From NCBI RefSeq assembly GCF_001941845.1, contig NZ_CP018870.1, forward strand, positions 1,638,501 through 1,702,500: 64,000 nt of DNA. Reading direction: 5' to 3'. Shown here one piece after another: positions 1 through 64,000 of this stretch; within the stretch, counting starts at the first letter, position 1; each line of letters starts with the position of its first letter. Below the pieces are notes generated by a model. The model did not search any database and was not told the DNA's origin. It saw only the letters and a program-made list of their open reading frames with translations. Both the position numbers and the translations under genes were made by a program. This DNA comes from Streptomyces sp. TN58 (GTDB taxonomy: Bacteria; Actinomycetota; Actinomycetes; Streptomycetales; Streptomycetaceae).

Positions 1-240
1 GAGTGGCAGCATCCGTCGCCGTGGCGGTCGCGGCCGGTGCCGGTGTCGCGGCTGCTGGCCGATGTGCACGAGCGGGTGGCGGTGGAGGCGTACCGGCGGG
101 CGACGTCCGGGCCCGAGCCGGGCGGGTCGGAGCGCATCCACGAGGCCCTGGACCGGCTGTCGGCGGCGGCGGAGCTGACGGTCACCGGCAAGCGTCTGGT
201 GGCGGAGCTGCGCTACGAGCTGAAGGCGGTCGGCGCGTGA
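1..240 (+). CDS. C-terminal fragment, probably FxsBH (radical-SAM peptide maturase with degenerate HExxH-type extension)
   Basis: Only the last 79 codons are in the window, in frame from base 1 to a TGA at 238-240. The fragment has a Trp-Arg pair, a helical stretch and the ending LTVTGKRLVAELRYEL. This resembles the C-termini of HExxH-type peptide-modification domains, which usually close with an LTxxG(K/R)xxVxxL helix. In streptomycete FxSxx-COOH clusters the gene before the AAC(3) and FxsC genes is commonly the maturase FxsBH. The assignment therefore rests mainly on the neighbours and is an inference. The stop codon overlaps the next start (GTGA), so the two genes are translationally coupled. 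The catalytic radical-SAM part and the short precursor gene would lie left of the window. Confidence 0.5.
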   Translation, partial: EWQHPSPWRSRPVPVSRLLADVHERVAVEAYRRATSGPEPGGSERIHEALDRLSAAAELTVTGKRLVAELRYELKAVGA

Positions 241-1085
241 GCGGCCACTCCGCCGCCCCTGCCCCGGCGGGTCCGGGCCGGGGCCGCCGGGGCACGGGCG
301 CCCTGCAGCTCGCGGTGCAGCTGCGGCTGCTCGGGGTCCGGCCGGGGATGCGGCTGCTGGTGCACGCGTCCCTGCGCGGGACCGGGCTGCGCGCGGAGCA
401 GCTGCGTGACGCCCTGAGGGGGGTCCTGGGCCCGCGCGGGACGCTGGTGGTGCCCGCGTTCACCCCGGAGAACTCCAGGACGTCCAGCGCCCACCTGGAG
501 CGGATCGCCGGAATGGACGAGGCGGAGGTGCGGGCCTTCGTCGACCGGATGCCGGCCTTCGACCCGGCGAGCACTCCGAGCCACGGCATGGGCTCCTTCG
601 CGGAGTCCGTCCGCACGGCTCCGGGGGCTGCGCGCAGTTCCCATCCCCAGACGTCCTTCGCCGCGCTCGGCGCGGACGCGGAGCGCCTTTGCGCCGGTCA
701 CCGCCTTGAGTGCCACCTCGGCGAGGAGTCGCCCCTGGGAAAGCTGTGCTGGGAGGGCGGGCAGGTACTCATGATCAATGTGGGGTTTTCTGTCTGCACT
801 GCCTTCCATCTCGCGGAGTATCGAATTCCGAAGCCCCCCTTGCGCATGTACGAGTGTGTGGTGAAGGTGAACCTTCCGGAGGGGCGTCAGGGGTCCCGTC
901 AGGAGGGGGTGTGGACCGCATACGAGGACGTCGCGCTGGACGACGGTGATTTCGCGGAGATCGGCAGGGCGTTCCCGGATTCGCGGGTGCGCAGGGGGCG
1001 GGTCGCGGGAGCGTCGGCCATGCTCTTCTCCGTCCCGGACGCCGTCGACCACTCCCTTGACTGGATGACCGAAAACAGACGCTGA
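237..1085 (+). CDS. AAC(3) family N-acetyltransferase of the Fxs cluster
   Basis: A 282-residue protein starting at a GTG that overlaps the previous stop by 4 bp. It shows the Antibiotic_NAT (AAC(3)) fold pattern: LLVHASL near the N-terminus, GTLVVPAFTP, a TPSHGMGSFAESVR segment, RSSHPQTSFAALG at about residues 133-145, GEESPLGKL near 162 and TAFHLAEYR near 192. Family members transfer acetyl from acetyl-CoA to an amine, classically N3 of 2-deoxystreptamine aminoglycosides. The context is a peptide-maturation cluster rather than an antibiotic locus. I therefore infer that the substrate is more likely the Fxs peptide or a cluster product than an aminoglycoside. Family membership is firm; the substrate is unknown. 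Confidence 0.85.
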   Translation: MSGHSAAPAPAGPGRGRRGTGALQLAVQLRLLGVRPGMRLLVHASLRGTGLRAEQLRDALRGVLGPRGTLVVPAFTPENSRTSSAHLERIAGMDEAEVRAFVDRMPAFDPASTPSHGMGSFAESVRTAPGAARSSHPQTSFAALGADAERLCAGHRLECHLGEESPLGKLCWEGGQVLMINVGFSVCTAFHLAEYRIPKPPLRMYECVVKVNLPEGRQGSRQEGVWTAYEDVALDDGDFAEIGRAFPDSRVRRGRVAGASAMLFSVPDAVDHSLDWMTENRR

Positions 1086-1164
1086 TTGACTGGACGATGA
1101 GGGGATGTGGCGAAGCAGCTCCGGAATGATGTTTCTTCGCTCGCAGCTTCGGGACGGGGGGCGT

Positions 1165-2520
1165 GTGCCCGCATCAGTGCAGCCGTATTTTTTTCTCAGT
1201 TATGCGCATACACCGAGATTCGGGGCCGGGGGGCCCGACCCCGACATGTGGGTCGAGCGCCTGTTCCGTGATCTCTGCAGCCATGTCATGGCGCTGACGG
1301 ACCTGCCGGCGGGGGCCGAGGCCGGCTTCATGGACCGGGAGATACGCAGCGGCGAGGGCTGGTCGGAGCGGCTGGGGGCGGCGCTCGCCACCTGCCGGGT
1401 CTTCGTGCCGTTGTTCTCGCCGCGGTACTTCGCCAGTGAGATGTGCGGCAAGGAGTGGTACGCCTTCGCGCAGCGGGCGATCCACCAGGGGGCGTTGAGC
1501 AACCAGCCGGCCGAGGCCATCGTGCCGGCGTTGTGGGTGCCGGTCCCGCCGTCCCAACTCCCCGGCCCTGCCGAGCGGTTGCAGTTCAACCACAACACCT
1601 TCGGCGAGCGGTACGTCACCGACGGGCTGTACGGGCTGATCAAACTGCGGGGCTACGCCGAGCAGTACGAGCGGGCGGTGTACGAGCTCGCCAAGCGCAT
1701 CGTGCGGGTCGCCGAGACGGTCCGCCTGGAACCGGTCCGCCCGCTGGACTACCGGGGCGTGCCGAGCGCCTTCGGCCCCGCGGGCGGCGGCAGCCCCGCC
1801 CGCACCCTGCACGTGACCGTCGCCGCCGCCTCCCGGCACGACCTGCCGGACGGCCGCAGCCCGGAGTACTACGGGGACAGCGCGCTGGAGTGGAACCCGT
1901 ACCACCCGGTGGCGCAGCGGCCCATCGCCTACGTCGCCGAGGACCTGGTCAAGAACCTCAACTACCAGACGAGCATCGGCTCCTTCGACGACGAGGCCGG
2001 ACACTACGACAGCAAGCAGCCGCCGACGCGGCCGGAGATCCTGATCGTCGACCGCTGGGTGGTGGAGGACGAGCACCGCCGCCGGCGTCTGGCCGCCTTC
2101 GACCAGGAGTCCCGTCCGTGGGTCAACGTGGTGGTGCCGTGGAACCGCTACGACCACCAGAGCCGGGCGAAGGAGCTGGAGCTGGCGCGGCGGCTGGAGG
2201 AGACCCTGCCGGTCAAGATGGGCCAGGGCCGGGCGGCCTGCCGGGCCGCCGCCAACGGCGTGGCGAACATGGAGACGCTCGGCCAGATCCTGCCGCAGGT
2301 GGTCGAGGCGGCGGCGCAGCAGTTCCTCAGACACGCCCAGGTCTACCTGCCGGCCGGCAACTCCCCCACCGAACGCCCGCGACTGCTGGGGCCGATGGGG
2401 ATGGGCGGGCCTCCGGCCCCGCGGCCGGCGCCCTTCCCGCCCGACACGTTCGGCGGCCACAACGACGGCAACGACAGCAACGACACCGACCGGGGGGACG
2501 CGGATGACAGCGAGTCGTGA
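1165..2520 (+). CDS. fxsC: TIR-like protein FxsC
   Basis: About 451 residues. It begins with a TIR-like fold: PYFFLSYAHTPRF, then VERLFRDLC, FMDREI (the BB-loop region), VFVPLFSPRYF and SEMCGKEWYAF. The S-x(n)-C-x-x-E pattern in the last segment places a Glu (about residue 97) where catalytic TIR NADases carry theirs. The C-terminal half has LHVTVAAAS, YLPAGNSP and a polar tail typical of the FxsC family. The GTG at 1165 follows a G-rich Shine-Dalgarno stretch and lies just before the conserved part. An upstream ATG at 1105 is in frame but its GAGGGG abuts it with no spacer. The gene overlaps fxsT by 17 bp. Whether it cleaves NAD+ is not known from sequence. Confidence 0.82.
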   Translation: MPASVQPYFFLSYAHTPRFGAGGPDPDMWVERLFRDLCSHVMALTDLPAGAEAGFMDREIRSGEGWSERLGAALATCRVFVPLFSPRYFASEMCGKEWYAFAQRAIHQGALSNQPAEAIVPALWVPVPPSQLPGPAERLQFNHNTFGERYVTDGLYGLIKLRGYAEQYERAVYELAKRIVRVAETVRLEPVRPLDYRGVPSAFGPAGGGSPARTLHVTVAAASRHDLPDGRSPEYYGDSALEWNPYHPVAQRPIAYVAEDLVKNLNYQTSIGSFDDEAGHYDSKQPPTRPEILIVDRWVVEDEHRRRRLAAFDQESRPWVNVVVPWNRYDHQSRAKELELARRLEETLPVKMGQGRAACRAAANGVANMETLGQILPQVVEAAAQQFLRHAQVYLPAGNSPTERPRLLGPMGMGGPPAPRPAPFPPDTFGGHNDGNDSNDTDRGDADDSES

Positions 2521-5500
2521 CAGCGGTGACGGCCGTGACGGACGCATCGTCACCTTCTATTCGTACAAGGGCGGTACGGGCCGCACCATGGCGCTGGCCA
2601 ACACCGCCTGGATCCTGGCGGCCAACGGCAAGCGGGTCCTGGCCGTGGACTGGGACCTGGAGGCCCCGGGCCTGCACCGCTTCTTCCACCCGTTCCTGGA
2701 CCCGTCGACGCTCGGGGCCACCACCGGGGTCATCGACCTGATCAGCGAGTACGCGTGGGCGGCGACCAGTCCGGTGGCGCGGGCGGACGACTGGCACAAG
2801 GACTACGCGCGGATACAGCCGCACGCCGTCTCGCTGACTCCGGAGACGCTGGGCTGGGAGTTCCCGGACGGCGGCACCCTGGACTTCGTCTCGGCGGGCC
2901 GGCAGAACCGCGAGTACTCCGCGACCGTGTCCACCTTCGACTGGGACAACTTCTACGACCGGCTGGGCGGCGGCCTGTTCTTCGACGCCTTACGCGCGGA
3001 CATGAAGAGCAACTACGACTACGTCCTGATCGACAGCCGCACCGGCCTGTCCGACATCGCGGACATCTGCACCGTGCACCTGCCGGACATCCTGGTGGAC
3101 TGCTTCACCCTGTCCGACCAGTCCATCGACGGCGCCGCGTCGGTGGCCCGCCAGATCGACGAGCGGTTCAACGACCGGGGCATCAAGATCTACCCGGTCC
3201 CGATGCGGATCGACGAGGGCGAGAAGGAGAAGGCCGACGCGGGGCGGGCGCTGGCCCGGCTGAAGTTCGACCGGTTCCCGGGCGGCCTGGTCGGGGACGA
3301 GCTCACCTCCTACTGGGGCGCGGTGGAGATCCCGTACCGGCCCTACTACGCCTACGAGGAGACGCTGGCCACCTTCGGCGACGAGGCGGGGCTGACGAAC
3401 TCGCTGCTCTCCGCCTTCGAGCGGCTGACCGCCGTGGTCACCGAGGGCGAGATCACCTCCATGCCGGCGATCGGCGAGGAGGTGCGGCTGCGGATCAGGG
3501 ACGCGTTCACCCGGCGCCGGCCGGCGCTGCCGGCGGACCTGTTCCTGTCCTATGTCGCGGAGAACCGGATGTGGGCCGACTGGATCGAGTCGGTACTGAC
3601 CCGGGCCGGGTTCCGGGTGGTGCCCAAGGACGTCTCGGCCGAGCCGCCGGCGGCGGGCGCCACGGCCTCCGCCGGCGGTGACACCCTGGGCGGCGGTACA
3701 GGTATCAGCGTCGACACCGCGGCCCGGACCGTGGTGCTGCTGTCCACGGCGTACCTGAAGTCGGCGCGGGCCGTGGACGTGTGGGAGCGGGCCGCGGCCG
3801 AGGACCCGACGGGCGGTCGGCGTCAGCTGGTGCCGTTGCGGGTGGGTGACGTACGGCTCGCCACGCCGTACATCGACCGCAACCCGGTGGACCTCTTCCG
3901 GCTCGACGAGGTGCACGCCACGGCGGCGCTGCTGCGTGCGGTGGAGCGGCCGATGGCCCTGCCCGACAGCGTGGCGAGCGCTTCGCAGCCCGGCCCGCGC
4001 TTCCCGGGGACCGTCCCGAAGATCTGGAACGCCCCGCCCCGCAACCCGGGGTTCACCGGCCGCAGCATCGTGCTGGAGCGGATGCGCGACCAGCTCGGCG
4101 GCGGCATGGCGGTGGTGCTGCCGCAGCCGCAGACCCTGTTCGGCCTCGGCGGTGTCGGCAAGACCCAGGTGGCACTGGAGTACGTGCACCGGTTCATGGC
4201 CGACTACGACCTGGTGTGGTGGATCTCCTCGGAGCACACCGACGAGGTGGTCGCCGCGCTCGCGGAGCTGGCCGTACGGCTGGGCGCGCAGACGGGCGAG
4301 GACATGGCGGCCGCCTCGCAGGAGGCGATCGACCTGCTGCGCAGGGGGGTGCCGTCCTCCCGCTGGCTGCTGGTCTTCGACAACGCCGACGATCCCGAGG
4401 CCCTCAAGCGGTTCTTCCCGCCGGGCGGTCCGGGCCATGTGCTGGTGACCTCCCGCAACCAGTCCTGGTCGCAGTACGGTGACGCGCTGCCGGTGGACGT
4501 GTTCCTGCGCGAGGAGTCCATCGAGCACCTTCAGCGCCGGGCCCCCGGGCTGGGCAAGGAGGACGCCGAGCAGGTCGCGATCGCGGTGGGCGACCTGCCG
4601 CTGGCCGTGGAGCAGGCGGGCGCCTGGATCGCGGAGACCGCGACGCCGGTGGCCGCGTACCTGGAACAGCTGGCCCAGCAGACGGCGAGCGTCCTGGGGC
4701 TGAACCAGCCGCCCGGATATCCGGAGCCGGTGGCCGCCACCTGGAACATCTCGATAGAGCGGCTCCAGTCGCGCTCCCCGGCCGCCGTGCGGCTGCTCCA
4801 GCTGTGCGCGTTCCTGGCGCCGGAGCCGATCTCGGCGAACCTGCTGTACAGCAAGGAGATGATCGACGCCCTCAAGCCGTACGACGCCTCCCTCCAGGAG
4901 AAGCTGGTGCTGGGGCGGGTGATCCGGGAGATCGGCCGGTTCGCGCTGGCCAAGGTCGACCAGGTCAGCAACAGCATCCAGGTGCACCGGCTGGTGCAGG
5001 CGGTGATCCGTTCGCAGATGCCGGAGGAGGAGCAGCGGGAGGCCCGGCACGCCGTCCACCGGATCCTGGCCGGGGCCCGGCCGGACGACGACGAGCCGAT
5101 CGACAACCCGGAGACGTGGCCCCGGTTCAACACCATCTGGTCGCACCTCTCGCCGTCCGAGGCCCGGTACTGCAAGGAGCCGGAGACGCGCAGGCTGCTG
5201 ATCGACCGGGTCCGCTACCTGTGGAAGCGCGGCGACTTCAAGACCGCCTACCAGCTCGGCGAGGAACTGCGCGACGCCTGGAAGGAGATGCTGGGCAACG
5301 ACGACCTCCAGTACCTGTACCTGCGCTTCCACCTGTCGAACATCCTGCGCTCGCAGGGCCGGTTCGTGGAGGCGAAGGAGCTGGACGAGGTCACGCTGGA
5401 ACGGCAGAAGGCGGTGCTGGGGCCCTCGCACCCGCACACGTACATGACCATGAGCGGTCTGGCCAACACCCTCGGCGCACTGGGCCAGTACGGGCAGGCG

Positions 5501-6505
5501 ATGGAGCTGGCGACCGAGGCGCACGAGGGGTTCAGCCAGATCTTCCACGAGGCGCATCCGCGCACGCTGGCGGCGGCGAACAACCTGGCGCTGAACCTGC
5601 GGCTGGTGGGCCAGTACACCAGAGCCCGTGAGATCGACACCGAGGTGTACGACCTGCGCACGGAGGTGCTGGGGCCGGAGCACCCGTACACCCTGTCCTC
5701 CGCGCAGAACCTGGCCCGCGACCTGCGCGAGGTGGGCCGGTACGAGGACTCGGTGCAGCTGCTGAGCCGGACGTACGAGATCTACAAGCGGACGCTGGGC
5801 CGGGCGTTCCCGGGCACCCTGTCGGCCGCGAAGAACCTGGCGGTGTCGCTGCGCAGGGCGGGGCAGCTGGAGGACGCGCTGCGGCTGACCACGGCCACCC
5901 GGGCCCGCTACCGGGCCAAGTACACCTCGGTCAACCCGGACCTGCTCTCCTGCGAACTGAACCTGGCGTCGGACCTGTTCGCGACCGGTGACCCGGGCGG
6001 GGCGCGGGATCTGGCGCAGGAGGTGGTGGACGAGTACATGAAGGTCCCGGGCGAGCGGCACCCGTACACCCTGGCGGCCGTGAACAACCTGGCGGTCTTC
6101 CACTGGGGCACGGGTGCGGCGGAACCGGCGGAGGCGATGCTGCGGCACACGATCCGGCTGATGCGGGACGTCCTGGGCGACAACCACCCGCACACGGTCT
6201 TCGCCCAGCTCAACCTGGCCAACGCCCGCGCCGACCTGGGCGATCCGGAGGGGGCCCTGGAGCTGGAGCGGCTCGCGGTGCTGCGGCTGCGCGAGGCTCT
6301 GGGGGCGCACCATCCGGAGACCCTGGCGAGCAGCTCCAACATGGCGATCAGCCTGGACTCGATGGGGCGCAGGGAGGAGGCGGCCCGGCTGCGCGCCGAG
6401 GTGGTGGCCGAGCTGACCCGGCTGCTCGGCGAGGAGCACAGCCTCACCCGGTACGCCCGTGACGAGCGGCGGATCCACCGGGATCTGGAGCCTCTCGCCG
6501 TGTGA
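2504..6505 (+). CDS. fxsT: FxsT: ParA-like ATPase, TIR, NB-ARC and TPR multidomain protein of the FxSxx-COOH system
   Basis: A 1333-residue protein. Residues 15-300 form a ParA/MinD-like ATPase with the deviant Walker A YSYKGGTGRT, in which Arg replaces the usual second Lys, followed by LAVDWDLEAPG and YVLIDSRTG. Residues about 341-480 are a TIR-like domain (LFLSYVAENRMWADWIES, TVVLLSTAYLKS). Residues about 515-800 are an NB-ARC STAND NTPase with GLGGVGKTQVALEY as P-loop (near 547) and LLVFDNADDP as Walker B (near 621). From about 900 to 1310 there are repeated TPR units with the HPxTLxxxxNLA signature. STAND-TPR proteins are ligand-triggered oligomerising switches. The match to the FxSxx-COOH system TPR protein is strong. 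The start is ATG with GGGGGG upstream. Confidence 0.85.
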   Translation: MTASRDSGDGRDGRIVTFYSYKGGTGRTMALANTAWILAANGKRVLAVDWDLEAPGLHRFFHPFLDPSTLGATTGVIDLISEYAWAATSPVARADDWHKDYARIQPHAVSLTPETLGWEFPDGGTLDFVSAGRQNREYSATVSTFDWDNFYDRLGGGLFFDALRADMKSNYDYVLIDSRTGLSDIADICTVHLPDILVDCFTLSDQSIDGAASVARQIDERFNDRGIKIYPVPMRIDEGEKEKADAGRALARLKFDRFPGGLVGDELTSYWGAVEIPYRPYYAYEETLATFGDEAGLTNSLLSAFERLTAVVTEGEITSMPAIGEEVRLRIRDAFTRRRPALPADLFLSYVAENRMWADWIESVLTRAGFRVVPKDVSAEPPAAGATASAGGDTLGGGTGISVDTAARTVVLLSTAYLKSARAVDVWERAAAEDPTGGRRQLVPLRVGDVRLATPYIDRNPVDLFRLDEVHATAALLRAVERPMALPDSVASASQPGPRFPGTVPKIWNAPPRNPGFTGRSIVLERMRDQLGGGMAVVLPQPQTLFGLGGVGKTQVALEYVHRFMADYDLVWWISSEHTDEVVAALAELAVRLGAQTGEDMAAASQEAIDLLRRGVPSSRWLLVFDNADDPEALKRFFPPGGPGHVLVTSRNQSWSQYGDALPVDVFLREESIEHLQRRAPGLGKEDAEQVAIAVGDLPLAVEQAGAWIAETATPVAAYLEQLAQQTASVLGLNQPPGYPEPVAATWNISIERLQSRSPAAVRLLQLCAFLAPEPISANLLYSKEMIDALKPYDASLQEKLVLGRVIREIGRFALAKVDQVSNSIQVHRLVQAVIRSQMPEEEQREARHAVHRILAGARPDDDEPIDNPETWPRFNTIWSHLSPSEARYCKEPETRRLLIDRVRYLWKRGDFKTAYQLGEELRDAWKEMLGNDDLQYLYLRFHLSNILRSQGRFVEAKELDEVTLERQKAVLGPSHPHTYMTMSGLANTLGALGQYGQAMELATEAHEGFSQIFHEAHPRTLAAANNLALNLRLVGQYTRAREIDTEVYDLRTEVLGPEHPYTLSSAQNLARDLREVGRYEDSVQLLSRTYEIYKRTLGRAFPGTLSAAKNLAVSLRRAGQLEDALRLTTATRARYRAKYTSVNPDLLSCELNLASDLFATGDPGGARDLAQEVVDEYMKVPGERHPYTLAAVNNLAVFHWGTGAAEPAEAMLRHTIRLMRDVLGDNHPHTVFAQLNLANARADLGDPEGALELERLAVLRLREALGAHHPETLASSSNMAISLDSMGRREEAARLRAEVVAELTRLLGEEHSLTRYARDERRIHRDLEPLAV

Positions 6506-6568
6506 TCCGACGGAGGGTGGCGGGGACCGCGGTCCCCGCCGCCCGCCACCCGACTCAAGGGGGGCGTT

Positions 6569-7477
6569 GTGACCGACAGCATGACCTTTCGAAACGAGGA
6601 CCTGCCGGCCCTCTTCCACCACACGGACCAGGCGGCGATCTCCCGGCAGCGGGAGTCCACGCAGGCGACGAGGACCCAGCTGCTGCTGCTCGTCCTGGCG
6701 GCGGGGGCGGCGGCGCTGCCGCCGGGGCCCGAGATCGGCTCGCTGCACCTCTTCGGGCTGCTGAGCGTGCTCGGTTACGCGGGGGTGCTGGGGGTGGGCA
6801 TGCGGGCGACCCGGCGCCGGGCCCGCCCGCAGTGGCAGCTGAACCGCAGTGCGGCGGAGTTCATCAAGTCCCTGGCCTGGCGGTACGCGGTGCACGGGGC
6901 GCCGTTCGGCAGCGACGTGGCCGATCCCGGGGAGGCGTACCACGCGCGGCTTGAGGCGGGTCTGGCCGAGCTGCGGAAGATGGGCTGGGAGGATCCGCGG
7001 GCGTCGGGAGCCGTGCCGGAGGGTGCGGAGATCACCGGGGCGATGCGGCGGCTGCGCGGCAGGGACTACCACGTGCGGCGGGAGACGTACGTCCGGGACC
7101 GGCTGATCGAGCAGCGCAACTGGTACCGGCGGCGGACGGAGGTGTCCCGGCGGGCGACACACCTGTGGTCGTGGACGATCGTCCTGCTGACCTGTCTGGC
7201 GCTGCTGTTCGCCGTGCTGAGGGCGTTCGGTTCGGGTCCGGGGACGGGCCTGACGGGGCTGCTGAGCACGGCGGCGGCGGCCGGTATCGCCTGGAACGAG
7301 GTACGCCGCCACCACCCGCTGATCGAGGCGCACACCCTGATCGAGCAGGATCTGGCGGCGATGATGGTCGTGATGCAGACGACCATCACGGAGTCGCAGT
7401 GGCCCACGTCGGTGTACGAGACCGAGCGGTACGTCTCGCCGCAGCACACGGACTGGTTGGCCCGGCACAGCAGTTGA
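6569..7477 (+). CDS. SLATT/DUF4231-type membrane protein
   Basis: A 302-residue protein starting at GTG 6569 behind AAGGGGGG. It has two membrane hairpins. The first is LLLLVLAAGAAALP followed by LLSVLGYAGVLGVGM (about residues 34-75). The second is WSWTIVLLTCLALLFAVL followed by TGLLSTAAAAGIAW (about 205-252). Before the second hairpin lies YVRDRLIEQRNWYRRR, matching the YxxxRxxxQxxWY pattern of DUF4231/SLATT proteins. SLATT domains are predicted pore-forming effectors tied to SMODS or SLOG nucleotide signalling. The gene starts 63 bp after fxsT on the same strand, so it is probably co-transcribed, and it is convergent with a SLOG gene 19 bp away. The effector role is inferred from family and context. 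Confidence 0.7.
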   Translation: MTDSMTFRNEDLPALFHHTDQAAISRQRESTQATRTQLLLLVLAAGAAALPPGPEIGSLHLFGLLSVLGYAGVLGVGMRATRRRARPQWQLNRSAAEFIKSLAWRYAVHGAPFGSDVADPGEAYHARLEAGLAELRKMGWEDPRASGAVPEGAEITGAMRRLRGRDYHVRRETYVRDRLIEQRNWYRRRTEVSRRATHLWSWTIVLLTCLALLFAVLRAFGSGPGTGLTGLLSTAAAAGIAWNEVRRHHPLIEAHTLIEQDLAAMMVVMQTTITESQWPTSVYETERYVSPQHTDWLARHSS

Positions 7478-7496
7478 GGCGGCGGGTGGGCGTGGC

Positions 7497-7976
7497 TCAG
7501 TCCCGGGTCACGCCTTCGCGCCACAGGACGGTGACCGGCTTGCCGAGGGACCGGGCGTAGGCGACGATCTCGGCGGTGCCGCCGTGTCCGCGGGCGGGCC
7601 GGCCGTCCCAGACGGCGACGAGCCGGTCGCAGGTGTCGGCGATGTAGGTGCCCGCGGCGTAGTAGGCCTCGTCCGTGGAGCGGGCGAAGTCCATGCGGAC
7701 CTCCTGGGTGGCCCGGCGCCTGAGGCGGCGGTAGCGGTCGAGCGCTTCGGGGCCCTCGAAGGCCTCTTCGTAGTCCGCGCTGGGGATCACCACGGTCAGG
7801 TCGGCGCCGCAGTCGAGTGCGACGGCGGCGAAGAGCTGGTCCGCGCCGTCGGCGAGGCTGGAGAGGGCTTCCAGCGGCCCTTCGTGGCCGCCCAGTACGG
7901 CCCGCAGGCCGTTCTCCACATGGCCGAGCACCGATGCGGGGAGGGACCGGTGCCCGGTCACGCCGATGCGCTTCAT
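7497..7976 (-). CDS. SLOG-domain nucleotide-binding protein
   Basis: A 159-residue single-domain protein. It opens with MKRIGVTGHRSLP, a Rossmann-like glycine loop. SSLADGADQLFAAVALDCGA and LTVVIPSADYEEAF follow, then DRLVAVWDGRPARGHGGTAEIV near the C-terminus. This is the layout of the DprA/LOG-like SLOG superfamily, whose members sense or process nucleotide derivatives, including NAD-related molecules. It faces the DUF4231/SLATT gene across 19 bp; SLOG-SLATT pairing is a recognised association. The ligand cannot be read from the sequence. Confidence 0.7.
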   Translation of the reverse strand: MKRIGVTGHRSLPASVLGHVENGLRAVLGGHEGPLEALSSLADGADQLFAAVALDCGADLTVVIPSADYEEAFEGPEALDRYRRLRRRATQEVRMDFARSTDEAYYAAGTYIADTCDRLVAVWDGRPARGHGGTAEIVAYARSLGKPVTVLWREGVTRD

Positions 7977-8008
7977 GCAGGAACCTGCTTCCCCCGGGGA
8001 CACGGCCG

Positions 8009-8047
8009 CCCTGGACATCCTCCCAGAAGGCGGGAGGACGTCCAGGG
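8009..8047 (-). terminator. hairpin terminator of the streptogrisin gene
   Basis: A 16-bp stem with one A-C mismatch (8009-8024 against 8032-8047) and a 7-nt loop lies just downstream of the protease stop on the minus strand. It lacks a clear U-tract, as is common in Streptomyces. Confidence 0.6.
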
Positions 8048-8074
8048 TGCCGGCAGGGGCGCACGGGACACAGG

Positions 8075-8956
8075 TCAGTAGACGCTGACCCCGTAGGCGT
8101 TGAGGGCTTCGACCACGGGCTGGAAGAAGGTGGTGCCGCCCGAGGAGCAGTTTCCGCTGCCGCCGGAGGTGAGGCCGACGGCGCGGGTGCCCGAGTAGAG
8201 CGGGCCGCCGCTGTCGCCCGGCTCGGCGCACACGTTGGTGCGGATCATGCCGTAGACGATGTCGCCGCCGCCGTAGTTGACGGTGGCGTTGAGGCCGGTG
8301 ACCCGGCCGCTGTGGGTGCCGGTGGTGGAGCCGCGCCGGGTCACGGACATGTTGACCGTGGCGTTGACGGCGCTGGTGATGTCCTGGCCGCCGACGGTCC
8401 CCGGGGGTGCGGGCGTGTTGCTGGCGTACTTGACGAGGCCGTAGTCGTTGTTGGGGAAGCTGGAGCCGGCCGTGGAGCCGAGGACGTTGGTACGGGCGGA
8501 GTTCGTCCACCAGGTGCCGGCGCCGTCGGTGCAGTGCCCGGCGGTGAGGGCGTAGTAGTTGGAGCCGCTGCGGACGTTGAAGCCGAGCGAGCAGCGCCAG
8601 CTGCTCGCGTAGATGGCGTCGCCGCCGGAGGCCAGCTTGGTGAGCTTGCCGGGGATGCGCTCGATGCGCAGGGCGCCTGCGTCGGCTCCGGCCTCGCGCT
8701 TGATTCTCGCGATGGCCGCTGCGGAGACGGTGGAGTCGGCGGAGACCACGAGGGTTCCGGTGGCGGGGTCGGCGTGCCAGGCGGTGCCCGCTACGTCGGC
8801 GCGCAGGACGGAGGCGCCGGCCGAGGCGAGCCGGTCGGCGCTGAATCCTCCGTCCTGCGGGTCCGCGCTCGCCGTGGGTGCGGCGAGCGCTGCGGCGGCG
8901 GCCAGGCCGGTGGCCACCGCGAGCAGCCTGTTACGGGTGGTGCGCTTGATCCTCAC
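8075..8956 (-). CDS. streptogrisin B-like secreted serine protease (S1 family)
   Basis: A 293-residue pre-pro-protein. The start is GTG at 8954-8956 with AGGAGG about 9 nt upstream; a longer frame to 9142 exists but lacks any signal. Residues 1-32 form a signal peptide (basic N-terminus, Ala-rich core, ending near TASA). The propeptide runs to about residue 108. The mature enzyme begins at [11 protein letters not shown], matching the start of streptogrisin B, and is 185 residues, the same length. The catalytic triad is His141 (TAGHC), Asp171 (NNDYG) and Ser249 (GDSGGP). Cys122/142 and Cys243/270 are the two expected disulfides. It should be an extracellular chymotrypsin-like peptidase that activates itself by removing its propeptide. 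Confidence 0.93.
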
Positions 8957-9578
8957 TTCTCGTCCTCCTGGAGAGGTTCGGGGGCCCGGCGGTCGTGGGG
9001 GTGCCGGAGCCCGTGAGGCGCAGCCGGGGGCACGGCGGGCGCATGAACTTTGGCCGTGCCCCTGACAAGCGCTGTCGGGAGTGTCCTGTCGTCGGTTACC
9101 GGTCGCAAGAGCGGCTTTCGGCCTCGGCGCGCACCGCTTCACCGCGGGGTGCGGTGGTGTGCGGGGCGGCGTCCCGGGCCGGGGAAGGGGTCCGCGAGGG
9201 CGCGGTCGGACGGCGCGGCGGAAGCCGGCGGGGGTCCGAGGTGGTCGCGCCCCGCGCCCGGGATATGCCGGCCACCGTACGGAGGAAGGGGCGCCCGGAC
9301 GGCACGGGGAGGGGGCCGCCGGGTGTCACCGGGCGGGTGGGGCCGGGCGGACCCGGAACGGCCGGAATTCGACCTTCCGGGTGGGGGGCGGGTCGGTGGC
9401 CGCCTCCCGGTGCGAAAGGACCGTACGGGCCGGAACCGGTCGCGGGCCCGCGCCGCGCCGGGTCGGCCGGGCCGCGTGCGGATCGTCTGCGTCATCGCTC
9501 ATCCCGCTCAGCCCTTCCACACGCGTCCGGACGGGAATCCCCGCATACGCCGTCCGGGCGCGTGGAACTGACGCGGAC
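8957..9578. other. 622-bp intergenic region without a recognisable gene
   Basis: This region lies between the protease start and the end of the DUF5685 gene, both on the minus strand. Open frames exist on both strands, but their proteins are Arg/Pro/Gly-rich, show no family resemblance and have no convincing ribosome binding sites. The protease promoter must lie at the left end. Near 9060-9110 the sequence is less GC-rich, but I could not assign a -10/-35 pair. Confidence 0.5.
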
Positions 9579-10937
9579 TCAGTCGCAGCAGCAGCCGCAG
9601 TTGCAGTCGCAGCAGCCGCCGTCGCCACCGCCGCCGCCGGAGCCGCCCTCGGAACCGCCGGTCGGCGAGGAGTTCGGCCGGCAGCAGTCGCAGCACTCGC
9701 AGGCGTCGCACCACGGGTCCCGCTTCTTGCGCGACCAGGGGCCCTCGTGCTCGGTGCAGCAGATCTGGCAGGTGCAGAAGAGCCCGATGGCCACGGCGCA
9801 GCCGGCCAGCAGGCCACGGCGGGGCCGCTGCGGGTGCTGACCGCCGCCGAAGCCGCCGCCACCGAAACCGCCGCCCCCGCCACCGAAACCGCCGCCTCCG
9901 CCGCCGTACCCGCTGCCGCCACCCGGGGCCTGCGGGGTGTTCGCAGCGTGCGGACCGGCGCCGTAGGGGGTGCCGCCGCTGTGGCCGTAGGGGTTCTGGG
10001 CGTACGGGTTCTGCTCGTACGGGTTCGAGCCGTACGGGTTCTGGCCCTGTCCGGCCGAGGCGGTGGCCGTGTGGCCGCAGCTCATGGTCCCGAAGGCGCG
10101 GTCGACCGAGGTGCGCAGTTCGTGCACCAGCAGCTGGTGGGCGAGCCCCGCGTCGGCGAACTCGACCTCGCCCAGCGCCAGCCTGATGCCGTGGAGGGCG
10201 TCGTCGCAGAGCCTGCGGGCCTCGGCGCGCGAGGTACCGGTGGCGATGAGCGGGTTCCAGGCACCCGCCTCGGCGTCGGCGGCCTGGTCCTCGACCGCGT
10301 CCAGCAGGTGCGCGAGCCGTCCGAAGTAGCGGCCCGCCTCGGCGAGCGCGGGGGCGTTGCCCGGCCGTCCGGCGAGTTGCGCGGTGTGCGCGAAGGCGGC
10401 GGCCGTCGCGGTCTCCGTCGGCTCGGTCACCACGAGCACCGGGGTGCCGGGGCCGGCCAGGGTCTCGATGCCCGCCTGCCGGTCCACGGCGTCCACGAGC
10501 ACCGCGGTGTCGAAGCCGAGCGAGGCGCCGGTGCGCGCACCGGCGCGGTCCCAGCCGCGGGCGACCTTGCGCGCGGCCAGGGCGATGGGGGCGCGGGCCA
10601 ACAGGCCGTCCCGGTCCGCCACGTGGTCGCGGACCTTCGCGGAGGCCAGGACGAGGGAGACGGCGGCGGCGAGCCTGGCCCCCTCCCCCTTGGCGACGGC
10701 GGCGGTGCGCATCCCGCGCAGCGGGCAGGGGCCGGCGGTGCGCCGGGAGCCGGGTGCGGGACCGGCCTGAGCCTCCGTCAGAACAGAGACCAGCAGACCG
10801 TCATAGTTCGTGACGATCCGGGCGAACTGCCCGTGGTCTCCCCGAAGTGCCAGGCACAGCCCGCACAGATGGGCCATCCACTCCGCCTTGAACCGCTCTC
10901 CGAGCCGGTGCGTGCAAGGTCTGACTATGCCGAACAA
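9579..10937 (-). CDS. DUF5685 family protein with Cys-rich tail
   Basis: A 452-residue protein starting with TTG at 10935-10937, preceded by GGGGGAAG. The first 280 residues are a helical domain beginning MFGIVRPCTH with HLCGLCLALRGDHG, so Cys residues occur early as well. They match streptomycete DUF5685 proteins of unknown function. A low-complexity linker follows, with NPYxQNPY repeats and long Gly runs. The last 70 residues contain 18 Cys, including CDACECCDCC and CCDCNCGCCCD, which suggests metal binding. No signal peptide is visible, though LLAGCAVAIGLFCTC could be a short hydrophobic segment. The position next to a sepF homologue is shared with other streptomycetes. Function is not known. 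Confidence 0.8.
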   Translation of the reverse strand: MFGIVRPCTHRLGERFKAEWMAHLCGLCLALRGDHGQFARIVTNYDGLLVSVLTEAQAGPAPGSRRTAGPCPLRGMRTAAVAKGEGARLAAAVSLVLASAKVRDHVADRDGLLARAPIALAARKVARGWDRAGARTGASLGFDTAVLVDAVDRQAGIETLAGPGTPVLVVTEPTETATAAAFAHTAQLAGRPGNAPALAEAGRYFGRLAHLLDAVEDQAADAEAGAWNPLIATGTSRAEARRLCDDALHGIRLALGEVEFADAGLAHQLLVHELRTSVDRAFGTMSCGHTATASAGQGQNPYGSNPYEQNPYAQNPYGHSGGTPYGAGPHAANTPQAPGGGSGYGGGGGGFGGGGGGFGGGGFGGGQHPQRPRRGLLAGCAVAIGLFCTCQICCTEHEGPWSRKKRDPWCDACECCDCCRPNSSPTGGSEGGSGGGGGDGGCCDCNCGCCCD

Positions 10938-11222
10938 GCTGCTTCCCCCGTGTGTCGTACGCGTGCCTGCCCGGCATCGTATCGACCCGTTTCCGTCACC
11001 CGTACGTCCCCGTCGCCCACCCGTACGGCGGCGGCGGTCGTATTTTCACTCAGTCAGCAGCGGTAGGGACCAGGATCCTTGACCGTGCAACGGATGTTCT
11101 GCACCAGTACCGTCACGAAACCACTGCGCGGCGACTATCCACTTGGCGCGTTGTCAGCATCATGGACGAGCATAGGGGCAGCGGAGAGAAGACAGACTGA
11201 CCGCGGTGAAAGGAGGCAGTCC

Positions 11223-11672
11223 ATGGGTTCGGTGCGCAAGGCGAGTGCCTGGCTGGGTCTCGTGGAGGACAGCGACGACGAGCGCTACTACGACGATGAC
11301 TACGCGGAGGCCGCCCACGGTTCCGTCGCGGGCCCCGGTGACCAGTGGGTGACCGACCCCCGCGTCAAGGTGGCCTCCGAGTCGGCCGTCGAGCACGGCC
11401 GCCGGATCGCGACGGTCACCCCGGACGGCTTCCGCGACGCGCGCGGCATCGGCGAGCTGTTCCGCGACGGTGTCCCCGTGATCGTGAACCTGTCCTCGAT
11501 GGACCCGACCGACGCGAAGCGCGTCGTCGACTTCGCGGCCGGCCTGACCTTCGGGCTGCGCGGTTCGATCGAGCGGGTGGCGACCAGGGTCTTCCTGCTG
11601 ACCCCGGCCGACACCCAGATCGTGAGCGGTGAGCCCGGCGGCCGCTCACGCGACTTCTTCAACCAGAGCTGA
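11223..11672 (+). CDS. sepF: SepF-like cell division protein
   Basis: A 149-residue protein with an AAAGGAGG ribosome binding site at 11209-11216. The N-terminus ([20 protein letters not shown]) can form the short amphipathic membrane-binding helix of SepF. An acidic linker follows. From about residue 55 comes the SepF fold: [45 protein letters not shown] and [10 protein letters not shown]. SepF anchors FtsZ to the membrane at division septa. Streptomyces carries several paralogues; this one is outside the dcw cluster, so it is probably an accessory SepF rather than the main copy. It is convergent with the acyl-CoA dehydrogenase gene, 9 bp away. Confidence 0.88.
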
Positions 11673-11681
11673 GCGGGGCTC

Positions 11682-12851
11682 TCACCGGAAGGCGTCCAGC
11701 CCGGTGAGCGCCTTGCCCAGCACCAGCTGGTGCATCTCGACGGTGCCCTCGTAGGTGAGGACCGATTCGAGGTTGGTGGCGTGCCGCATGACGGGGTATT
11801 CGAGAGAGATCCCGTTGGCGCCGAGGACGGTCCGCGCGGTGCGGCAGATCTCGATGGCCTCGCGGACGTTGTTGAGCTTGCCGAAGCTGATCTGCTCCGG
11901 ACGCAGGGTGCCCGCGTCCATCCGCCGGCCCAGGTGGTGGGCGAGCAGGATGCCCTTGTGGAGTTCGAGGGCCATGTCCGCGAGCTTGGCCTGGGTGAGC
12001 TGGAAGCCGCCGATCGGCTTGCCGAACTGCTCCCGCGTCCTGGCGTAGTCGAGCGCGGCCTCGAAACTGGCCCGCGCCGCGCCCATGGATCCCCAGATGA
12101 TCCCGTACCGCGCGTGGCTGAGACAGCCGAGCGGACCCTTGAGCCCGGTGACGAGCGGCAGCACCGCGTCGGCGGGCAGCCGTACGTCGTCCATGACCAG
12201 CTCGCTGGTGACGCTGGCCCGCAGCGACCACTTGTGCTTGATCTCCGGCGCGGAGAAGCCGGGCGTGTCGGTGGGCACGGCGAAGCCGCGGATACCGTCG
12301 TCGGTCTGCGCCCACACCACGGCCACCGCCGCGACGGAGCCGTTGGTGATCCACATCTTGCGGCCGTTCAGCACCCAGTCGGCGCCGTCGCGCTTGGCGT
12401 AGGTCCGCATCGCCGCCGGGTCCGACCCCACGTCGGGCTCGGTCAGTCCGAAGCAGCCGATGAGCTCGCCCGCGGCCATGCCGGGCAGCCAGCGCTGCTT
12501 CTGCTCCTCGGAGCCGTACTTCCAGATCGCGTACATGGCCAGCGAGCCCTGCACCGAGACCAGCGACCGGATCCCGGAGTCGGCGGCCTCAAGCTCCAGG
12601 CAGGCCAGGCCGTACTGCACGGCGCTGGCACCCGCGCAGCCGTACCCCTCCAGGGACATCCCGAGCGCCCCGATGGCGCCGAGTTCGCGCGCCAGTTCCC
12701 GGATCGCGGGCAGCTCGCCGCTCTCGTACCACTGGGCGATGTTCGGCAGCACCCGGTCCGCGGCCCAGCCGCGGACAGTGTCCCGGACCGCGAGGTCCTC
12801 GGGCCCGAGGAGCTCGTCGAGCCCGAGCGGATCGGTGGGTACGAAGGACAC
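11682..12851 (-). CDS. acyl-CoA dehydrogenase, glutaryl-CoA dehydrogenase type
   Basis: A 389-residue FAD flavoenzyme. The GTG at 12849-12851 has GGGAGG seven bases upstream and is preferred over an in-frame start 13 codons earlier. Features include GCFGLTEPDVGSDPAAM (FAD/substrate loop), WVLNGRKMWITNGSVA, TREQFGKPIGGFQLTQAKLADM and the C-terminal LTYEGTVEMHQLVLGKALTG. The last places the catalytic Glu in YEGT as in glutaryl-CoA dehydrogenases. Family members oxidise and often decarboxylate glutaryl-CoA in lysine and tryptophan breakdown, passing electrons to ETF. No other lysine-degradation gene is nearby, so the exact acyl substrate is inferred. Confidence 0.88.
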   Translation of the reverse strand: MSFVPTDPLGLDELLGPEDLAVRDTVRGWAADRVLPNIAQWYESGELPAIRELARELGAIGALGMSLEGYGCAGASAVQYGLACLELEAADSGIRSLVSVQGSLAMYAIWKYGSEEQKQRWLPGMAAGELIGCFGLTEPDVGSDPAAMRTYAKRDGADWVLNGRKMWITNGSVAAVAVVWAQTDDGIRGFAVPTDTPGFSAPEIKHKWSLRASVTSELVMDDVRLPADAVLPLVTGLKGPLGCLSHARYGIIWGSMGAARASFEAALDYARTREQFGKPIGGFQLTQAKLADMALELHKGILLAHHLGRRMDAGTLRPEQISFGKLNNVREAIEICRTARTVLGANGISLEYPVMRHATNLESVLTYEGTVEMHQLVLGKALTGLDAFR

Positions 12852-12938
12852 GGGGCCTCCCGGCGGCCTGAGCGGAACCTGGCGGCGCACGGCGTGCGCC
12901 CACCCGAAGCTATGGGTCCGCGGCGGGCAAATCCAGCC

Positions 12939-14591
12939 CTACTTTCCGGCGCCGGCCTGCTCCACCGCGGCCGGCCGCGCGGCCTCGCCCTTCGCCTGCG
13001 CGGGCAACCGCACCGGTTCGGCGTCGCCGGAGACCCCGCAGTCCATCACCCGCGGCAGCTTCAGCGCCATCACGGCCCCCGCGAACAGCAGCCCCGCGCT
13101 CACCAGCAGCGTGACGTGCAGCCCGTGCACGAAGGCGTGCCGGGCCGCCGCGTACAGCGATTCCCCGGCCGGGCCGCCGAGGCCCGCCGCGATCTGGTAG
13201 GCCTCGCCCAGGGAGTTCGCCGCACCCGCCGAGTCCGCCGCCGAGACCCCCGGCACCGACACCAGCCCCGGCCGGTACGCCGCGTTCATCACGCTGCCCA
13301 GCAGCGCGATGCCGATGCCCGCGCCCAGCTGGTAGGAGGTCTCGCCGATCGAGGCCGCCCCGCCGGCGGTCTCGGCCGGGGCCTCGCTCAGCATCGACTC
13401 GTACGCGGCGAACAGCGTGGTCTGCAGTCCGAAGCCGAGCAGGACGAAGCCTGCGGTCAGCAGCACCGGCCGGTCCTGCTGGCCCATCAGCGTCAGCAGC
13501 AGCACGGCGAGGGCCGTCAGTACGAAGCCCAGCGAGACCATGGTGCGCGGCCCGACCCGGGCCAGGGTGTAGGAGCCGGTGGCGCCCGCGGCCATGGCGG
13601 CGAAGGTCAGCGGCAGCAGCCGCAGGCCGGTCTCCAGCGGGCTGAGGTGCAGCACGAGCTGCAGGTACTGGACGGCGATCAGCTCCAGCCCGACCAGCGC
13701 GAGCATGGCGAGCACGATGCAGGCGACCGAGGTGGAGAAGGCCGCCCGCGAGAACATCCGCATGTCGATCAGCGGGTGGTCGCGCCGCTTCTGCCGGCGC
13801 ACGAACAGCACCAGGAGGGCCGCGCCGAGCAGCAGCGGGACCAGCGCCCCGGCGTCGAGGAGGTGCCGTTCGGCGCCGATCCGCTTGATCCCGAGGACCG
13901 AGCCGAGCACGCCGGCGGCGGCCATCAGGGCGCCGAGCACGTCCCACGGCCCGTCCGCGGAGCCGCGCGACTCCGGCAGCAGCCAGCGGCCGAGCGGCAG
14001 GATCAGTGCCATGAGCGGGATGTTGATGAGGAAGACCGAGCCCCACCAGAAGTGCTCGATCAGGAAGCCGCCGAGGACGGGGCCGCTGGCGGCGCCGATC
14101 GCGGCGACGGCGGTCCAGATGCCGATGGCGAGGGCCCGCTCGCGCCGGTCGGGGAAGACCTGGCGCAGGATCGACAGGGTGGCCGGCATGATCATCGCGC
14201 CGCCGATGCCGAGCAGGGCGCGCGCGAGGATGAGGACCTGGGCGCTGTCGGCGAGGGCGGCCGTCGCGGAGGCCGCGCCGAAGAGTCCGTAGCCGAGGAG
14301 GAGCACGCGGCGGCGGCCGACCCGGTCACCGAGGGTGCCGAAGAGGATCAGCAGCGAGGCGCAGACCAGCGGGTAGGCGTCGACGATCCAGAGGAGCTCG
14401 ATCGGGCCGGGCCGAAGGTCCTCGGTGACCGACGGGACCGCGACGTGCAGGATCGTCGCGTCGAGCGCGACGAGGACCAGGCTGACGCAGAGAACCGCCA
14501 GGACGACCCAGCGGTTGGCGCCGCCGGAGACCGCGCCCAGCCGCTGCCAGGGCGAAGGGGTCCCGGCCGCGGCCGCGTTCGTCCCCGCCAT
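12939..14591 (-). CDS. MFS drug exporter, DHA2 (14-TM) family
   Basis: A 550-residue membrane protein. ATG 14589-14591 with GGGAGG upstream is chosen; the frame continues 35 codons further without a signal. The first helix ends in DATILHVAVPSV, the DHA2 motif D1 region. Motif A is FGTLGDRVGRRRVLLLG, and motif C-like sequence is GAASGPVLGGFL. About 14 hydrophobic segments can be counted. Proteins of this group expel antibiotics and quaternary amines in exchange for protons. No TetR-type regulator lies next to it; the divergent neighbour is a membrane enzyme. Substrate unknown. Confidence 0.85.
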   Translation of the reverse strand: MAGTNAAAAGTPSPWQRLGAVSGGANRWVVLAVLCVSLVLVALDATILHVAVPSVTEDLRPGPIELLWIVDAYPLVCASLLILFGTLGDRVGRRRVLLLGYGLFGAASATAALADSAQVLILARALLGIGGAMIMPATLSILRQVFPDRRERALAIGIWTAVAAIGAASGPVLGGFLIEHFWWGSVFLINIPLMALILPLGRWLLPESRGSADGPWDVLGALMAAAGVLGSVLGIKRIGAERHLLDAGALVPLLLGAALLVLFVRRQKRRDHPLIDMRMFSRAAFSTSVACIVLAMLALVGLELIAVQYLQLVLHLSPLETGLRLLPLTFAAMAAGATGSYTLARVGPRTMVSLGFVLTALAVLLLTLMGQQDRPVLLTAGFVLLGFGLQTTLFAAYESMLSEAPAETAGGAASIGETSYQLGAGIGIALLGSVMNAAYRPGLVSVPGVSAADSAGAANSLGEAYQIAAGLGGPAGESLYAAARHAFVHGLHVTLLVSAGLLFAGAVMALKLPRVMDCGVSGDAEPVRLPAQAKGEAARPAAVEQAGAGK

Positions 14592-14875
14592 GCATGTACC
14601 TCCCAGGTGATCCCTCGCGCTCGGCGGACCAGCGTCTTGATGGAGCCGCGAGGGGTCGTGCGCTGTGCGGCGTCCAACGGGGTCCGGCATCGACACGCGA
14701 GTGAACGGTCAGCGTACGCGAGTTCGTGTGGCCGCCACGTGGCCAAGCTCTCATCCCGGCGGCGCCCCCCGTGTGGCGTGCGCCACTCCCCCTCCACGGA
14801 ATCCTCCCCCGCGTACGCGCCCGCTCACGCTCCGTCGTCCTCGGCGCCGGCCCCGGTCGGGCGCCACCGATAATC

Positions 14876-15991
14876 ATGCCCGTGGAAGATCTTGCGTTTC
14901 GCCGGGCCGCGCCCGCGCTGGCCGTCTTCGCGGCGGTCCGGCTGCTCGGGCTGACCGTGCTCTCCGTGTGGTGCGCGGTGGCGGGCAGCAGCCCGCACAC
15001 CCTGCTGTCGGCCCGCTGGGACTCGCTCTGGTACGCCCGCATCGCCGCCGAGGGGTACGGCTACGAGATCGTCCTGCCCGACGGGGACGTCCACTCGAAC
15101 CTGGCGTTCTTCCCGCTGCTGCCGTGGCTGGAGCGGGCGGTGTCGGCGGTGACCGGGTTCTCGTACGGCTCGGCGGGCCTGGTGGTGTCGCTGCTCGCCG
15201 GGCTCGCGGCGGCGTGGGGGATCTTCGCGGTGGCCGACCTGCTCCACGGCCGGCGGACGGGTGTGTTCGCCGTCGCCGTCTGGGCGGCGCTGCCGGTCGG
15301 GATCGTGCAGTCCATGGCGTACAGCGAGGCGCTGTTCACGGCGCTGGCCGCGTGGGCGCTGTACGGGGCCCTGCGCGGCCGGTGGCTGACGGCGGGCCTG
15401 CTCGCGGCGGGGGCGGGCCTGACCCGCCCGGTCGGCGCGGCGGTCGTCGCGGCGGTGTGGGTGGCCGCCGTCCTGGCCTGGCGGCGCGGGGAGCGGTCGT
15501 GGCGGATGGCCGCGGGAGTGCTGCTGGCTCCGGCGGGCGCGGCCGCGTACGTGCTGTGGGTGGGGGCGCGCACGGGCGGCGGTCTGCTCGGGTACCTGGA
15601 CGTGCAGGCCGGCTGGGGCAACGGCTTCGACGGCGGCTGGGCCTTCGCCCGCTTCGTGGGGGCGAAGCTGGCTTCGCCGGCCTGGCCGGCCGGGCTGGGG
15701 CTGGTCGCCGGGGTCGCCCTGGTGCTGTGGCTGTACGCGGCGTGCGTACGGCAGCGGCAGCCGGCTCCGCTGCTGGTGTACTGCGGGATCGTCGTGGCGC
15801 TCGCGCTGTGCGCGTCCGGGTACTTCGGCTCCAAGCCGCGGCTGCTGCTGCCCGCCTTCCCGCTGATGCTGGTGCCGGCGGTGGCGCTCGCCCGGTGGCG
15901 GACCCGGCGGGCGGCCTGGGTGCTGGGCGCGGCCGCCCTGGCCTCGGCGGTGTACGGGGCGTTCTGGCTGAACGGCTCGGGCCCTCCGTAG
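14876..15991 (+). CDS. multipass GT-C-like membrane protein, PIG-V mannosyltransferase type
   Basis: A 371-residue integral membrane protein with about nine hydrophobic segments. The segment ARWDSLWYARIAAEGYGYE (about residues 47-65) and the later NLAFFPLLPWLER resemble PIG-V-type mannosyltransferases. These use polyprenyl-phosphate sugars on the outer face of the membrane. ATG 14876 is chosen; a GTG at 14882 is equally possible and neither has a strong Shine-Dalgarno. It is divergent from the DHA2 exporter across 284 bp. Acceptor and sugar are unknown, and the enzymatic role is inferred from the motif. Confidence 0.65.
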   Translation: MPVEDLAFRRAAPALAVFAAVRLLGLTVLSVWCAVAGSSPHTLLSARWDSLWYARIAAEGYGYEIVLPDGDVHSNLAFFPLLPWLERAVSAVTGFSYGSAGLVVSLLAGLAAAWGIFAVADLLHGRRTGVFAVAVWAALPVGIVQSMAYSEALFTALAAWALYGALRGRWLTAGLLAAGAGLTRPVGAAVVAAVWVAAVLAWRRGERSWRMAAGVLLAPAGAAAYVLWVGARTGGGLLGYLDVQAGWGNGFDGGWAFARFVGAKLASPAWPAGLGLVAGVALVLWLYAACVRQRQPAPLLVYCGIVVALALCASGYFGSKPRLLLPAFPLMLVPAVALARWRTRRAAWVLGAAALASAVYGAFWLNGSGPP

Positions 15992-16208
15992 CGGTGCCCG
16001 GCCGGGCGGACCGGATCGGTAAAGACCTGCGGCAATAAAGTCCGAATAAGCGGCCGTGGCAATTATCGGACACCGGATCGAGATGGATCCAACGCCTGCC
16101 GGAATACCGGGAATTAGGGTCAGCGTGAGACCAACTCCACATCACATGGTCATCACAAAGCCCGCGATTCGCCCGGGCTGAGCAGCGTCGCGCGGTAACG
16201 TCGATTGA

Positions 16209-17285
16209 GTGCGTACCGACCAAATCCTGACCCGTCTGGAGCGGGTCTTCGCCCGGCTCGACCGGGAACCAGAGCGACCGGCTCATCTGCAGACCCCGCA
16301 GATGAGCCGGCACCGCGTCGTACTCCTGGGCTCGACCCTCGCGTTCTACCTCGCCATCGTGGTGGCCGTGCTGACCACGTCCTGGCTGGTCCGCCTCGAC
16401 TGGCAGATCATGTTCTTCCGGCCGTACGAGCAGTGGCCGCAGCTGCACGCCTTCCTCGACTACCTGGTCGTCCTCGGCCAGCGCGGGCCCACCGCGGTCA
16501 TGGTCGCCGCGTGGCTCGGCTGGCGCTCGTGGCGCCAGCACACCCTCCGCCCGCTGATCACCCTCGGGGTTGCGCTGCTGCTGCTCAACGTCACCGTCGG
16601 GTCGGTGAAGCTGGGCCTGGGCCGGCTCGGCCCGCACTACGCCACCGAGATCGGCTCGGCCGAACTCTTCGCGGGCGGCGATATATTCCCTTCCGGCCAC
16701 ACCGCCAACGCCGTCGTGACCTGGGGAATCCTGGCGTACCTGGCCTCCACCGTGGTCACCCGGCGGGTGCTGTCCGTGGTGTCCGCGGTCGTCTCGCTGA
16801 GCGTCGGCGCCACCACGGTGTACCTCGGCACGCACTGGGTCAGCGACGTCCTGCTCGGCTGGTCCGCGGGTCTGCTGATCCTGCTGGCCCTCCCCTGGTT
16901 CGAGCCGCTCATCGCACGGACCGAGGCATACGTCTTCGACCTGCGCGAGATGCTGCGCCGGCGGGCCGAGACCGGGCGGATGCCCGCCCCGGTCGTCTCC
17001 GCGCTCACCCCGCTGCTCTCCGCGGGCGGCAAGTGGCAGCTGAAGCCCGTGACGGCGCCCGCCGAGGGGCCGTCCGCGGCGCCCGCCGCGGCCACGCCGG
17101 CCGGCGCTGCCACGGGCCACGCCCCGGCCCACCGTACGGTCGTGCACCCCGCCGGCCGGCCGCACCTGATCCGCTCCGAGCGGACCCCGGTCACCCCGGT
17201 CGGCAGCCGCCGTCCCACGCACACGGCGCACACCGAGCGGGCCGGAACCCGCGGCACGGCGGCCCGTCCGGTGGCCGGCGGCTGA
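16209..17285 (+). CDS. PAP2 superfamily membrane phosphatase
   Basis: A 358-residue protein starting at GTG 16209. Six membrane segments occupy residues 35-235. The phosphatase signature is present in three parts: KLGLGRLGP (phosphate-binding Lys/Arg), PSGH at 161-164, and YLGTHWVSDVLLGW with the catalytic His and Asp. The tail after residue 250 is Ala/Pro-rich and cytoplasmic-like. Such enzymes dephosphorylate phosphatidic acid, undecaprenyl diphosphate or related lipids. No pathway partner lies beside it. A strong hairpin terminator follows. Confidence 0.85.
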   Translation: MRTDQILTRLERVFARLDREPERPAHLQTPQMSRHRVVLLGSTLAFYLAIVVAVLTTSWLVRLDWQIMFFRPYEQWPQLHAFLDYLVVLGQRGPTAVMVAAWLGWRSWRQHTLRPLITLGVALLLLNVTVGSVKLGLGRLGPHYATEIGSAELFAGGDIFPSGHTANAVVTWGILAYLASTVVTRRVLSVVSAVVSLSVGATTVYLGTHWVSDVLLGWSAGLLILLALPWFEPLIARTEAYVFDLREMLRRRAETGRMPAPVVSALTPLLSAGGKWQLKPVTAPAEGPSAAPAAATPAGAATGHAPAHRTVVHPAGRPHLIRSERTPVTPVGSRRPTHTAHTERAGTRGTAARPVAGG

Positions 17286-17327
17286 CGGCCAACGCGGGGG
17301 CGGTACGCACCACCCACCCCCGCGCCG

Positions 17328-17364
17328 CGAAGGCGGGCCGGGTCATCGACCCGGCCCGCCTTCG
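17328..17364 (+). terminator. strong terminator after the PAP2 gene
   Basis: A perfect 17-bp stem (17328-17344 with 17348-17364) and a 3-nt loop, 43 bp after the stop codon. It may also stop readthrough from the right. Confidence 0.8.
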
Positions 17365-17719
17365 GCGTTCGTCAGCGCCACGCCCGGACGTTCGTCCGTC
17401 CCGGGTCACGCTTGTGTCACAGAATATCTACAGTCGCCTTTTGCCCGCGGAAGGGCGACACGCCCGGGGCGGGGACGCATTCGAATTCCCGTCGAGAATC
17501 ACGGAATTGCCGCTGCGTATTTCCTCGGACACCGTGGACCGAACCGGCTGAATCCCCCTCAGGTCCACTACATTTCCTTCACTTCTCCGGCCCCACGGCC
17601 CGCCCGTCCGATCCGCGAGCGGGGGCGGCTCGACCACTTCGAACTCACAGCCGAGCAGCATGATGCGAATCACCGGAACGTCAGGTTTCAAGGCGCCCGG
17701 CGCCACGCGCCCGTCGGGG
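17365..17719. other. 355-bp region between convergent genes, lower GC, possible gene remnant
   Basis: No intact gene is evident. Bases about 17420-17580 are clearly less GC-rich than the surroundings. On the minus strand, around 17606-17670, the reading VIRIMLLGCEFEVVEPP resembles the end of WYL-domain (YafY-like) regulators, but it runs into unrelated sequence and has no full domain. I treat this as a possible remnant only. Confidence 0.35.
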
Positions 17720-18704
<985 letters not shown>

Positions 18705-19517
18705 GTGCCGCGCATGCTCGACGTCAGTGATGAGGTACGTGCCGAGATCGGCGACGAAGAAGCCGACAGGCTGCTCGTCGGCGACGACGCGCCGCGCAGT
18801 TACGACTGCACCTCCTGCCGCACCCCGGGCGACCCCGAGAACGACCGCACCAGCACGGTGCTGTTCGTCGGCGAGGAGACCGCCGTTCTCGCCTTCGCCC
18901 ACGCCGCCTGCATCCCCTCGCAGGTCGTCTCCGTCTCCGAGGAGCAGCTCCAGGGCGCGGTCCGCAGCATCACCGGCGACAGCCCGGCCTCCGTGCAGGA
19001 CGCGGGCGGGGCCGCGCCGCAGAACGTGCCCGGCGGGCAGGCCGTCCTCGGCATCACCAGCGGCCTCGTGCTGATCGGCGGCGAACTGCACCCCGCGCTG
19101 GTCGTCGAGCCGACCGCGCCCATCGCCCGCCCGGGCAGCGAAGGCCCCGGCGACGACTTCCTGCCGCTCCTGATCGAGCAGGGCTTCATCCCGGTGACCG
19201 ACACGGCCGAGCTCCCCACGCTCCTCGGCGGCTGGTCGGTCCTGCTGGCGGCCGGGCAGCTGCACGCGGTGCTCCAGCCCGGTGCCGAAGGCGGCGGCCA
19301 GGTCGCATGGTGGCAGGCGCACCAGGCGCTGTCGGTCACCGACGGCTGGCGGGCCGCCGTCCAGAAGACCCAGCGGGTGCTCGTCTACGCCGCGCCGGTC
19401 GGCTCCATCGGCCAGCAGCCCCGCGAGGACCTGCTGCGCGACGCGCTGGACAAGGCCGCCGCCGCGGGCAAGCTCGTGGCCGCCGCGATGCCCCTGGCGG
19501 GGACGCCCGGCGCCTGA
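18705..19517 (+). CDS. conserved hypothetical protein of streptomycetes
   Basis: A 270-residue protein. GTG 18705 follows GAGGAG with a good spacer. Near the N-terminus there is a Cys pair (YDCTSCRTPGDPEND), with a third Cys in FAHAACIPSQ, which could bind a metal. The rest alternates short strands and helices (AVLGITSGLVLIGGELHPALVVEPTAPI; a late LVYAAPVGSIG). No signal peptide or membrane helix is seen. I do not recognise a family with known function. It sits between the rpf-like gene and a small Tyr/Ser-rich protein near der. A hairpin terminator follows at 19537-19570. Confidence 0.8.
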   Translation: MPRMLDVSDEVRAEIGDEEADRLLVGDDAPRSYDCTSCRTPGDPENDRTSTVLFVGEETAVLAFAHAACIPSQVVSVSEEQLQGAVRSITGDSPASVQDAGGAAPQNVPGGQAVLGITSGLVLIGGELHPALVVEPTAPIARPGSEGPGDDFLPLLIEQGFIPVTDTAELPTLLGGWSVLLAAGQLHAVLQPGAEGGGQVAWWQAHQALSVTDGWRAAVQKTQRVLVYAAPVGSIGQQPREDLLRDALDKAAAAGKLVAAAMPLAGTPGA

Positions 19518-19536
19518 TCCCAGCCGGCCCCGAACG

Positions 19537-19570
19537 GCCGCCCGGCCTCCCGCGAAGGGGGCCGGGCGGC
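19537..19570 (+). terminator. hairpin terminator
   Basis: An 11-bp GC-only stem (19537-19547 with 19560-19570) extended by three more pairs including one G-T, 20 bp after the stop of the upstream gene. Confidence 0.7.
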
Positions 19571-19671
19571 GTGCGCCGGGGGTGTGCGGTCCGTCCCGCA
19601 CACCCCCGGCGATCTGTGTTTCCGCCCCCGCCACCCCGCATCCGCACGGCGCCGGTTTCGTTGGCTGATAC

Positions 19672-20154
19672 GTGCATCCATACGACTCCTCCCGCGCCCC
19701 GTCCTATTCGAGCGCCGTCCCCGCCATGCGTCCCGTGCGGGACCGGGACAGCGCTCCGGCCGTCTCGCACACCCCGATCTACGACACGCTGTACTCGGAG
19801 TACCTGCGGGCCTTCCGGGCCCTGCCGGGCGACCGTACGGGCGAGGAGGACCTCGGCTTCACGGCCTTCTCGTACGGCGGCGGCTACACGGTCGGCTCGT
19901 ACGGCAGCGGCGGCTGGAGCGGTTCCGGGTGGCAGCGGGTCGACAGCTGGCAGCCCTCGTACAGCGCGCAGACCGGTTCGCAGACCTCGTCCGGGGCCTC
20001 CTCGCAGGGGCAGTCCCCGTCGCAGGCGCAGCCGCAGTCCCAGCCCGCCTACTCGTACGCGGGGAGCCCCGGATACGCCGACGGGCGGCAGCACCAGACC
20101 GGGATGACGCCCATCCCGGCGGCCCTGCCGCCCGCTCCGCGCCGGGGCTACTGA
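19672..20154 (+). CDS. small Tyr/Ser/Gln-rich hypothetical protein
   Basis: A 160-residue protein from GTG 19672, or 142 residues from ATG 19726; neither start has a clear ribosome binding site. It contains an ordered-looking helix (HTPIYDTLYSEYLRAFRALPGD, about residues 33-54) followed by Gly/Ser/Tyr and Gln/Ser low complexity. No membrane segment is seen. The helix and codon bias support a real gene. Convergent with der, 16 bp apart. Function unknown. Confidence 0.65.
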   Translation: MHPYDSSRAPSYSSAVPAMRPVRDRDSAPAVSHTPIYDTLYSEYLRAFRALPGDRTGEEDLGFTAFSYGGGYTVGSYGSGGWSGSGWQRVDSWQPSYSAQTGSQTSSGASSQGQSPSQAQPQSQPAYSYAGSPGYADGRQHQTGMTPIPAALPPAPRRGY

Positions 20155-20170
20155 CCCCGGACCGCCCTTG

Positions 20171-21634
20171 CTACTTCTTCTTCTTGTACTGGGCGCCGCG
20201 CTTCTCGCGCACCCGCACCGAGATGTGGATCGGGGTGCCCTCGAATCCGAACTCCTCGCGCAGGCGGCGCTCGATGAAGCGCCGGTAGCCGTGCTCCAGG
20301 AAGCCGGACGCGAACAGGACGAAGCGCGGCGGCTTGCTCCCCGCCTGGGTACCGAACAGGATGCGGGGCTGCTTGCCGCCGCGGATCGGGTGCGGGTGGG
20401 CGGCGACGACCTCGCCGAGGAAGGCGTTGAGCCGGCCGGTGGGGACGCGCGTCTCCCAGCCCGCCAGGGCGGTCTCGATCGCCGGGACCAGCTTCTCCAT
20501 GTGACGGCCGGTGAGAGCCGAGACGTTCACCCGGGGCGCCCAGGAGACCTGCTGCATCTCGGTCTCGATCTCGCGCTCAAGGTAGTAGCGGCGCTCCTCG
20601 TCGAGCTCGTCCCACTTGTTGTAGGCGATCACGATCGCGCGGCCGGCCTCGACGGCCATGGTGATGATGCGCTGGTCCTGGACGCTGATGGTCTCGGTGG
20701 TGTCGATCAGGATGACCGCCACCTCCGCCTTCTCCACGGCCGCGGCGGTGCGCAGCGAGGCGTAGTAGTCGGCGCCCTGCTGGAGGTGGACCTTCTTGCG
20801 GATGCCGGCGGTGTCGACGAACTTCCAGGTGACGCCACCGAGCTCGATCAGCTCGTCGACCGGGTCCCGGGTGGTGCCGGCCAGCTCGTTGACGACGACC
20901 CGGTTCTCCTTCGCGACCTTGTTCAGCAGCGAGGACTTGCCGACGTTCGGACGGCCGATCAGCGCGATGCGGCGCGGACCGCCGGGCGCGACGCCGCCGA
21001 AGGTCTGCTCCGGGGCCTCCGGGAGGACGTCGAGGACGGCGTCGAGCATGTCGCCGGTGCCGCGCCCGTGCAGCGAGGAGACGGGGTGCGGCATGCCCAG
21101 GCCCAGCGACCACAGGGCCGCCGCGTCGGACTCGCCGCTCTGGCCGTCGACCTTGTTGGCGCACAGGACGACGGGCTTCTTGGCCTTGCGGAGCAGTTTG
21201 ACGACGGCTTCGTCGCTGTCGGTGGCGCCGACCTTGGCGTCGACGACGAAGACGACCGCGTCGGCGGTCTCGATGGCGTACTCGGCCTGGGCCGCGACGG
21301 CGGCGTCGATGCCGAGGACGTCCTGCTCCCAGCCGCCGGTGTCGACGACCTTGAAGCGGCGGCCGGCCCACTCGGCCTCGTAGGTGACGCGGTCGCGGGT
21401 GACACCGGGCTTGTCCTCGACTACCGCCTCGCGGCGGCCGATGATGCGGTTCACCAGGGTCGACTTGCCGACGTTGGGCCGGCCCACGACGGCGAGGACG
21501 GGCAGCGGGCCGTGGCCCGCCTCCTCGATGGCGCCTTCGACGTCTTCGAGGTCGAAGCCCTCTTCCGCGGCGAGCTCCATGAACTCCGCGTACTCGGCAT
21601 CGCCAAGTGCTCCGTGGTCGTGCTGGTCGTTCAT
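20171..21634 (-). CDS. der: ribosome-assembly GTPase Der (EngA)
   Basis: A 487-residue protein with two tandem GTPase domains and a C-terminal KH-like domain. The first domain has [17 protein letters not shown] and the NKVD region. The second has [18 protein letters not shown] and NKWD. The KH-like part spans about residues 375-470 and the tail is Lys-rich (YKKKK). An acidic N-terminal extension of about 50 residues is usual in actinobacteria. The start is ATG 21632-21634 with AGGAAC upstream; a longer frame to 21703 has no support. Der acts in late 50S subunit maturation. In some actinobacteria der and cmk are adjacent or fused; here plsC lies between them. Confidence 0.95.
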
Positions 21635-21710
21635 GAAGTCCGTTCCTCGTCGTTCGTGGTGATCGGTGGTGCCCGCGCAGCGCGGTTCCACTACTGGGTT
21701 CAAGTCTCGC

Positions 21711-22358
21711 TCAGCGCCCGGTCAGGCGCTTGGCGTCGGCCAGGTGGGCGGTCAGCCGGTCCTGGATGCGTACGGTGGCCTGGTCCAGCGCGGTACGGGT
21801 GCGGCGGCCGCTGCCGTCCCCTGCGTCGAAGGCCGAGCCGAAGACGACGTCGACCCGGCTCTTGAAGGGCGGCAGCCCCGGGATGAGCCTGCCGCGGTCC
21901 TCGGCGCTGCCGAGTACGGCGACGGGCACGATGGGTGCGCCGCTGCGGACCGCGAAGTACGCCAGTCCCGCGCGCAGCGAGGCGAAGTCGCCCTCGCCGC
22001 GGCTGCCCTCCGGGAATATCCCGAGGGCCCCGCCCTGGTCGAGGACGGCGAGGGCGCGGCCGACCGCCGCCCGGTCGGCGCCGGAGCGGTCGACCTTGAC
22101 CTGCCCGATGGTGTCCAGGAACGGGCCGAGCGGGCCCACGTACGCTTCCTTCTTGATCAGGAAGTGCAGGGGGCGGGGCGCCGTGCCCATGACCATGGGG
22201 CCGTCTATGTTGTGCGTGTGGTTCACGGCGAGGATGACGGGGCCCGAGGCGGGGACCTTCCAGGCGCCCAGTACGCGCGGCTTCCACAGCCCGTACATGA
22301 GGCCGATGCCGATGCGCCTGCCGACCGCCGCACCCTTGAGGGAGGGCGTTCGGCTCAC
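21711..22358 (-). CDS. 1-acyl-sn-glycerol-3-phosphate acyltransferase (PlsC family)
   Basis: A 215-residue enzyme. The acyltransferase motifs are [13 protein letters not shown] (HTxxxD variant of HX4D) near residues 45-57 and FPEGSRGEG near 123-131, with PIVPVAV further on. It transfers an acyl chain to lysophosphatidic acid in membrane lipid synthesis at the inner face of the membrane. The GTG start overlaps the cmk stop by 4 bp (GTGA), so it is translated together with cmk. It lies 76 bp upstream of der. Confidence 0.88.
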
Positions 22359-23062
22359 TGGCGGACCGCCCGCTTGTCCTCGACGAGCGTCACGACGCAC
22401 TCGATCACCTGGTCGAGCGTGAGGTCGGTGGTGTCCACCTCGACGGCGTCGTCCGCCTTGGCCAGCGGTGAGGTCTTGCGGCCGGAGTCGGCGGCGTCGC
22501 GCTTGATCAGCGCCGCCTTGGTGGCCGCGAGGTCGGCGGCCTCCTTGCCGCGGAGCTCTCCACTGCGCCGGGCGGCCCGTGCCTCGGCGGATGCCGTCAG
22601 GAAGATCTTGAGGTCGGCGTCGGGCAGGACGGTGGTGCCGATGTCCCGGCCCTCTACGACGATCCCGTCCGCGTCCCGGGCCGCCTCGGCGGCGATGGAG
22701 CGCTGCAGCTCGGTGATGAGGGTGCGCACCTCGGGGACCGCGCTGACGGCGCTGACCTTGGAGGTGACCTCCTGGGTCCGGATGGGGCCGGCGGCGTCGA
22801 GGCCGTCCACGGTGATGGTGGGCGCGGCCGGGTCGGTGCCGGACACGATGGAGGGCTTGCCGGCGGCGACCGCCACGGCCTGCGCGTCGTCGGTGTCGAC
22901 CCCGTTGGAGATCATCCACCAGGTGATGGCCCGGTACTGGGCACCGGTGTCCAGGTAGCGCAGCCCGAGCTTGGCGGCCACGGCCTTGGAGGTGCTGGAC
23001 TTGCCCGTGCCGGAGGGACCGTCGATGGCGACGATCACGGCGGACGGAGCGGCGGTTTCCAC
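22355..23062 (-). CDS. cmk: cytidylate kinase
   Basis: A 235-residue enzyme of the usual length. The P-loop is IDGPSGTGKSSTSKAVA near residues 14-30. LGLRYLDTGAQYRAITW, VEGRDIGTTVLPDADLKIFLTAS and the arginine-rich lid ARAARRSGEL follow. It phosphorylates CMP and dCMP with ATP. First gene of the cmk-plsC-der group read leftwards. The upstream 170 bp to tyrA hold a direct repeat of GCTCCGCGGCCTCC and presumably the promoter. Confidence 0.95.
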   Translation of the reverse strand: METAAPSAVIVAIDGPSGTGKSSTSKAVAAKLGLRYLDTGAQYRAITWWMISNGVDTDDAQAVAVAAGKPSIVSGTDPAAPTITVDGLDAAGPIRTQEVTSKVSAVSAVPEVRTLITELQRSIAAEAARDADGIVVEGRDIGTTVLPDADLKIFLTASAEARAARRSGELRGKEAADLAATKAALIKRDAADSGRKTSPLAKADDAVEVDTTDLTLDQVIECVVTLVEDKRAVRQ

Positions 23063-23232
23063 GGTGCGGGCACCTTCCTGGTTGCGCGTACGTGTCCGGG
23101 CGCGGCAAAGCGCCCCTCTCCAAGGTTACCGGGCCCCGGAGCGGTGTACTGCCGATCCCCGGCGCCCCCCGGCCCCGCCCGTGCTCCGCGGCCTCCGTGA
23201 CCGCCACCTCGCAGGCTCCGCGGCCTCCGCGC

Positions 23233-24321
23233 TCAGGAGGTGCGCAGCGCCCAGCCCCGTTCCCGCAGCTCGGCGGTGAGCCCGGGCACGGACCTCGGCT
23301 CCACCATGAGCTGTACCAGGCCTGCCTGCTGGCCGGTGGCGTGCTCGATCCGCACGTCCTCGATGTTGACCCCGGCGCGGCCCGCGTCCGCGAAGATGCG
23401 TGCCAGCTCGCCCGGCTGGTCGCTGATGAGCACGGCCACCGTCTCGTAGACCGCGGGTGCCGCTCCGTGCTTGCCCGGGACCCGCACCCGGCCGGCGTTC
23501 CCGCGGCGCAGTACGTCCTCGATGCCGGCGGCTCCGCCGCGCCGCTTTTCGACGTCGGCGGACTGGAGGCTGCGCAGCGCGTCCACGGTCTCCTCCAGGT
23601 CGGCGGCGATCCCGGCGAGGACGTCGGCGACCGGTCCCGGGTTCGCCGAGAGGATCTCCACCCACATCCGCGGGTCGGAGGCCGCGATCCGGGTCACGTC
23701 GCGGATGCCCTGCCCGCACAGCCGGACGGCCGTCTCGTCGGCCTCTTCCAGGCGGGCGGCGACCATGCTGGAGACGAGCTGCGGGGTGTGCGAGACGAGC
23801 GCCACGGCCCGGTCGTGCGCGTCCGCGTCCATCACCACCGGTACGGCCCGGGACAGGGCGACGAGTTCCAGCGCGAGGTTGAGCACCTCGTGGTCGGTGT
23901 CCCGGCTGGGGGTGAGCACCCAGGGGCGGCCCTCGAAGAGGTCGGCGGTCGCGGCGAGCGGCCCCGACTGCTCCTTGCCCGCCATCGGGTGCGTTCCGAC
24001 GTAGGCGGTGGTGTCGACGCCGAGCGCGGCCAGTTCCCGCCGCGGCCCGCCCTTGACGCTGGCGACGTCGACGTAGGCGCGTGCCGCGCCGCGTCCGATC
24101 AGGTCGGCCAGGGTGGCGGCCACGTGGGCCGGGGGTACGGCGACGACGGCGAGGTCGACCTGGCCCTGCGGGGGCTCGTCGGTGCCGGCTCCGAGGGCGG
24201 CGGCCGTGCGGGCCCGGTCGGGGTCGTGGTCGGCGAGGTGCACGGTGATCCCGCGGGCTGTCAGGGCGAGCGCCGCGGAGGTGCCGATCAGTCCGGTTCC
24301 GATGACGACGGCGGTTCTCAC
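23233..24321 (-). CDS. tyrA: prephenate dehydrogenase with ACT domain
   Basis: A 362-residue NAD(P)-dependent enzyme of tyrosine synthesis. The Rossmann loop is VVIGTGLIGTSAALAL at the N-terminus. THPMAGKEQSGP holds the conserved His and substrate-binding residues, and VLTPSRDTDHE and LVSHTPQLVSS follow. The C-terminal 80 residues are an ACT regulatory domain (ETVAVLISDQPGELARIF, VNIEDVRIEHATG). GTG 24319-24321 is chosen because GGAG lies six bases upstream; an in-frame GTG at 24333 lacks a Shine-Dalgarno. Tyrosine feedback through the ACT domain is likely from the family. Confidence 0.92.
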   Translation of the reverse strand: MRTAVVIGTGLIGTSAALALTARGITVHLADHDPDRARTAAALGAGTDEPPQGQVDLAVVAVPPAHVAATLADLIGRGAARAYVDVASVKGGPRRELAALGVDTTAYVGTHPMAGKEQSGPLAATADLFEGRPWVLTPSRDTDHEVLNLALELVALSRAVPVVMDADAHDRAVALVSHTPQLVSSMVAARLEEADETAVRLCGQGIRDVTRIAASDPRMWVEILSANPGPVADVLAGIAADLEETVDALRSLQSADVEKRRGGAAGIEDVLRRGNAGRVRVPGKHGAAPAVYETVAVLISDQPGELARIFADAGRAGVNIEDVRIEHATGQQAGLVQLMVEPRSVPGLTAELRERGWALRTS

Positions 24322-24472
24322 GGGGCGCTCCACAGGTGCGTGACGACAGGTTCTGACTCAGGGTAGCCAGGCGGTACGCCGCGGGGGCCGGCTGCCCGAC
24401 CTGTGGGACGGCGGCCGGATCTCGGGGGCGGGGTCCGCGCCCCGCCCGGACCGCTGCGGTAGAACGATCGGC

Positions 24473-24814
24473 ATGATCTTCCACATCGTCCCGCTCGCCG
24501 ACTGGACCGCCGCGCCCGACCTGCCGTACGCCCCGCCCTCGCTGGAATCGGAGGGATTCGTGCACTGTTCCGCGGACCGCGAGACGGCGCTCGGCATCGC
24601 CGACACGCACTACCGCGCCGAGCCGGGCACCCTGCTCGCGGTCGAGCTCGACGAGGAGGCGCTGACCGCGGAGGTCCGCCGGGAGGGTGATTCCGCTGTC
24701 GGATTCCCACATGTTTTCGGACCGCTGAACCGGGAGGCCGTCGTCCGCGTGTGGGAGGTCGTACGCACACCTGGCGCACCCGCCTCACTGGCACCGTGGC
24801 GACGGAGCTCGTGA
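24473..24814 (+). CDS. DUF952 family protein
   Basis: A 113-residue single-domain protein. MIFHIVPLADW, LESEGFVHCSADRE, LLAVELDEEAL and FPHVFGPLNREAVVRV match DUF952, a small ADP-ribosyltransferase-like fold of unproven activity. It is divergent from tyrA and followed by a Rieske lipoprotein gene 83 bp on. Function is not established. Confidence 0.85.
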   Translation: MIFHIVPLADWTAAPDLPYAPPSLESEGFVHCSADRETALGIADTHYRAEPGTLLAVELDEEALTAEVRREGDSAVGFPHVFGPLNREAVVRVWEVVRTPGAPASLAPWRRSS

Positions 24815-24897
24815 AACGGGCGCGGCAGGCTTCACCTGAGGCCCGCCGCAGGCCAGGATGCTGCACGCCGAACCAGCCGCACAGCGAGGAGAGACTG

Positions 24898-25380
24898 ATG
24901 AGCGACCCGACGCAGACCGTCCGGCGCAAGGTACTGGTGGCCGGCGCGGCCGCCCTGGCCGGCGGTGCGCTCACCGCCTGCGGCAGCGGCGGCGGCGACG
25001 GCGGGCAGACGTCGTCGGGCGAGCCGAACGCCGTCACGCCGCCGGGCGCCGCTCCTTCGGCGGGCGGCGCGGACGGCGGCACGGATGGCGCGAAGTCGAT
25101 CGCCAAGGCGGCGGACGTGCCCGTGGGCGGCGGCAAGGTCCTCAAGGAGGAGAAGCTGGTCGTCACCCAGCCCACGAAGGGCTCCTTCCGCTGCTTCACG
25201 GCGGTCTGCCCCCACCAGGGCTGTCTGGTGAGCAAGGTGGCGGACGGCACCATCGACTGCGCCTGCCACGGCAGCGAGTTCAAGGTGACGGACGGCGCGG
25301 TCGTCAAGGGACCGGCCACCAAGGGCCTCGCCGAGAAGAAGATCACGGTCGCGGCGGACGGCAACATCACGCTCGCCTAG
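24898..25380 (+). CDS. Rieske [2Fe-2S] lipoprotein, probably Tat-exported
   Basis: A 160-residue protein with GAGGAGA upstream of ATG 24898. The N-terminus has a twin-arginine-like VRRKVLVAG and a lipobox LTAC, so Cys27 should be lipidated and the protein anchored outside the membrane. A Gly/Ala-rich linker precedes the Rieske domain. The cluster ligands are CPHQGC and CACHGSEF, giving the expected Cys-His/Cys-His set. It probably acts as a small extracytoplasmic electron carrier. No oxidase or cytochrome gene is adjacent, so its partner is unknown. Confidence 0.9.
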   Translation: MSDPTQTVRRKVLVAGAAALAGGALTACGSGGGDGGQTSSGEPNAVTPPGAAPSAGGADGGTDGAKSIAKAADVPVGGGKVLKEEKLVVTQPTKGSFRCFTAVCPHQGCLVSKVADGTIDCACHGSEFKVTDGAVVKGPATKGLAEKKITVAADGNITLA

Positions 25381-25404
25381 GCGGCGCCGCTGACGCCACT
25401 GACG

Positions 25405-25438
25405 GCCCTGCCGGCCTGCGAAAACGGCCCGGCAGGGC
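25405..25438. terminator. hairpin terminator after the Rieske gene
   Basis: A perfect 10-bp stem (25405-25414 with 25429-25438) lies 24 bp after the stop codon and 28 bp before the next start. Confidence 0.65.
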
Positions 25439-25465
25439 GGGTGCTCCCTGGCGTAGGCTCCCGGG

Positions 25466-26146
25466 ATGGACGATCTGACGCTGGTACGGGACCACACGGT
25501 CTACCGGTGCGTGATGGGCTCCCGGGCCTTCGGGCTGGCCACGGAGGGCAGCGACACCGACCGGCGCGGCGTCTACCTCGCCCCGACACCGCTGTTCTGG
25601 GGGTTCGACAAGCCCCCCACGCATGTGGAGGGCCCCCGGGACGAGGAGTTCTCCTGGGAGCTGGAGCGCTTCTGCGAACTCGCCCTGCGCGCCAACCCGA
25701 ACATCCTGGAGTGCCTGCACTCACCCCTGGTGGAGCAGGTCGGCCCGGTCGGCGCGGAGCTGCTGTCGCTGCGCGCGGCCTTCCTCTCGCGCCGCGCCCA
25801 CACCAGCTTCAGCCGGTACGCGGCCTCCCAGCACGGCAAGCTCCTCGCGGACGTCCGCGTCCACGGCGCGCCTCGCTGGAAGCACGCCATGCACCTGCTG
25901 CGCCTGCTGCTCTCCTGCCGCGACCTGCTGCGCACCGGTGTTCTGACCATCGACGCGGGCCCGCACCGCGAGCGGCTCCTCTCGGTGCGCCGCGGGGAGC
26001 TCACCTGGGACGAGGTCGACGCCTGGATGGCGGGCCTGGTGGAGGAGACGGACAGGGCGCTGGCCGGGACCCCCCTGCCGGAGGACCCGGACCGGGCCCG
26101 GGTGGAGGACTTCCTCGTCCGCACCCGGCGCGCCTCGGCCGCGTAG
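25466..26146 (+). CDS. predicted nucleotidyltransferase (COG3541/YcgL type)
   Basis: A 226-residue protein with the pol-beta nucleotidyltransferase signature MGSRAFGLATEGSDTDRRG at residues 17-35, where the two metal-binding Asp lie in SDTD. Then come a helical region with NPNILECLHSP and HTSFSRYAASQHGK. The architecture matches a family of predicted nucleotidyltransferases of unknown substrate. It faces a second, related nucleotidyltransferase (26170-26928) that ends an NAD-salvage operon. A terminator separates it from the Rieske gene on its left. Confidence 0.8.
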   Translation: MDDLTLVRDHTVYRCVMGSRAFGLATEGSDTDRRGVYLAPTPLFWGFDKPPTHVEGPRDEEFSWELERFCELALRANPNILECLHSPLVEQVGPVGAELLSLRAAFLSRRAHTSFSRYAASQHGKLLADVRVHGAPRWKHAMHLLRLLLSCRDLLRTGVLTIDAGPHRERLLSVRRGELTWDEVDAWMAGLVEETDRALAGTPLPEDPDRARVEDFLVRTRRASAA

Positions 26147-26169
26147 GCCGTGTCCAGGCCCGTCCCCGC

Positions 26170-26928
26170 TCAGTCGCCCCGGATCCGCCGCCGGACGACG
26201 AAGGCGTCCAGCGCCTCGTACGCGGACCCGTGCTCGGGCAGCGCGGTGCCCGCCTGCGCGGCGTCCAGCACCGCGTGCAGGGCCTCGAAGTCCTCGCGTA
26301 CCACGGCGGCGGGCGGGCCCTCGTAGCCCCCGTGCTCGGCGGCCGCCTTCGCCTCGATCAGGGCGGCGAGGTACGGCGGTGCCTGCGGCACCTCGGTCAG
26401 CAGGGTCGGCAGGTGGGCCTGCACCTCGGCCGACCGCATCAGGTGGATGCCGGTGAGCAGCGCCCGGAAGGCGTAGAGGAGCGGCTTGAGTTCGGCGGCC
26501 TTCTCGAACAGCCGCCACTGCGTGTTGGCGAACCCCCGGTAGTGGTGGGCGTGGTGGGACGTCAGCACGCCCGGTGCCAGGGCGGCCAGCTCCTCGTGCG
26601 CGGGTGTCGTGTGCACGACGAGCGGGGAGAGCAGCTGCTCCAGTACGTAGCCGTTGCGGCCCAGCATCAGGCGGACGAACTTGCGCAGGTCGTGCGTGAC
26701 GAGGTCCATCTCCACGCCGTCCCGGTCCCACATCCGCGACCGGGTCTCCTCGGGGGCGCGCAGGCCCAGGAGGTCCTCCGCCGGCAGCAGGTGTGCGCCT
26801 CGCAGGTCGATGTCGGAGTCCCGCGAGGGGAAGCCGTACAGGTGGGCTCCGGAGACGGTGGCGAAGAGCAGCGGGTCGGGCTGCTCGGCCACGACGGGGG
26901 TCAGGTCGATGCTCAGGGCGTCCAGCAC
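26170..26928 (-). CDS. nucleotidyltransferase, last gene of the NrtR-type NAD operon
   Basis: A 252-residue protein starting at GTG 26926-26928, 3 bp after the ADP-ribosylglycohydrolase stop. The active-site signature is SGAHLYGFPSRDSDIDLRG (residues 26-44), the metal ligands being in SDID, with EMDLVTHDLRKF providing the third acidic residue. NGYVLEQLLSPL and a late helical half resemble the paralogue at 25466-26146. The tight spacing puts it in the pnuC-nadR-nrtR operon, so a role tied to NAD or ADP-ribose chemistry is plausible but only inferred. Confidence 0.78.
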   Translation of the reverse strand: MLDALSIDLTPVVAEQPDPLLFATVSGAHLYGFPSRDSDIDLRGAHLLPAEDLLGLRAPEETRSRMWDRDGVEMDLVTHDLRKFVRLMLGRNGYVLEQLLSPLVVHTTPAHEELAALAPGVLTSHHAHHYRGFANTQWRLFEKAAELKPLLYAFRALLTGIHLMRSAEVQAHLPTLLTEVPQAPPYLAALIEAKAAAEHGGYEGPPAAVVREDFEALHAVLDAAQAGTALPEHGSAYEALDAFVVRRRIRGD

Positions 26929-26931
26929 GGT

Positions 26932-27942
26932 TCACGCGTCCCAGAGGGTGCCGAAGGCCAGGAGCTCGTCCCGGTACTCGATGCGGCCCTCCCAGGCGCG
27001 CGGCCAGGCGTCCGCTCCGAGGTGCGCTCCGGCGAAGGCCCCGGCGAGGCAGGCGATGGAGTCGGAGTCGCCCCTGGTGCAGGCGGCGCGGCGCAGGGCG
27101 GTGAGGGGTTCCCCGGGGAAGAGGAGGAAGCACTGCAGGGCGGTGGCGAGTGCCTCCTCGGCGATCCAGCCGTCGCCGGTGGTCAGGCAGGGGTCGGTCT
27201 CCGGGGACGGGGAGCGCAGGGCGGCCGAGAGCCGGTCCAGCACCTCCAGGCACTCGTCCCAGCCGCGCGCGATGAAGGACTCCGGCGTGGCGTCGGAGGC
27301 GGTCCGCATCCAGAGGTCGCCGAGCCAGCGCTCGTGGTAACGGGTGCGGTTCTCCAGGGCGTAGGAGCGCAGCCGCCCGACGAGGCCGGTGACCTCGGTG
27401 CCGGAGGCCAGCAGGTGCACCGCCCGCGCCGTCAGGTCGGAGGCGGCGAGCGCGGTGGGGTGGCCGTGGGTGAGGGCGGACTGGAGCTGGGCGGCGCCGG
27501 CCCGTTCCTCGTCGGTCCAGCCGGGGACCAGCCCGACGGGGGCGACGCGCATGTTCGCCCCACAGCCCTTGGAGCCGGTCCGGCTGGCGTCGCGCCAGTC
27601 GCGCTGCGGGTCGTTCAGCAGGTTGCAGGCCTGCAGGCAGGTGTTGCCGGGCGCGCGGTTGTTCTCCGGGGAGTGGTACCAGTCGACGAACTCCTCCCGG
27701 ACCGGGCGGGTGAGGTTCGACGGGCCCACCGGGCCGCGGTCGGCCGCGGTCCGTATGCCGCGCGCCAGGGCGAGGGTCATCTGGGTGTCGTCGGTGACGA
27801 TCGCCGGGTCGGGCAGGCGCATCTCGCGCCACGGGCCGGTCTTGGCGAGGATCGAGGGCACGTCGTTGAACTCGGTCGGGAAGCCCAGGGCGTCGCCCAG
27901 GGCCAGGCCGGTCAGCGCGCCGGTCGCGGCTCGCTTCGTCAT
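26932..27942 (-). CDS. ADP-ribosylglycohydrolase family protein
   Basis: A 336-residue protein. GALTGLALGDALGFPTEF at the N-terminus, PAIVTDDTQMTLALA (the TDDTxM metal motif) and ACTRGDSDSIACLAGAFAGA (the GDSDxxA motif) are the three metal-binding signatures of the ARH/DraG family. These enzymes remove ADP-ribose from proteins, nucleic acids or small molecules. The ATG overlaps the NUDIX/NrtR stop (ATGA). ARH genes occur in known NrtR regulons, supporting a link to ADP-ribose recycling. Confidence 0.9.
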   Translation of the reverse strand: MTKRAATGALTGLALGDALGFPTEFNDVPSILAKTGPWREMRLPDPAIVTDDTQMTLALARGIRTAADRGPVGPSNLTRPVREEFVDWYHSPENNRAPGNTCLQACNLLNDPQRDWRDASRTGSKGCGANMRVAPVGLVPGWTDEERAGAAQLQSALTHGHPTALAASDLTARAVHLLASGTEVTGLVGRLRSYALENRTRYHERWLGDLWMRTASDATPESFIARGWDECLEVLDRLSAALRSPSPETDPCLTTGDGWIAEEALATALQCFLLFPGEPLTALRRAACTRGDSDSIACLAGAFAGAHLGADAWPRAWEGRIEYRDELLAFGTLWDA

Positions 27943-28679
27943 CGGGTGGGTCCTTCCGGTCGGAGCAGAGGTGGATGGAGGGCGGTGGCCGGGCCGGCCC
28001 GGTAGAGGGCGGCCGGTTTGCCGCGGCCCCCGGTGAGCCGGGCGGCGCCCGGTACGGCCTCGACGAAGCCGGGTGTCGTCAGGACCTTGCGGCGGAAGTT
28101 GGGGCGGTCGAGCACGGTGTCCCAGACGGTCTCGTAGACGGCCAGGAGCTCGCCGAGGGTGAACTCGGGCGGGCAGAAGGCGGTGGCGAGGCAGGTGTAC
28201 TCCAGCTTCGAGCGGACCCGTTCCCGCGCGTCGGCCAGGATCACCGCGTGGTCGAAGGCCAGGTCCGGCGCCTCGCCCAGGGGCAGCCAGCGGGCCTGCG
28301 CCGCGTCCCCGCCGCCTTCGGCCGCCGGCTCGGGAAGGTCCGGGACGAGGGCGGTGAACGCCACCGAGACGACCCGCATCCGGGGATCGCGGTCGGGCTC
28401 GCTGTAGGTGCGCAGCTGCTCCAGGTGCAGGTCGGCCACGACCTGCTGCGGCAGGCCGGTCTCCTCGGCCAGTTCCCGCCGGGCGGCCGTCTCGGCGGAC
28501 TCCCTGGGCAGCACGAACCCGCCGGGCAGCGCCCAGGCGCCCGCGTACGGCTCCTGGCCGCGCCGGATCAGCAGGACGTGCAGGGCGCCGCCGCGCACGG
28601 TGAACACGGCGAGGTCGACGGTCACCGCGAACGGCTCGAAGGCGTACGGGTCATAGCCCGGCTCCGGCGCGGAGCTCAT
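27939..28679 (-). CDS. nrtR: NrtR-type NUDIX transcriptional regulator of NAD metabolism
   Basis: A 246-residue protein. Residues about 17-150 form a NUDIX fold with LPGGFVLPRESAETAARRELAEETG, a near-complete Nudix box. The C-terminal 90 residues (ATAFCPPEFTLGELLAVYE, PNFRRKVL, AALYR) form the winged helix found in NrtR repressors. NrtR binds ADP-ribose and represses NAD synthesis and salvage genes. Its gene overlaps nadR (ATGA) and the ARH gene on either side, and a perfect palindrome stands upstream of the operon. Because the Nudix box is largely intact, residual hydrolase activity is possible. Confidence 0.82.
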   Translation of the reverse strand: MSSAPEPGYDPYAFEPFAVTVDLAVFTVRGGALHVLLIRRGQEPYAGAWALPGGFVLPRESAETAARRELAEETGLPQQVVADLHLEQLRTYSEPDRDPRMRVVSVAFTALVPDLPEPAAEGGGDAAQARWLPLGEAPDLAFDHAVILADARERVRSKLEYTCLATAFCPPEFTLGELLAVYETVWDTVLDRPNFRRKVLTTPGFVEAVPGAARLTGGRGKPAALYRAGPATALHPPLLRPEGPTR

Positions 28680-29755
28680 CGGTTCTCCGGGAGCGGGTCG
28701 GCGAAGCGCCAGCCCTCGGCGAGCAGTTCGTCGACGGCCGCGACGGCCGTGGCCAGCCGCTCCCGCCGGCTGCCGCGCAGGGAGAGGAAGCGGCGGCCGG
28801 TGGCCTCCAGCTCCTCGCGGAACCGCCGGGTCATCCAGGGTCTGAGCTCGGGTCCGTCGCGCAGCCCGTCGTCCTCGAAGGGCACGTCGGCGTCCTCGGT
28901 GAGCAGGTAGAGGTCCCGGTGCGTGCGGGCGGCGATCCGCTCGACGTCGGCGTTGCGGCCGCCCATGTACCGCTCGTGCCAGATGCCGGTGGCGAAGGAG
29001 TCGGTGTCGCAGACCAGCACCGGGGAGCCCTGGCGGGCCGCCTGCTCCTCCTGCTCGTCCTGGCGGCGGGCGATCAGGGGGAACTCCTCGGAGGTGAAGG
29101 AGACGTCCGCCCACGTGGCAGCCGGGTCCGAGGCCCTGGCCGCCGCGAGCTTGTCCTCGCTGTAGCGGCGTCCGTACTCGGCGACCCAGCCGGTCGCGGC
29201 CCAGACCCCGCCGCGCGCCCGGAGGTGTGCCGCCAGGTCCCGCGACAGTGTCGTCGTCCCGGTGGACTCGGCGCCGAGTACGACGACGCGGCGTGCCAGG
29301 CGGGCCCGTACGGCGGGTCCCAGGAAGTCCCAGCAGGCGGCGGGGTCGGCGCGGACGGCCGTCCCGGACACCGGGAAGAGGGTCCGGGCGGGGTCCACGC
29401 AGACCTCTTCGGCGCCGAACCTGCGGGCGAGTTCGGCCCCGTACTCCTCGGAGGTGAAGACGGCGTCCACGGGCCGGCCGACCGCGGCCCGGAAGATCGC
29501 CATGTGGGCCTCCCAGACCGCCGGGTCGTGCAGGTCGACGGGGATGTCGTCGACGGCTCCGACGACGTCGGCGTCCGGGTGGGCCTCGCGCATCCAGGCG
29601 ACGCGGTCGGCGAGCGGCACCGACTCCACGGAGGCCGCGCAGACCAGTACGGTCAGCCGCTCGCAGCGGTCCTGGGCGGTACGGACGAGGTGGTGGTGGC
29701 CGGCGTGCGGCGGGTAGAACTTGCCGAGGACCAGGCCGTGGCCGAAGCGCCTCAT
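28676..29755 (-). CDS. nadR: NadR-like NMN adenylyltransferase / ribosylnicotinamide kinase
   Basis: A 359-residue bifunctional-type protein. The N-terminal nucleotidyltransferase domain has GLVLGKFYPPHAGHHHLV, with the HxGH motif, and PVSGTAVRADPAACWDFL. The C-terminal domain is a P-loop kinase with VVVLGAESTGTTTLSRDLA; the usual Walker A Lys is replaced by Thr. VCDTDSFATGIWHERYMG follows. NadR-type enzymes phosphorylate ribosylnicotinamide delivered by PnuC and adenylate NMN to NAD. The start ATG overlaps the pnuC stop by 4 bp. No helix-turn-helix regulator domain is present, unlike enterobacterial NadR. Confidence 0.87.
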   Translation of the reverse strand: MRRFGHGLVLGKFYPPHAGHHHLVRTAQDRCERLTVLVCAASVESVPLADRVAWMREAHPDADVVGAVDDIPVDLHDPAVWEAHMAIFRAAVGRPVDAVFTSEEYGAELARRFGAEEVCVDPARTLFPVSGTAVRADPAACWDFLGPAVRARLARRVVVLGAESTGTTTLSRDLAAHLRARGGVWAATGWVAEYGRRYSEDKLAAARASDPAATWADVSFTSEEFPLIARRQDEQEEQAARQGSPVLVCDTDSFATGIWHERYMGGRNADVERIAARTHRDLYLLTEDADVPFEDDGLRDGPELRPWMTRRFREELEATGRRFLSLRGSRRERLATAVAAVDELLAEGWRFADPLPENR

Positions 29756-30363
29756 GCCGTCACCCCCGCGGCCGCCGCGGGGGCGGTGCGCTCGGTGAGC
29801 GTCCGCCGCCAGCCCAGCAGCCCTGCGACGCACAGCCCCAGGAAGCCGATGTAGAGCAGGGCGGTGAGGTGGAGCCCCTTGTGGACGTACAGGGGGATGT
29901 AGACGAGGTCGGCGGCGATCCACAGCCACCAGGACTCGACGAGCTTGCGGCACTGGCCGTAGGTGGCCGCGAGGGAGAGCACGGTCGTGACGGCGTCCCA
30001 GAAGGGGACGGTGGAGTCGGTGGCCCGGGCGAGGAGCAGGGTCAGGCCGAGCGTCGCCACCGCCCCGGCCGCGGCCAGCCAGGCCCATTCGGTGCGCGTG
30101 GTGTGCCGCACCGGCAGGGTTTCGGCGGTTCCCGGTCCACCCCCGTGGGTCCAGGACCACCAGCCGTACGCGGCCAGGGCGATGAAGACGATCTGGAGCC
30201 CGGCGTCGGCGTAGAGGCCGGCCTGGGCGAAGAGGACGATGAAGAAGACGTTGTTGGCGATGCCGATCGGCCAGTTGGCGATGTGCTGACGGGCCACCAG
30301 CCAGACGCACAGGGCGCCTGTGGCGAAGCCGAGCACCTCGGTCCAGCTCAGAGTCCAGTTCAT
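29752..30363 (-). CDS. pnuC: nicotinamide riboside transporter PnuC
   Basis: A 203-residue membrane protein with seven hydrophobic segments. The PnuC signature includes WPIGIANNVFFIVLF, YGWWSW, TYGQCRKLVESWWLWIAADL and IPLYVHKGL. It imports nicotinamide riboside by facilitated diffusion, trapped by NadR phosphorylation. ATG 30361-30363 is chosen, with AAAGGGAG 11 bases upstream; an in-frame GTG at 30375 would have its Shine-Dalgarno abutting. First gene of the five-gene NAD operon. Confidence 0.9.
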   Translation of the reverse strand: MNWTLSWTEVLGFATGALCVWLVARQHIANWPIGIANNVFFIVLFAQAGLYADAGLQIVFIALAAYGWWSWTHGGGPGTAETLPVRHTTRTEWAWLAAAGAVATLGLTLLLARATDSTVPFWDAVTTVLSLAATYGQCRKLVESWWLWIAADLVYIPLYVHKGLHLTALLYIGFLGLCVAGLLGWRRTLTERTAPAAAAGVTA

Positions 30364-30383
30364 GCCGAGCCCCACTCCCTTTA

Positions 30384-30400
30384 ATAGTCACTGTGACTAT
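30384..30400. promoter_or_regulatory. candidate NrtR operator upstream of pnuC
   Basis: ATAGTCACTGTGACTAT is a perfect 8-1-8 inverted repeat set in A/T-rich sequence that is rare in this genome. It lies 20 bp before the pnuC start, where it would overlap the promoter. Its TAGTCA/TGACTA half-sites resemble published NrtR sites. Binding by the NrtR-like protein of the same operon is inferred. Confidence 0.7.
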
Positions 30401-30428
30401 AAACAGGGGTGCCGGGTCGGGGCAAGGG

Positions 30429-30464
30429 AAAAGCCCGCAGCGCCGGGGGCACTGCGGGCTTTCC
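30429..30464 (-). terminator. rho-independent terminator of rluB
   Basis: An 8-bp core stem GCCCGCAG/CTGCGGGC (30433-30440 with 30452-30459), flanked by A/T pairs so that the RNA ends in a short U-run, 27 bp after the rluB stop. Confidence 0.75.
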
Positions 30465-30490
30465 TCGTGGAGCGGTCCTGCCGGCCGGTC

Positions 30491-31735
30491 CTACAGGCCG
30501 ACCTCGCGCATCAGCATGCCGACCTCGGTGTTGGTCAGGCGGCGCAGCCAGCCGGACTTCTGGTCGCCCAGCTCGATGGGGCCGAAGGAGGTCCGCACGA
30601 GCTTGTCGACGGGGAAGCCCGCCTCCGACAGCATGCGGCGGACGATGTGCTTGCGGCCCTCGTGGAGGGTCACCTCGACCATGTAGTTCTTGCCGACCTG
30701 GTCCAGGACGCGGAAGTTGTCGGCGCGCGCCCAGCCGTCCTCCAGCTCGATGCCGTCCTTGAGGCGCTTGCCGATGTCACGCGGCAGCGAGCCGGTGATG
30801 GCGGCGACGTAGGTCTTCTTCACGCCGTACTTCGGGTGCGTGAGGCGGTGGGCCAGCTCGCCGTGGTTGGTGAGCAGGATGATGCCCTCGGTCTCGGTGT
30901 CCAGCCGGCCGACGTGGAACAGGCGCGTCTCACGGTTGGTGACGTAGTCGCCGAGGCACTGGCGGCCGTCCGGGTCCTCCATGGTGGACACGACACCGGC
31001 GGGCTTGTTCAGCGCGAAGAACAGGTACGACTGGGTGGCGACGGTCAGGCCGTCCACCTTGATCTCGTCCTTCGGCTGGACGCGCTTGCCCTGCTCGGTG
31101 ACGATCTCGCCGTTGACCTCGACGCGGGCCTGCTCGATGAGCTCCTCACAGGCGCGGCGCGAGCCCATGCCGGCACGGGCGAGGACCTTCTGCAGGCGCT
31201 CGCCCTCCTGCTCGGCGCCGGGGAAGGTCTTCGGGGTCCGGATCACGGGCTTGTCGGCGTACCGGTCGCGCACGCGCTCCTCGATGCGCGCGTCGAGCTC
31301 GCGCGGACGGGACTGGCCGCTGCGGCTGCCCGGGCCGCGGCGCGGGCCGCCGGCGCCGCCGATGCCGGGGGTCCTGGAAGCCTTGGGGCCGCCCTTCGCG
31401 CCGCCGCGCGCGGCGGCGCCGCGGGCGCCCCGGGTGCGCTCGCCCTCGGGGCCCACGTCGTAGCGGCGCTCCTCCGGACGGGGGTTGCGGGGACGCTGGG
31501 GCGCCTGGTCACGGTCACGGTCGCGTGAGCCGCCCTGACCGCCCTGCCCGCCCTGACCGCCGCGGTAGCCGCCGCTGCCGGAACCGCCGCCGGAGCCACC
31601 CCGGTAGCCGCCGCTGCCGGAGCCTCCGCGGTAGCCACCGCCGCCACCCTGGCCGCCGCCACGGGCGCTACCGCGCCCGCCGCCACCGCCGCCGCTGTTC
31701 CTGTTGCCACCGTTGCCGTTGCCGCTGCTTCGCAT
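30491..31735 (-). CDS. rluB: 23S rRNA pseudouridine synthase, RluB/RsuA family
   Basis: A 414-residue protein. The first 160 residues are Gly/Arg/Ser-rich low complexity (GGYRGGSG repeats and RDRDRDQ), as is usual in streptomycete homologues. An S4 RNA-binding domain follows (ERLQKVLARAGMGSRRACEE). The catalytic domain contains FHVGRLDTETEGIILLTNHG, with the catalytic Asp in GRLD, and HEGRKHIVRRML. It should isomerise a uridine in the peptidyl-transferase region of 23S rRNA. The ATG overlaps the scpB stop by one base (TGATG). The scpA-scpB-rluB order is typical of Gram-positive bacteria. Confidence 0.92.
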   Translation of the reverse strand: MRSSGNGNGGNRNSGGGGGGRGSARGGGQGGGGGYRGGSGSGGYRGGSGGGSGSGGYRGGQGGQGGQGGSRDRDRDQAPQRPRNPRPEERRYDVGPEGERTRGARGAAARGGAKGGPKASRTPGIGGAGGPRRGPGSRSGQSRPRELDARIEERVRDRYADKPVIRTPKTFPGAEQEGERLQKVLARAGMGSRRACEELIEQARVEVNGEIVTEQGKRVQPKDEIKVDGLTVATQSYLFFALNKPAGVVSTMEDPDGRQCLGDYVTNRETRLFHVGRLDTETEGIILLTNHGELAHRLTHPKYGVKKTYVAAITGSLPRDIGKRLKDGIELEDGWARADNFRVLDQVGKNYMVEVTLHEGRKHIVRRMLSEAGFPVDKLVRTSFGPIELGDQKSGWLRRLTNTEVGMLMREVGL

Positions 31736-32409
31736 CAAAGTTCCGTCGTCTTGTCGTCTTCATCGGTGTCCGGTGCGTCCGGATCGAACGACGGCACACC
31801 TTCTTGCGTCTCGGCTTCGATCGCGTCCGCCTCGGGGAGGAAGGGCGCGAGCTCCGGGAGCTCGTCCAGGCCGCGCAGGCCCATCCGCTCCAGAAAGTAG
31901 TTCGTCGTCCTGTACAGGATCGCACCTGTTTCGGGTTCCGTCCCCGCCTCCTCCACCAGACCGCGCTGGAGCAGGGTCCGCATGACCCCGTCGCAGTTGA
32001 CTCCGCGCACGGCGGAGACCCGCGACCGGCTCACCGGCTGGCGGTACGCGACGACCGCCAGGGTCTCCAGCGCCGCCTGTGTGAGCCGGGCCTGCCGGCC
32101 GTCCAGGACGAAGCCCTCCACGGCCGGGGCGTACTCCGCCCGGGTGTAGAACCGCCAGCCGCCCGCGACGACCCGCAGCTCGAAGCCCCTGCGTGCGGCC
32201 GTGTACTCGTCGGCGAGCTCCCGCAGCGCGTCCGCGACCTCGCGCGGGGTGCGCTCCAGCACCTTGGCCAGGTGCTCCTCGGTCGCGGGCTCGTCGACGA
32301 CCATGAGGACGGCCTCCAGGGCGGGCTTCAGTGCCAGCGCGGCCACCGCGCTGGCGTTGCCGTCGCCGCGGTCGCTGCGGTCGCTGCGGTCGCTGCGGTC
32401 GCTGCTCAA
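31735..32409 (-). CDS. scpB: segregation and condensation protein B
   Basis: A 224-residue protein with two winged-helix domains: LKPALEAVLMVVDEPATEEHLA and LTQAALETLAVVAYRQPVSR with VRGVNCDGVMRTLLQRGLVEE. It partners ScpA and SMC in chromosome condensation. The proposed TTG start (32407-32409) overlaps the scpA stop (TTGA) and has GGAGG seven bases upstream. The first residues, SSDRSDRSDRSDRGD, are encoded by a 9-bp tandem repeat. The C-terminus is acidic. Confidence 0.88.
   Translation of the reverse strand: MSSDRSDRSDRSDRGDGNASAVAALALKPALEAVLMVVDEPATEEHLAKVLERTPREVADALRELADEYTAARRGFELRVVAGGWRFYTRAEYAPAVEGFVLDGRQARLTQAALETLAVVAYRQPVSRSRVSAVRGVNCDGVMRTLLQRGLVEEAGTEPETGAILYRTTNYFLERMGLRGLDELPELAPFLPEADAIEAETQEGVPSFDPDAPDTDEDDKTTEL
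32363..32405. repeat. 9-bp tandem repeat in the scpB 5' end
   Basis: CGGTCGCTG is repeated about four times on the plus strand, encoding the Ser-Asp-Arg repeats right after the proposed scpB start. Copy number could vary by slippage. Confidence 0.75.
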
Positions 32410-33407
32410 TCCTTCGCCTCCACGATCTGGTCGAACTCGTCGGTCACCGTCGGCATGCCGTCGCCGTCCCCGCCGCTCCAGCGCACCGTGAGGGTCCGCA
32501 GGGCCTCCTCCTGGTCGAGGACGACCGCCTTCTCCCGGTAGAGCTCCAGGAGGGCCAGGAAGCGCGCCACGACGGTGAGGGTGTCCGTGGTGTCCTCGGT
32601 GAGCTCCTGGAAGGTGGCCTCCCCGCGCGCCTTCAGCATCCGCACCACGAGTCCCGCCTGCTCGCGCACGCTGACGAGGGGCGCGTGGATGTGGTCCACG
32701 TACACCTGGGGCTTGGCCTTGGGCTGCATGGCCTTCACGGCGAGCCGGGCGAACCCCTCGGCGCCGATGGAGATGACGACGTCGGGCAGGAGGTCCGCGT
32801 GGTGCGGCTCCAGCCCCACCGTCCGGGGGTAGCGCCTGCCCTCGCTCTCGGCGCGGCGCTCGAAGATGTCCGCGATCTGCTTGTACGCGCGGTACTGGAG
32901 CAGGCGCGCGAACAGCAGGTCGCGGGCCTCCAGGAGGGCGAGGTCGGCCTCGTCCTCGACCTCGGCGGCCGGCAGCAGCCGGGCGGCCTTCAGGTCGAGC
33001 AGGGTCGCGGCGACGACGAGGAACTCGGTGGTCTGGTCGAGGTCCCAGTCGGGGCCCATGGCCCGGATGTACGCCATGAACTCGTCGGTGACCCTGGACA
33101 GCGCGACCTCGGTGACGTCGAGCTTGTGCCGTGAGATCAGCTGGAGCAGTAGGTCGAATGGCCCCTCGAAGTTGTCGAGCCGCAACGTGAACCGGCCCTC
33201 GGCCCCGGCGGGAGCCGCCGTGCCGTCCTCCGTCTGGGCATCTCCCCCGGGCCCGCCCGGCGCGGAGCCGGCCGACCCGGTGGCGGGGACCTCGGCCTCG
33301 GCAGCATCCGGGTTCCCGGCCGGGCCCGTATCGGACACCGGGCCCTGGCCCGGCCCGCGCCCCAGACTCCGGCGGGCCGGGCGGGAGGCGTGGTCTTCGG
33401 CGGGCAT
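32406..33407 (-). CDS. scpA: segregation and condensation protein A
   Basis: A 333-residue protein. The first 70 residues are a disordered Pro/Gly/Ala-rich extension. The kleisin core begins with FTLRLDNFEGPFDLLLQLI and continues with HKLDVTEVALSRVTDEFMAYI and EFLVVAATLLDLKAARLLP. The C-terminal winged helix contains VVARFLALLELYREKAV. ScpA bridges the SMC heads with ScpB. ATG 33405-33407 is the only well-placed start. The scpB start overlaps its stop, giving translational coupling. Confidence 0.92.
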   Translation of the reverse strand: MPAEDHASRPARRSLGRGPGQGPVSDTGPAGNPDAAEAEVPATGSAGSAPGGPGGDAQTEDGTAAPAGAEGRFTLRLDNFEGPFDLLLQLISRHKLDVTEVALSRVTDEFMAYIRAMGPDWDLDQTTEFLVVAATLLDLKAARLLPAAEVEDEADLALLEARDLLFARLLQYRAYKQIADIFERRAESEGRRYPRTVGLEPHHADLLPDVVISIGAEGFARLAVKAMQPKAKPQVYVDHIHAPLVSVREQAGLVVRMLKARGEATFQELTEDTTDTLTVVARFLALLELYREKAVVLDQEEALRTLTVRWSGGDGDGMPTVTDEFDQIVEAKD

Positions 33408-33501
33408 GGCGGTCCAGGTGGGTACGGAAAGAACGGCAGGTCGGACACGGGAAGCCTAGGCCCTGGCCGAACGATTCCCCTTCCCGCCAAGCCGAGCCGT
33501 G

Positions 33502-33611
33502 CAGCCTCGCCGGCGTTTGAGGGCGGTTCCGGGCTGAGCCCGGTGCCCGGCGGAGCCGGGTTTCCCGGGGCTCCGCCCCCGGACCCCGCGCCGCAAACGC
33601 CGGCGAGGCTG
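33502..33611. repeat. inverted pair of a dispersed Streptomyces intergenic repeat
   Basis: CAGCCTCGCCGGCGTTTG occurs at 33502-33519 and its exact reverse complement at 33594-33611. Between the arms lies a second GC-rich hairpin (about 33550-33578). The same word, continued by AGG, occurs at 46946-46966. The structure sits between the ParA-partner gene's stop and the scpA start and may serve as a terminator. Confidence 0.8.
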
Positions 33612-33661
33612 AATCTGCCCGGCGCGAGCTCCGGTACGGCAGGGCCCGCCGCAGGCGAAGG

Positions 33662-34189
33662 TCAGCGGCCGCGGAGGCGGCGCACCAGGATGCTGGCGTC
33701 GCCGCGGGACTCAAGGTCGGCGAGGACGACCGCCACCGCCTCGCGGACGATGCGGCCGCGGTCGACGGCCAGGCCGTGTTCGCCGCGCAGCACGAGCCGC
33801 GCGTGCTCCAGGTCCATCAGCTCCTCGGCGGAGACGTAGACCGTGATCTTCTCGTCGTGGCGTTCGCGGCCGCTGGGCCGCCGGTTCGCGCCGCGGCCCT
33901 GGCCCCTGCCCCGCCGGGTCGCCCCGGCCGGGGCGGCAGCCGCCCCGGCGGCCGGCCCAACCGGGTTGGCAGAACCTTCCTGCGGCCGCCGCGGCTGCCC
34001 CACGACGGGCCCGCCCGCTTCCGTACCGGCCTCAGCCTCCCGGCTGCGGCCCCCAGCCGCCGTGCCCCCGGCCGGAGCGGCCGAGTGATCCGCGGCGGGC
34101 GCCTCCTCGGCCCCGCGGCGCGGCGAGGACGCCTGGAGCGCCATCCCACCGGTCGTACGGAACAGTTCGTCGGCTCCGGGCAGACTCAC
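33662..34189 (-). CDS. small basic ParA-associated protein, possible DNA-binding partner
   Basis: A 175-residue protein. GTG 34187-34189 overlaps the parA stop (GTGA), so it is coupled to parA. After a disordered Ala/Gly/Arg-rich stretch (about residues 18-105), the C-terminal 65 residues look folded. They read KITVYVSAEELMDLEHARLV, followed by REAVAVVLADLES. A short strand followed by two helices is a ribbon-helix-helix-like pattern, seen in partner proteins of ParA ATPases. The role as ParA partner is inferred from coupling and fold pattern. No ParB family domain is present. Confidence 0.72.
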   Translation of the reverse strand: MSLPGADELFRTTGGMALQASSPRRGAEEAPAADHSAAPAGGTAAGGRSREAEAGTEAGGPVVGQPRRPQEGSANPVGPAAGAAAAPAGATRRGRGQGRGANRRPSGRERHDEKITVYVSAEELMDLEHARLVLRGEHGLAVDRGRIVREAVAVVLADLESRGDASILVRRLRGR

Positions 34190-35346
34190 TCGGCGTGACA
34201 CCGGGCGAGCACCTCCCTGGCGAGCTGGCGGTAGGCGGCGGCGCCGACGGAGTTGGAGGCGTACGTCGTGATCGGCTCGCCGGCGACCGTGGTCTCCGGG
34301 AAGCGCACCGTCCGGCCGATGACCGTGTGGTAGACGTGGTCGTCGAAGGCCTCGACGACGCGCGCCAGCACCTCGCGGCTGTGCACCGTGCGGGAGTCGT
34401 ACATGGTGGCGAGGATCCCGTCGAGCTCCAGCTCGGGGTTGAGCCGCTCCTGCACCTTCTCGATGGTCTCGGTCAGCAGCGCCACGCCGCGCAGCGCGAA
34501 GAACTCGCACTCCAGCGGGACGATGACCTTGTGAGCCGCCGTCAGGGCGTTCACGGTCAGCAGACCGAGCGAGGGCTGACAGTCGATCACGATGTAGTCG
34601 TAGTCGGCCATCAGGGGCTTCAGGGCCCGCTGGAGGGTGGACTCGCGGGCGACCTCGCTGACCAACTGCACTTCCGCAGCGGACAGGTCGATGTTGCTCG
34701 GCAGCAGGTCCATGTTGGGGACCGCCGTCTTGAGCAGCACCTCGTCGGCCGACATGCCCCGCTCCATGAGCAGGTTGTAGACCGTCAGGTCGAGTTCCAT
34801 CGGGTTCACGCCGAGGCCCACGGACAGCGCGCCCTGCGGGTCGAAGTCGACGAGCAGCACGCGGCGCCCGTACTCGGCGAGCGCGGCACCCAGGTTGATG
34901 GTCGACGTGGTCTTGCCCACGCCGCCCTTCTGGTTGCACATCGCGATGATCTTCGCCGGACCGTGGTCGGTCAGCGGACCCGGGATCGGGAAGTACGGGA
35001 GGGGGCGTCCGGTCGGGCCGATCCGCTCACGGCGCTGGCGTGCAGCGTCGGGGGCGAGGGTGGCCGCGTACTCGGGGTCCGGTTCGTACTCCGCGTCGGG
35101 GTCGTAGAAGTGCCCCTCGGGCACATTGTCGTAGTCGGCGAATCCCGTGGGCTTGTCGCCGCTCAGGTCGCCGGCCCTGGAGTTCACGTCTAGGCCGTCC
35201 ATGCTCTTTTGGGGCGTCGTCATGTGCTGGTGGTTTGCGAAGGTGCGTACTGCGACGGAGCCGACTGCTTCGAGCCCGGCAGGACTCTGGCCCCGCTCAG
35301 GGACTCCAGCTCCACCACCCCCAGGAGTAAATGTCGACTTATTCAC
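34186..35346 (-). CDS. ParA family ATPase (orphan, scpAB-linked)
   Basis: A 386-residue protein. GTG 35344-35346 has GGAGG ten bases upstream and is preferred; an ATG 47 codons later could also serve. After a disordered N-terminal region of 125 residues comes the deviant Walker A CNQKGGVGKTTSTINLG, then LLVDFDPQGALS and YDYIVIDCQPSLGLLTVNAL. This is a Walker-type partition ATPase. There is no parB gene or visible parS cluster nearby and the gene is far from oriC markers, so it is not the main chromosomal parA. Its coupled small gene and the adjacent scpAB suggest a chromosome-organisation role. Confidence 0.88.
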   Translation of the reverse strand: MNKSTFTPGGGGAGVPERGQSPAGLEAVGSVAVRTFANHQHMTTPQKSMDGLDVNSRAGDLSGDKPTGFADYDNVPEGHFYDPDAEYEPDPEYAATLAPDAARQRRERIGPTGRPLPYFPIPGPLTDHGPAKIIAMCNQKGGVGKTTSTINLGAALAEYGRRVLLVDFDPQGALSVGLGVNPMELDLTVYNLLMERGMSADEVLLKTAVPNMDLLPSNIDLSAAEVQLVSEVARESTLQRALKPLMADYDYIVIDCQPSLGLLTVNALTAAHKVIVPLECEFFALRGVALLTETIEKVQERLNPELELDGILATMYDSRTVHSREVLARVVEAFDDHVYHTVIGRTVRFPETTVAGEPITTYASNSVGAAAYRQLAREVLARCHAE

Positions 35347-35672
35347 AAGTCGTCTTACCTCCTCGGACGTGACCAGGACACTTATCGATAGGTCAGCGTG
35401 GCACCATGCCGACGGTTGGCGACTCTATGGCGTGTCACCACCCAGCGGCAACACAATCCGCCGGACCCGGCACGATGTGTCGGCAACCGAACACCACTCT
35501 GTCAAGGGCGTCCGAGCTGTCGCTGCGAAGTTTCGCGGGTGCGCGAAAGGGTTAAAGGGTTACGTTCGAGGCGAGTTGAGCGGGATCTCGGGGCTCTGCG
35601 CATACGCGTCCGGCCGGACCTTGCGGGCAAGGTCCGGCCGGATACGTGAGATTGACGTCAGTCGTTGACGTG
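35347..35672. promoter_or_regulatory. 326-bp region: parA promoter side and ald terminator
   Basis: No gene is seen. The right end carries the ald hairpin (35609-35642). The middle has A/T-richer sequence (GGGTTAAAGGGTTACG near 35549-35565) and a small palindrome TTTCGC/GCGAAA that could belong to the parA promoter. Confidence 0.5.
35609..35642 (-). terminator. strong hairpin terminator of ald
   Basis: A perfect 16-bp stem (35609-35624 with 35627-35642), located 31 bp past the ald stop codon. Confidence 0.8.
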
Positions 35673-36788
<1,116 letters not shown>

Positions 36789-36941
36789 CGTCGATCACGG
36801 TCCTTGACTCAGGGGGAAATAACGGGGCACTTCCATACATACCCGCCCACAAGAGTGCGCAACGGGATGCACCACAGGATGACGTGGTGAACCCAGTTTA
36901 ATGAAGGATGAGTCGCTGTCTAGCCTTGCAAACGAATAATC

Positions 36942-38918
36942 TCAGTCGGATCCACTACGGATTTCGCAGGCTGCGGGGTCGTCTCCCAGCAATCTGTCTG
37001 CCGCGGAGCGGTGCAGTCGCGCGGCCGCCGGGTCTCCCAGACGGTCCAGCGTGTCGGCCAGCCGGACCTGCAGCGCGGCCTGAAGCCGCTGGTCGCCGGC
37101 CCTGCGCGCCAGCTCGACGGCCTCGCGGCAGGTGTGCAGGGACTCCTCGGGCCGGCCGGCGTACTCCTGGACCCGTGCCATCTCGCTCAACGCCTTGGCC
37201 TGCCCCGGCACATCGGCGAGTTTCCGGTGGCCCGCGGCGGCCGCCCGCCAGCTGCGCAGCGCGTCGCCGTACCGGCCCGCGTACGTGTGGACGTTGCCGA
37301 GCCGCCCGTACAGCCGGGCCTCGTCCGCCCGCTCCCCCCGCGAGAGGGCCTGCGCGAGCGCCCGGCCGAACCAGTCGGCGGCCCGGTGCCAGTCCCCCAG
37401 CTCCTGGTAGGCGCCGCCGACGGATTCCATCGCGCGCCCGGTCGCGTACGGGTCGTTCGCGGCCCTCCCGGCGTCCAGCGCGGCCCGGTAGCGCTCCAGG
37501 GCCTCCTGGGTGCGGCCGGTCTCGGCGTCGAGGTCGGCCAGGTTCAGCAGCGCGGCGGCCTGCTCCCGGTGCAGGCCGCGGCGCTCGGCCACGTCGAGGA
37601 CGAGGCGGTGCAGCCCGTAGAGCTCGGGGGCGGCCGCCGCGGTGCCCCGGTGGTCCGCGAGGGCCCGTACCAGCGCCGCGACGAGACGGCGGGCCAGGGT
37701 GTCCAGGTCGCCGTCGGCCACCGCCAGGGAGGCGGCTGCGCAGAGGGCCGGCAGCCGGGAGTCCAGCCATACGGCGGCGGCCCGCCGGTCGGGGAACCGC
37801 AGGGCGCGCGGGAGGCCGTCCATCAGCTCCTGGAGGTCGGTGTCGAGCTCGTCTCCCTCGGCGGCCGCCATGGCCCGGCAGGAGTGCAGCAGCCGGACGG
37901 TCCGCTCCAGCATCCTGGCGCGGGCCAGCTGGACCTCGGCGGGGCGCTCCTTCGTCTCCAGCAGGGCCTGGAGCATCGGCGCGAGGCAGCCGGGCAGCAG
38001 GAACAGGCCGTCGGGGGCGTTCCGGACCAGTCCCAGCCCGGCGAAGTCGTCCAGCGTGGACTGGGCGGCGGCCACCGAGCAGCCGGCCAGCGCGGAGGCG
38101 GTGTGCGAGTCGACGAGGCCGGCGGGTGCCAGGGGCAGCAGGCGCAGGGTGCGCTGGGCGGGCTGCGGCAGGGAGTCGTAGACGAGCCGGAAGGCACGGC
38201 CGAGCGGCCCTCCGGCCCCGGCGGGCATGTCGTGGAGCTGCTTGGCCACGTCGGCGACGGCCGCCTTGGGGCGGGCCGCGAGCCAGCCGCCGACGAGTTC
38301 GAGGGCGGCGGGCTGGCCCCCGCAGGCCTCGACGAGGGTTTCGGCGGCCCGCGGGTCGGTGGTGACGCGGGTGTCGCCGATGCGGCGGGCGAGCATCCCG
38401 ACGGCGGAGACGGTGTCCAGCCCGCCGAGGGTGCAGGGGCGCACGTCGGGGATGCCCGTGAGCGGGCCCTCGGCGGTGACCACGACGAGGCAGTCGGGCG
38501 TGTCCGGGAGCAGGGCGTCGACCTGGTGCGGATCGGCCGCGTCGTCGATCAGGACGATCGCCCGCCGGTCCTGGAGGGCGGTGCGCAGAGTGGAGCTGAG
38601 CTCGTCCTCGCCGGCGCCGGGCGGAGTGGGCCGCCCCAGTGCCGCCAGCAGGCCGCGCAGGACCCGCTCGGTCGCGACGGTCTGCCCGCCGGGGGCGGTG
38701 AGCCGGGTGCGCAGCACGCCGTCGGGGTACTGGTCGGCGACCTCGCGTACGAAGGTCTCGGCGAGGGCGGTGCGGCCGGATCCGGGGCGGCCGGCGACGA
38801 GCAGCACCCGTGCCCGGGGGGCCTTGGCCTTGCGGCCCGAGAGGGTGTCGAGCCCGGTCCGCGCGATGTCCTCGCGCAGCTCCTTGAGCTCACGCCGCCG
38901 ACCGACGAAATCCGTCAC
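36942..38918 (-). CDS. NB-ARC/AfsR-like ATPase with TPRs (no DNA-binding domain)
   Basis: A 658-residue STAND NTPase starting at GTG 38916-38918 behind GAGAGGAG. It opens with MTDFVGRRRELKELRED; the P-loop is GRPGSGRTAL (about residues 43-52), where Arg-Thr replaces the usual Lys-Ser/Thr. Walker B is AIVLIDDAADP. A winged helix and then TPRs from about residue 430 follow (ALLNLADLDAETGRTQEALE, LGNVHTYAGRYGDAL). It resembles the ATPase and TPR portion of AfsR without the SARP domain. Such proteins are signal-responsive switches. Its signal and partner are unknown. Confidence 0.82.
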   Translation of the reverse strand: MTDFVGRRRELKELREDIARTGLDTLSGRKAKAPRARVLLVAGRPGSGRTALAETFVREVADQYPDGVLRTRLTAPGGQTVATERVLRGLLAALGRPTPPGAGEDELSSTLRTALQDRRAIVLIDDAADPHQVDALLPDTPDCLVVVTAEGPLTGIPDVRPCTLGGLDTVSAVGMLARRIGDTRVTTDPRAAETLVEACGGQPAALELVGGWLAARPKAAVADVAKQLHDMPAGAGGPLGRAFRLVYDSLPQPAQRTLRLLPLAPAGLVDSHTASALAGCSVAAAQSTLDDFAGLGLVRNAPDGLFLLPGCLAPMLQALLETKERPAEVQLARARMLERTVRLLHSCRAMAAAEGDELDTDLQELMDGLPRALRFPDRRAAAVWLDSRLPALCAAASLAVADGDLDTLARRLVAALVRALADHRGTAAAAPELYGLHRLVLDVAERRGLHREQAAALLNLADLDAETGRTQEALERYRAALDAGRAANDPYATGRAMESVGGAYQELGDWHRAADWFGRALAQALSRGERADEARLYGRLGNVHTYAGRYGDALRSWRAAAAGHRKLADVPGQAKALSEMARVQEYAGRPEESLHTCREAVELARRAGDQRLQAALQVRLADTLDRLGDPAAARLHRSAADRLLGDDPAACEIRSGSD

Positions 38919-39061
38919 GGATCCGCTCCTCTCCCTGCCTTCGGATGGCGAGCGTAGTTCACGCAGAGCGACGGCCCGTGTGGAGCGCGGCGGGTAAATC
39001 CCCCGATCGGATCAGCGGATGGTCGGCTTTTTCGCCGTGTCGACGGCGCGGCGTCCGTCGG

Positions 39062-39694
39062 CTACGCCTCGTACGGGCGGGCCGGCCAGGGGGCGGCGGC
39101 GGGGCGGAGGGCGTCGACGCCTCCCTCGGAGGCCAGCGCGGCGGAGAGCGCGAGCACGCCCGTCACCAGGCCCGCGTTGCCCAGCTCGCCAGCCAGGACG
39201 CCCCGTACGAGCTCGGCCAGCGGCACCCACGCCACCTCCATGTCCGCCTCCTCCGAGCCGGTCTCGGCGTACCGCTCGCCGTCCGCCTCCGAGACGCCCC
39301 GGGCGAGGAAGACCCGGACCGCCTCGTCCGACCCGCCGGGGGAGGCGTAGAAGTCGGCGAGCACCCGCCAGTCGTCGGCCTTGGCGTGCGCCTCCTCGTA
39401 CAGCTCGCGCTGCGCGCCGAGCAGCGGGTTCTCGCCGGGGACGTCCAGCAGGCCGGCCGGGAGCTCCCACAGCCGCCGGCGCACCGGGTGGCGGTACTGG
39501 CTGAGGACCAGCACCCGCCCCTCCTCGTCCAGTGCGAGCACGCACACGGAGCCGGGGTGCACCTGGTAGTCGCGGCGGACCGTCGAACTGTCCGGCATCC
39601 GGACCACGTCGGAGTTCACCGACGTCTTCGCCCCCTCGAAGGGCCTCCGGGTCGACAGGGTCTCCCAGGTTTCCGACGTGTCCTTGATGTTCAT
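39062..39694 (-). CDS. NUDIX hydrolase, ADP-ribose pyrophosphatase type
   Basis: A 210-residue enzyme with GGAGG nine bases before ATG 39692-39694. The Nudix box starts at AGLLDVPGENPLLGAQREL and ends with YEEAH, so the REUXEE part reads RELYEE. Upstream is VRRDYQVHPGSVCVLALDEEG, and WELPAG and FYASPGGSDEAV are typical of ADP-ribose pyrophosphatases, which cleave ADP-ribose to AMP and ribose 5-phosphate. It lies directly downstream of pyrG, from which a terminator separates it. Confidence 0.9.
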   Translation of the reverse strand: MNIKDTSETWETLSTRRPFEGAKTSVNSDVVRMPDSSTVRRDYQVHPGSVCVLALDEEGRVLVLSQYRHPVRRRLWELPAGLLDVPGENPLLGAQRELYEEAHAKADDWRVLADFYASPGGSDEAVRVFLARGVSEADGERYAETGSEEADMEVAWVPLAELVRGVLAGELGNAGLVTGVLALSAALASEGGVDALRPAAAPWPARPYEA

Positions 39695-39721
39695 GCCCCG
39701 ATGCCTCCACAACGCGCGACA

Positions 39722-39750
39722 GCCGGGGTACGGATCTTCCGTACCCCGGC
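39722..39750 (-). terminator. hairpin terminator of pyrG
   Basis: A perfect 13-bp stem (39722-39734 with 39738-39750) and TCT loop, 25 bp beyond the pyrG stop. Confidence 0.8.
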
Positions 39751-39774
39751 CGCCTACGTTATTGCGTCAGGCGC

Positions 39775-41409
<1,635 letters not shown>

Positions 41410-41913
41410 GGCTGTGCTGTTTCGGAAAGCAGCGGGCGGCGTCGCCAAGAGGGGGCTCCCGTGGTCGCGAGGTGAGGTGCGTCCGGCGCCGGCCACCATC
41501 GATCCGGAAGGGTCTCAGGGGGCGCCGAAGCTGCGGTTTCGGGGCCCCTGATTCGCACAGGCAGACCACCGGTCCACGGGGTACCAGCCTATCAGCGCCC
41601 GGGCCGGTCCGCCTCCGGCCACGCCCCGCCCACGGCTCGCGGCAGAGCGCCGAAGTGCGCCGGGGCGCGGAACCCCGCCGGTCACCCGTTCGGCGGAACG
41701 GCATTCCCCGCGGCCTGGAGAAGATCACTAGGGTGCCGTCATATCCTGCTCGGATATTGCACACATCACCGCCGGGCAGTCCGTCGGACGGCCTAACCGA
41801 GCCGATATACGGAATCATGGGCTCACGCGGAGATACCTGCACACAGGAGACCGCGCATACGCGCAATGCAAGCGCCCTTCGGGGCGGACGTGGCCGTTCG
41901 ACTGGAGATGCAC
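41410..41913. promoter_or_regulatory. 504-bp divergent region between pyrG and the GH15 gene
   Basis: No gene is supported here. An imperfect inverted repeat spans 41515-41551 (TCAGGGG and CCCCTGA as outer arms). A/T-richer stretches at about 41725-41815 (CATATCCTGCTCGGATATTG, GATATACGG) may contain the GH15 promoter. A 16-codon in-frame extension upstream of the GH15 start (from 41866) is not convincing. Confidence 0.45.
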
Positions 41914-43719
41914 GTGTCCGGGCGCATCGAGGATTACGCACTGATCGGGGACATGCAGACCGCAGCACTGGTCTGCCGGGACGGGGCGGTGGACTGGCTG
42001 TGCCTGCCCCGCTTCGACTCCCATGCCGTGTTCGCGAGCATCCTCGGCACGGAGGATCACGGGTTCTGGCGGATCGGGCCGGTCTTCCCGGCCGGCTCCG
42101 AGGCCCCGCGTGCCACCCGCCGCCGCTACCGCGGCGACTCGCTGGTGCTGGAGTCCGAGTGGGACACGCCCCGGGGCAGCGTCCGCGTCATCGACTTCAT
42201 GCCTCCGCGCGAGCACCACGCGCCGCAGCTGATCCGCATCGTGGAGGGCGTCAGCGGGCGCGTCCCCATGCGCTCCACGCTGCGGATGCGCTTCAGCTAC
42301 GGCCGGGTCGTGCCGTGGGTGCACAAGGTGGACGGGCGTACGGTCGCCGTCGCCGGCCCCGACTCGGTCTGGCTGGACACCGAGGCGGAGACGTACGGCA
42401 AGGACCTGACGACGTACTCCGACTTCACCGTCGGGCCCGGCGACCGGGTCGCCTTCAGCATCAGCTGGCAGCCCTCGCACCGCGGCGCGCCCGAGGCACC
42501 GGACGCGGAGGCGGCGCTGGAGTCGACCGCGGAGTTCTGGCGCGAGTGGGTCGAGCAGTGCACGTACCACGGGCCCTACCGGGAGGCCGTGGTCCGCTCG
42601 CTGATCACCCTCAAGGCCCTGACCTACGGGCCCACGGGCGGGATCGTCGCCGCGCCGACCACCTCCCTGCCCGAGGAGATCGGCGGGGTCCGCAACTGGG
42701 ACTACCGCTACACCTGGCTGCGGGACGCGGCCATCACCCTCTCCTCGCTGCTGCGCACGGGCTACCGCGAGGAGGCCCGCGCCTGGCGCGAGTGGCTGCT
42801 GCGCGCGGTGGCCGGCGACCCGGAGAACCTGCAGATCATGTACGGGATCGCGGGCGAGCGGGAGCTCGGCGAGACCGAGCTGGACTGGCTGCCCGGCTAC
42901 GAGGGCTCCCGCCCGGTGCGCGTCGGCAACGGCGCCGCCGGCCAGCTCCAGCTGGACGTGTACGGCGAGGTCACCGAGGCCCTGCACCTGGGCCACATGA
43001 CCGGCCTGGCCCGCAGCGACTACGCCTCCGTCCTCCAGCTCAAGCTGATCCGCTACCTGGAGACGCACTGGTCCGAGCCGGACGAGGGCATCTGGGAGGT
43101 GCGCGGCCCGCGCCGGCACTTCGTGCACTCCAAGGTGATGGCCTGGGTGGCCGTGGACCGCACGATCAAGCTGATCGAGAGCGGGGACGCGGACGGACCG
43201 CTGGAGCGCTGGCGGGAACTGCGCGACGAGATCCACCAGGACGTGTGCGAGAAGGGCTACGACAAGGAGCGCAACACCTTCACCCAGTCGTACGGGTCGA
43301 GGGAACTGGACGCCTCCCTGCTGCTGATCCCGCAGATGGGCTTCCTCCCGCCGGACGACAAGCGGGTCATCGGCACGATCGAGGCGATCCAGCGCGAGCT
43401 GTCCACGCCCGACGGTTTCATCCTGCGCTACCCGACGGCGGGCGACGAGGCCGGTGTGGACGGCCTGGAGGGCGACGAGGGGGCCTTCCTCGCCTGCTCG
43501 TTCTGGATGGCGGACGACCTGGCGATGATCGGCCGGGTGGACGAGGCGCGGCGGCTGTTCGAACGGCTCCTGGCGCTGCGCAACGACCTCGGCCTGCTGG
43601 CGGAGGAGTGGGATCCGCGGCTCCAGCGGCAGGTGGGGAACTTCCCGCAGGCGTTCAGCCACGTTCCGCTGATCGACACCGCGCTGCGGCTGACCGCGAG
43701 CGGGGCGTACGGCGGCTGA
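41914..43719 (+). CDS. glycoside hydrolase family 15 protein (glucoamylase/trehalase type)
   Basis: A 601-residue cytoplasmic enzyme. GTG 41914 has GGAG six bases upstream and gives VSGRIEDYALIGDMQTAALV, the common N-terminus of the actinobacterial family. The catalytic (alpha/alpha)6 domain includes PTTSLPEEIGGVRNWDYRYT, WLRDAAITL, MYGIAGERELGETELDWLPG and EEWDPRLQRQVGNFPQAFSH. The last should hold the catalytic base Glu. GH15 members cleave alpha-glucosidic bonds; several actinobacterial ones with this layout are trehalases. No signal peptide is present, so trehalose or glycogen fragments inside the cell are likely substrates. Confidence 0.88.
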   Translation: MSGRIEDYALIGDMQTAALVCRDGAVDWLCLPRFDSHAVFASILGTEDHGFWRIGPVFPAGSEAPRATRRRYRGDSLVLESEWDTPRGSVRVIDFMPPREHHAPQLIRIVEGVSGRVPMRSTLRMRFSYGRVVPWVHKVDGRTVAVAGPDSVWLDTEAETYGKDLTTYSDFTVGPGDRVAFSISWQPSHRGAPEAPDAEAALESTAEFWREWVEQCTYHGPYREAVVRSLITLKALTYGPTGGIVAAPTTSLPEEIGGVRNWDYRYTWLRDAAITLSSLLRTGYREEARAWREWLLRAVAGDPENLQIMYGIAGERELGETELDWLPGYEGSRPVRVGNGAAGQLQLDVYGEVTEALHLGHMTGLARSDYASVLQLKLIRYLETHWSEPDEGIWEVRGPRRHFVHSKVMAWVAVDRTIKLIESGDADGPLERWRELRDEIHQDVCEKGYDKERNTFTQSYGSRELDASLLLIPQMGFLPPDDKRVIGTIEAIQRELSTPDGFILRYPTAGDEAGVDGLEGDEGAFLACSFWMADDLAMIGRVDEARRLFERLLALRNDLGLLAEEWDPRLQRQVGNFPQAFSHVPLIDTALRLTASGAYGG

Positions 43720-43884
43720 GGCGCCCGGCGTGACGGCGGGGCGGCGTGACGGCGTGGCGCGGTGCCCGGCCGGAAGGCGGGACGGCCGGAAGGCGGGGCG
43801 CGGCGCTGCTCGCCGTGCTCCGGTGATCCTCCGGGCCTAGGCTGGAAGGGTCTTACGCCCTCCGTCCGTCGGAAGGGGGCAGCC

Positions 43885-45267
43885 ATGCCTCCCCTCTCGA
43901 AGGCGGGCGCGGCCCTGACCGCGCTCCGCGAGGATCTGTCCGGTGAGGTGTTCGCCCCGGAGGATCCGGGCTACGACGAGGCCCGGACCGTCTTCAACGC
44001 GATGATCGACCGCAGGCCCGCCGTCATCGCCCAGTGCGAGAGCGCGGAGGACGTGGTCACCGCCGTGCGCTTCGCCAGGGAGCTGGACCTGCACATCGCC
44101 GTGCGCGGCGGCGGGCACAGCGTCGCCGGGATGGCCCTCAACGACGGCGGCCTGGTGGTGGACCTGCGGCGGATGCACGAGGTGACGGTCCACCCGGCGG
44201 CCGGTGCCGTGCACGTCGGCGGCGGCGCGACGATGAGCCACCTGGACCGCGCCTGCCAGCCGTACGGGCTCGCCACCACCGGCGGCCGGGCCTCCACCAC
44301 CGGCGTCGGCGGCTTCGTCCTGGGAGGCGGCACCGGCTGGCTGGACCGCAGGTTCGGCCTGGCCGTCGACAACCTGCTGGGCGTGGACCTCGTCACCGCC
44401 GACGGCGAGCTGGTGCACGCGACGGCGGAGGACCGCCCCGAGCTGTTCTGGGGGCTGCACGGCGGCGGCGGAAACTTCGGCGTCGCCACCTCGCTGACGC
44501 TGCGTCTGCACGAACTGCCCCACATGTCGATCGCGTTCCTGCTGTACCTGCCCGAACGCGGGCCCGAAGCGGTCCGCGCCTACCGGGACCTGATCGAGGC
44601 CGGGCCCCCGGAGGCGTCCGGCGCCGCCCTCTACATCACCGGGCCGCCCGAGGAGTTCGTACCGCCGCACCTGGTCGGCCGGCTGCTGGCCGGGGTCCTG
44701 CTGACGTACGCGGGCCCGGAGGACGAGATGCGCAAGCTGGCGCAGCCTCTGCTGGCGATCCCCCACGAGTCCGAGATCGTGACGGCCATCCCGTACGCCG
44801 ACCTCCAGTGCATGATCGACGACCCGCCGGGCATGCGGAACTACTGGTCGGCGGAGTACCTCACCGGCCTGCCCGACGAGTTCGTCGACGTCTTCTGCGC
44901 CCGCGCCGACTCGATGCCCGTCCCGACCGGCACCCAGCACCTGGTCTTCCCGCAGGGCGGCGCCATCGCCTCCGGTCCGGACGACTATCCGGTGCCCTAC
45001 CGCGGCGCGCCCTGGGCGGTGCACCCCTTCGGGGTGTGGGAGGACCCGGCCGACGACGAGAGGTGCCGGCAGTGGGTCAAGGACGTCCGGTCCGACTGCG
45101 AGCCGTGGAGCACCGGAGCGGTGTACCTGAACTTCACCGGGAACGAGGGCGCGGACCGGGTGGTCTCCGGCCTGGGCGGCGAGAACATGCAGCGGCTGGC
45201 CGCCCTGAAGCGGCAGTACGACCCGGACAACGTCTTCCGCTTCAACCACAACATCCGGCCGGCCTGA
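43885..45267 (+). CDS. FAD-linked oxidoreductase, berberine-bridge-enzyme type
   Basis: A 460-residue flavoprotein with GGAAGGGGG before ATG 43885. The FAD-binding PP-loop contains HIAVRGGGHSVAGM, whose His is the usual covalent FAD attachment site. TTGVGGFVLGGGTGWLDRRFG follows; there is a Thr where bicovalent enzymes have the second-site Cys, so attachment is probably through His only. The BBE C-terminal motif AVYLNFTGNEG and DPDNVFRFNHNI are present. Such oxidases act on sugars, alkaloids or polyketides. The next gene is a PucR regulator 21 bp on, which may control it. Confidence 0.88.
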   Translation: MPPLSKAGAALTALREDLSGEVFAPEDPGYDEARTVFNAMIDRRPAVIAQCESAEDVVTAVRFARELDLHIAVRGGGHSVAGMALNDGGLVVDLRRMHEVTVHPAAGAVHVGGGATMSHLDRACQPYGLATTGGRASTTGVGGFVLGGGTGWLDRRFGLAVDNLLGVDLVTADGELVHATAEDRPELFWGLHGGGGNFGVATSLTLRLHELPHMSIAFLLYLPERGPEAVRAYRDLIEAGPPEASGAALYITGPPEEFVPPHLVGRLLAGVLLTYAGPEDEMRKLAQPLLAIPHESEIVTAIPYADLQCMIDDPPGMRNYWSAEYLTGLPDEFVDVFCARADSMPVPTGTQHLVFPQGGAIASGPDDYPVPYRGAPWAVHPFGVWEDPADDERCRQWVKDVRSDCEPWSTGAVYLNFTGNEGADRVVSGLGGENMQRLAALKRQYDPDNVFRFNHNIRPA

Positions 45268-45288
45268 CCCCTGGTAGCGTCCCGCGAC

Positions 45289-46908
45289 ATGGACGACCAG
45301 GGCGGGATCACGGTTCAGCGGGCACTGGAGCTGCCGGGGCTGCGCAGCGGCCTGCCGGAGGTCGTGGCGTGCGCCGACCGCCTGGGCCGCACCGTCCGCT
45401 GGGTGCACGCGGGAGAGGTGCCGAACATCGCCTCCCTGCTCAAGGGCGGCGAGCTGCTGCTGACGACGGGTCTCGGCCTGGGCACCCGCCCCGCCGAGCA
45501 GCGGGCCTTCGTACGCCGCCTCGCGGACCGGGGCATCGCCGCGCTGGTCGTCGAACTGGGACCGCGCTTCACCCGGCTGCCCGCGACGCTCGTGGAGACG
45601 GCGCGCACGGCCGGACTGCCCCTGGTCCAGCTCCACCGCGAGGTCCCCTTCGTCACGGTCACCGAAGAGGTCCACACCGAGATCGTCAACGGCCACTACG
45701 CCCTGCTCCAGCGGGCCGAGGAGGTCCACCGGCGCTGCACGGAGGCCCTGTTGGGCGGCGGGGGCATCCCGCAGGTGCTGCGCATCCTCGCGGACTTCAC
45801 GGGGAACCCGGTCTTCCTGGAGACCCCGGACGGGCAGCTGCTGTACGCGGCGGCCAGCTCGGCCGGAGACCCGGGCGCGGACCCGCTCCAGGTGTGGGAG
45901 GGGCTGCGCGGCCAGCGCGAGGCCGCACCGTCCGCGAACACGGTGGTGGTCGACGTACCGGGCGGCGGCCACGGCACGGGCGCGGTGCGGGCCCGGGTGG
46001 TCCTGGTCGGGGTCTCGGGCCCGCTGCTGCCGGTGCACCGGATGGCGGCGGAGCGTACGGCCGGGGTGCTGGCCGTGGTCCTCATGCAGGCGCGGCAGGA
46101 GGAGGAGCTCGCGGCGCGCGGGCGCGGCGACTTCCTCACGGACCTCGCGGAGGGCCGTATCTCGGCCGAGGACGCGTCGGCGCAGGCCCGTGTGCTGGGC
46201 TTCAGGCCGGGCGGCGGGCCGCTGCTGCCGGTGGTCATGCGGCTGTCGGACCTCGGCCCGTCCGGCAACTGGGCCGTCCTGGCCCGGGCGGTCCTGGAGG
46301 AGCTGTCCTCCACCGGGGTCCCGGTCCTGCTGGGGGTCCGGCCGGTCGAGGGCCGGGTACCGCTGCTGGTGTCGCTGCGGGCGGAGTCCGAACGCACGGC
46401 GGTCGCCGACCGGGTCGCGGCGGCGCTGCGGGCCGGTGTGGAACGCGCCGGCCTGGACCGCGCCGCCGCCCCGCCGGCCGTGGTCGTCGGCGTCGCGGGC
46501 GGCTGGGCGGCCGCCTCGGCCGGTCTGCGGCACGCGGCGGAGACGGCGACGGCGGCCCACGGCCTGCCGGCCCGCCCCTGGTACGACGCCCGCCGGCTCG
46601 ACATCGACCTGCTGCTGTGGCGGCTGCGGGAACACCCCGACCTGGCGGCCTTCGTGGACCGGGCGATCGGTCCGCTGCGGGCGCACGACGCGGCGTCGCG
46701 GCCGCCGCTGCTGCCGACGCTGGAGACGTACCTGGCCCACGCCGGCCGCAAGGCGGAGACGGCCCGTGAGCTGCACCTGAACCGGCAGACCCTGTACAAC
46801 CGGCTGGCGCGCATCTCGGAGCTGCTGGGCACGGACCTGGACGACCCGGAGACGGTCCTCTCCCTGAGCCTGGCCCTCCGCGCCCGCCGCCACGCCACCC
46901 CCTCTTGA
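45289..46908 (+). CDS. PucR family transcriptional regulator
   Basis: A 539-residue protein. The N-terminal PucR domain (ALELPGLRSGLPEVVA, WVHAGEVPNIASLLKGGELLLTTG) spans about residues 6-125. A central GGDEF-like CdaR region follows. The C-terminal HTH is RKAETARELHLNRQTLYNRLARISELLG. PucR proteins activate purine catabolism or other carbon and nitrogen pathways. The ATG at 45289 lies 21 bp after the FAD oxidase gene, so the two are probably co-transcribed. Confidence 0.88.
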   Translation: MDDQGGITVQRALELPGLRSGLPEVVACADRLGRTVRWVHAGEVPNIASLLKGGELLLTTGLGLGTRPAEQRAFVRRLADRGIAALVVELGPRFTRLPATLVETARTAGLPLVQLHREVPFVTVTEEVHTEIVNGHYALLQRAEEVHRRCTEALLGGGGIPQVLRILADFTGNPVFLETPDGQLLYAAASSAGDPGADPLQVWEGLRGQREAAPSANTVVVDVPGGGHGTGAVRARVVLVGVSGPLLPVHRMAAERTAGVLAVVLMQARQEEELAARGRGDFLTDLAEGRISAEDASAQARVLGFRPGGGPLLPVVMRLSDLGPSGNWAVLARAVLEELSSTGVPVLLGVRPVEGRVPLLVSLRAESERTAVADRVAAALRAGVERAGLDRAAAPPAVVVGVAGGWAAASAGLRHAAETATAAHGLPARPWYDARRLDIDLLLWRLREHPDLAAFVDRAIGPLRAHDAASRPPLLPTLETYLAHAGRKAETARELHLNRQTLYNRLARISELLGTDLDDPETVLSLSLALRARRHATPS

Positions 46909-46945
46909 CGCCCCGTCGCCCGGGGCAGAGCCCCGCCACCCCATC

Positions 46946-46966
46946 CAGCCTCGCCGGCGTTTGAGG
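46946..46966. repeat. copy of the dispersed CAGCCTCGCCGGCGTTTGAGG repeat
   Basis: Identical 21-bp word to 33502-33522, here single and just after the PucR gene. It is flanked by GGGGC/GCCCC-rich palindromic sequence. Confidence 0.75.
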
Positions 46967-47028
46967 CGCGGGGTGTGGGGCGGAGCCCCGCGGCGGCGGT
47001 GTGGCGGGGCGGTCTGCCGCCGGCGGGG

Positions 47029-47116
47029 CTAGGGGGTGTCGTCAAACTAGCGTCGGCCTCCCGTGAGGGCAGGGGTGCCCCCGCCACCCGGACGGGGCTT
47101 CGACGACACCCCCTAG
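47029..47116. mobile_element. 88-bp CTAG-flanked palindromic element (MITE-like)
   Basis: A 16-bp perfect terminal inverted repeat (47028-47043 and 47102-47117) has CTAG at both outer ends, at 47029-47032 and 47113-47116. The right CTAG contains the TAG stop of the glycosyltransferase gene. No coding capacity. A target-site duplication of CTAG fits some IS5-group elements of actinomycetes. Confidence 0.6.
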
Positions 47117-48342
47117 CGGCGGGGGCGCTCCGTCAGTTCGTCGTAGACCGACAGGACCTGGGCCACCGTGTCGTCCTCGGACGGCCATGTCGCGGCCTGT
47201 ACGCGCCCCGCGGCGGCCAGGTCGGCCCGGCGGGCCGGATCGGCCAGGAGGCCGGCCACGGCCGAGGCGAGGGCGTGCGCCTCCCCCGGCGGGACGAGCA
47301 CCGCGCCCTCGCCCACCAGCTCCGGCACACCGCCGACCGCCGTGGCGACCAGCGGCACGCCCGCCCGCAGGGCCTCCTGCGCGGGCAGGGCCCGGCCCTC
47401 CCGGCGGCTCGGCAGCACCGCCAGGTCCGCCGCCGCCAGCAGCTGCGCCGCGTCCCGGCGGCGCCCGAGCAGCCGGACGGGGAGCCGTTCCGCCTCGATC
47501 CGCCGGGCCAGTTCGGCCCGTAGCGGCCCCTCGCCCGCGATCACCAGCAGCGGTACGGGCTCCAGGGCCCGCCACTCCCGCGCCGCGTCGAGCAGGACGG
47601 AGTACCCGCGGTGCGCCACCAGGCTGCCGACCGCGATCAGCAACGGCCGCTCGACGACGCCGAGTTCCGCGCGCAGTTTCCCCGGGTCCGGCCGCGCCCC
47701 CTCCGGGGCGGCGGGGAGCGCCACGGGAGCGAGCCGCGCGTCCCTGGCGCCCCGCTGCCGGGCGAGGTCCACGAGGTCCGAGGAGGCTCCGAGGACCACC
47801 GCGGCGGCCCGCGCCACGCGCCGTTCCAGTATCCGGCTCAGGCGCCCGAGCGCGCCGGGCGCCGCCGGGCCGTCGCCGTGCCAGCTCACCACCAGCGGCA
47901 CCCGCCGGCCGTGTATGGCCAGCGCGGCCCGCAGCCCTGCCCGCACCCCGTGCGCGTGTACGACGTCGGCGCCGGCGCACGCCGCCCGCAGCACGCTCAC
48001 CGCGTCGGGCGCGAACTCCGCCCCGGCGCCGGTGAAGTCGTACTCCCCCTCGGCCTGGACGGGGGCGCACACCGTGACCCGGACCCCGCGCGCGGCGAGG
48101 CCGGTGGCGAGCGATCGGACGTGCGCGCAACTGCCCGCGCCCGCACCGCCGCCGAGCACGTGGACGGTGCGCAGCGGCTGGCGCCCGTAGGGCCGTGCCG
48201 CGACGGAGGTGGAGACCGGGGAGCTGCTCACGGGCCGAAGCTCCAGGGTGAGGGGAGTCAGAGACTTCGCCAAGGATGCCAGTCTGTACGCGCGTTCCGG
48301 GACCATATGGGTTCGGATCCTGTGCGAGATGCGGCCGGACAC
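47113..48342 (-). CDS. glycosyltransferase family 4
   Basis: A 409-residue GT-B glycosyltransferase. TVHVLGGGAGAGSCAHVRSLA is the N-terminal glycine-rich donor region, and ADVVHAHGVRAGLRAALAI and PLVVSWHGDG follow. The C-terminal domain has LLIAVGSLVAHRGYSVLLDA, PLLVIAGEGPL and RREGRALPAQEAL, where the EX7E motif lies. GTG 48342 has GAGG seven bases upstream; ATG 48306 is a possible alternative. It likely transfers a nucleotide sugar to a lipid or small-molecule acceptor. The stop codon TAG coincides with the CTAG end of the adjacent element. Confidence 0.85.
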   Translation of the reverse strand: MSGRISHRIRTHMVPERAYRLASLAKSLTPLTLELRPVSSSPVSTSVAARPYGRQPLRTVHVLGGGAGAGSCAHVRSLATGLAARGVRVTVCAPVQAEGEYDFTGAGAEFAPDAVSVLRAACAGADVVHAHGVRAGLRAALAIHGRRVPLVVSWHGDGPAAPGALGRLSRILERRVARAAAVVLGASSDLVDLARQRGARDARLAPVALPAAPEGARPDPGKLRAELGVVERPLLIAVGSLVAHRGYSVLLDAAREWRALEPVPLLVIAGEGPLRAELARRIEAERLPVRLLGRRRDAAQLLAAADLAVLPSRREGRALPAQEALRAGVPLVATAVGGVPELVGEGAVLVPPGEAHALASAVAGLLADPARRADLAAAGRVQAATWPSEDDTVAQVLSVYDELTERPRR

Positions 48343-48437
48343 CCACCGGCCTCACCCACACGGCTTAAGCGGAACCCGGAGAGTGACGCACGGATCGGTC
48401 TGTTTCAGGCTCGAACCGGTCGTTCGCGGACAAGCGG

Positions 48438-48468
48438 AGGGCCCGGAACGTCACTCGTTCCGGGCCCT
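48438..48468 (-). terminator. hairpin terminator of recN
   Basis: A perfect 13-bp stem (48438-48450 with 48456-48468) and a TCACT loop, 18 bp after the recN stop. Confidence 0.8.
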
Positions 48469-48486
48469 TTCGGATGGTGTGCGGGT

Positions 48487-50223
48487 TCACGCGTCGGCGC
48501 GCGCCGCCGCCAGCAGTTCCTCGGCGTGCGCCCGCGCGGAGACGGAGTCCTCGTGCCCGGCGAGCATGCGCGAGAGCTCGCGGATGCGGTCCTCGCCCTC
48601 CAGGACGGTGACGCCGCTGCGGGTGACCGAGCCGTCGTTGGTCTTCTCCACCAGCAGCTGCCGGTCGGCGAAAGCCGCGACCTGCGGCAGGTGGGTGACG
48701 ACGACGACCTGCGCCGACCTGGCGAGCTTCGCCAGGCGCCGGCCGATCTCGACGGCCGCCTTGCCGCCGACGCCCGCGTCGACCTCGTCGAAGAGGTAGG
48801 TGGGCACCGGGTCGGTGCCCGCGAAGACGACCTCCACCGCGAGCATCACCCGGGAGAGCTCACCGCCGGAGGCGCCCTTGGCGATCGGCCGCGGCTGGGC
48901 CCCCGGGTGCGGGGCCAGCAGCAGTTCGACCTCGTCGGCGCCGGAGGGGCCGTAGGCGACCGGGCGGCCGTCCACGTCCACCCCTTCGGGGTCCTCGGTC
49001 TGCCGGATGGCGATCGTCACCCGGGCGTGCGGCATCGCCAGCGAGGCCAGCTCCGCCGTCACCGCGGAGGCGAAGCGGGTCGCCGCCTCCACCCGTGCGT
49101 CGGTCAGGGCCTGGGCCAGCAGGGACAGTTCGGCGCGCAGTCCGTCCCGCTCCGCGGTGAGCTCGGTGATCCGCTCGTCGTCACCGTCCAGCTCCAGCAG
49201 CCTGGCCGCGCCCTGTTCGGCCCACTCCAGCACGGCGTCCACGGTGCCCTCGGAGCCGTACTTGCGGGTCAGCTGCGTCAGCGCGGCCCGGCGCTCCTCC
49301 ACCGCGGCCAGCCGCAGCGGATCGGCGTCCAGGTCGTCGGCGTAGCCCGCGAGTTCCCCGGCGACGTCGGACAGCAGGATGCCGAGCTCCCCGATCCGCT
49401 CGGCGAGCGCGCCGAGCGCCGGGTCGTGCGACCGTACGGACTCCAGTGCCCGGTGTGCTCCGGCGACGAGCATGTTCGCGTCGATGGCCTCCGGGTCCTC
49501 GGGGTTGCCCGCGAGCGCGCCGTGCGCCGCCTGGGCCGCGGAGGCCAGCGCCTCGGCGTGCCCGAGCCGCTCCGCCTCGGCCGCCAGCTCGGCGTCCTCG
49601 CCGGCCACCGGCTCCACGGCCGCGATCTCCTCCAGCCCGAAGCGCAGCAGATCCGCCTCCTGGGCCCGTTCCCGGGCCCGGGTGGTGATCTCGTCGAGCT
49701 CCACGGCGACCGCGCGGAGCCTGCGGTAGGCCGAGCCGTACTTCTCCAGCGGGACGGCGACGGCGTCTCCGGCGTACCGGTCGAGCGCCTGCCGCTGCCG
49801 GGCCGGCCGCAGCAGGCCCTGCTGGTCGGTCTGCCCGTGGACGGCGACCAGGTCGTCGGCGAGTTCGCCGAGCAGGCCGACGGGCACCGAGCGGCCGCCG
49901 ACGTGGGCGCGCGAGCGCCCCTCGGCGGACACCGTCCTGCTGATCAGCAGGGCGCCGTCGTCGAGCTCGGCTCCGGCCCCCTCGGCGCGTACGGCGGCGG
50001 GGGCGTCCGGGCGCATGACGATGCGGCCCTCGACCACCGCCGCCTTGGCCCCGATCCGTACCAGGGCCGGGTCGGCGCGACCGCCGAGCAGCAGCCCGAG
50101 GCTGGTGACGACCATCGTCTTGCCCGCGCCGGTCTCGCCGGTCACCGCGGTGAAACCGGGCGACAGCTCGACCACCGCGTCGTCGATGACCCCGAGCGAC
50201 CGTATCCGCATCTCCTCAAGCAC
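48487..50223 (-). CDS. recN: DNA repair protein RecN
   Basis: A 578-residue SMC-like ATPase. Walker A is TAVTGETGAGKTMVVTSLGL. The long middle (about residues 150-380) is coiled coil. ABC signature KGASGGELSRVMLAVE and Walker B YLFDEVDAGVGGKAAVEIG follow, then VVVVTHLPQVAAFA. RecN holds DNA ends during double-strand break repair. GTG 50221-50223 giving VLEEMRIRSLG is chosen as the conserved N-terminus; an ATG at 50256 would add 11 unconserved residues. Not in an operon with nadK, 205 bp upstream. Confidence 0.93.
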   Translation of the reverse strand: MLEEMRIRSLGVIDDAVVELSPGFTAVTGETGAGKTMVVTSLGLLLGGRADPALVRIGAKAAVVEGRIVMRPDAPAAVRAEGAGAELDDGALLISRTVSAEGRSRAHVGGRSVPVGLLGELADDLVAVHGQTDQQGLLRPARQRQALDRYAGDAVAVPLEKYGSAYRRLRAVAVELDEITTRARERAQEADLLRFGLEEIAAVEPVAGEDAELAAEAERLGHAEALASAAQAAHGALAGNPEDPEAIDANMLVAGAHRALESVRSHDPALGALAERIGELGILLSDVAGELAGYADDLDADPLRLAAVEERRAALTQLTRKYGSEGTVDAVLEWAEQGAARLLELDGDDERITELTAERDGLRAELSLLAQALTDARVEAATRFASAVTAELASLAMPHARVTIAIRQTEDPEGVDVDGRPVAYGPSGADEVELLLAPHPGAQPRPIAKGASGGELSRVMLAVEVVFAGTDPVPTYLFDEVDAGVGGKAAVEIGRRLAKLARSAQVVVVTHLPQVAAFADRQLLVEKTNDGSVTRSGVTVLEGEDRIRELSRMLAGHEDSVSARAHAEELLAAARADA

Positions 50224-50428
50224 GGGACGACGATACCGAGGTTTCCCCGGTGCCATGTGACGTCACCCGCCCCGAGTTTTCCGAACGCATGTGCTATTAA
50301 CGCTGTCGCGGCGGGCCCGGAAAGGCAACACCGCCCAGAGCGGCGGGGCTTGCGGGCGGCGAGGTCCTACGGACACCCGCCGCCTGCGGAAACCTTCGTG
50401 AGGTACGTCCCGCGGTGGGGTACGTCCC

Positions 50429-51337
50429 TCAGTGCGGCGCGCCGCGCCAGCCCGACACCGGCAGCGCGAACTTCGCGACGAGCCGGTCCGTGAAGGACGC
50501 GTGGTGCAGCCGGGCGAGCCGGACGGGCACCGCACCGCGCCGGACCTCCACACGGGCCCCGGCCGGCAGCTCCAGCGTGCGCCTGCCGTCGCACCACAGG
50601 ACCCCGTGCGGGGTGCCGTTCTGCACCTCCACCGCCAGCACCGAGTTCGGCGAGGTCACCAGCGGCTTCGCGAACAGCGCGTGCGCGCTGATCGGCACCA
50701 TCAGCAGGGCCTCCACCTCCGGCCAGACCACCGGCCCGCCGGCGGAGAAGGCGTACGCCGTCGAACCGGTCGGAGTCGCGCAGACGATGCCGTCACAGCC
50801 GAAGCCGGTCACGGGGCGCCCGTCGATCTCCAGGACCACCTCCAGCATCCGCTCCGGGGACACCTTCTGGACCGCGGCCTCGTTCAGCGCCCAGTCCCGG
50901 TGGACGACGTCGCCGTTCGTCCGCACGATCACGTCGAGGGTCATCCGCTCCTCGACCTCGTACGCGCGCGTCACGACCCGGTCCACGACCTTGTCCAGGT
51001 CGTCGCGCTCGGCCTCGGCGAGGAAGCCGACCCGGCCCAGGTTGACGCCGAGCATCGGCACGCCCGAGGCGCGCGCGAACTCGGCGCCCCGCAGCAGGGT
51101 CCCGTCGCCGCCCAGCACCACCAGCAGCTCGCACCCGTCGAGCACCCCCGGCGTGGACTCGGTGACGAGCTCCACCTCCGGCGGCAGCGGCAGGTCCACC
51201 GCCTCGTGGGCGAAGACCCGTACGCCCAGCCCGCAGCGCAGCAGCCCCTTGACGACCAGCTCGGCGCTGCGGATGGCCGCCGGCCGTCCGGTGTGCGCGA
51301 GCAGGAATACGGTCCGTTCCCCCGGAAAATCTGTCAC
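50429..51337 (-). CDS. nadK: NAD kinase
   Basis: A 302-residue enzyme. The signature LVVLGGDGTLLRGAEFA, GVNLGRVGFLAEAE, LNEAAVQKVSP and TPTGSTAYAFSAGGPVVWP are all present. It phosphorylates NAD+ to NADP+. The GTG start overlaps the tlyA stop (GTGA), and tlyA-nadK-recN is a conserved actinobacterial order. Confidence 0.96.
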   Translation of the reverse strand: MTDFPGERTVFLLAHTGRPAAIRSAELVVKGLLRCGLGVRVFAHEAVDLPLPPEVELVTESTPGVLDGCELLVVLGGDGTLLRGAEFARASGVPMLGVNLGRVGFLAEAERDDLDKVVDRVVTRAYEVEERMTLDVIVRTNGDVVHRDWALNEAAVQKVSPERMLEVVLEIDGRPVTGFGCDGIVCATPTGSTAYAFSAGGPVVWPEVEALLMVPISAHALFAKPLVTSPNSVLAVEVQNGTPHGVLWCDGRRTLELPAGARVEVRRGAVPVRLARLHHASFTDRLVAKFALPVSGWRGAPH

Positions 51338-52149
51338 TGAGGCCCCTCCGCCACTGCACGGTCAACATCCGCCGGGTCGAGCGCCGGTGCCCCCGCCCTC
51401 AGCCACAGAAAGTACTCGACGTTCCCGGACGGCCCCGGCAGCGGACTGGCGGTCACTCCCAGGACACCCAGTCCGAGGCCCGCGGCCTGGGCCGCCACCC
51501 CGCGCACGGCTTCCGCCCGCAGCTCCGGGCTGCGCACGACGCCGCCGCCGCCCAGCCGGTCCTTGCCGACCTCGAACTGCGGCTTGACCATCAGCACCAG
51601 GTCGGCGTCCGGCGCCGTGCACCGCACCAGCGCGGGCAGCACCAGGCCGATGGAGATGAAGGACAGGTCGCCGACGACGAGGTCCACCGGGACGCCGTCG
51701 ATCTGCTCGACCGTCAGTTCGCGCACGTTCGTACGGTCCTTCACGGTGACCCGGTCGTCGCTCTGCAGCGACCAGGCGAGCTGCCCGTATCCGACGTCGA
51801 CGGCCATCACGTGGGCCGCACCGGCGCGCAGCAGCACGTCGGTGAAGCCGCCGGTGGAGGCGCCGGCGTCCAGCGCCCGGCGGCCCTCGACCCGCAGCCC
51901 CTGCGGCTGGAAGGCCGCGAGGGCGCCCGCGAGCTTGTGTCCGCCGCGTGAGACGTAGTCGGGGTCGGCGTCGTCCTTGAGGACCACGAGGGCCGCGCTG
52001 GTCTCGACCTGGGTGGCGGCCTTGGTCGCGGTGGTGCCTCCCACGGTCACCCGGCCCGCGGCGATCAGCTGCGCGGCGTGCTCGCGCGAGCGGGCCATGC
52101 TGCGGCGTACCAGTTCGGCGTCCAGGCGGCGGCGTGCCACTCCTGCCAC
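51334..52149 (-). CDS. tlyA: TlyA family rRNA 2'-O-methyltransferase
   Basis: A 271-residue protein. The N-terminal S4 domain is RRLDAELVRRSMARSREHAAQLI. The methyltransferase domain has RALDAGASTGGFTDVLLRAGA as the SAM-binding motif, VGYGQLAWSL, DLVVGDLSFISI and MVKPQFEVGKD. Members methylate ribose positions in 16S and 23S rRNA and influence capreomycin sensitivity. GTG 52147-52149 is chosen; a second GTG lies three codons on. Confidence 0.9.
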   Translation of the reverse strand: MAGVARRRLDAELVRRSMARSREHAAQLIAAGRVTVGGTTATKAATQVETSAALVVLKDDADPDYVSRGGHKLAGALAAFQPQGLRVEGRRALDAGASTGGFTDVLLRAGAAHVMAVDVGYGQLAWSLQSDDRVTVKDRTNVRELTVEQIDGVPVDLVVGDLSFISIGLVLPALVRCTAPDADLVLMVKPQFEVGKDRLGGGGVVRSPELRAEAVRGVAAQAAGLGLGVLGVTASPLPGPSGNVEYFLWLRAGAPALDPADVDRAVAEGPQ

Positions 52150-52156
52150 GTTCGGT

Positions 52157-52417
52157 TCAGCTCCTGTTTTCGTACGGTCCGGGGACGGGCGGTGCGTCCA
52201 GCGCCGTCAGCGCCTCGCGCAGCCCCCGGTGGACATCCTCGTACACGCCGAGGTGTCCGTCCGCCCCGAGGTGGTCCGCGTCCGCCAGCCGCGCCAGGTG
52301 CGCGTCCACGCCGGTGTGGCCGGTGGGGGTGCGTACGACGCCCAGCGGAACGGGCCCGGACGGCCCGGCGGGCTCCGCCGGGGCCTCGGCCCGGGTCTCG
52401 GCTGCTTCGTCGGTCAT
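52157..52417 (-). CDS. small acidic hypothetical protein upstream of tlyA
   Basis: An 86-residue protein from ATG 52415-52417, ending 7 bp before tlyA, so probably its operon leader gene. The first 25 residues are Ala/Pro/Glu-rich. The rest (GHTGVDAHLARLADADHLGA, YEDVHRGLREALTAL) looks helical and is conserved in position in streptomycetes. I recognise no function. Confidence 0.65.
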   Translation of the reverse strand: MTDEAAETRAEAPAEPAGPSGPVPLGVVRTPTGHTGVDAHLARLADADHLGADGHLGVYEDVHRGLREALTALDAPPVPGPYENRS

Positions 52418-52482
52418 GCCATGACGCTACCGCGAAGCGCCCCCGCGGCCACGTGCGGCTCTGCGGTACGGTCGTGATCACG

Positions 52483-52830
52483 ATGGCTACGATCCAGGAG
52501 TGCCGTGAAGCACTCGACCGACTCTCCGACAACCTCGCGCGGGCGGAGGCCGGCGTGCGCGGTGCGGCCGCGTTCGACCGCTCCCTCAGCTGCCACATCA
52601 CGGACCTGGACCAGACGTTCACGGGCCGCCTCGACGGGGGCCGGATCCGGGTGGACGCGGTCGCCGCGGGCCCGCCCGCGCAGAAGGCCGAGATCCGCCT
52701 CGCCATGACCGGCGACGACCTGGTCGCGCTGGTCGCGGGCGAGCTGAAGTTCGCGAAGGCCTGGGCCTCGGGCCGGGTCAGGCTGGAGGCGGGCTTCCGC
52801 GACCTGCTACGGCTGAAGAGCCTGCTCTAG
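52483..52830 (+). CDS. SCP2 sterol-carrier-like domain protein
   Basis: A 115-residue single-domain protein. FDRSLSCHITDLDQTFTGRL, IRLAMTGDDLVALVAGELKFAKAWASGRVRLEAG match the SCP2 sterol-binding fold. It probably binds a lipid-like ligand in the cytoplasm. It is divergent from the small gene upstream of tlyA. Its TAG stop lies inside the CTAG at the left end of a palindromic element, so an insertion there may have reset the end of the gene. Confidence 0.82.
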   Translation: MATIQECREALDRLSDNLARAEAGVRGAAAFDRSLSCHITDLDQTFTGRLDGGRIRVDAVAAGPPAQKAEIRLAMTGDDLVALVAGELKFAKAWASGRVRLEAGFRDLLRLKSLL

Positions 52831-53007
52831 GGCGTGTTGCGAAAGTGGCGTCGTCCGCCCGCAGGGCGGTGCTCGCCGTGTCTGGTGCGGTGCCTCGCAA
52901 GGCGGAGGGTCGCCCGCGTACCGGTCGTACGCGGGCGACCCCGACAACGCGGCGAGGTGCCGTGCCAGCCACCGCGAGCCAGACGAGACTTTCGCAACAC
53001 GCCCTAG
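52827..53007. mobile_element. 181-bp CTAG-flanked palindromic element (MITE-like)
   Basis: CTAG at 52827-52830 and 53004-53007 borders a long inverted repeat. The outer 22 bp match perfectly (52825-52846 and 52988-53009, GGGCGTGTTGCGAAAGT as core). A central 14-bp hairpin with a 7-nt loop lies near 52916-52950. Most of the element can fold on itself. No coding capacity. It lies between convergent genes and may terminate both. Confidence 0.65.
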
Positions 53008-53043
53008 AGGCGTCCCACCAGCCGGGTCGGGGCCCGCGGGGCC

Positions 53044-53883
53044 CTACAGGGCCCCGGCCTCTGCCGCCGCCTGGGTGCGGGAGCGGCGGGCCGCCGGGAT
53101 CACCAGCGGCGTCCCCGTCTCCGGGTCGTCGATGACCTGGCAGCGCAGCCCGAACACCTTCTCCACGAGCTCCGCCGTGACCACCTCCCGCGGCGGCCCC
53201 TCGGCGACGACCTCGCCGCCCCGCATCGCGATCAGGTGGGTGGCGTAGCGGGCGGCGTGGTTGAGGTCGTGCAGCACGGCGACGAGGGTGCGCCCCTGCG
53301 TCTCGTGCAGTTCGGCGCACAGGTCCAGGACGTCGATCTGGTGCTGGATGTCCAGGTACGTCGTCGGCTCGTCGAGCAGCAGCAGCGGGGTCTGCTGGGC
53401 CAGGGCCATCGCGATCCAGACGCGCTGCCGCTGACCGCCCGACAGCTCGTCGACGGCCCGGTCGGCGAGCTCGGCCACGCCGGTCGAGGCCATCGACTCG
53501 TTGACGATGCGCTCGTCCTCCGGCGACCACTGCCGCAGCAGCCCCTGGTGCGGGTACCGGCCGCGCGAGACGAGGTCGGCCACCGTGATGCCGTCGGGCG
53601 CGATCGAGGACTGCGGGAGCAGGCCGAGGGTCTTGGCGACCTTCTTCGCGGGCATCGACCCGATGGCCTGCCCGTCCAGCAGCACCCGCCCCCGGGACGG
53701 CTTCAGCATCCGCGACAGGGCCCGCAGGAGTGTGGACTTGCCGCAGGCGTTGGGGCCGACGATCACCGTGAAGGAGTTGTCGGGGATCTCCACCGACAGG
53801 TTCTCGGCGATGACCCGCTGGTCGTAGCCGAGGGTCACGTTCTCCGCGGTCAACCGCTGCACTTGCGCACTCCTGAGGTTCAT
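53044..53883 (-). CDS. iron-siderophore ABC transporter, ATPase
   Basis: A 279-residue ATPase of the FecE/FepC type. Walker A is VGPNACGKSTLLRALS, signature DELSGGQRQRVWIAMALAQ, Walker B LLLLDEPTTYLDIQHQ, and the H-loop is VLHDLNHAARY. ATG 53881-53883 overlaps the permease stop (ATGA) with AGGA five bases upstream; a GTG seven codons on also has a good AGGAG. It powers uptake of ferric siderophores. Confidence 0.92.
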   Translation of the reverse strand: MNLRSAQVQRLTAENVTLGYDQRVIAENLSVEIPDNSFTVIVGPNACGKSTLLRALSRMLKPSRGRVLLDGQAIGSMPAKKVAKTLGLLPQSSIAPDGITVADLVSRGRYPHQGLLRQWSPEDERIVNESMASTGVAELADRAVDELSGGQRQRVWIAMALAQQTPLLLLDEPTTYLDIQHQIDVLDLCAELHETQGRTLVAVLHDLNHAARYATHLIAMRGGEVVAEGPPREVVTAELVEKVFGLRCQVIDDPETGTPLVIPAARRSRTQAAAEAGAL

Positions 53884-54926
53884 ATACGTCCTGCCTTGCG
53901 CTCGGTGACGAGCAGCCAGAGCAGATAGACACCGCCGACCAGTCCGGTCACCACACCCACCGGCAGCTGGTCCGCGCCGAAGGCCCGCTGCGAGGCCCAG
54001 TCCGAGAGCAGCAGCACCACCGAGCCCATGAGGGCGCCGGTGAGCAGGTTCGCGCCGGGCGAGCGGGTCAGCCGCCGCGCCAGCTGCGGCGCGGCCAGCG
54101 CGACGAAGCTGATCGGCCCGGCCGCGGCGCTCGCGGCCGTGGTCAGCAGGATCGCGGCCAGCATCAGCAGCAGCCGGGTGCGCTCCACCCGTACTCCCAC
54201 CGCGTACGCGGCGTCGTCGCCCATCTCGATCATCCGCAGGGCCCGGCTCTGCCCCAGCACCAGCGGGAACAGCACCGCGCAGGTCAGCAGCAGCGGCCAC
54301 ACCTGCGCCCAGTCCCGGCCGGCCAGCGAACCGGTCAGCCAGACCATCGCCCGTGAGGCCTCCACCAGCTGGGCCTTGGTGAGCAGGTACTGGATGACGG
54401 CCACCAGCATCGCGGAGGCGCCGATGCCGACCAGGACGAGCCGGTAGCCGTGGATGCCCCGCTTGTAGGCCAGCAGGTAGACGGCGGCGCCGGCCAGCAG
54501 CCCGCCGATGAGCGCGCCGACGGCCACCTCGGTCGCCGAGCCGTTCATCAGGACGATGACGACGAGGGCGCCGACCGCGGAGCCGTAGGAGAAGCCGAGC
54601 AGGTCGGGCGAGCCGAGCGGGTTGCGGGTCACCGACTGGAAGACGGCTCCGGCCATGCCGAGCGCGGCGCCGACGAGCAGGGCGACCAGCACCCGGGGCA
54701 GCCGCAGGTCGTTGACGATGAAGTCGTTGGCGGGGGTGCCGTTGCCGAGGAGGGTCTGTACGACGTCCCACGGCGCGATGTCGAAGTCCCCCGTGCCGAT
54801 GAGCAGGACGGCCATCACGAACGCGGCGAGGACGAGCAGGACGCCGACGGCCAGGGCGCGCCGCTCGATCCGCAGCGACACGCTGCCGGGGAGCCGCACG
54901 GGACGTGCTTTGGCGGTCACGGTCAC
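53880..54926 (-). CDS. iron-siderophore ABC transporter, FecCD permease 2
   Basis: A 348-residue permease with about ten hydrophobic segments. DLRLPRVLVALLVGAALGMAGAVFQ and TRNPLGSPDLLGFSYGSAVG are FecCD signatures, and GPISFVALAAPQLARRL is the ATPase-coupling region. GTG 54924-54926 overlaps the stop of permease 1 by 4 bp. Together the two permeases form the membrane channel. Confidence 0.92.
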   Translation of the reverse strand: MTVTAKARPVRLPGSVSLRIERRALAVGVLLVLAAFVMAVLLIGTGDFDIAPWDVVQTLLGNGTPANDFIVNDLRLPRVLVALLVGAALGMAGAVFQSVTRNPLGSPDLLGFSYGSAVGALVVIVLMNGSATEVAVGALIGGLLAGAAVYLLAYKRGIHGYRLVLVGIGASAMLVAVIQYLLTKAQLVEASRAMVWLTGSLAGRDWAQVWPLLLTCAVLFPLVLGQSRALRMIEMGDDAAYAVGVRVERTRLLLMLAAILLTTAASAAAGPISFVALAAPQLARRLTRSPGANLLTGALMGSVVLLLSDWASQRAFGADQLPVGVVTGLVGGVYLLWLLVTERKAGRI

Positions 54927-55981
54927 AGCTGGGCCATCCTCTTGCGCCGGACGAGGTAGATGAAGACGGGCCCGCCGATGAGGGCGGTGACGATCCCGAC
55001 CTGGAGCTCGGCGGGCCGGGTCACGACCCTGCCGACGACGTCCGCGCCGAGCAGCAGGACGGGCGACAGGACGGCCGAGTACGCGAGCACCCAGCGCATG
55101 TCCGGCCCGGTGAACACGCGCACGAGGTGCGGGATCATCAGGCCGATGAAGACGATCGGCCCGCAGGCGGCGGTCGCCGCACCGCACAGCAGGGTGATGG
55201 CGAGCATCGCGCCGACCCGGGTCCTCGTCAGGTTCGCGCCCAGCGCCCGGGCCGTGTCGTCGCCCATGGCCATCGCGTTGAGCGGCCGGCCGAGCGCCAG
55301 CGCGAGCACCGCGCCGACCAGCAGGAAGGGAGCGACCTGCCGGACCGTGTCCATGTTGGCCGAGGCCAGCGAGCCGACCGTCCAGAAGCGCAGCTTGTCC
55401 AGCGCCTTGCTGTCCATCAGCTGTACGGCGTTGATGTAGCCGACGAGGGCCGCGCTGGCCGCCGTACCGGCGAGCGCGAGGCGCACCGGTGTGGCGCTGC
55501 GGCTGCCGCCGAGCACGTACACGACGACGGAGACGACGGCCGCGCCGAGAAAGGCCCACCACACGAACTCGCTCAGCGAGCTCGCGCCGAGGAAGCTGAT
55601 CGCGGAGACGACGGCGGCCGCGGCGCCCGCGTTGACACCGAGGATGCCGGGCTCGGCCAGCGGGTTGCGGGTCAGCGCCTGCATCACCGCCCCGGACAGT
55701 CCGAGTCCGAGCCCGACCATCAGCCCCAGGAGGGTGCGCGGGACCCGCAGGTCCCGCACGACCACGTCCGAGGTGGTCCCCGAGTAGTGGAAGAGGCCGT
55801 GCCTGACCTCTTCCAGGGGCATCTCCTTGGCTCCCACGGCGATGCTCACCACCGCGATCAGGGCGAGCACCACGAGGGCGCCGGCCAGGCCTGCGGCACG
55901 CGCGGCGTGGCGCGGGCGGGCGACGGCGTCGGGCGGGGGCGCCGCGCTCGGTCCGGATTCAGGGGGACTCTCAACCAACAC
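54923..55981 (-). CDS. iron-siderophore ABC transporter, FecCD permease 1
   Basis: A 352-residue permease. DLRVPRTLLGLMVGLGLGLSGAVMQ, TRNPLAEPGILGVNAGAA, and GPIVFIGLMIPHLVRVF mark the FecCD family. GTG 55979-55981 has no Shine-Dalgarno at normal distance; TAACCT at about -10 and an iron box immediately upstream suggest a leaderless transcript repressed by an IdeR/DmdR-type iron repressor. No substrate-binding lipoprotein gene is adjacent, so that component must be encoded elsewhere. Confidence 0.9.
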   Translation of the reverse strand: MLVESPPESGPSAAPPPDAVARPRHAARAAGLAGALVVLALIAVVSIAVGAKEMPLEEVRHGLFHYSGTTSDVVVRDLRVPRTLLGLMVGLGLGLSGAVMQALTRNPLAEPGILGVNAGAAAAVVSAISFLGASSLSEFVWWAFLGAAVVSVVVYVLGGSRSATPVRLALAGTAASAALVGYINAVQLMDSKALDKLRFWTVGSLASANMDTVRQVAPFLLVGAVLALALGRPLNAMAMGDDTARALGANLTRTRVGAMLAITLLCGAATAACGPIVFIGLMIPHLVRVFTGPDMRWVLAYSAVLSPVLLLGADVVGRVVTRPAELQVGIVTALIGGPVFIYLVRRKRMAQL

Positions 55982-55986
55982 GCAGG

Positions 55987-56005
55987 TTAGGTTAGCCTAG
56001 CCTCC
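55987..56005 (-). promoter_or_regulatory. iron box (IdeR/DmdR-type operator) for the siderophore importer
   Basis: TTAGGTTAGCCTAGCCTCC matches the palindromic iron-box consensus TTAGGTTAGGCTAACCTAA (read on the matching strand) at 16 of 19 positions. The first 13 are perfect. It ends six bases from the permease start codon and overlaps the likely -10 region. Confidence 0.75.
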
Positions 56006-56031
56006 ACCTGGAGCGGACCCCCGGACTCCCG

Positions 56032-57150
56032 TCAAAGGCCCAGCCTGGCCAGCGCCTTCGCCGCATCCAGCGTGCACACCCCCTCCGCGGCGGCCGTCCA
56101 GGCCGCCGCGCACAGCGCCCGCAGGCCGTCCATCGGGTCCCGGCCCCCGCCGCTCGCCCCGCTCTCCGCACCCCCCGCACTCTCTCCGCGGTCCACGTAC
56201 TCCTCGGCGTCCTCGGCGTCCTCGGCGTCCTCGCGCAGTTCGAGCACGCCGTTGTTCAACGCGACCGCCGTCCAGCCGCCGCAGCCGAACCCCTCCGCGG
56301 CCGGCACCACCTCCGGCTGCCCGGACAGCAGCCCCCGCAGGTCCCGGTCCACATAGGTCGGCCGGTGCCGGGGCTCGGCCCGCAGCAGCTGCTCCGCGTC
56401 GGTCACCCCGGTCAGCACCAGCAGCGAGTCCACCTCCCCGTTGAAGGCGCCCTCGATGTCGGTGTCCAGCCGGTCCCCGACGACCAGCGGCCGCTTCGCG
56501 CCGGTCCGCAGCACCGTCTCCCGGTGCATCGGGGGCAGCGGCTTGCCCGCCACCTGCGGATCCGCTCCCGTGGCGATCCGTACGACCTCCACCGCGGCCC
56601 CGTTGCCCGGTGCGATGCCCCGGGCCCCGGGGATCGTCAGGTCGGTGTTCGACGCGAACCACGGCACGCCCCGGTTGATCGCGTACGCGGCCTCCGCGAA
56701 GCGGCCCCACGCGAGGTCCGGCCCGCCGTAGCCCTGTACGACCGCCGCGAGCCCCTGCTCGTCGGCGGACTCGACCGGCACCAGCCCGCGTTCGCGCAGC
56801 GCGACCCGCAGCCCCTCCCCGCCGACCACCAGCACCTTCGAGCCCGGTTCCACCTGCTCCGCGATCAGCCGGGCCACCGCCTGCGCCGAGGTGATCACCT
56901 CGGCGGCCTCGGTCGGGATGCCCAGTTCGCCCAGGTGCTCGGCGACGGCCTCGGGGGTCCGCAGCGCGTTGTTCGTGACGTAGGCCAGGTGCATGCCGTC
57001 CGCGCGGGCCGCCGCGAGGGATTCCACGGCGTGGCCGATGGCCCGGCCGCCCGCGTACACCACACCGTCCAGGTCCAGGAGAGCGGTGTCGTACGCCTGG
57101 TGCAGACTCTGGTCACATGCCGCGGGACTGGTCCTGATCTGCCGGGTCAT
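56032..57150 (-). CDS. HAD-IIA family hydrolase (NagD-like phosphatase)
   Basis: A 372-residue protein with GGGAG nine bases before ATG 57148-57150. The nucleophile motif is DTALLDLDGVVYAGG (about residues 21-35). AYVTNNALRTPE is motif II, and PLVVGDRLDTDIEGAF is motif III. These enzymes dephosphorylate small sugar or nucleotide phosphates. The C-terminal part adds an EDAEDAEDAEE repeat and a helical tail not needed for the HAD fold. The gap to the iron-transport operon is 50 bp. Confidence 0.88.
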   Translation of the reverse strand: MTRQIRTSPAACDQSLHQAYDTALLDLDGVVYAGGRAIGHAVESLAAARADGMHLAYVTNNALRTPEAVAEHLGELGIPTEAAEVITSAQAVARLIAEQVEPGSKVLVVGGEGLRVALRERGLVPVESADEQGLAAVVQGYGGPDLAWGRFAEAAYAINRGVPWFASNTDLTIPGARGIAPGNGAAVEVVRIATGADPQVAGKPLPPMHRETVLRTGAKRPLVVGDRLDTDIEGAFNGEVDSLLVLTGVTDAEQLLRAEPRHRPTYVDRDLRGLLSGQPEVVPAAEGFGCGGWTAVALNNGVLELREDAEDAEDAEEYVDRGESAGGAESGASGGGRDPMDGLRALCAAAWTAAAEGVCTLDAAKALARLGL

Positions 57151-57237
57151 TCTGGCCGCTCCCTCTGTGATCGATCTTGTCCGATTCCCTGCTGCCCCGA
57201 TCATCCCGCATGGCGAGACGCCACTTACCATGCACCA

Positions 57238-58509
57238 ATGACCACTTCTGGCACCGCGGAGCACGGACTGCGCCTGATCCCGTTCCATGGCCTGCGCTAC
57301 GTCCCCGAGCGTGTCGGCAGCCTCGCCGCCGTCACCTCGCCGCCGTACGACGTGGTCGTGCGCCCCGACGGAGTCGACCACCTCGAATCCGCCGACCCGC
57401 ACAACATCGTCCGCCTCATCCTCCCCCAGGCCGGCACCCCGGACGCACGCAACGAGCAGGCCGCGCACACCCTGCGGGACTGGCTCGCCGAGGGCGTCCT
57501 GTCCGCCGACCCGGAGCCCGCGCTGTACGTGTACGAGCAGCGCAGGGCGGGCCTGCTGCAGCGCGGCGTCATCGGCGCCCTGGCCCTCTCCGCCGCCGAC
57601 GCGGGCATCGTCCTCCCCCACGAGGACGTCATGCCGGACGTGGTGACCGACCGGGCCGGTCTGATGCGGGCCACTTCCGCCAACCTCGAACCGCTCCTGC
57701 TCACCTACCGCGGCGACGACCCCGCCGCGGGTGCGGCGGCCGTCGTCGAGCGGACCGCCCAGCGGACGCCCCTGCTGTCGACCACCACGGAGGACGGCTT
57801 CCAGCACCGCCTGTGGGCCATCACGGACCCGGCCGAACTCGCCACCGTCGCGGGAGACCTCAGCCACCGCCAGGCGCTCATCGCCGACGGCCACCACCGC
57901 TGGGCGACGTACCTTCGCCTCCAGGAGGAGCACGGCTCCCCCACCGCGTGGGACTTCGGCCTGGTGCTGCTCGTGGACACCGCCCGCTACCCGCTCCAGG
58001 TCCGCGCCATCCACCGCATGCTGCGCCGCCTCCCGGTCGCCGACGCGCTGGCCGCCGTCACCGGCCATTTCCGGGTCCGTCCCGTCGACGGTCCGCTCCC
58101 GCTGGCCCTGGACGCCCTCGCGGACGCGGCGGAGCGCGGCAACGCCTTCCTCCTCGCCGGTGACGGCACCTTCCACCTGGTCACCGATCCCGACCTGGCC
58201 CTCCTCGACCGCACGGTCCGCCACGACCGCCCGGAGGCCTGGCGTCGGCTGGACGCCACCGTGCTGCACGCGACGCTGCTCGACGCGCTCTGGCACGTGC
58301 CGGACGCCCCCGACCAGATCACGTACATCCACGACGCCGCCTCCACGGTGGAAATGGCCGAACGCCACGGCGGCACCGCGGTCCTGCTGCACCCCGTACG
58401 GGAGGAGGTCGTGCGCGACCTCGCCCGCCAGGGGGTGACCATGCCCCGGAAGTCCACGTCCTTCGGACCGAAACCGGCCACCGGCCTGGTCCTGCGCGGA
58501 CTGTCCTGA
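57238..58509 (+). CDS. DUF1015 family protein
   Basis: A 423-residue protein. RLIPFHGLRYVPERVGSLAAVTSPPYDVV opens the conserved domain. ADPHNIVRLILP, DGHHRWATYLRLQ and IHDAASTVEMAERHGGTAVLLHPV follow. DUF1015 is related to ParB-like nuclease folds, and some archaeal members are serine kinases. The DGHHR motif is intact. ATG 57238 is the only well-placed start; it is divergent from the HAD gene. Function in actinobacteria unknown. Confidence 0.88.
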   Translation: MTTSGTAEHGLRLIPFHGLRYVPERVGSLAAVTSPPYDVVVRPDGVDHLESADPHNIVRLILPQAGTPDARNEQAAHTLRDWLAEGVLSADPEPALYVYEQRRAGLLQRGVIGALALSAADAGIVLPHEDVMPDVVTDRAGLMRATSANLEPLLLTYRGDDPAAGAAAVVERTAQRTPLLSTTTEDGFQHRLWAITDPAELATVAGDLSHRQALIADGHHRWATYLRLQEEHGSPTAWDFGLVLLVDTARYPLQVRAIHRMLRRLPVADALAAVTGHFRVRPVDGPLPLALDALADAAERGNAFLLAGDGTFHLVTDPDLALLDRTVRHDRPEAWRRLDATVLHATLLDALWHVPDAPDQITYIHDAASTVEMAERHGGTAVLLHPVREEVVRDLARQGVTMPRKSTSFGPKPATGLVLRGLS

Positions 58510-58525
58510 CCGGCCTCCGGACACG

Positions 58526-58563
58526 GAGAAGGGCGGTACCCCGACCGGGGTACCGCCCTTCTC
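58526..58563. terminator. bidirectional terminator between convergent genes
   Basis: A perfect 17-bp stem (58526-58542 with 58547-58563) and a GACC loop, between the DUF1015 and repeat-protein stops. Confidence 0.85.
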
Positions 58564-58582
58564 GCTGTCACCTGGACGTGGC

Positions 58583-60769
58583 TCAGGCCTTGTCGCCCCG
58601 GCCCTCGGCGTCGGCCGCGGACTGCTCCAGCGGCTCGTACTCCTCGTCGTCCTCGTCGTAGTACTCGGTGACGTCGGCGGCACGCTCGGCCGCGGCGACC
58701 TCAGCCGCGTCCTCGTCGTCGGCGTCCTCGTCGTCGGCCAGGTGCGCGATGCCGTCCTGGTCCTCGTCGTCGGAGGGGTCGATCGCGGCGTCGACGAACT
58801 CGACACCGTCGAGCTCGGCGAGGCGGTCGGAGGCGTCGGTGGCCCCGTCCTTGTCCGCTTCGAGGGCCTTGCCGAACCACTCGCGGGCCTCGTCCTCGCG
58901 ACCGGCCGCCAGCAGGGCGTCGGCGTAGGCGTACCGCAGGCGCGCGGTCCACGGCTGGACGGCGTTGGACGCCAGCTCGGGGCTCTGCAGGGTCACGATG
59001 GCCGCTTCCAGCTGCCCCTGGTCCCGGCGGGCGCCTGCGGCGACCAGCCGCATCTCGACCTGGCCGGCCTTGTCGAGCTTCTGCACCTCGGGCTCGCCGG
59101 CCATGGCCAGCGCGCGCTCGGGGCGGCCGAGACCGCGTTCGCAGTCGGCCATGACGGGCCACAGCTCGACGGAGCCGGTCATGCGCTTGGCCGCACGGAA
59201 TTCCGCGAGGGCCTCGCTGTACTTCTGCGTGGCGTACGCGGCGAAGCCGGCGGCCTCGCGGACGGCGGCGACGCGGGAGGCCAGACGCAGGGCGATGCGC
59301 GAGTACGCGTACGCCTGCTCGGGGTCCTCGTCGATCAGCCGGGCGACCATGACCAGGTTCTTGGAGACCTCTTCGGCGAGCCCCTTGGGCAGGCTCAGCA
59401 GCTCCTGACGCACGTCGGCGTCGATCTCCAGGCCGGTGACGTCCTCGTCGATCGGAAGGCGCTTGACCGGGTCACGGTCGCGGTCCGAGCGGTAGCCGCG
59501 GTCGCCGCCGCGGTCATCGCGGCCGCCGCGGTATCCACCACGGTCGTCGCGACCGCCACGGAAGCCGCCGCGGTCGCCGCCCCGGTCGTCACGACGGGGG
59601 TAGGACGGGCGGTCGCCCCGGTCACCGCGGTCGTCACGGCGCGGGTAGGACGGACGGTCGCCACCGCGGTCGTCACGGCCGCCGCGGTATCCACCACGGT
59701 CGTCGTCCCGACGCGGGTACGACGGACGGTCCCCACGGTCATCCCGACGCGGGTACGACGGGCGGTCGCCGCCGCGGTACCCACCGCGGTCGTCGTCGCG
59801 ACGCGGGTACGAGGGGCGCTCCCCCCGGTCGTCGCGACGCGGGTAGGAGGGACGGTCGCCGCGGTCGTCGCGGCGGAAGGAGGGACGGTCGCCACCGCGG
59901 TCGTCACGGCGCGGGTAGGACGGACGGTCGCCACCACGGTCGTCACGGCCGCCGCGGTATCCACCACGGTCGTCGTCCCGACGCGGGTACGACGGACGGT
60001 CGCCCCGGTCATCCCGACGCGGGTACGACGGGCGGTCGCCACCGCGGTCGTCACGGCGCGGGTAGGACGGACGGTCACCGCCGCGGTCGTCACGGCCGCC
60101 GCGGTACCCGCCACGGTCGTCGTCCCGACGCGGGTACGACGGACGGTCCCCACGGTCATCCCGGCGCGGGTAGGACGGGCGGTCGCCGCCCCGGTCGTCG
60201 CGACGCGGGTAAGAGGGACGGTCGCCGCGGTCGTCGCGGCGGAAGGAGGGACGGTCGCCACCGCGGTCGTCACGGCGCGGGTAGGACGGACGGTCACCGC
60301 CGCGGTCGTCACGGCCGCCGCGGTATCCACCACGGTCGTCGTCCCGACGCGGGTACGACGGACGGTCCCCACGGTCATCCCGGCGCGGGTAGGACGGGCG
60401 GTCGCCGCCCCGGTCGTCGCGACGCGGGTAAGAGGGACGGTCGCCGCGGTCGTCGCGGCGGAAGGAGGGACGGTCGCCACCGCGGTCGTCACGGCGCGGG
60501 TAGGACGGACGGTCACCACCACGGTCGTCACGGCGGTCGTCACGGCGGAAGCCGCCGCCACCGCCACCGCCACCGCCGGAGGGGCGCCCGCCGCGGTCGT
60601 CACGGCGGTAGCCGCCACCACCGCCGGCCGGCCGGCCGCCGCGGTCGTCGCGACGGAACGGGGGACGGTCGCCCCCACGGTCGTCACGGCCCCCGCGGTA
60701 GCCGCCCCTGTCACCGCCGTCGTTGCGCCGAGGCTCGCGCTCCGGACGATCGTCGGGAGAGTTGGACAT
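58583..60769 (-). CDS. Arg/Asp/Gly-repeat protein with C-terminal TPR-like region
   Basis: A 728-residue protein starting at ATG 60767-60769 with AGGAG upstream. Residues about 1-430 consist of repeats such as DDRGGDRPSYPRR and DDRGGYRGGR, rich in RGG-like motifs that often bind RNA. From about residue 440 to 670 there is a folded helical region (RQELLSLPKGLAEEVSKNLVMVARLIDE, ALAEFRAAKRMTGSVELW, ARLRYAYADALLAAGREDEA), which reads as TPR-like. The tail is strongly acidic. The next genes are the rRNA operon. A role near ribosomes or RNA is inferred only from the repeats and position. The repeat number is probably variable between strains. Confidence 0.8.
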   Translation of the reverse strand: MSNSPDDRPEREPRRNDGGDRGGYRGGRDDRGGDRPPFRRDDRGGRPAGGGGGYRRDDRGGRPSGGGGGGGGGFRRDDRRDDRGGDRPSYPRRDDRGGDRPSFRRDDRGDRPSYPRRDDRGGDRPSYPRRDDRGDRPSYPRRDDDRGGYRGGRDDRGGDRPSYPRRDDRGGDRPSFRRDDRGDRPSYPRRDDRGGDRPSYPRRDDRGDRPSYPRRDDDRGGYRGGRDDRGGDRPSYPRRDDRGGDRPSYPRRDDRGDRPSYPRRDDDRGGYRGGRDDRGGDRPSYPRRDDRGGDRPSFRRDDRGDRPSYPRRDDRGERPSYPRRDDDRGGYRGGDRPSYPRRDDRGDRPSYPRRDDDRGGYRGGRDDRGGDRPSYPRRDDRGDRGDRPSYPRRDDRGGDRGGFRGGRDDRGGYRGGRDDRGGDRGYRSDRDRDPVKRLPIDEDVTGLEIDADVRQELLSLPKGLAEEVSKNLVMVARLIDEDPEQAYAYSRIALRLASRVAAVREAAGFAAYATQKYSEALAEFRAAKRMTGSVELWPVMADCERGLGRPERALAMAGEPEVQKLDKAGQVEMRLVAAGARRDQGQLEAAIVTLQSPELASNAVQPWTARLRYAYADALLAAGREDEAREWFGKALEADKDGATDASDRLAELDGVEFVDAAIDPSDDEDQDGIAHLADDEDADDEDAAEVAAAERAADVTEYYDEDDEEYEPLEQSAADAEGRGDKA
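59480..60700. repeat. long coding tandem repeat array
   Basis: Repeats of 27-39 bp encode the RDDRGGDRPSYPR units, nested in a higher-order block of about 219 bp that occurs twice nearly intact around 60000-60530. Third-position differences show partial homogenisation. Assembly from short reads may misjudge the length. Confidence 0.8.
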
Positions 60770-60845
60770 GGGTGTGACTCCTGTCTTCGGGGTACCGCTA
60801 GTCATTCTCGCGCAACCAACCCATGGCCGCGCTTCGGCGTAAAGA

Positions 60846-60901
60846 AGTGGGAAAACAAAAAGGACCCTTGGTCCAGCGTTGAACGCTGGACCAAGGGTCC
60901 T
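60846..60901 (-). terminator. rho-independent terminator of the rRNA operon
   Basis: An 18-bp stem (60861-60878 with 60884-60901), loop TTGAA, and a T-rich tail on the transcribed strand (CCTTTTTGTTTT), 10 bp after 5S rRNA. Confidence 0.93.
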
Positions 60902-60910
60902 TTGAAAGAT

Positions 60911-61030
60911 TGTTCGGCGGCGTCCTACTCTCCCACAGGGTCCCCCCTGCAGTACCATCGGCGCTGAAAGGCTTAGCTTCCGGGTTCGGAATGTAACCGG
61001 GCGTTTCCCTAACGCTATGACCACCGAAAC
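60911..61030 (-). rRNA. rrf: 5S ribosomal RNA
   Basis: Read on the minus strand the 120-nt gene starts GTTTCGGTGGTCATAGCG and ends GACGCCGCCGAACA. The conserved CCGAACCCGGAAGCTAAGCC loop is present, as in streptomycete 5S. It is the last RNA of the operon. Confidence 0.95.
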
Positions 61031-61138
61031 CCTATCGGTTTCGAGCGAACAAGCACACTCTGTAGTTATGTGTTCCAGCTCTAGAAACCAGCAACTGTTC
61101 GTTGCTTCAGAACTAACACAGTGGACGCGAGCAACTGA
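61031..61138 (-). other. 23S-5S spacer
   Basis: A 108-bp spacer with lower GC, containing a short repeat (CAGCAACTGTTCGTTGC). No tRNA gene is found in it. Confidence 0.7.

Positions 61139-64000
<2,862 letters not shown>

Follow-up and report, generated by a model that had tools for sequence, protein, structure and literature searches.

Introduction

Standalone FxSxx peptide systems, in which an AP-ATPase bears an inactive MinD/ParA-like domain, are set out in passages of Kaur et al. 2020 (PMC7159879), where a peptide toxin or signal is proposed and Haft and Basu 2011 are cited for the Fxs core. The same passages tie SLATT proteins to GAP1 GTPase systems and SLOG proteins to vWA systems, and neither of the two to standalone FxSxx systems. 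With this layout in print and named models for FxsA, FxsB, FxsBH, FxsC and FxsT in NCBIfam, the original prediction of an undescribed system had to be given up: the Fxs core is already known from genome surveys, and what is added here are its SLATT and SLOG partners. All core genes of the Fxs systems (TIGR04268, TIGR04269, NF040587, TIGR04276/NF040588, NF040586) are present above cut-off at the locus, which shares with the systems in those passages of Kaur et al. the AP-ATPase with an extra MinD/ParA-like domain and adds an AAC(3)/FrbF-like gene, SLATT and SLOG.

Several other systems are alike in part. In Thoeris, cADPR isomers made by the TIR protein work via a SLOG domain, according to passages of one study (PMC11204291). 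Thoeris (ThsB, a TIR protein; ThsA, SIR2-SLOG or TM-macro) resembles the locus in that a membrane module and a SLOG-fold protein are encoded along with a TIR domain that has the catalytic Glu, but here the SLOG and membrane modules are separate genes, joined by a RiPP and a STAND protein; the SIR2 or macro domain of ThsA is absent from the six window proteins scanned, and a PADLOC scan of four proteins returned no Thoeris model. GAP1-N1 GTPase conflict systems, as outlined in Kaur et al. 2020, share TIR-type effectors and a SLATT gene, with a predicted nucleotide-responsive pore, whereas here a peptide system is joined to a STAND sensor, with no GAP1/GTPase protein among the window genes scanned. 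Phage defence by DRT10 (reverse transcriptase, ncRNA, SLATT) requires the SLATT protein, as stated in passages of a preprint (PMC12632851), and SLATT is again the partner of an enzyme making a supposed signal; there the supposed signal is cDNA, whereas our locus has no reverse transcriptase and the supposed signal would be a TIR product. Finally, NLR/STAND immune proteins with TIR likewise combine NB-ARC, a TPR part and a TIR domain; unlike in these, the FxsT TIR lacks the Glu, and catalysis would sit in a second protein, FxsC.

Genome samples

The window, i.e. the whole stretch of DNA analysed, comprises 64,000 nt of Streptomyces sp. TN58 (GCF_001941845.1, NZ_CP018870.1, positions 1,638,501-1,702,500, forward strand). 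A genus draw of 121 genomes, 45 with and 76 without FxsC, gave 58 FxsC loci, with G033 and G058 left out as under the family cut-off and two split matches merged. A SLOG-anchored set, which overlaps in part with this draw, consists of the best 80 of 356 SLOG relatives, none of which scores below 202 bits, distant relatives lying outside the set.

Results and discussion

The left edge of the window falls within an Fxs (FxSxx-COOH) operon and cuts its fxsBH gene. Judged by its sequence, the locus is a chromosomal Fxs system from that part of the family which has SLATT and SLOG partners: on one strand follow fxsA, fxsBH, the AAC(3)/FrbF-like gene, fxsC, fxsT and SLATT, with SLOG convergent to SLATT. 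An Fxs-type peptide system with its genes in these places had been predicted and is borne out by family models above cut-off. SLATT starts 63 bases past fxsT, and the cluster is thus one gene longer than positions 1..6505, to which it had been assigned. It had also been called fused; its parts are separate co-directional genes, and FxsT alone fuses ParA-like, TIR, NB-ARC and TPR modules.

A precursor ending FxSxx-stop to the left of the window had been set beforehand as a test, and a 54-aa ORF ending FNSAL-stop is found there (L007:11795-11959, + strand; C-terminus ...PIFNSAL), separated by 28 bases from fxsBH downstream. The 54-aa length of this fxsA reflects a chosen start, the TIGR04268 score of 33 bits (cut-off 28) coming from a longer, 66-aa reading of the ORF. 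The radical-SAM gene expected beside it is a complete fxsBH of 750 codons (G000:C1:1636488-1638740, equal to L007:11988-14240, + strand), which starts 2013 bases left of the window and ends within it (1..240). Its product matches the FxsB radical-SAM/SPASM maturase model TIGR04269 (585 bits, cut-off 370) as well as NF040587, the 'inactivated beta-hydroxylase extension' (417 bits, cut-off 225). The window FxsBH carries CxxxCxxC at residue 18; the HExxH motif of aKG-HExxH beta-hydroxylases is absent from it and was found in 4 of the 49 FxsB loci of the genus draw. An FxSxx ORF adjoins FxsB in 40 of these 49 loci and is present in 69/72 loci of the SLOG-anchored set (best 80 of 356 SLOG relatives), compared with 111 of 1960 random 1.9-kb control windows; 16 of 41 precursors end exactly in FNSAL. 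The small peptide is probably cross-linked, by analogy with MscB, which we take to be an FxsB-family enzyme (IPR026335). MscB forms a Phe-Ser cyclophane, as described in passages of one paper (PMC11002830), and by this example FxsB would link Phe to Ser in F-N-S, so that a cyclophane spanning three residues would form close to the C-terminus.

The next gene overlaps fxsBH by the four bases GTGA and encodes an AAC(3)/FrbF-like N-acetyltransferase of 282 aa (237..1085, + strand; PF02522, 223 bits), a type of gene whose [ST]xFHxxE motif is found in all 30 of the 30 loci carrying it. Since its best solved-structure match by sequence is FrbF (3sma, 144 bits), this AAC(3)-family member does not have to confer drug resistance, and it misses the NCBIfam aminoglycoside-resistance cut-off (best model NF033082, 140 bits versus 270). 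It is a probable peptide-tailoring enzyme; our guess is that it would cap the peptide.

In the profile searches proposed with the original prediction, FxsC (1105..2520, + strand) matches NF040588 (237 bits, cut-off 130) and TIGR04276 (212 bits, cut-off 55). It begins with a TIR domain (approx. residues 27-205) containing Glu117, followed by a C-terminal alpha/beta domain (approx. 230-415) whose fold is placed weakly. FxsT (2504..6505, + strand; NF040586, 1050 bits, cut-off 300) has exactly the 1333 residues and the modules foreseen, i.e. a ParA-like ATPase of the KGGVGR type (14-218, KGGTGRT at residue 22), TIR_2 (347-471) with Val426 where the catalytic Glu is expected, and NB-ARC (544-723, GLGGVGKT at 547) with TPRs after it. 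The NB-ARC P-loop is kept in 47 of 51 FxsT. A search of the open-licence literature and the few subscription papers covered found no experiments on FxsC or FxsT. FxsC-TPR fusions, where looked at, contained no new effector domain.

The two TIR domains differ in their presumed catalytic Glu, which in the genus-draw alignments is present in 57/57 FxsC (57 of 58 taken, with L064 at 35 bits left out) versus 0/47 FxsT (47 of 51 taken, with L049 and L052 falling short of the 30-bit filter and L029 and L064 without a match). That this Glu is kept in FxsC and lost in the FxsT TIR argues for chemistry in the one and binding in the other. Glu117 aligns to a Glu of the best solved TIR by sequence, PdTIR (3h16), in a weak match (E 0.11), and the predicted model of the FxsC TIR is of low confidence (mean pLDDT 53); the FxsT TIR gave no match to solved TIR structures. 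The FxsC TIR might also be a scaffold or hydrolyse some other nucleotide instead of acting as an NADase, its Glu being structural or serving another substrate. There are precedents, in passages of the respective papers: NAD+ cleavage by B. cereus ThsB was not seen in one study (PMC7272460), and EcThsB2 retains the Glu, yet NADase activity was not seen (PMC11204291). Such a role of FxsC, which we consider very unlikely, would have to be squared with a Glu that is invariant among the 57 FxsC, even between pairs of 25-33% identity, and lost in the TIR of the neighbouring FxsT.

Beyond fxsT lies a gene for a SLATT_3-SLATT_1 (DUF4231) membrane protein of 302 aa (6569..7477, + strand; PF18184, 128 bits; PF18181, 131 bits; NF033610, NF033634), and, convergent to it across a gap of 19 bases, a gene for a protein of 159 aa (7497..7976, - strand), for which Pfam gave no match up to E 0.1. 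According to its AlphaFold model (mean pLDDT 94.5) this protein has a SLOG fold, the best solved match being YpsA (2nx2; E 1.3e-8, TM 0.76), with ShosA, DprA and LOG as other top matches. A membrane partner and one with a nucleotide-binding fold suggest a route by which a signal may reach the cell membrane.

A gene-content comparison, also proposed at the outset, tied FxsC to its partners in the genus draw, 49 of the 58 FxsC loci having FxsB and 51 having FxsT in the fetched stretch. Of the 45 FxsC genomes, 34 have the SLOG type, as against none of the 76 others; for SLATT_3 the counts are 35/45 versus 4/76 (40 of 42 rows counted; G015, under cut-off, and the second half of a split match in G022 left out). 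Neither ground named for abandoning the original prediction holds, i.e. the lack of a precursor or radical-SAM gene upstream, or FxsC and FxsT families living mainly without such genes: both the precursor and the radical-SAM gene are there, and FxsC is tied to its partners. In the SLOG-anchored set a convergent SLATT gene accompanies SLOG in 80/80 loci, within 200 bases in 77, and an Fxs gene is nearby in 77/80, counts that refer to the best 80 of 356 relatives; SLOG relatives at 123 bits or less do occur in genomes without FxsC. The pair still adjoins the operon where the operon is inverted, and in L063 its neighbour is a distant type of fxsB-C-T core. FxsB, AAC(3)-type, FxsC, FxsT, SLATT and SLOG genes are all carried by S. 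lavendulae CCM 3239 (L104) and S. avidinii JCM 4726 (L087). It is seen with no Fxs gene in the stretch in L066 (genome G057) and in the SLOG-anchored L112 and L141.

Because SLATT was not seen in 26 of the 58 FxsC stretches, as against 32 with it, and 11/45 FxsC genomes do without this SLOG type, the pair accompanies part of the Fxs family as an accessory and is not essential to all its systems. At least one of the 26 stretches is a 4.3-kb contig, with SLATT on another contig of that genome. Around 18 SLATT-less loci, no shared replacement effector was seen by eye in the output of a crude gene caller. Clustering of all remaining ORFs gave mainly antisense shadows. A single FxsT clade of 33 contains 31 of the 32 loci with SLATT, so the linkage could also come from one inherited block.

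How might these components act together? In the model that we put forward tentatively, at a little under an even chance, FxsT would be a STAND sensor, restrained or triggered by the peptide or sensing its disturbance. Once activated, FxsT would oligomerise and its non-catalytic TIR would gather FxsC, which as a predicted TIR enzyme with Glu would cleave NAD+ to an ADP-ribose-type nucleotide. This would be bound by SLOG, and SLATT would alter the membrane, leading to growth arrest or cell death; clusters without SLATT and SLOG would go no further than NAD+ loss or rely on a different effector. A more specific version, with a cyclophane RiPP gating a split NLR whose dead FxsT TIR recruits FxsC and a standalone SLOG protein opening a SLATT pore, seems rather doubtful. 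No other pathway from a RiPP-gated TIR to the membrane is known to us, and none was found in the open-licence literature either. Tying FxsC and FxsT to SLOG and SLATT, with a TIR that has the Glu beside one that does not, yields a testable order of events, i.e. peptide, sensor, TIR enzyme, nucleotide and membrane; if true, a multicellular bacterium would be seen to combine peptide natural products with TIR immunity.

Where the cluster resides also bears on its purpose. At the chromosomal site the flanks are the same whether fxs is there or not, and 5 of 72,556 plasmid records carry the cluster, which in being chromosomal and rare on plasmids is unlike typical mobile defence systems. FxsC above cut-off was found in 4/396 genomes of a thinly sampled phylum draw, all from its own genus, with single relatives outside it in Actinacidiphila (L142) and on a Kitasatospora plasmid. 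All this, together with the conserved precursor C-terminus, would suit peptide signalling or developmental timing, in which FxsT reads a cyclophane regulator and FxsC, SLOG and SLATT tune NAD+ or the membrane during growth. We nevertheless hold this to be unlikely: TIR, STAND, SLATT and SLOG are typical parts of conflict systems in passages of Kaur et al. 2020 (PMC7159879), and the patchy presence (45/121 genomes) and exchange of the core resemble arms-race genes.

The flanks themselves show how far linkage can be read. A gene for an alpha/beta hydrolase (ABH) left of fxsA is found in 40/45 FxsC genomes versus 5/76 without FxsC (E 1e-60; p 6e-21), and within 12 kb of FxsC at 41 of 48 places. 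It was left out as a core member because in five fxs-less stretches (L067, L069, L070, L071 and L077, the last from G022, whose distant FxsC sits on another contig) it lies convergent with an S1 protease, 113-720 bases apart. ABH looks like a flank of the chromosomal site, though it may have a role in the system, and the alpha-lytic-type secreted S1 protease (8075..8953, - strand; PF00089, PF02983), also a flanking gene, is probably outside the system. Because ABH is equally strongly associated with FxsC, association alone is no proof of function.

SLATT and SLOG, for their part, would be bystanders of the block if the peptide were a toxin or antibiotic, with FxsT and FxsC as its sensor, self-protection or dose control. 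A peptide toxin is allowed for in passages of Kaur et al. 2020 (PMC7159879), and an FrbF-type acetyltransferase suits natural-product tailoring; against this, the SLOG type, with its absence from all genomes without FxsC, is unlike a mere bystander, and the interval from fxsA to SLOG contains no transporter gene, so that we rate a toxin as quite improbable. A recurrent membrane gene past ABH (L007:8877-9911) matches an ABC-2 transporter model below cut-off (17.7 bits versus 31.6), and a similar gene is also found near ABH in the fxs-less L069.

A known peptide system with two additional partners

The fxs operon crosses the left edge of the window (G000:C1:1638501-1702500 of a 7.59 Mb chromosome). 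As the original prediction had anticipated, a short gene ending in FxSxx-stop lies there beside a radical-SAM gene: fxsA (L007:11795-11959, +, in the fetched stretch that includes the DNA to the left; 54 codons, GTG start with GAGGACGG upstream, ending in ...RPVQAPIFNSAL-stop) is followed by fxsBH (+; 750 aa, recognized by NCBIfam models), which ends at window position 240. An AAC(3)-family gene (237-1085), fxsC (1105-2520), fxsT (2504-6505) and a gene for a SLATT membrane protein (6569-7477, matching both SLATT_3 and SLATT_1) continue on the same strand. FxsA, FxsB, FxsBH, FxsC and FxsT alike pass the curated NCBIfam cut-offs. Since these genes either overlap (by 4 and 17 bases) or are separated by short gaps (28, 19 and 63 bases), their spacing suggests a single transcript from fxsA to the SLATT gene. 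Convergent to the latter is a gene for a SLOG-fold protein (7497-7976, -), and the locus is bordered by genes for an alpha/beta hydrolase (ABH; L007:10699-11601, +) and an alpha-lytic-type secreted S1 protease (S1P; 8075-8953, -).

Of 121 genomes drawn from the genus Streptomyces, to which the closest FxsC homologues belong by name, 45 have an FxsC that scores above the cut-off. Stretches of at most 20 kb around 58 FxsC places contain FxsT in 51, FxsB in 49, ABH in 41, SLATT in 32, SLOG in 31 and an AAC(3)-type gene in 30 cases, i.e. FxsC is tied to peptide-maturation genes rather than occurring mainly without them. An FxSxx-ending ORF stands beside FxsB in 40 of 49 loci; under a looser ORF rule this becomes 41, three of them with tails resembling chance, and the same looser rule finds such ORFs in 111 of 1960 random 1.9-kb windows of the same stretches. 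The cluster is chromosomal and seldom carried by plasmids (5 of 72,556 records), a distribution that a regulatory role would explain no less well than defence.

The claim that the system is undescribed does not hold, because Kaur et al. (PMC7159879, section 24) had given the FxsT architecture and predicted that the peptide is a toxin or signal. Searches of an open-licence library of papers turned up no experiments on either FxsC or FxsT. The relevant passages of Kaur et al. (PMC7159879) connect SLATT with GAP1 and SLOG with vWA systems, and neither with standalone FxSxx systems; compared with these passages, both proteins would be additions in the window, though they may have been mentioned earlier elsewhere. 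The system is real and of a known kind, with two strongly linked partners added to it; if the TIR domains of FxsC and FxsT divide the labour between them, this would be another extension.

Two FxsC stretches differ in architecture: L033 (11436-16163, -; on a 134,670-base contig) and L038 (3984-8555, +) encode proteins of more than 1500 residues with the FxsC domain behind about ten TPRs, and neither stretch has an FxsB or NB-ARC match. In L044 and L047, FxsC-FxsT pairs without FxsB adjoin additional KGGVGR proteins, together with short proteins that have FLSWSG close to the N-terminus and are possible TIR- or SEFIR-like effectors.

Linkage of SLATT and SLOG to fxs

The SLOG protein has no match among Pfam families and was recognized by its AlphaFold model (mean pLDDT 94.5). 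Among solved structures the model comes closest to YpsA (E 1.3e-8, TM 0.76), ShosA, DprA and LOG proteins; TRPM2 ranks lower (E 7.9e-3). By genome, SLATT_3 occurs in 35/45 with FxsC versus 4/76 without (Fisher 5e-17), and SLOG, at 142 bits or more (the next match falls to 123 bits), in 34/45 versus 0/76 (p 8e-21), p-values that overstate independence because the genomes are related. Within 12 kb of an FxsC lie 32 of 40 SLATT_3 and 31 of 34 SLOG places. Against the pathway proposed below, SLATT was not seen in 26 of the 58 FxsC stretches, short contigs among them, and the SLOG type is missing from 11 of the 45 FxsC genomes.

For the reverse direction, 356 SLOG relatives were collected from named genomes. 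The best 80 of them (close relatives only, at least 202 bits, overlapping with the genus draw) all have a convergent SLATT gene, which is no more than 200 bases away in 77 cases and up to 4.1 kb away in the remaining three; FxsB, FxsC or FxsT is present in the stretches of 77 of the 80. Of the three stretches with none of these Fxs genes, one is a 4.2-kb contig, while an AAC(3)-type gene persists in L112 and L141. Another SLATT-SLOG pair lies in a stretch without fxs in genome G057 (L066, 9168-10809); the pairs in L066, L112 and L141 may be either remnants or stand-alone pairs. Association alone is not function, however, since ABH, which we regard as a flank, shows it to the same degree (40/45 FxsC genomes versus 5/76 others).

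Whether or not fxs is present, a gene for the cell-division protein SepF lies a few kb away from the site (L066 6951-7391, -, PF04472 with 83.5 bits; L067 14226-14660; L068 5056-5505). YpsA, the nearest SLOG structure, is itself tied to cell division in passages of PMC7272460.

A possible signalling pathway

In a joint alignment, a glutamate is present in 57/57 FxsC but 0/47 FxsT proteins, which have Val (24), Leu (16) or Ile/Ala/Thr/Phe (7) instead. From general TIR alignments, and from a weak match of the FxsC TIR domain, whose structure model is poor, to 3h16, we presume this residue to be the catalytic one. Such a glutamate is used by TIR NADases, as parts of PMC11204291 describe. FxsT retains the NB-ARC P-loop in 47/51 proteins and the ParA loop, as KGG[TVA]GRT, in 51/51, and looks like a STAND switch. 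Its ParA-like part (window 2504-3200; residues 14-203) also scores 78 bits against PDC-M28B, a candidate family in PADLOC.

All steps beyond gene content are inference. FxsB presumably shares its InterPro entry with MscB. Because MscB, according to passages of PMC11002830, links Phe C4 to Ser C-beta, FxsB would be expected to form a cyclophane at FNS of FxsA. The peptide might then either fire FxsT or hold it quiet, and FxsT, its own TIR domain being without the glutamate that FxsC has, could gather FxsC. A nucleotide made by FxsC may act via SLOG on SLATT, an order modelled on precedents found in parts of the respective sources: TIR-made cADPR isomers work via a SLOG domain in Thoeris (PMC11204291); a SLATT protein, of a family of predicted pores, is required for DRT10 defence (PMC12632851, preprint); and in the prediction of Kaur et al. 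(PMC7159879) SLATT forms a nucleotide-responsive pore, which they find with TIR-type effectors in GAP1-N1 systems.

FxsBH of the window has CxxxCxxC but no HExxH motif. As four of 49 FxsBH loci (L023, L025, L039, L045) keep the latter as HEFQH or HEYQH, the hydroxylase was probably lost in a branch including the window. In the rSAM-fused relative ChlBH, HExxH serves alpha-ketoglutarate-dependent beta-hydroxylation, according to parts of a preprint (PMC12636437), and the metallopeptidase reading in the pertinent passages of Kaur et al. therefore does not fit the window. No leader protease is evident in its operon. The AAC(3)-type enzyme, closest to FrbF and with [ST]xFHxxE in 30/30 loci, scores far below resistance-model cut-offs and need not be a resistance enzyme.

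History of the site

Two arrangements occur, S1P> SLOG> SLATT< [fxs>] ABH< and, including the window, ABH> [fxs>] SLATT> SLOG< S1P<, which share the same flanks but have the fxs operon reversed. A quick tree built from 51 FxsT proteins groups the loci arranged like the window in a single clade of nine (SH-aLRT 100), for which one inversion is enough. Of the 32 SLATT-bearing loci, 31 fall within one clade of 33. Since ABH is convergent with an S1 protease, 113-720 bases apart, in five fxs-less stretches (L067, L069, L070, L071, L077), ABH and S1P are likely flanks, between which [fxs + SLATT + SLOG] was probably gained or lost as a block.

The core also appears to have been exchanged as a unit, with the SLATT, SLOG and AAC(3) partners left in place: at locus L063 these partners share 59-72% identity with their counterparts in one branch, whereas FxsB, FxsC and FxsT share just 25-47% with that branch but 66-73% with a distant type (L062). 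Such exchange is what one would expect of a working partnership, but equally of recombination via the shared flanks.

Beyond ABH, a membrane protein gene recurs in 13 loci (L007:8877-9911, +; ABC-2 transporter match, sub-threshold), and a similar gene lies near ABH in the fxs-less stretch L069 (13070-14185).
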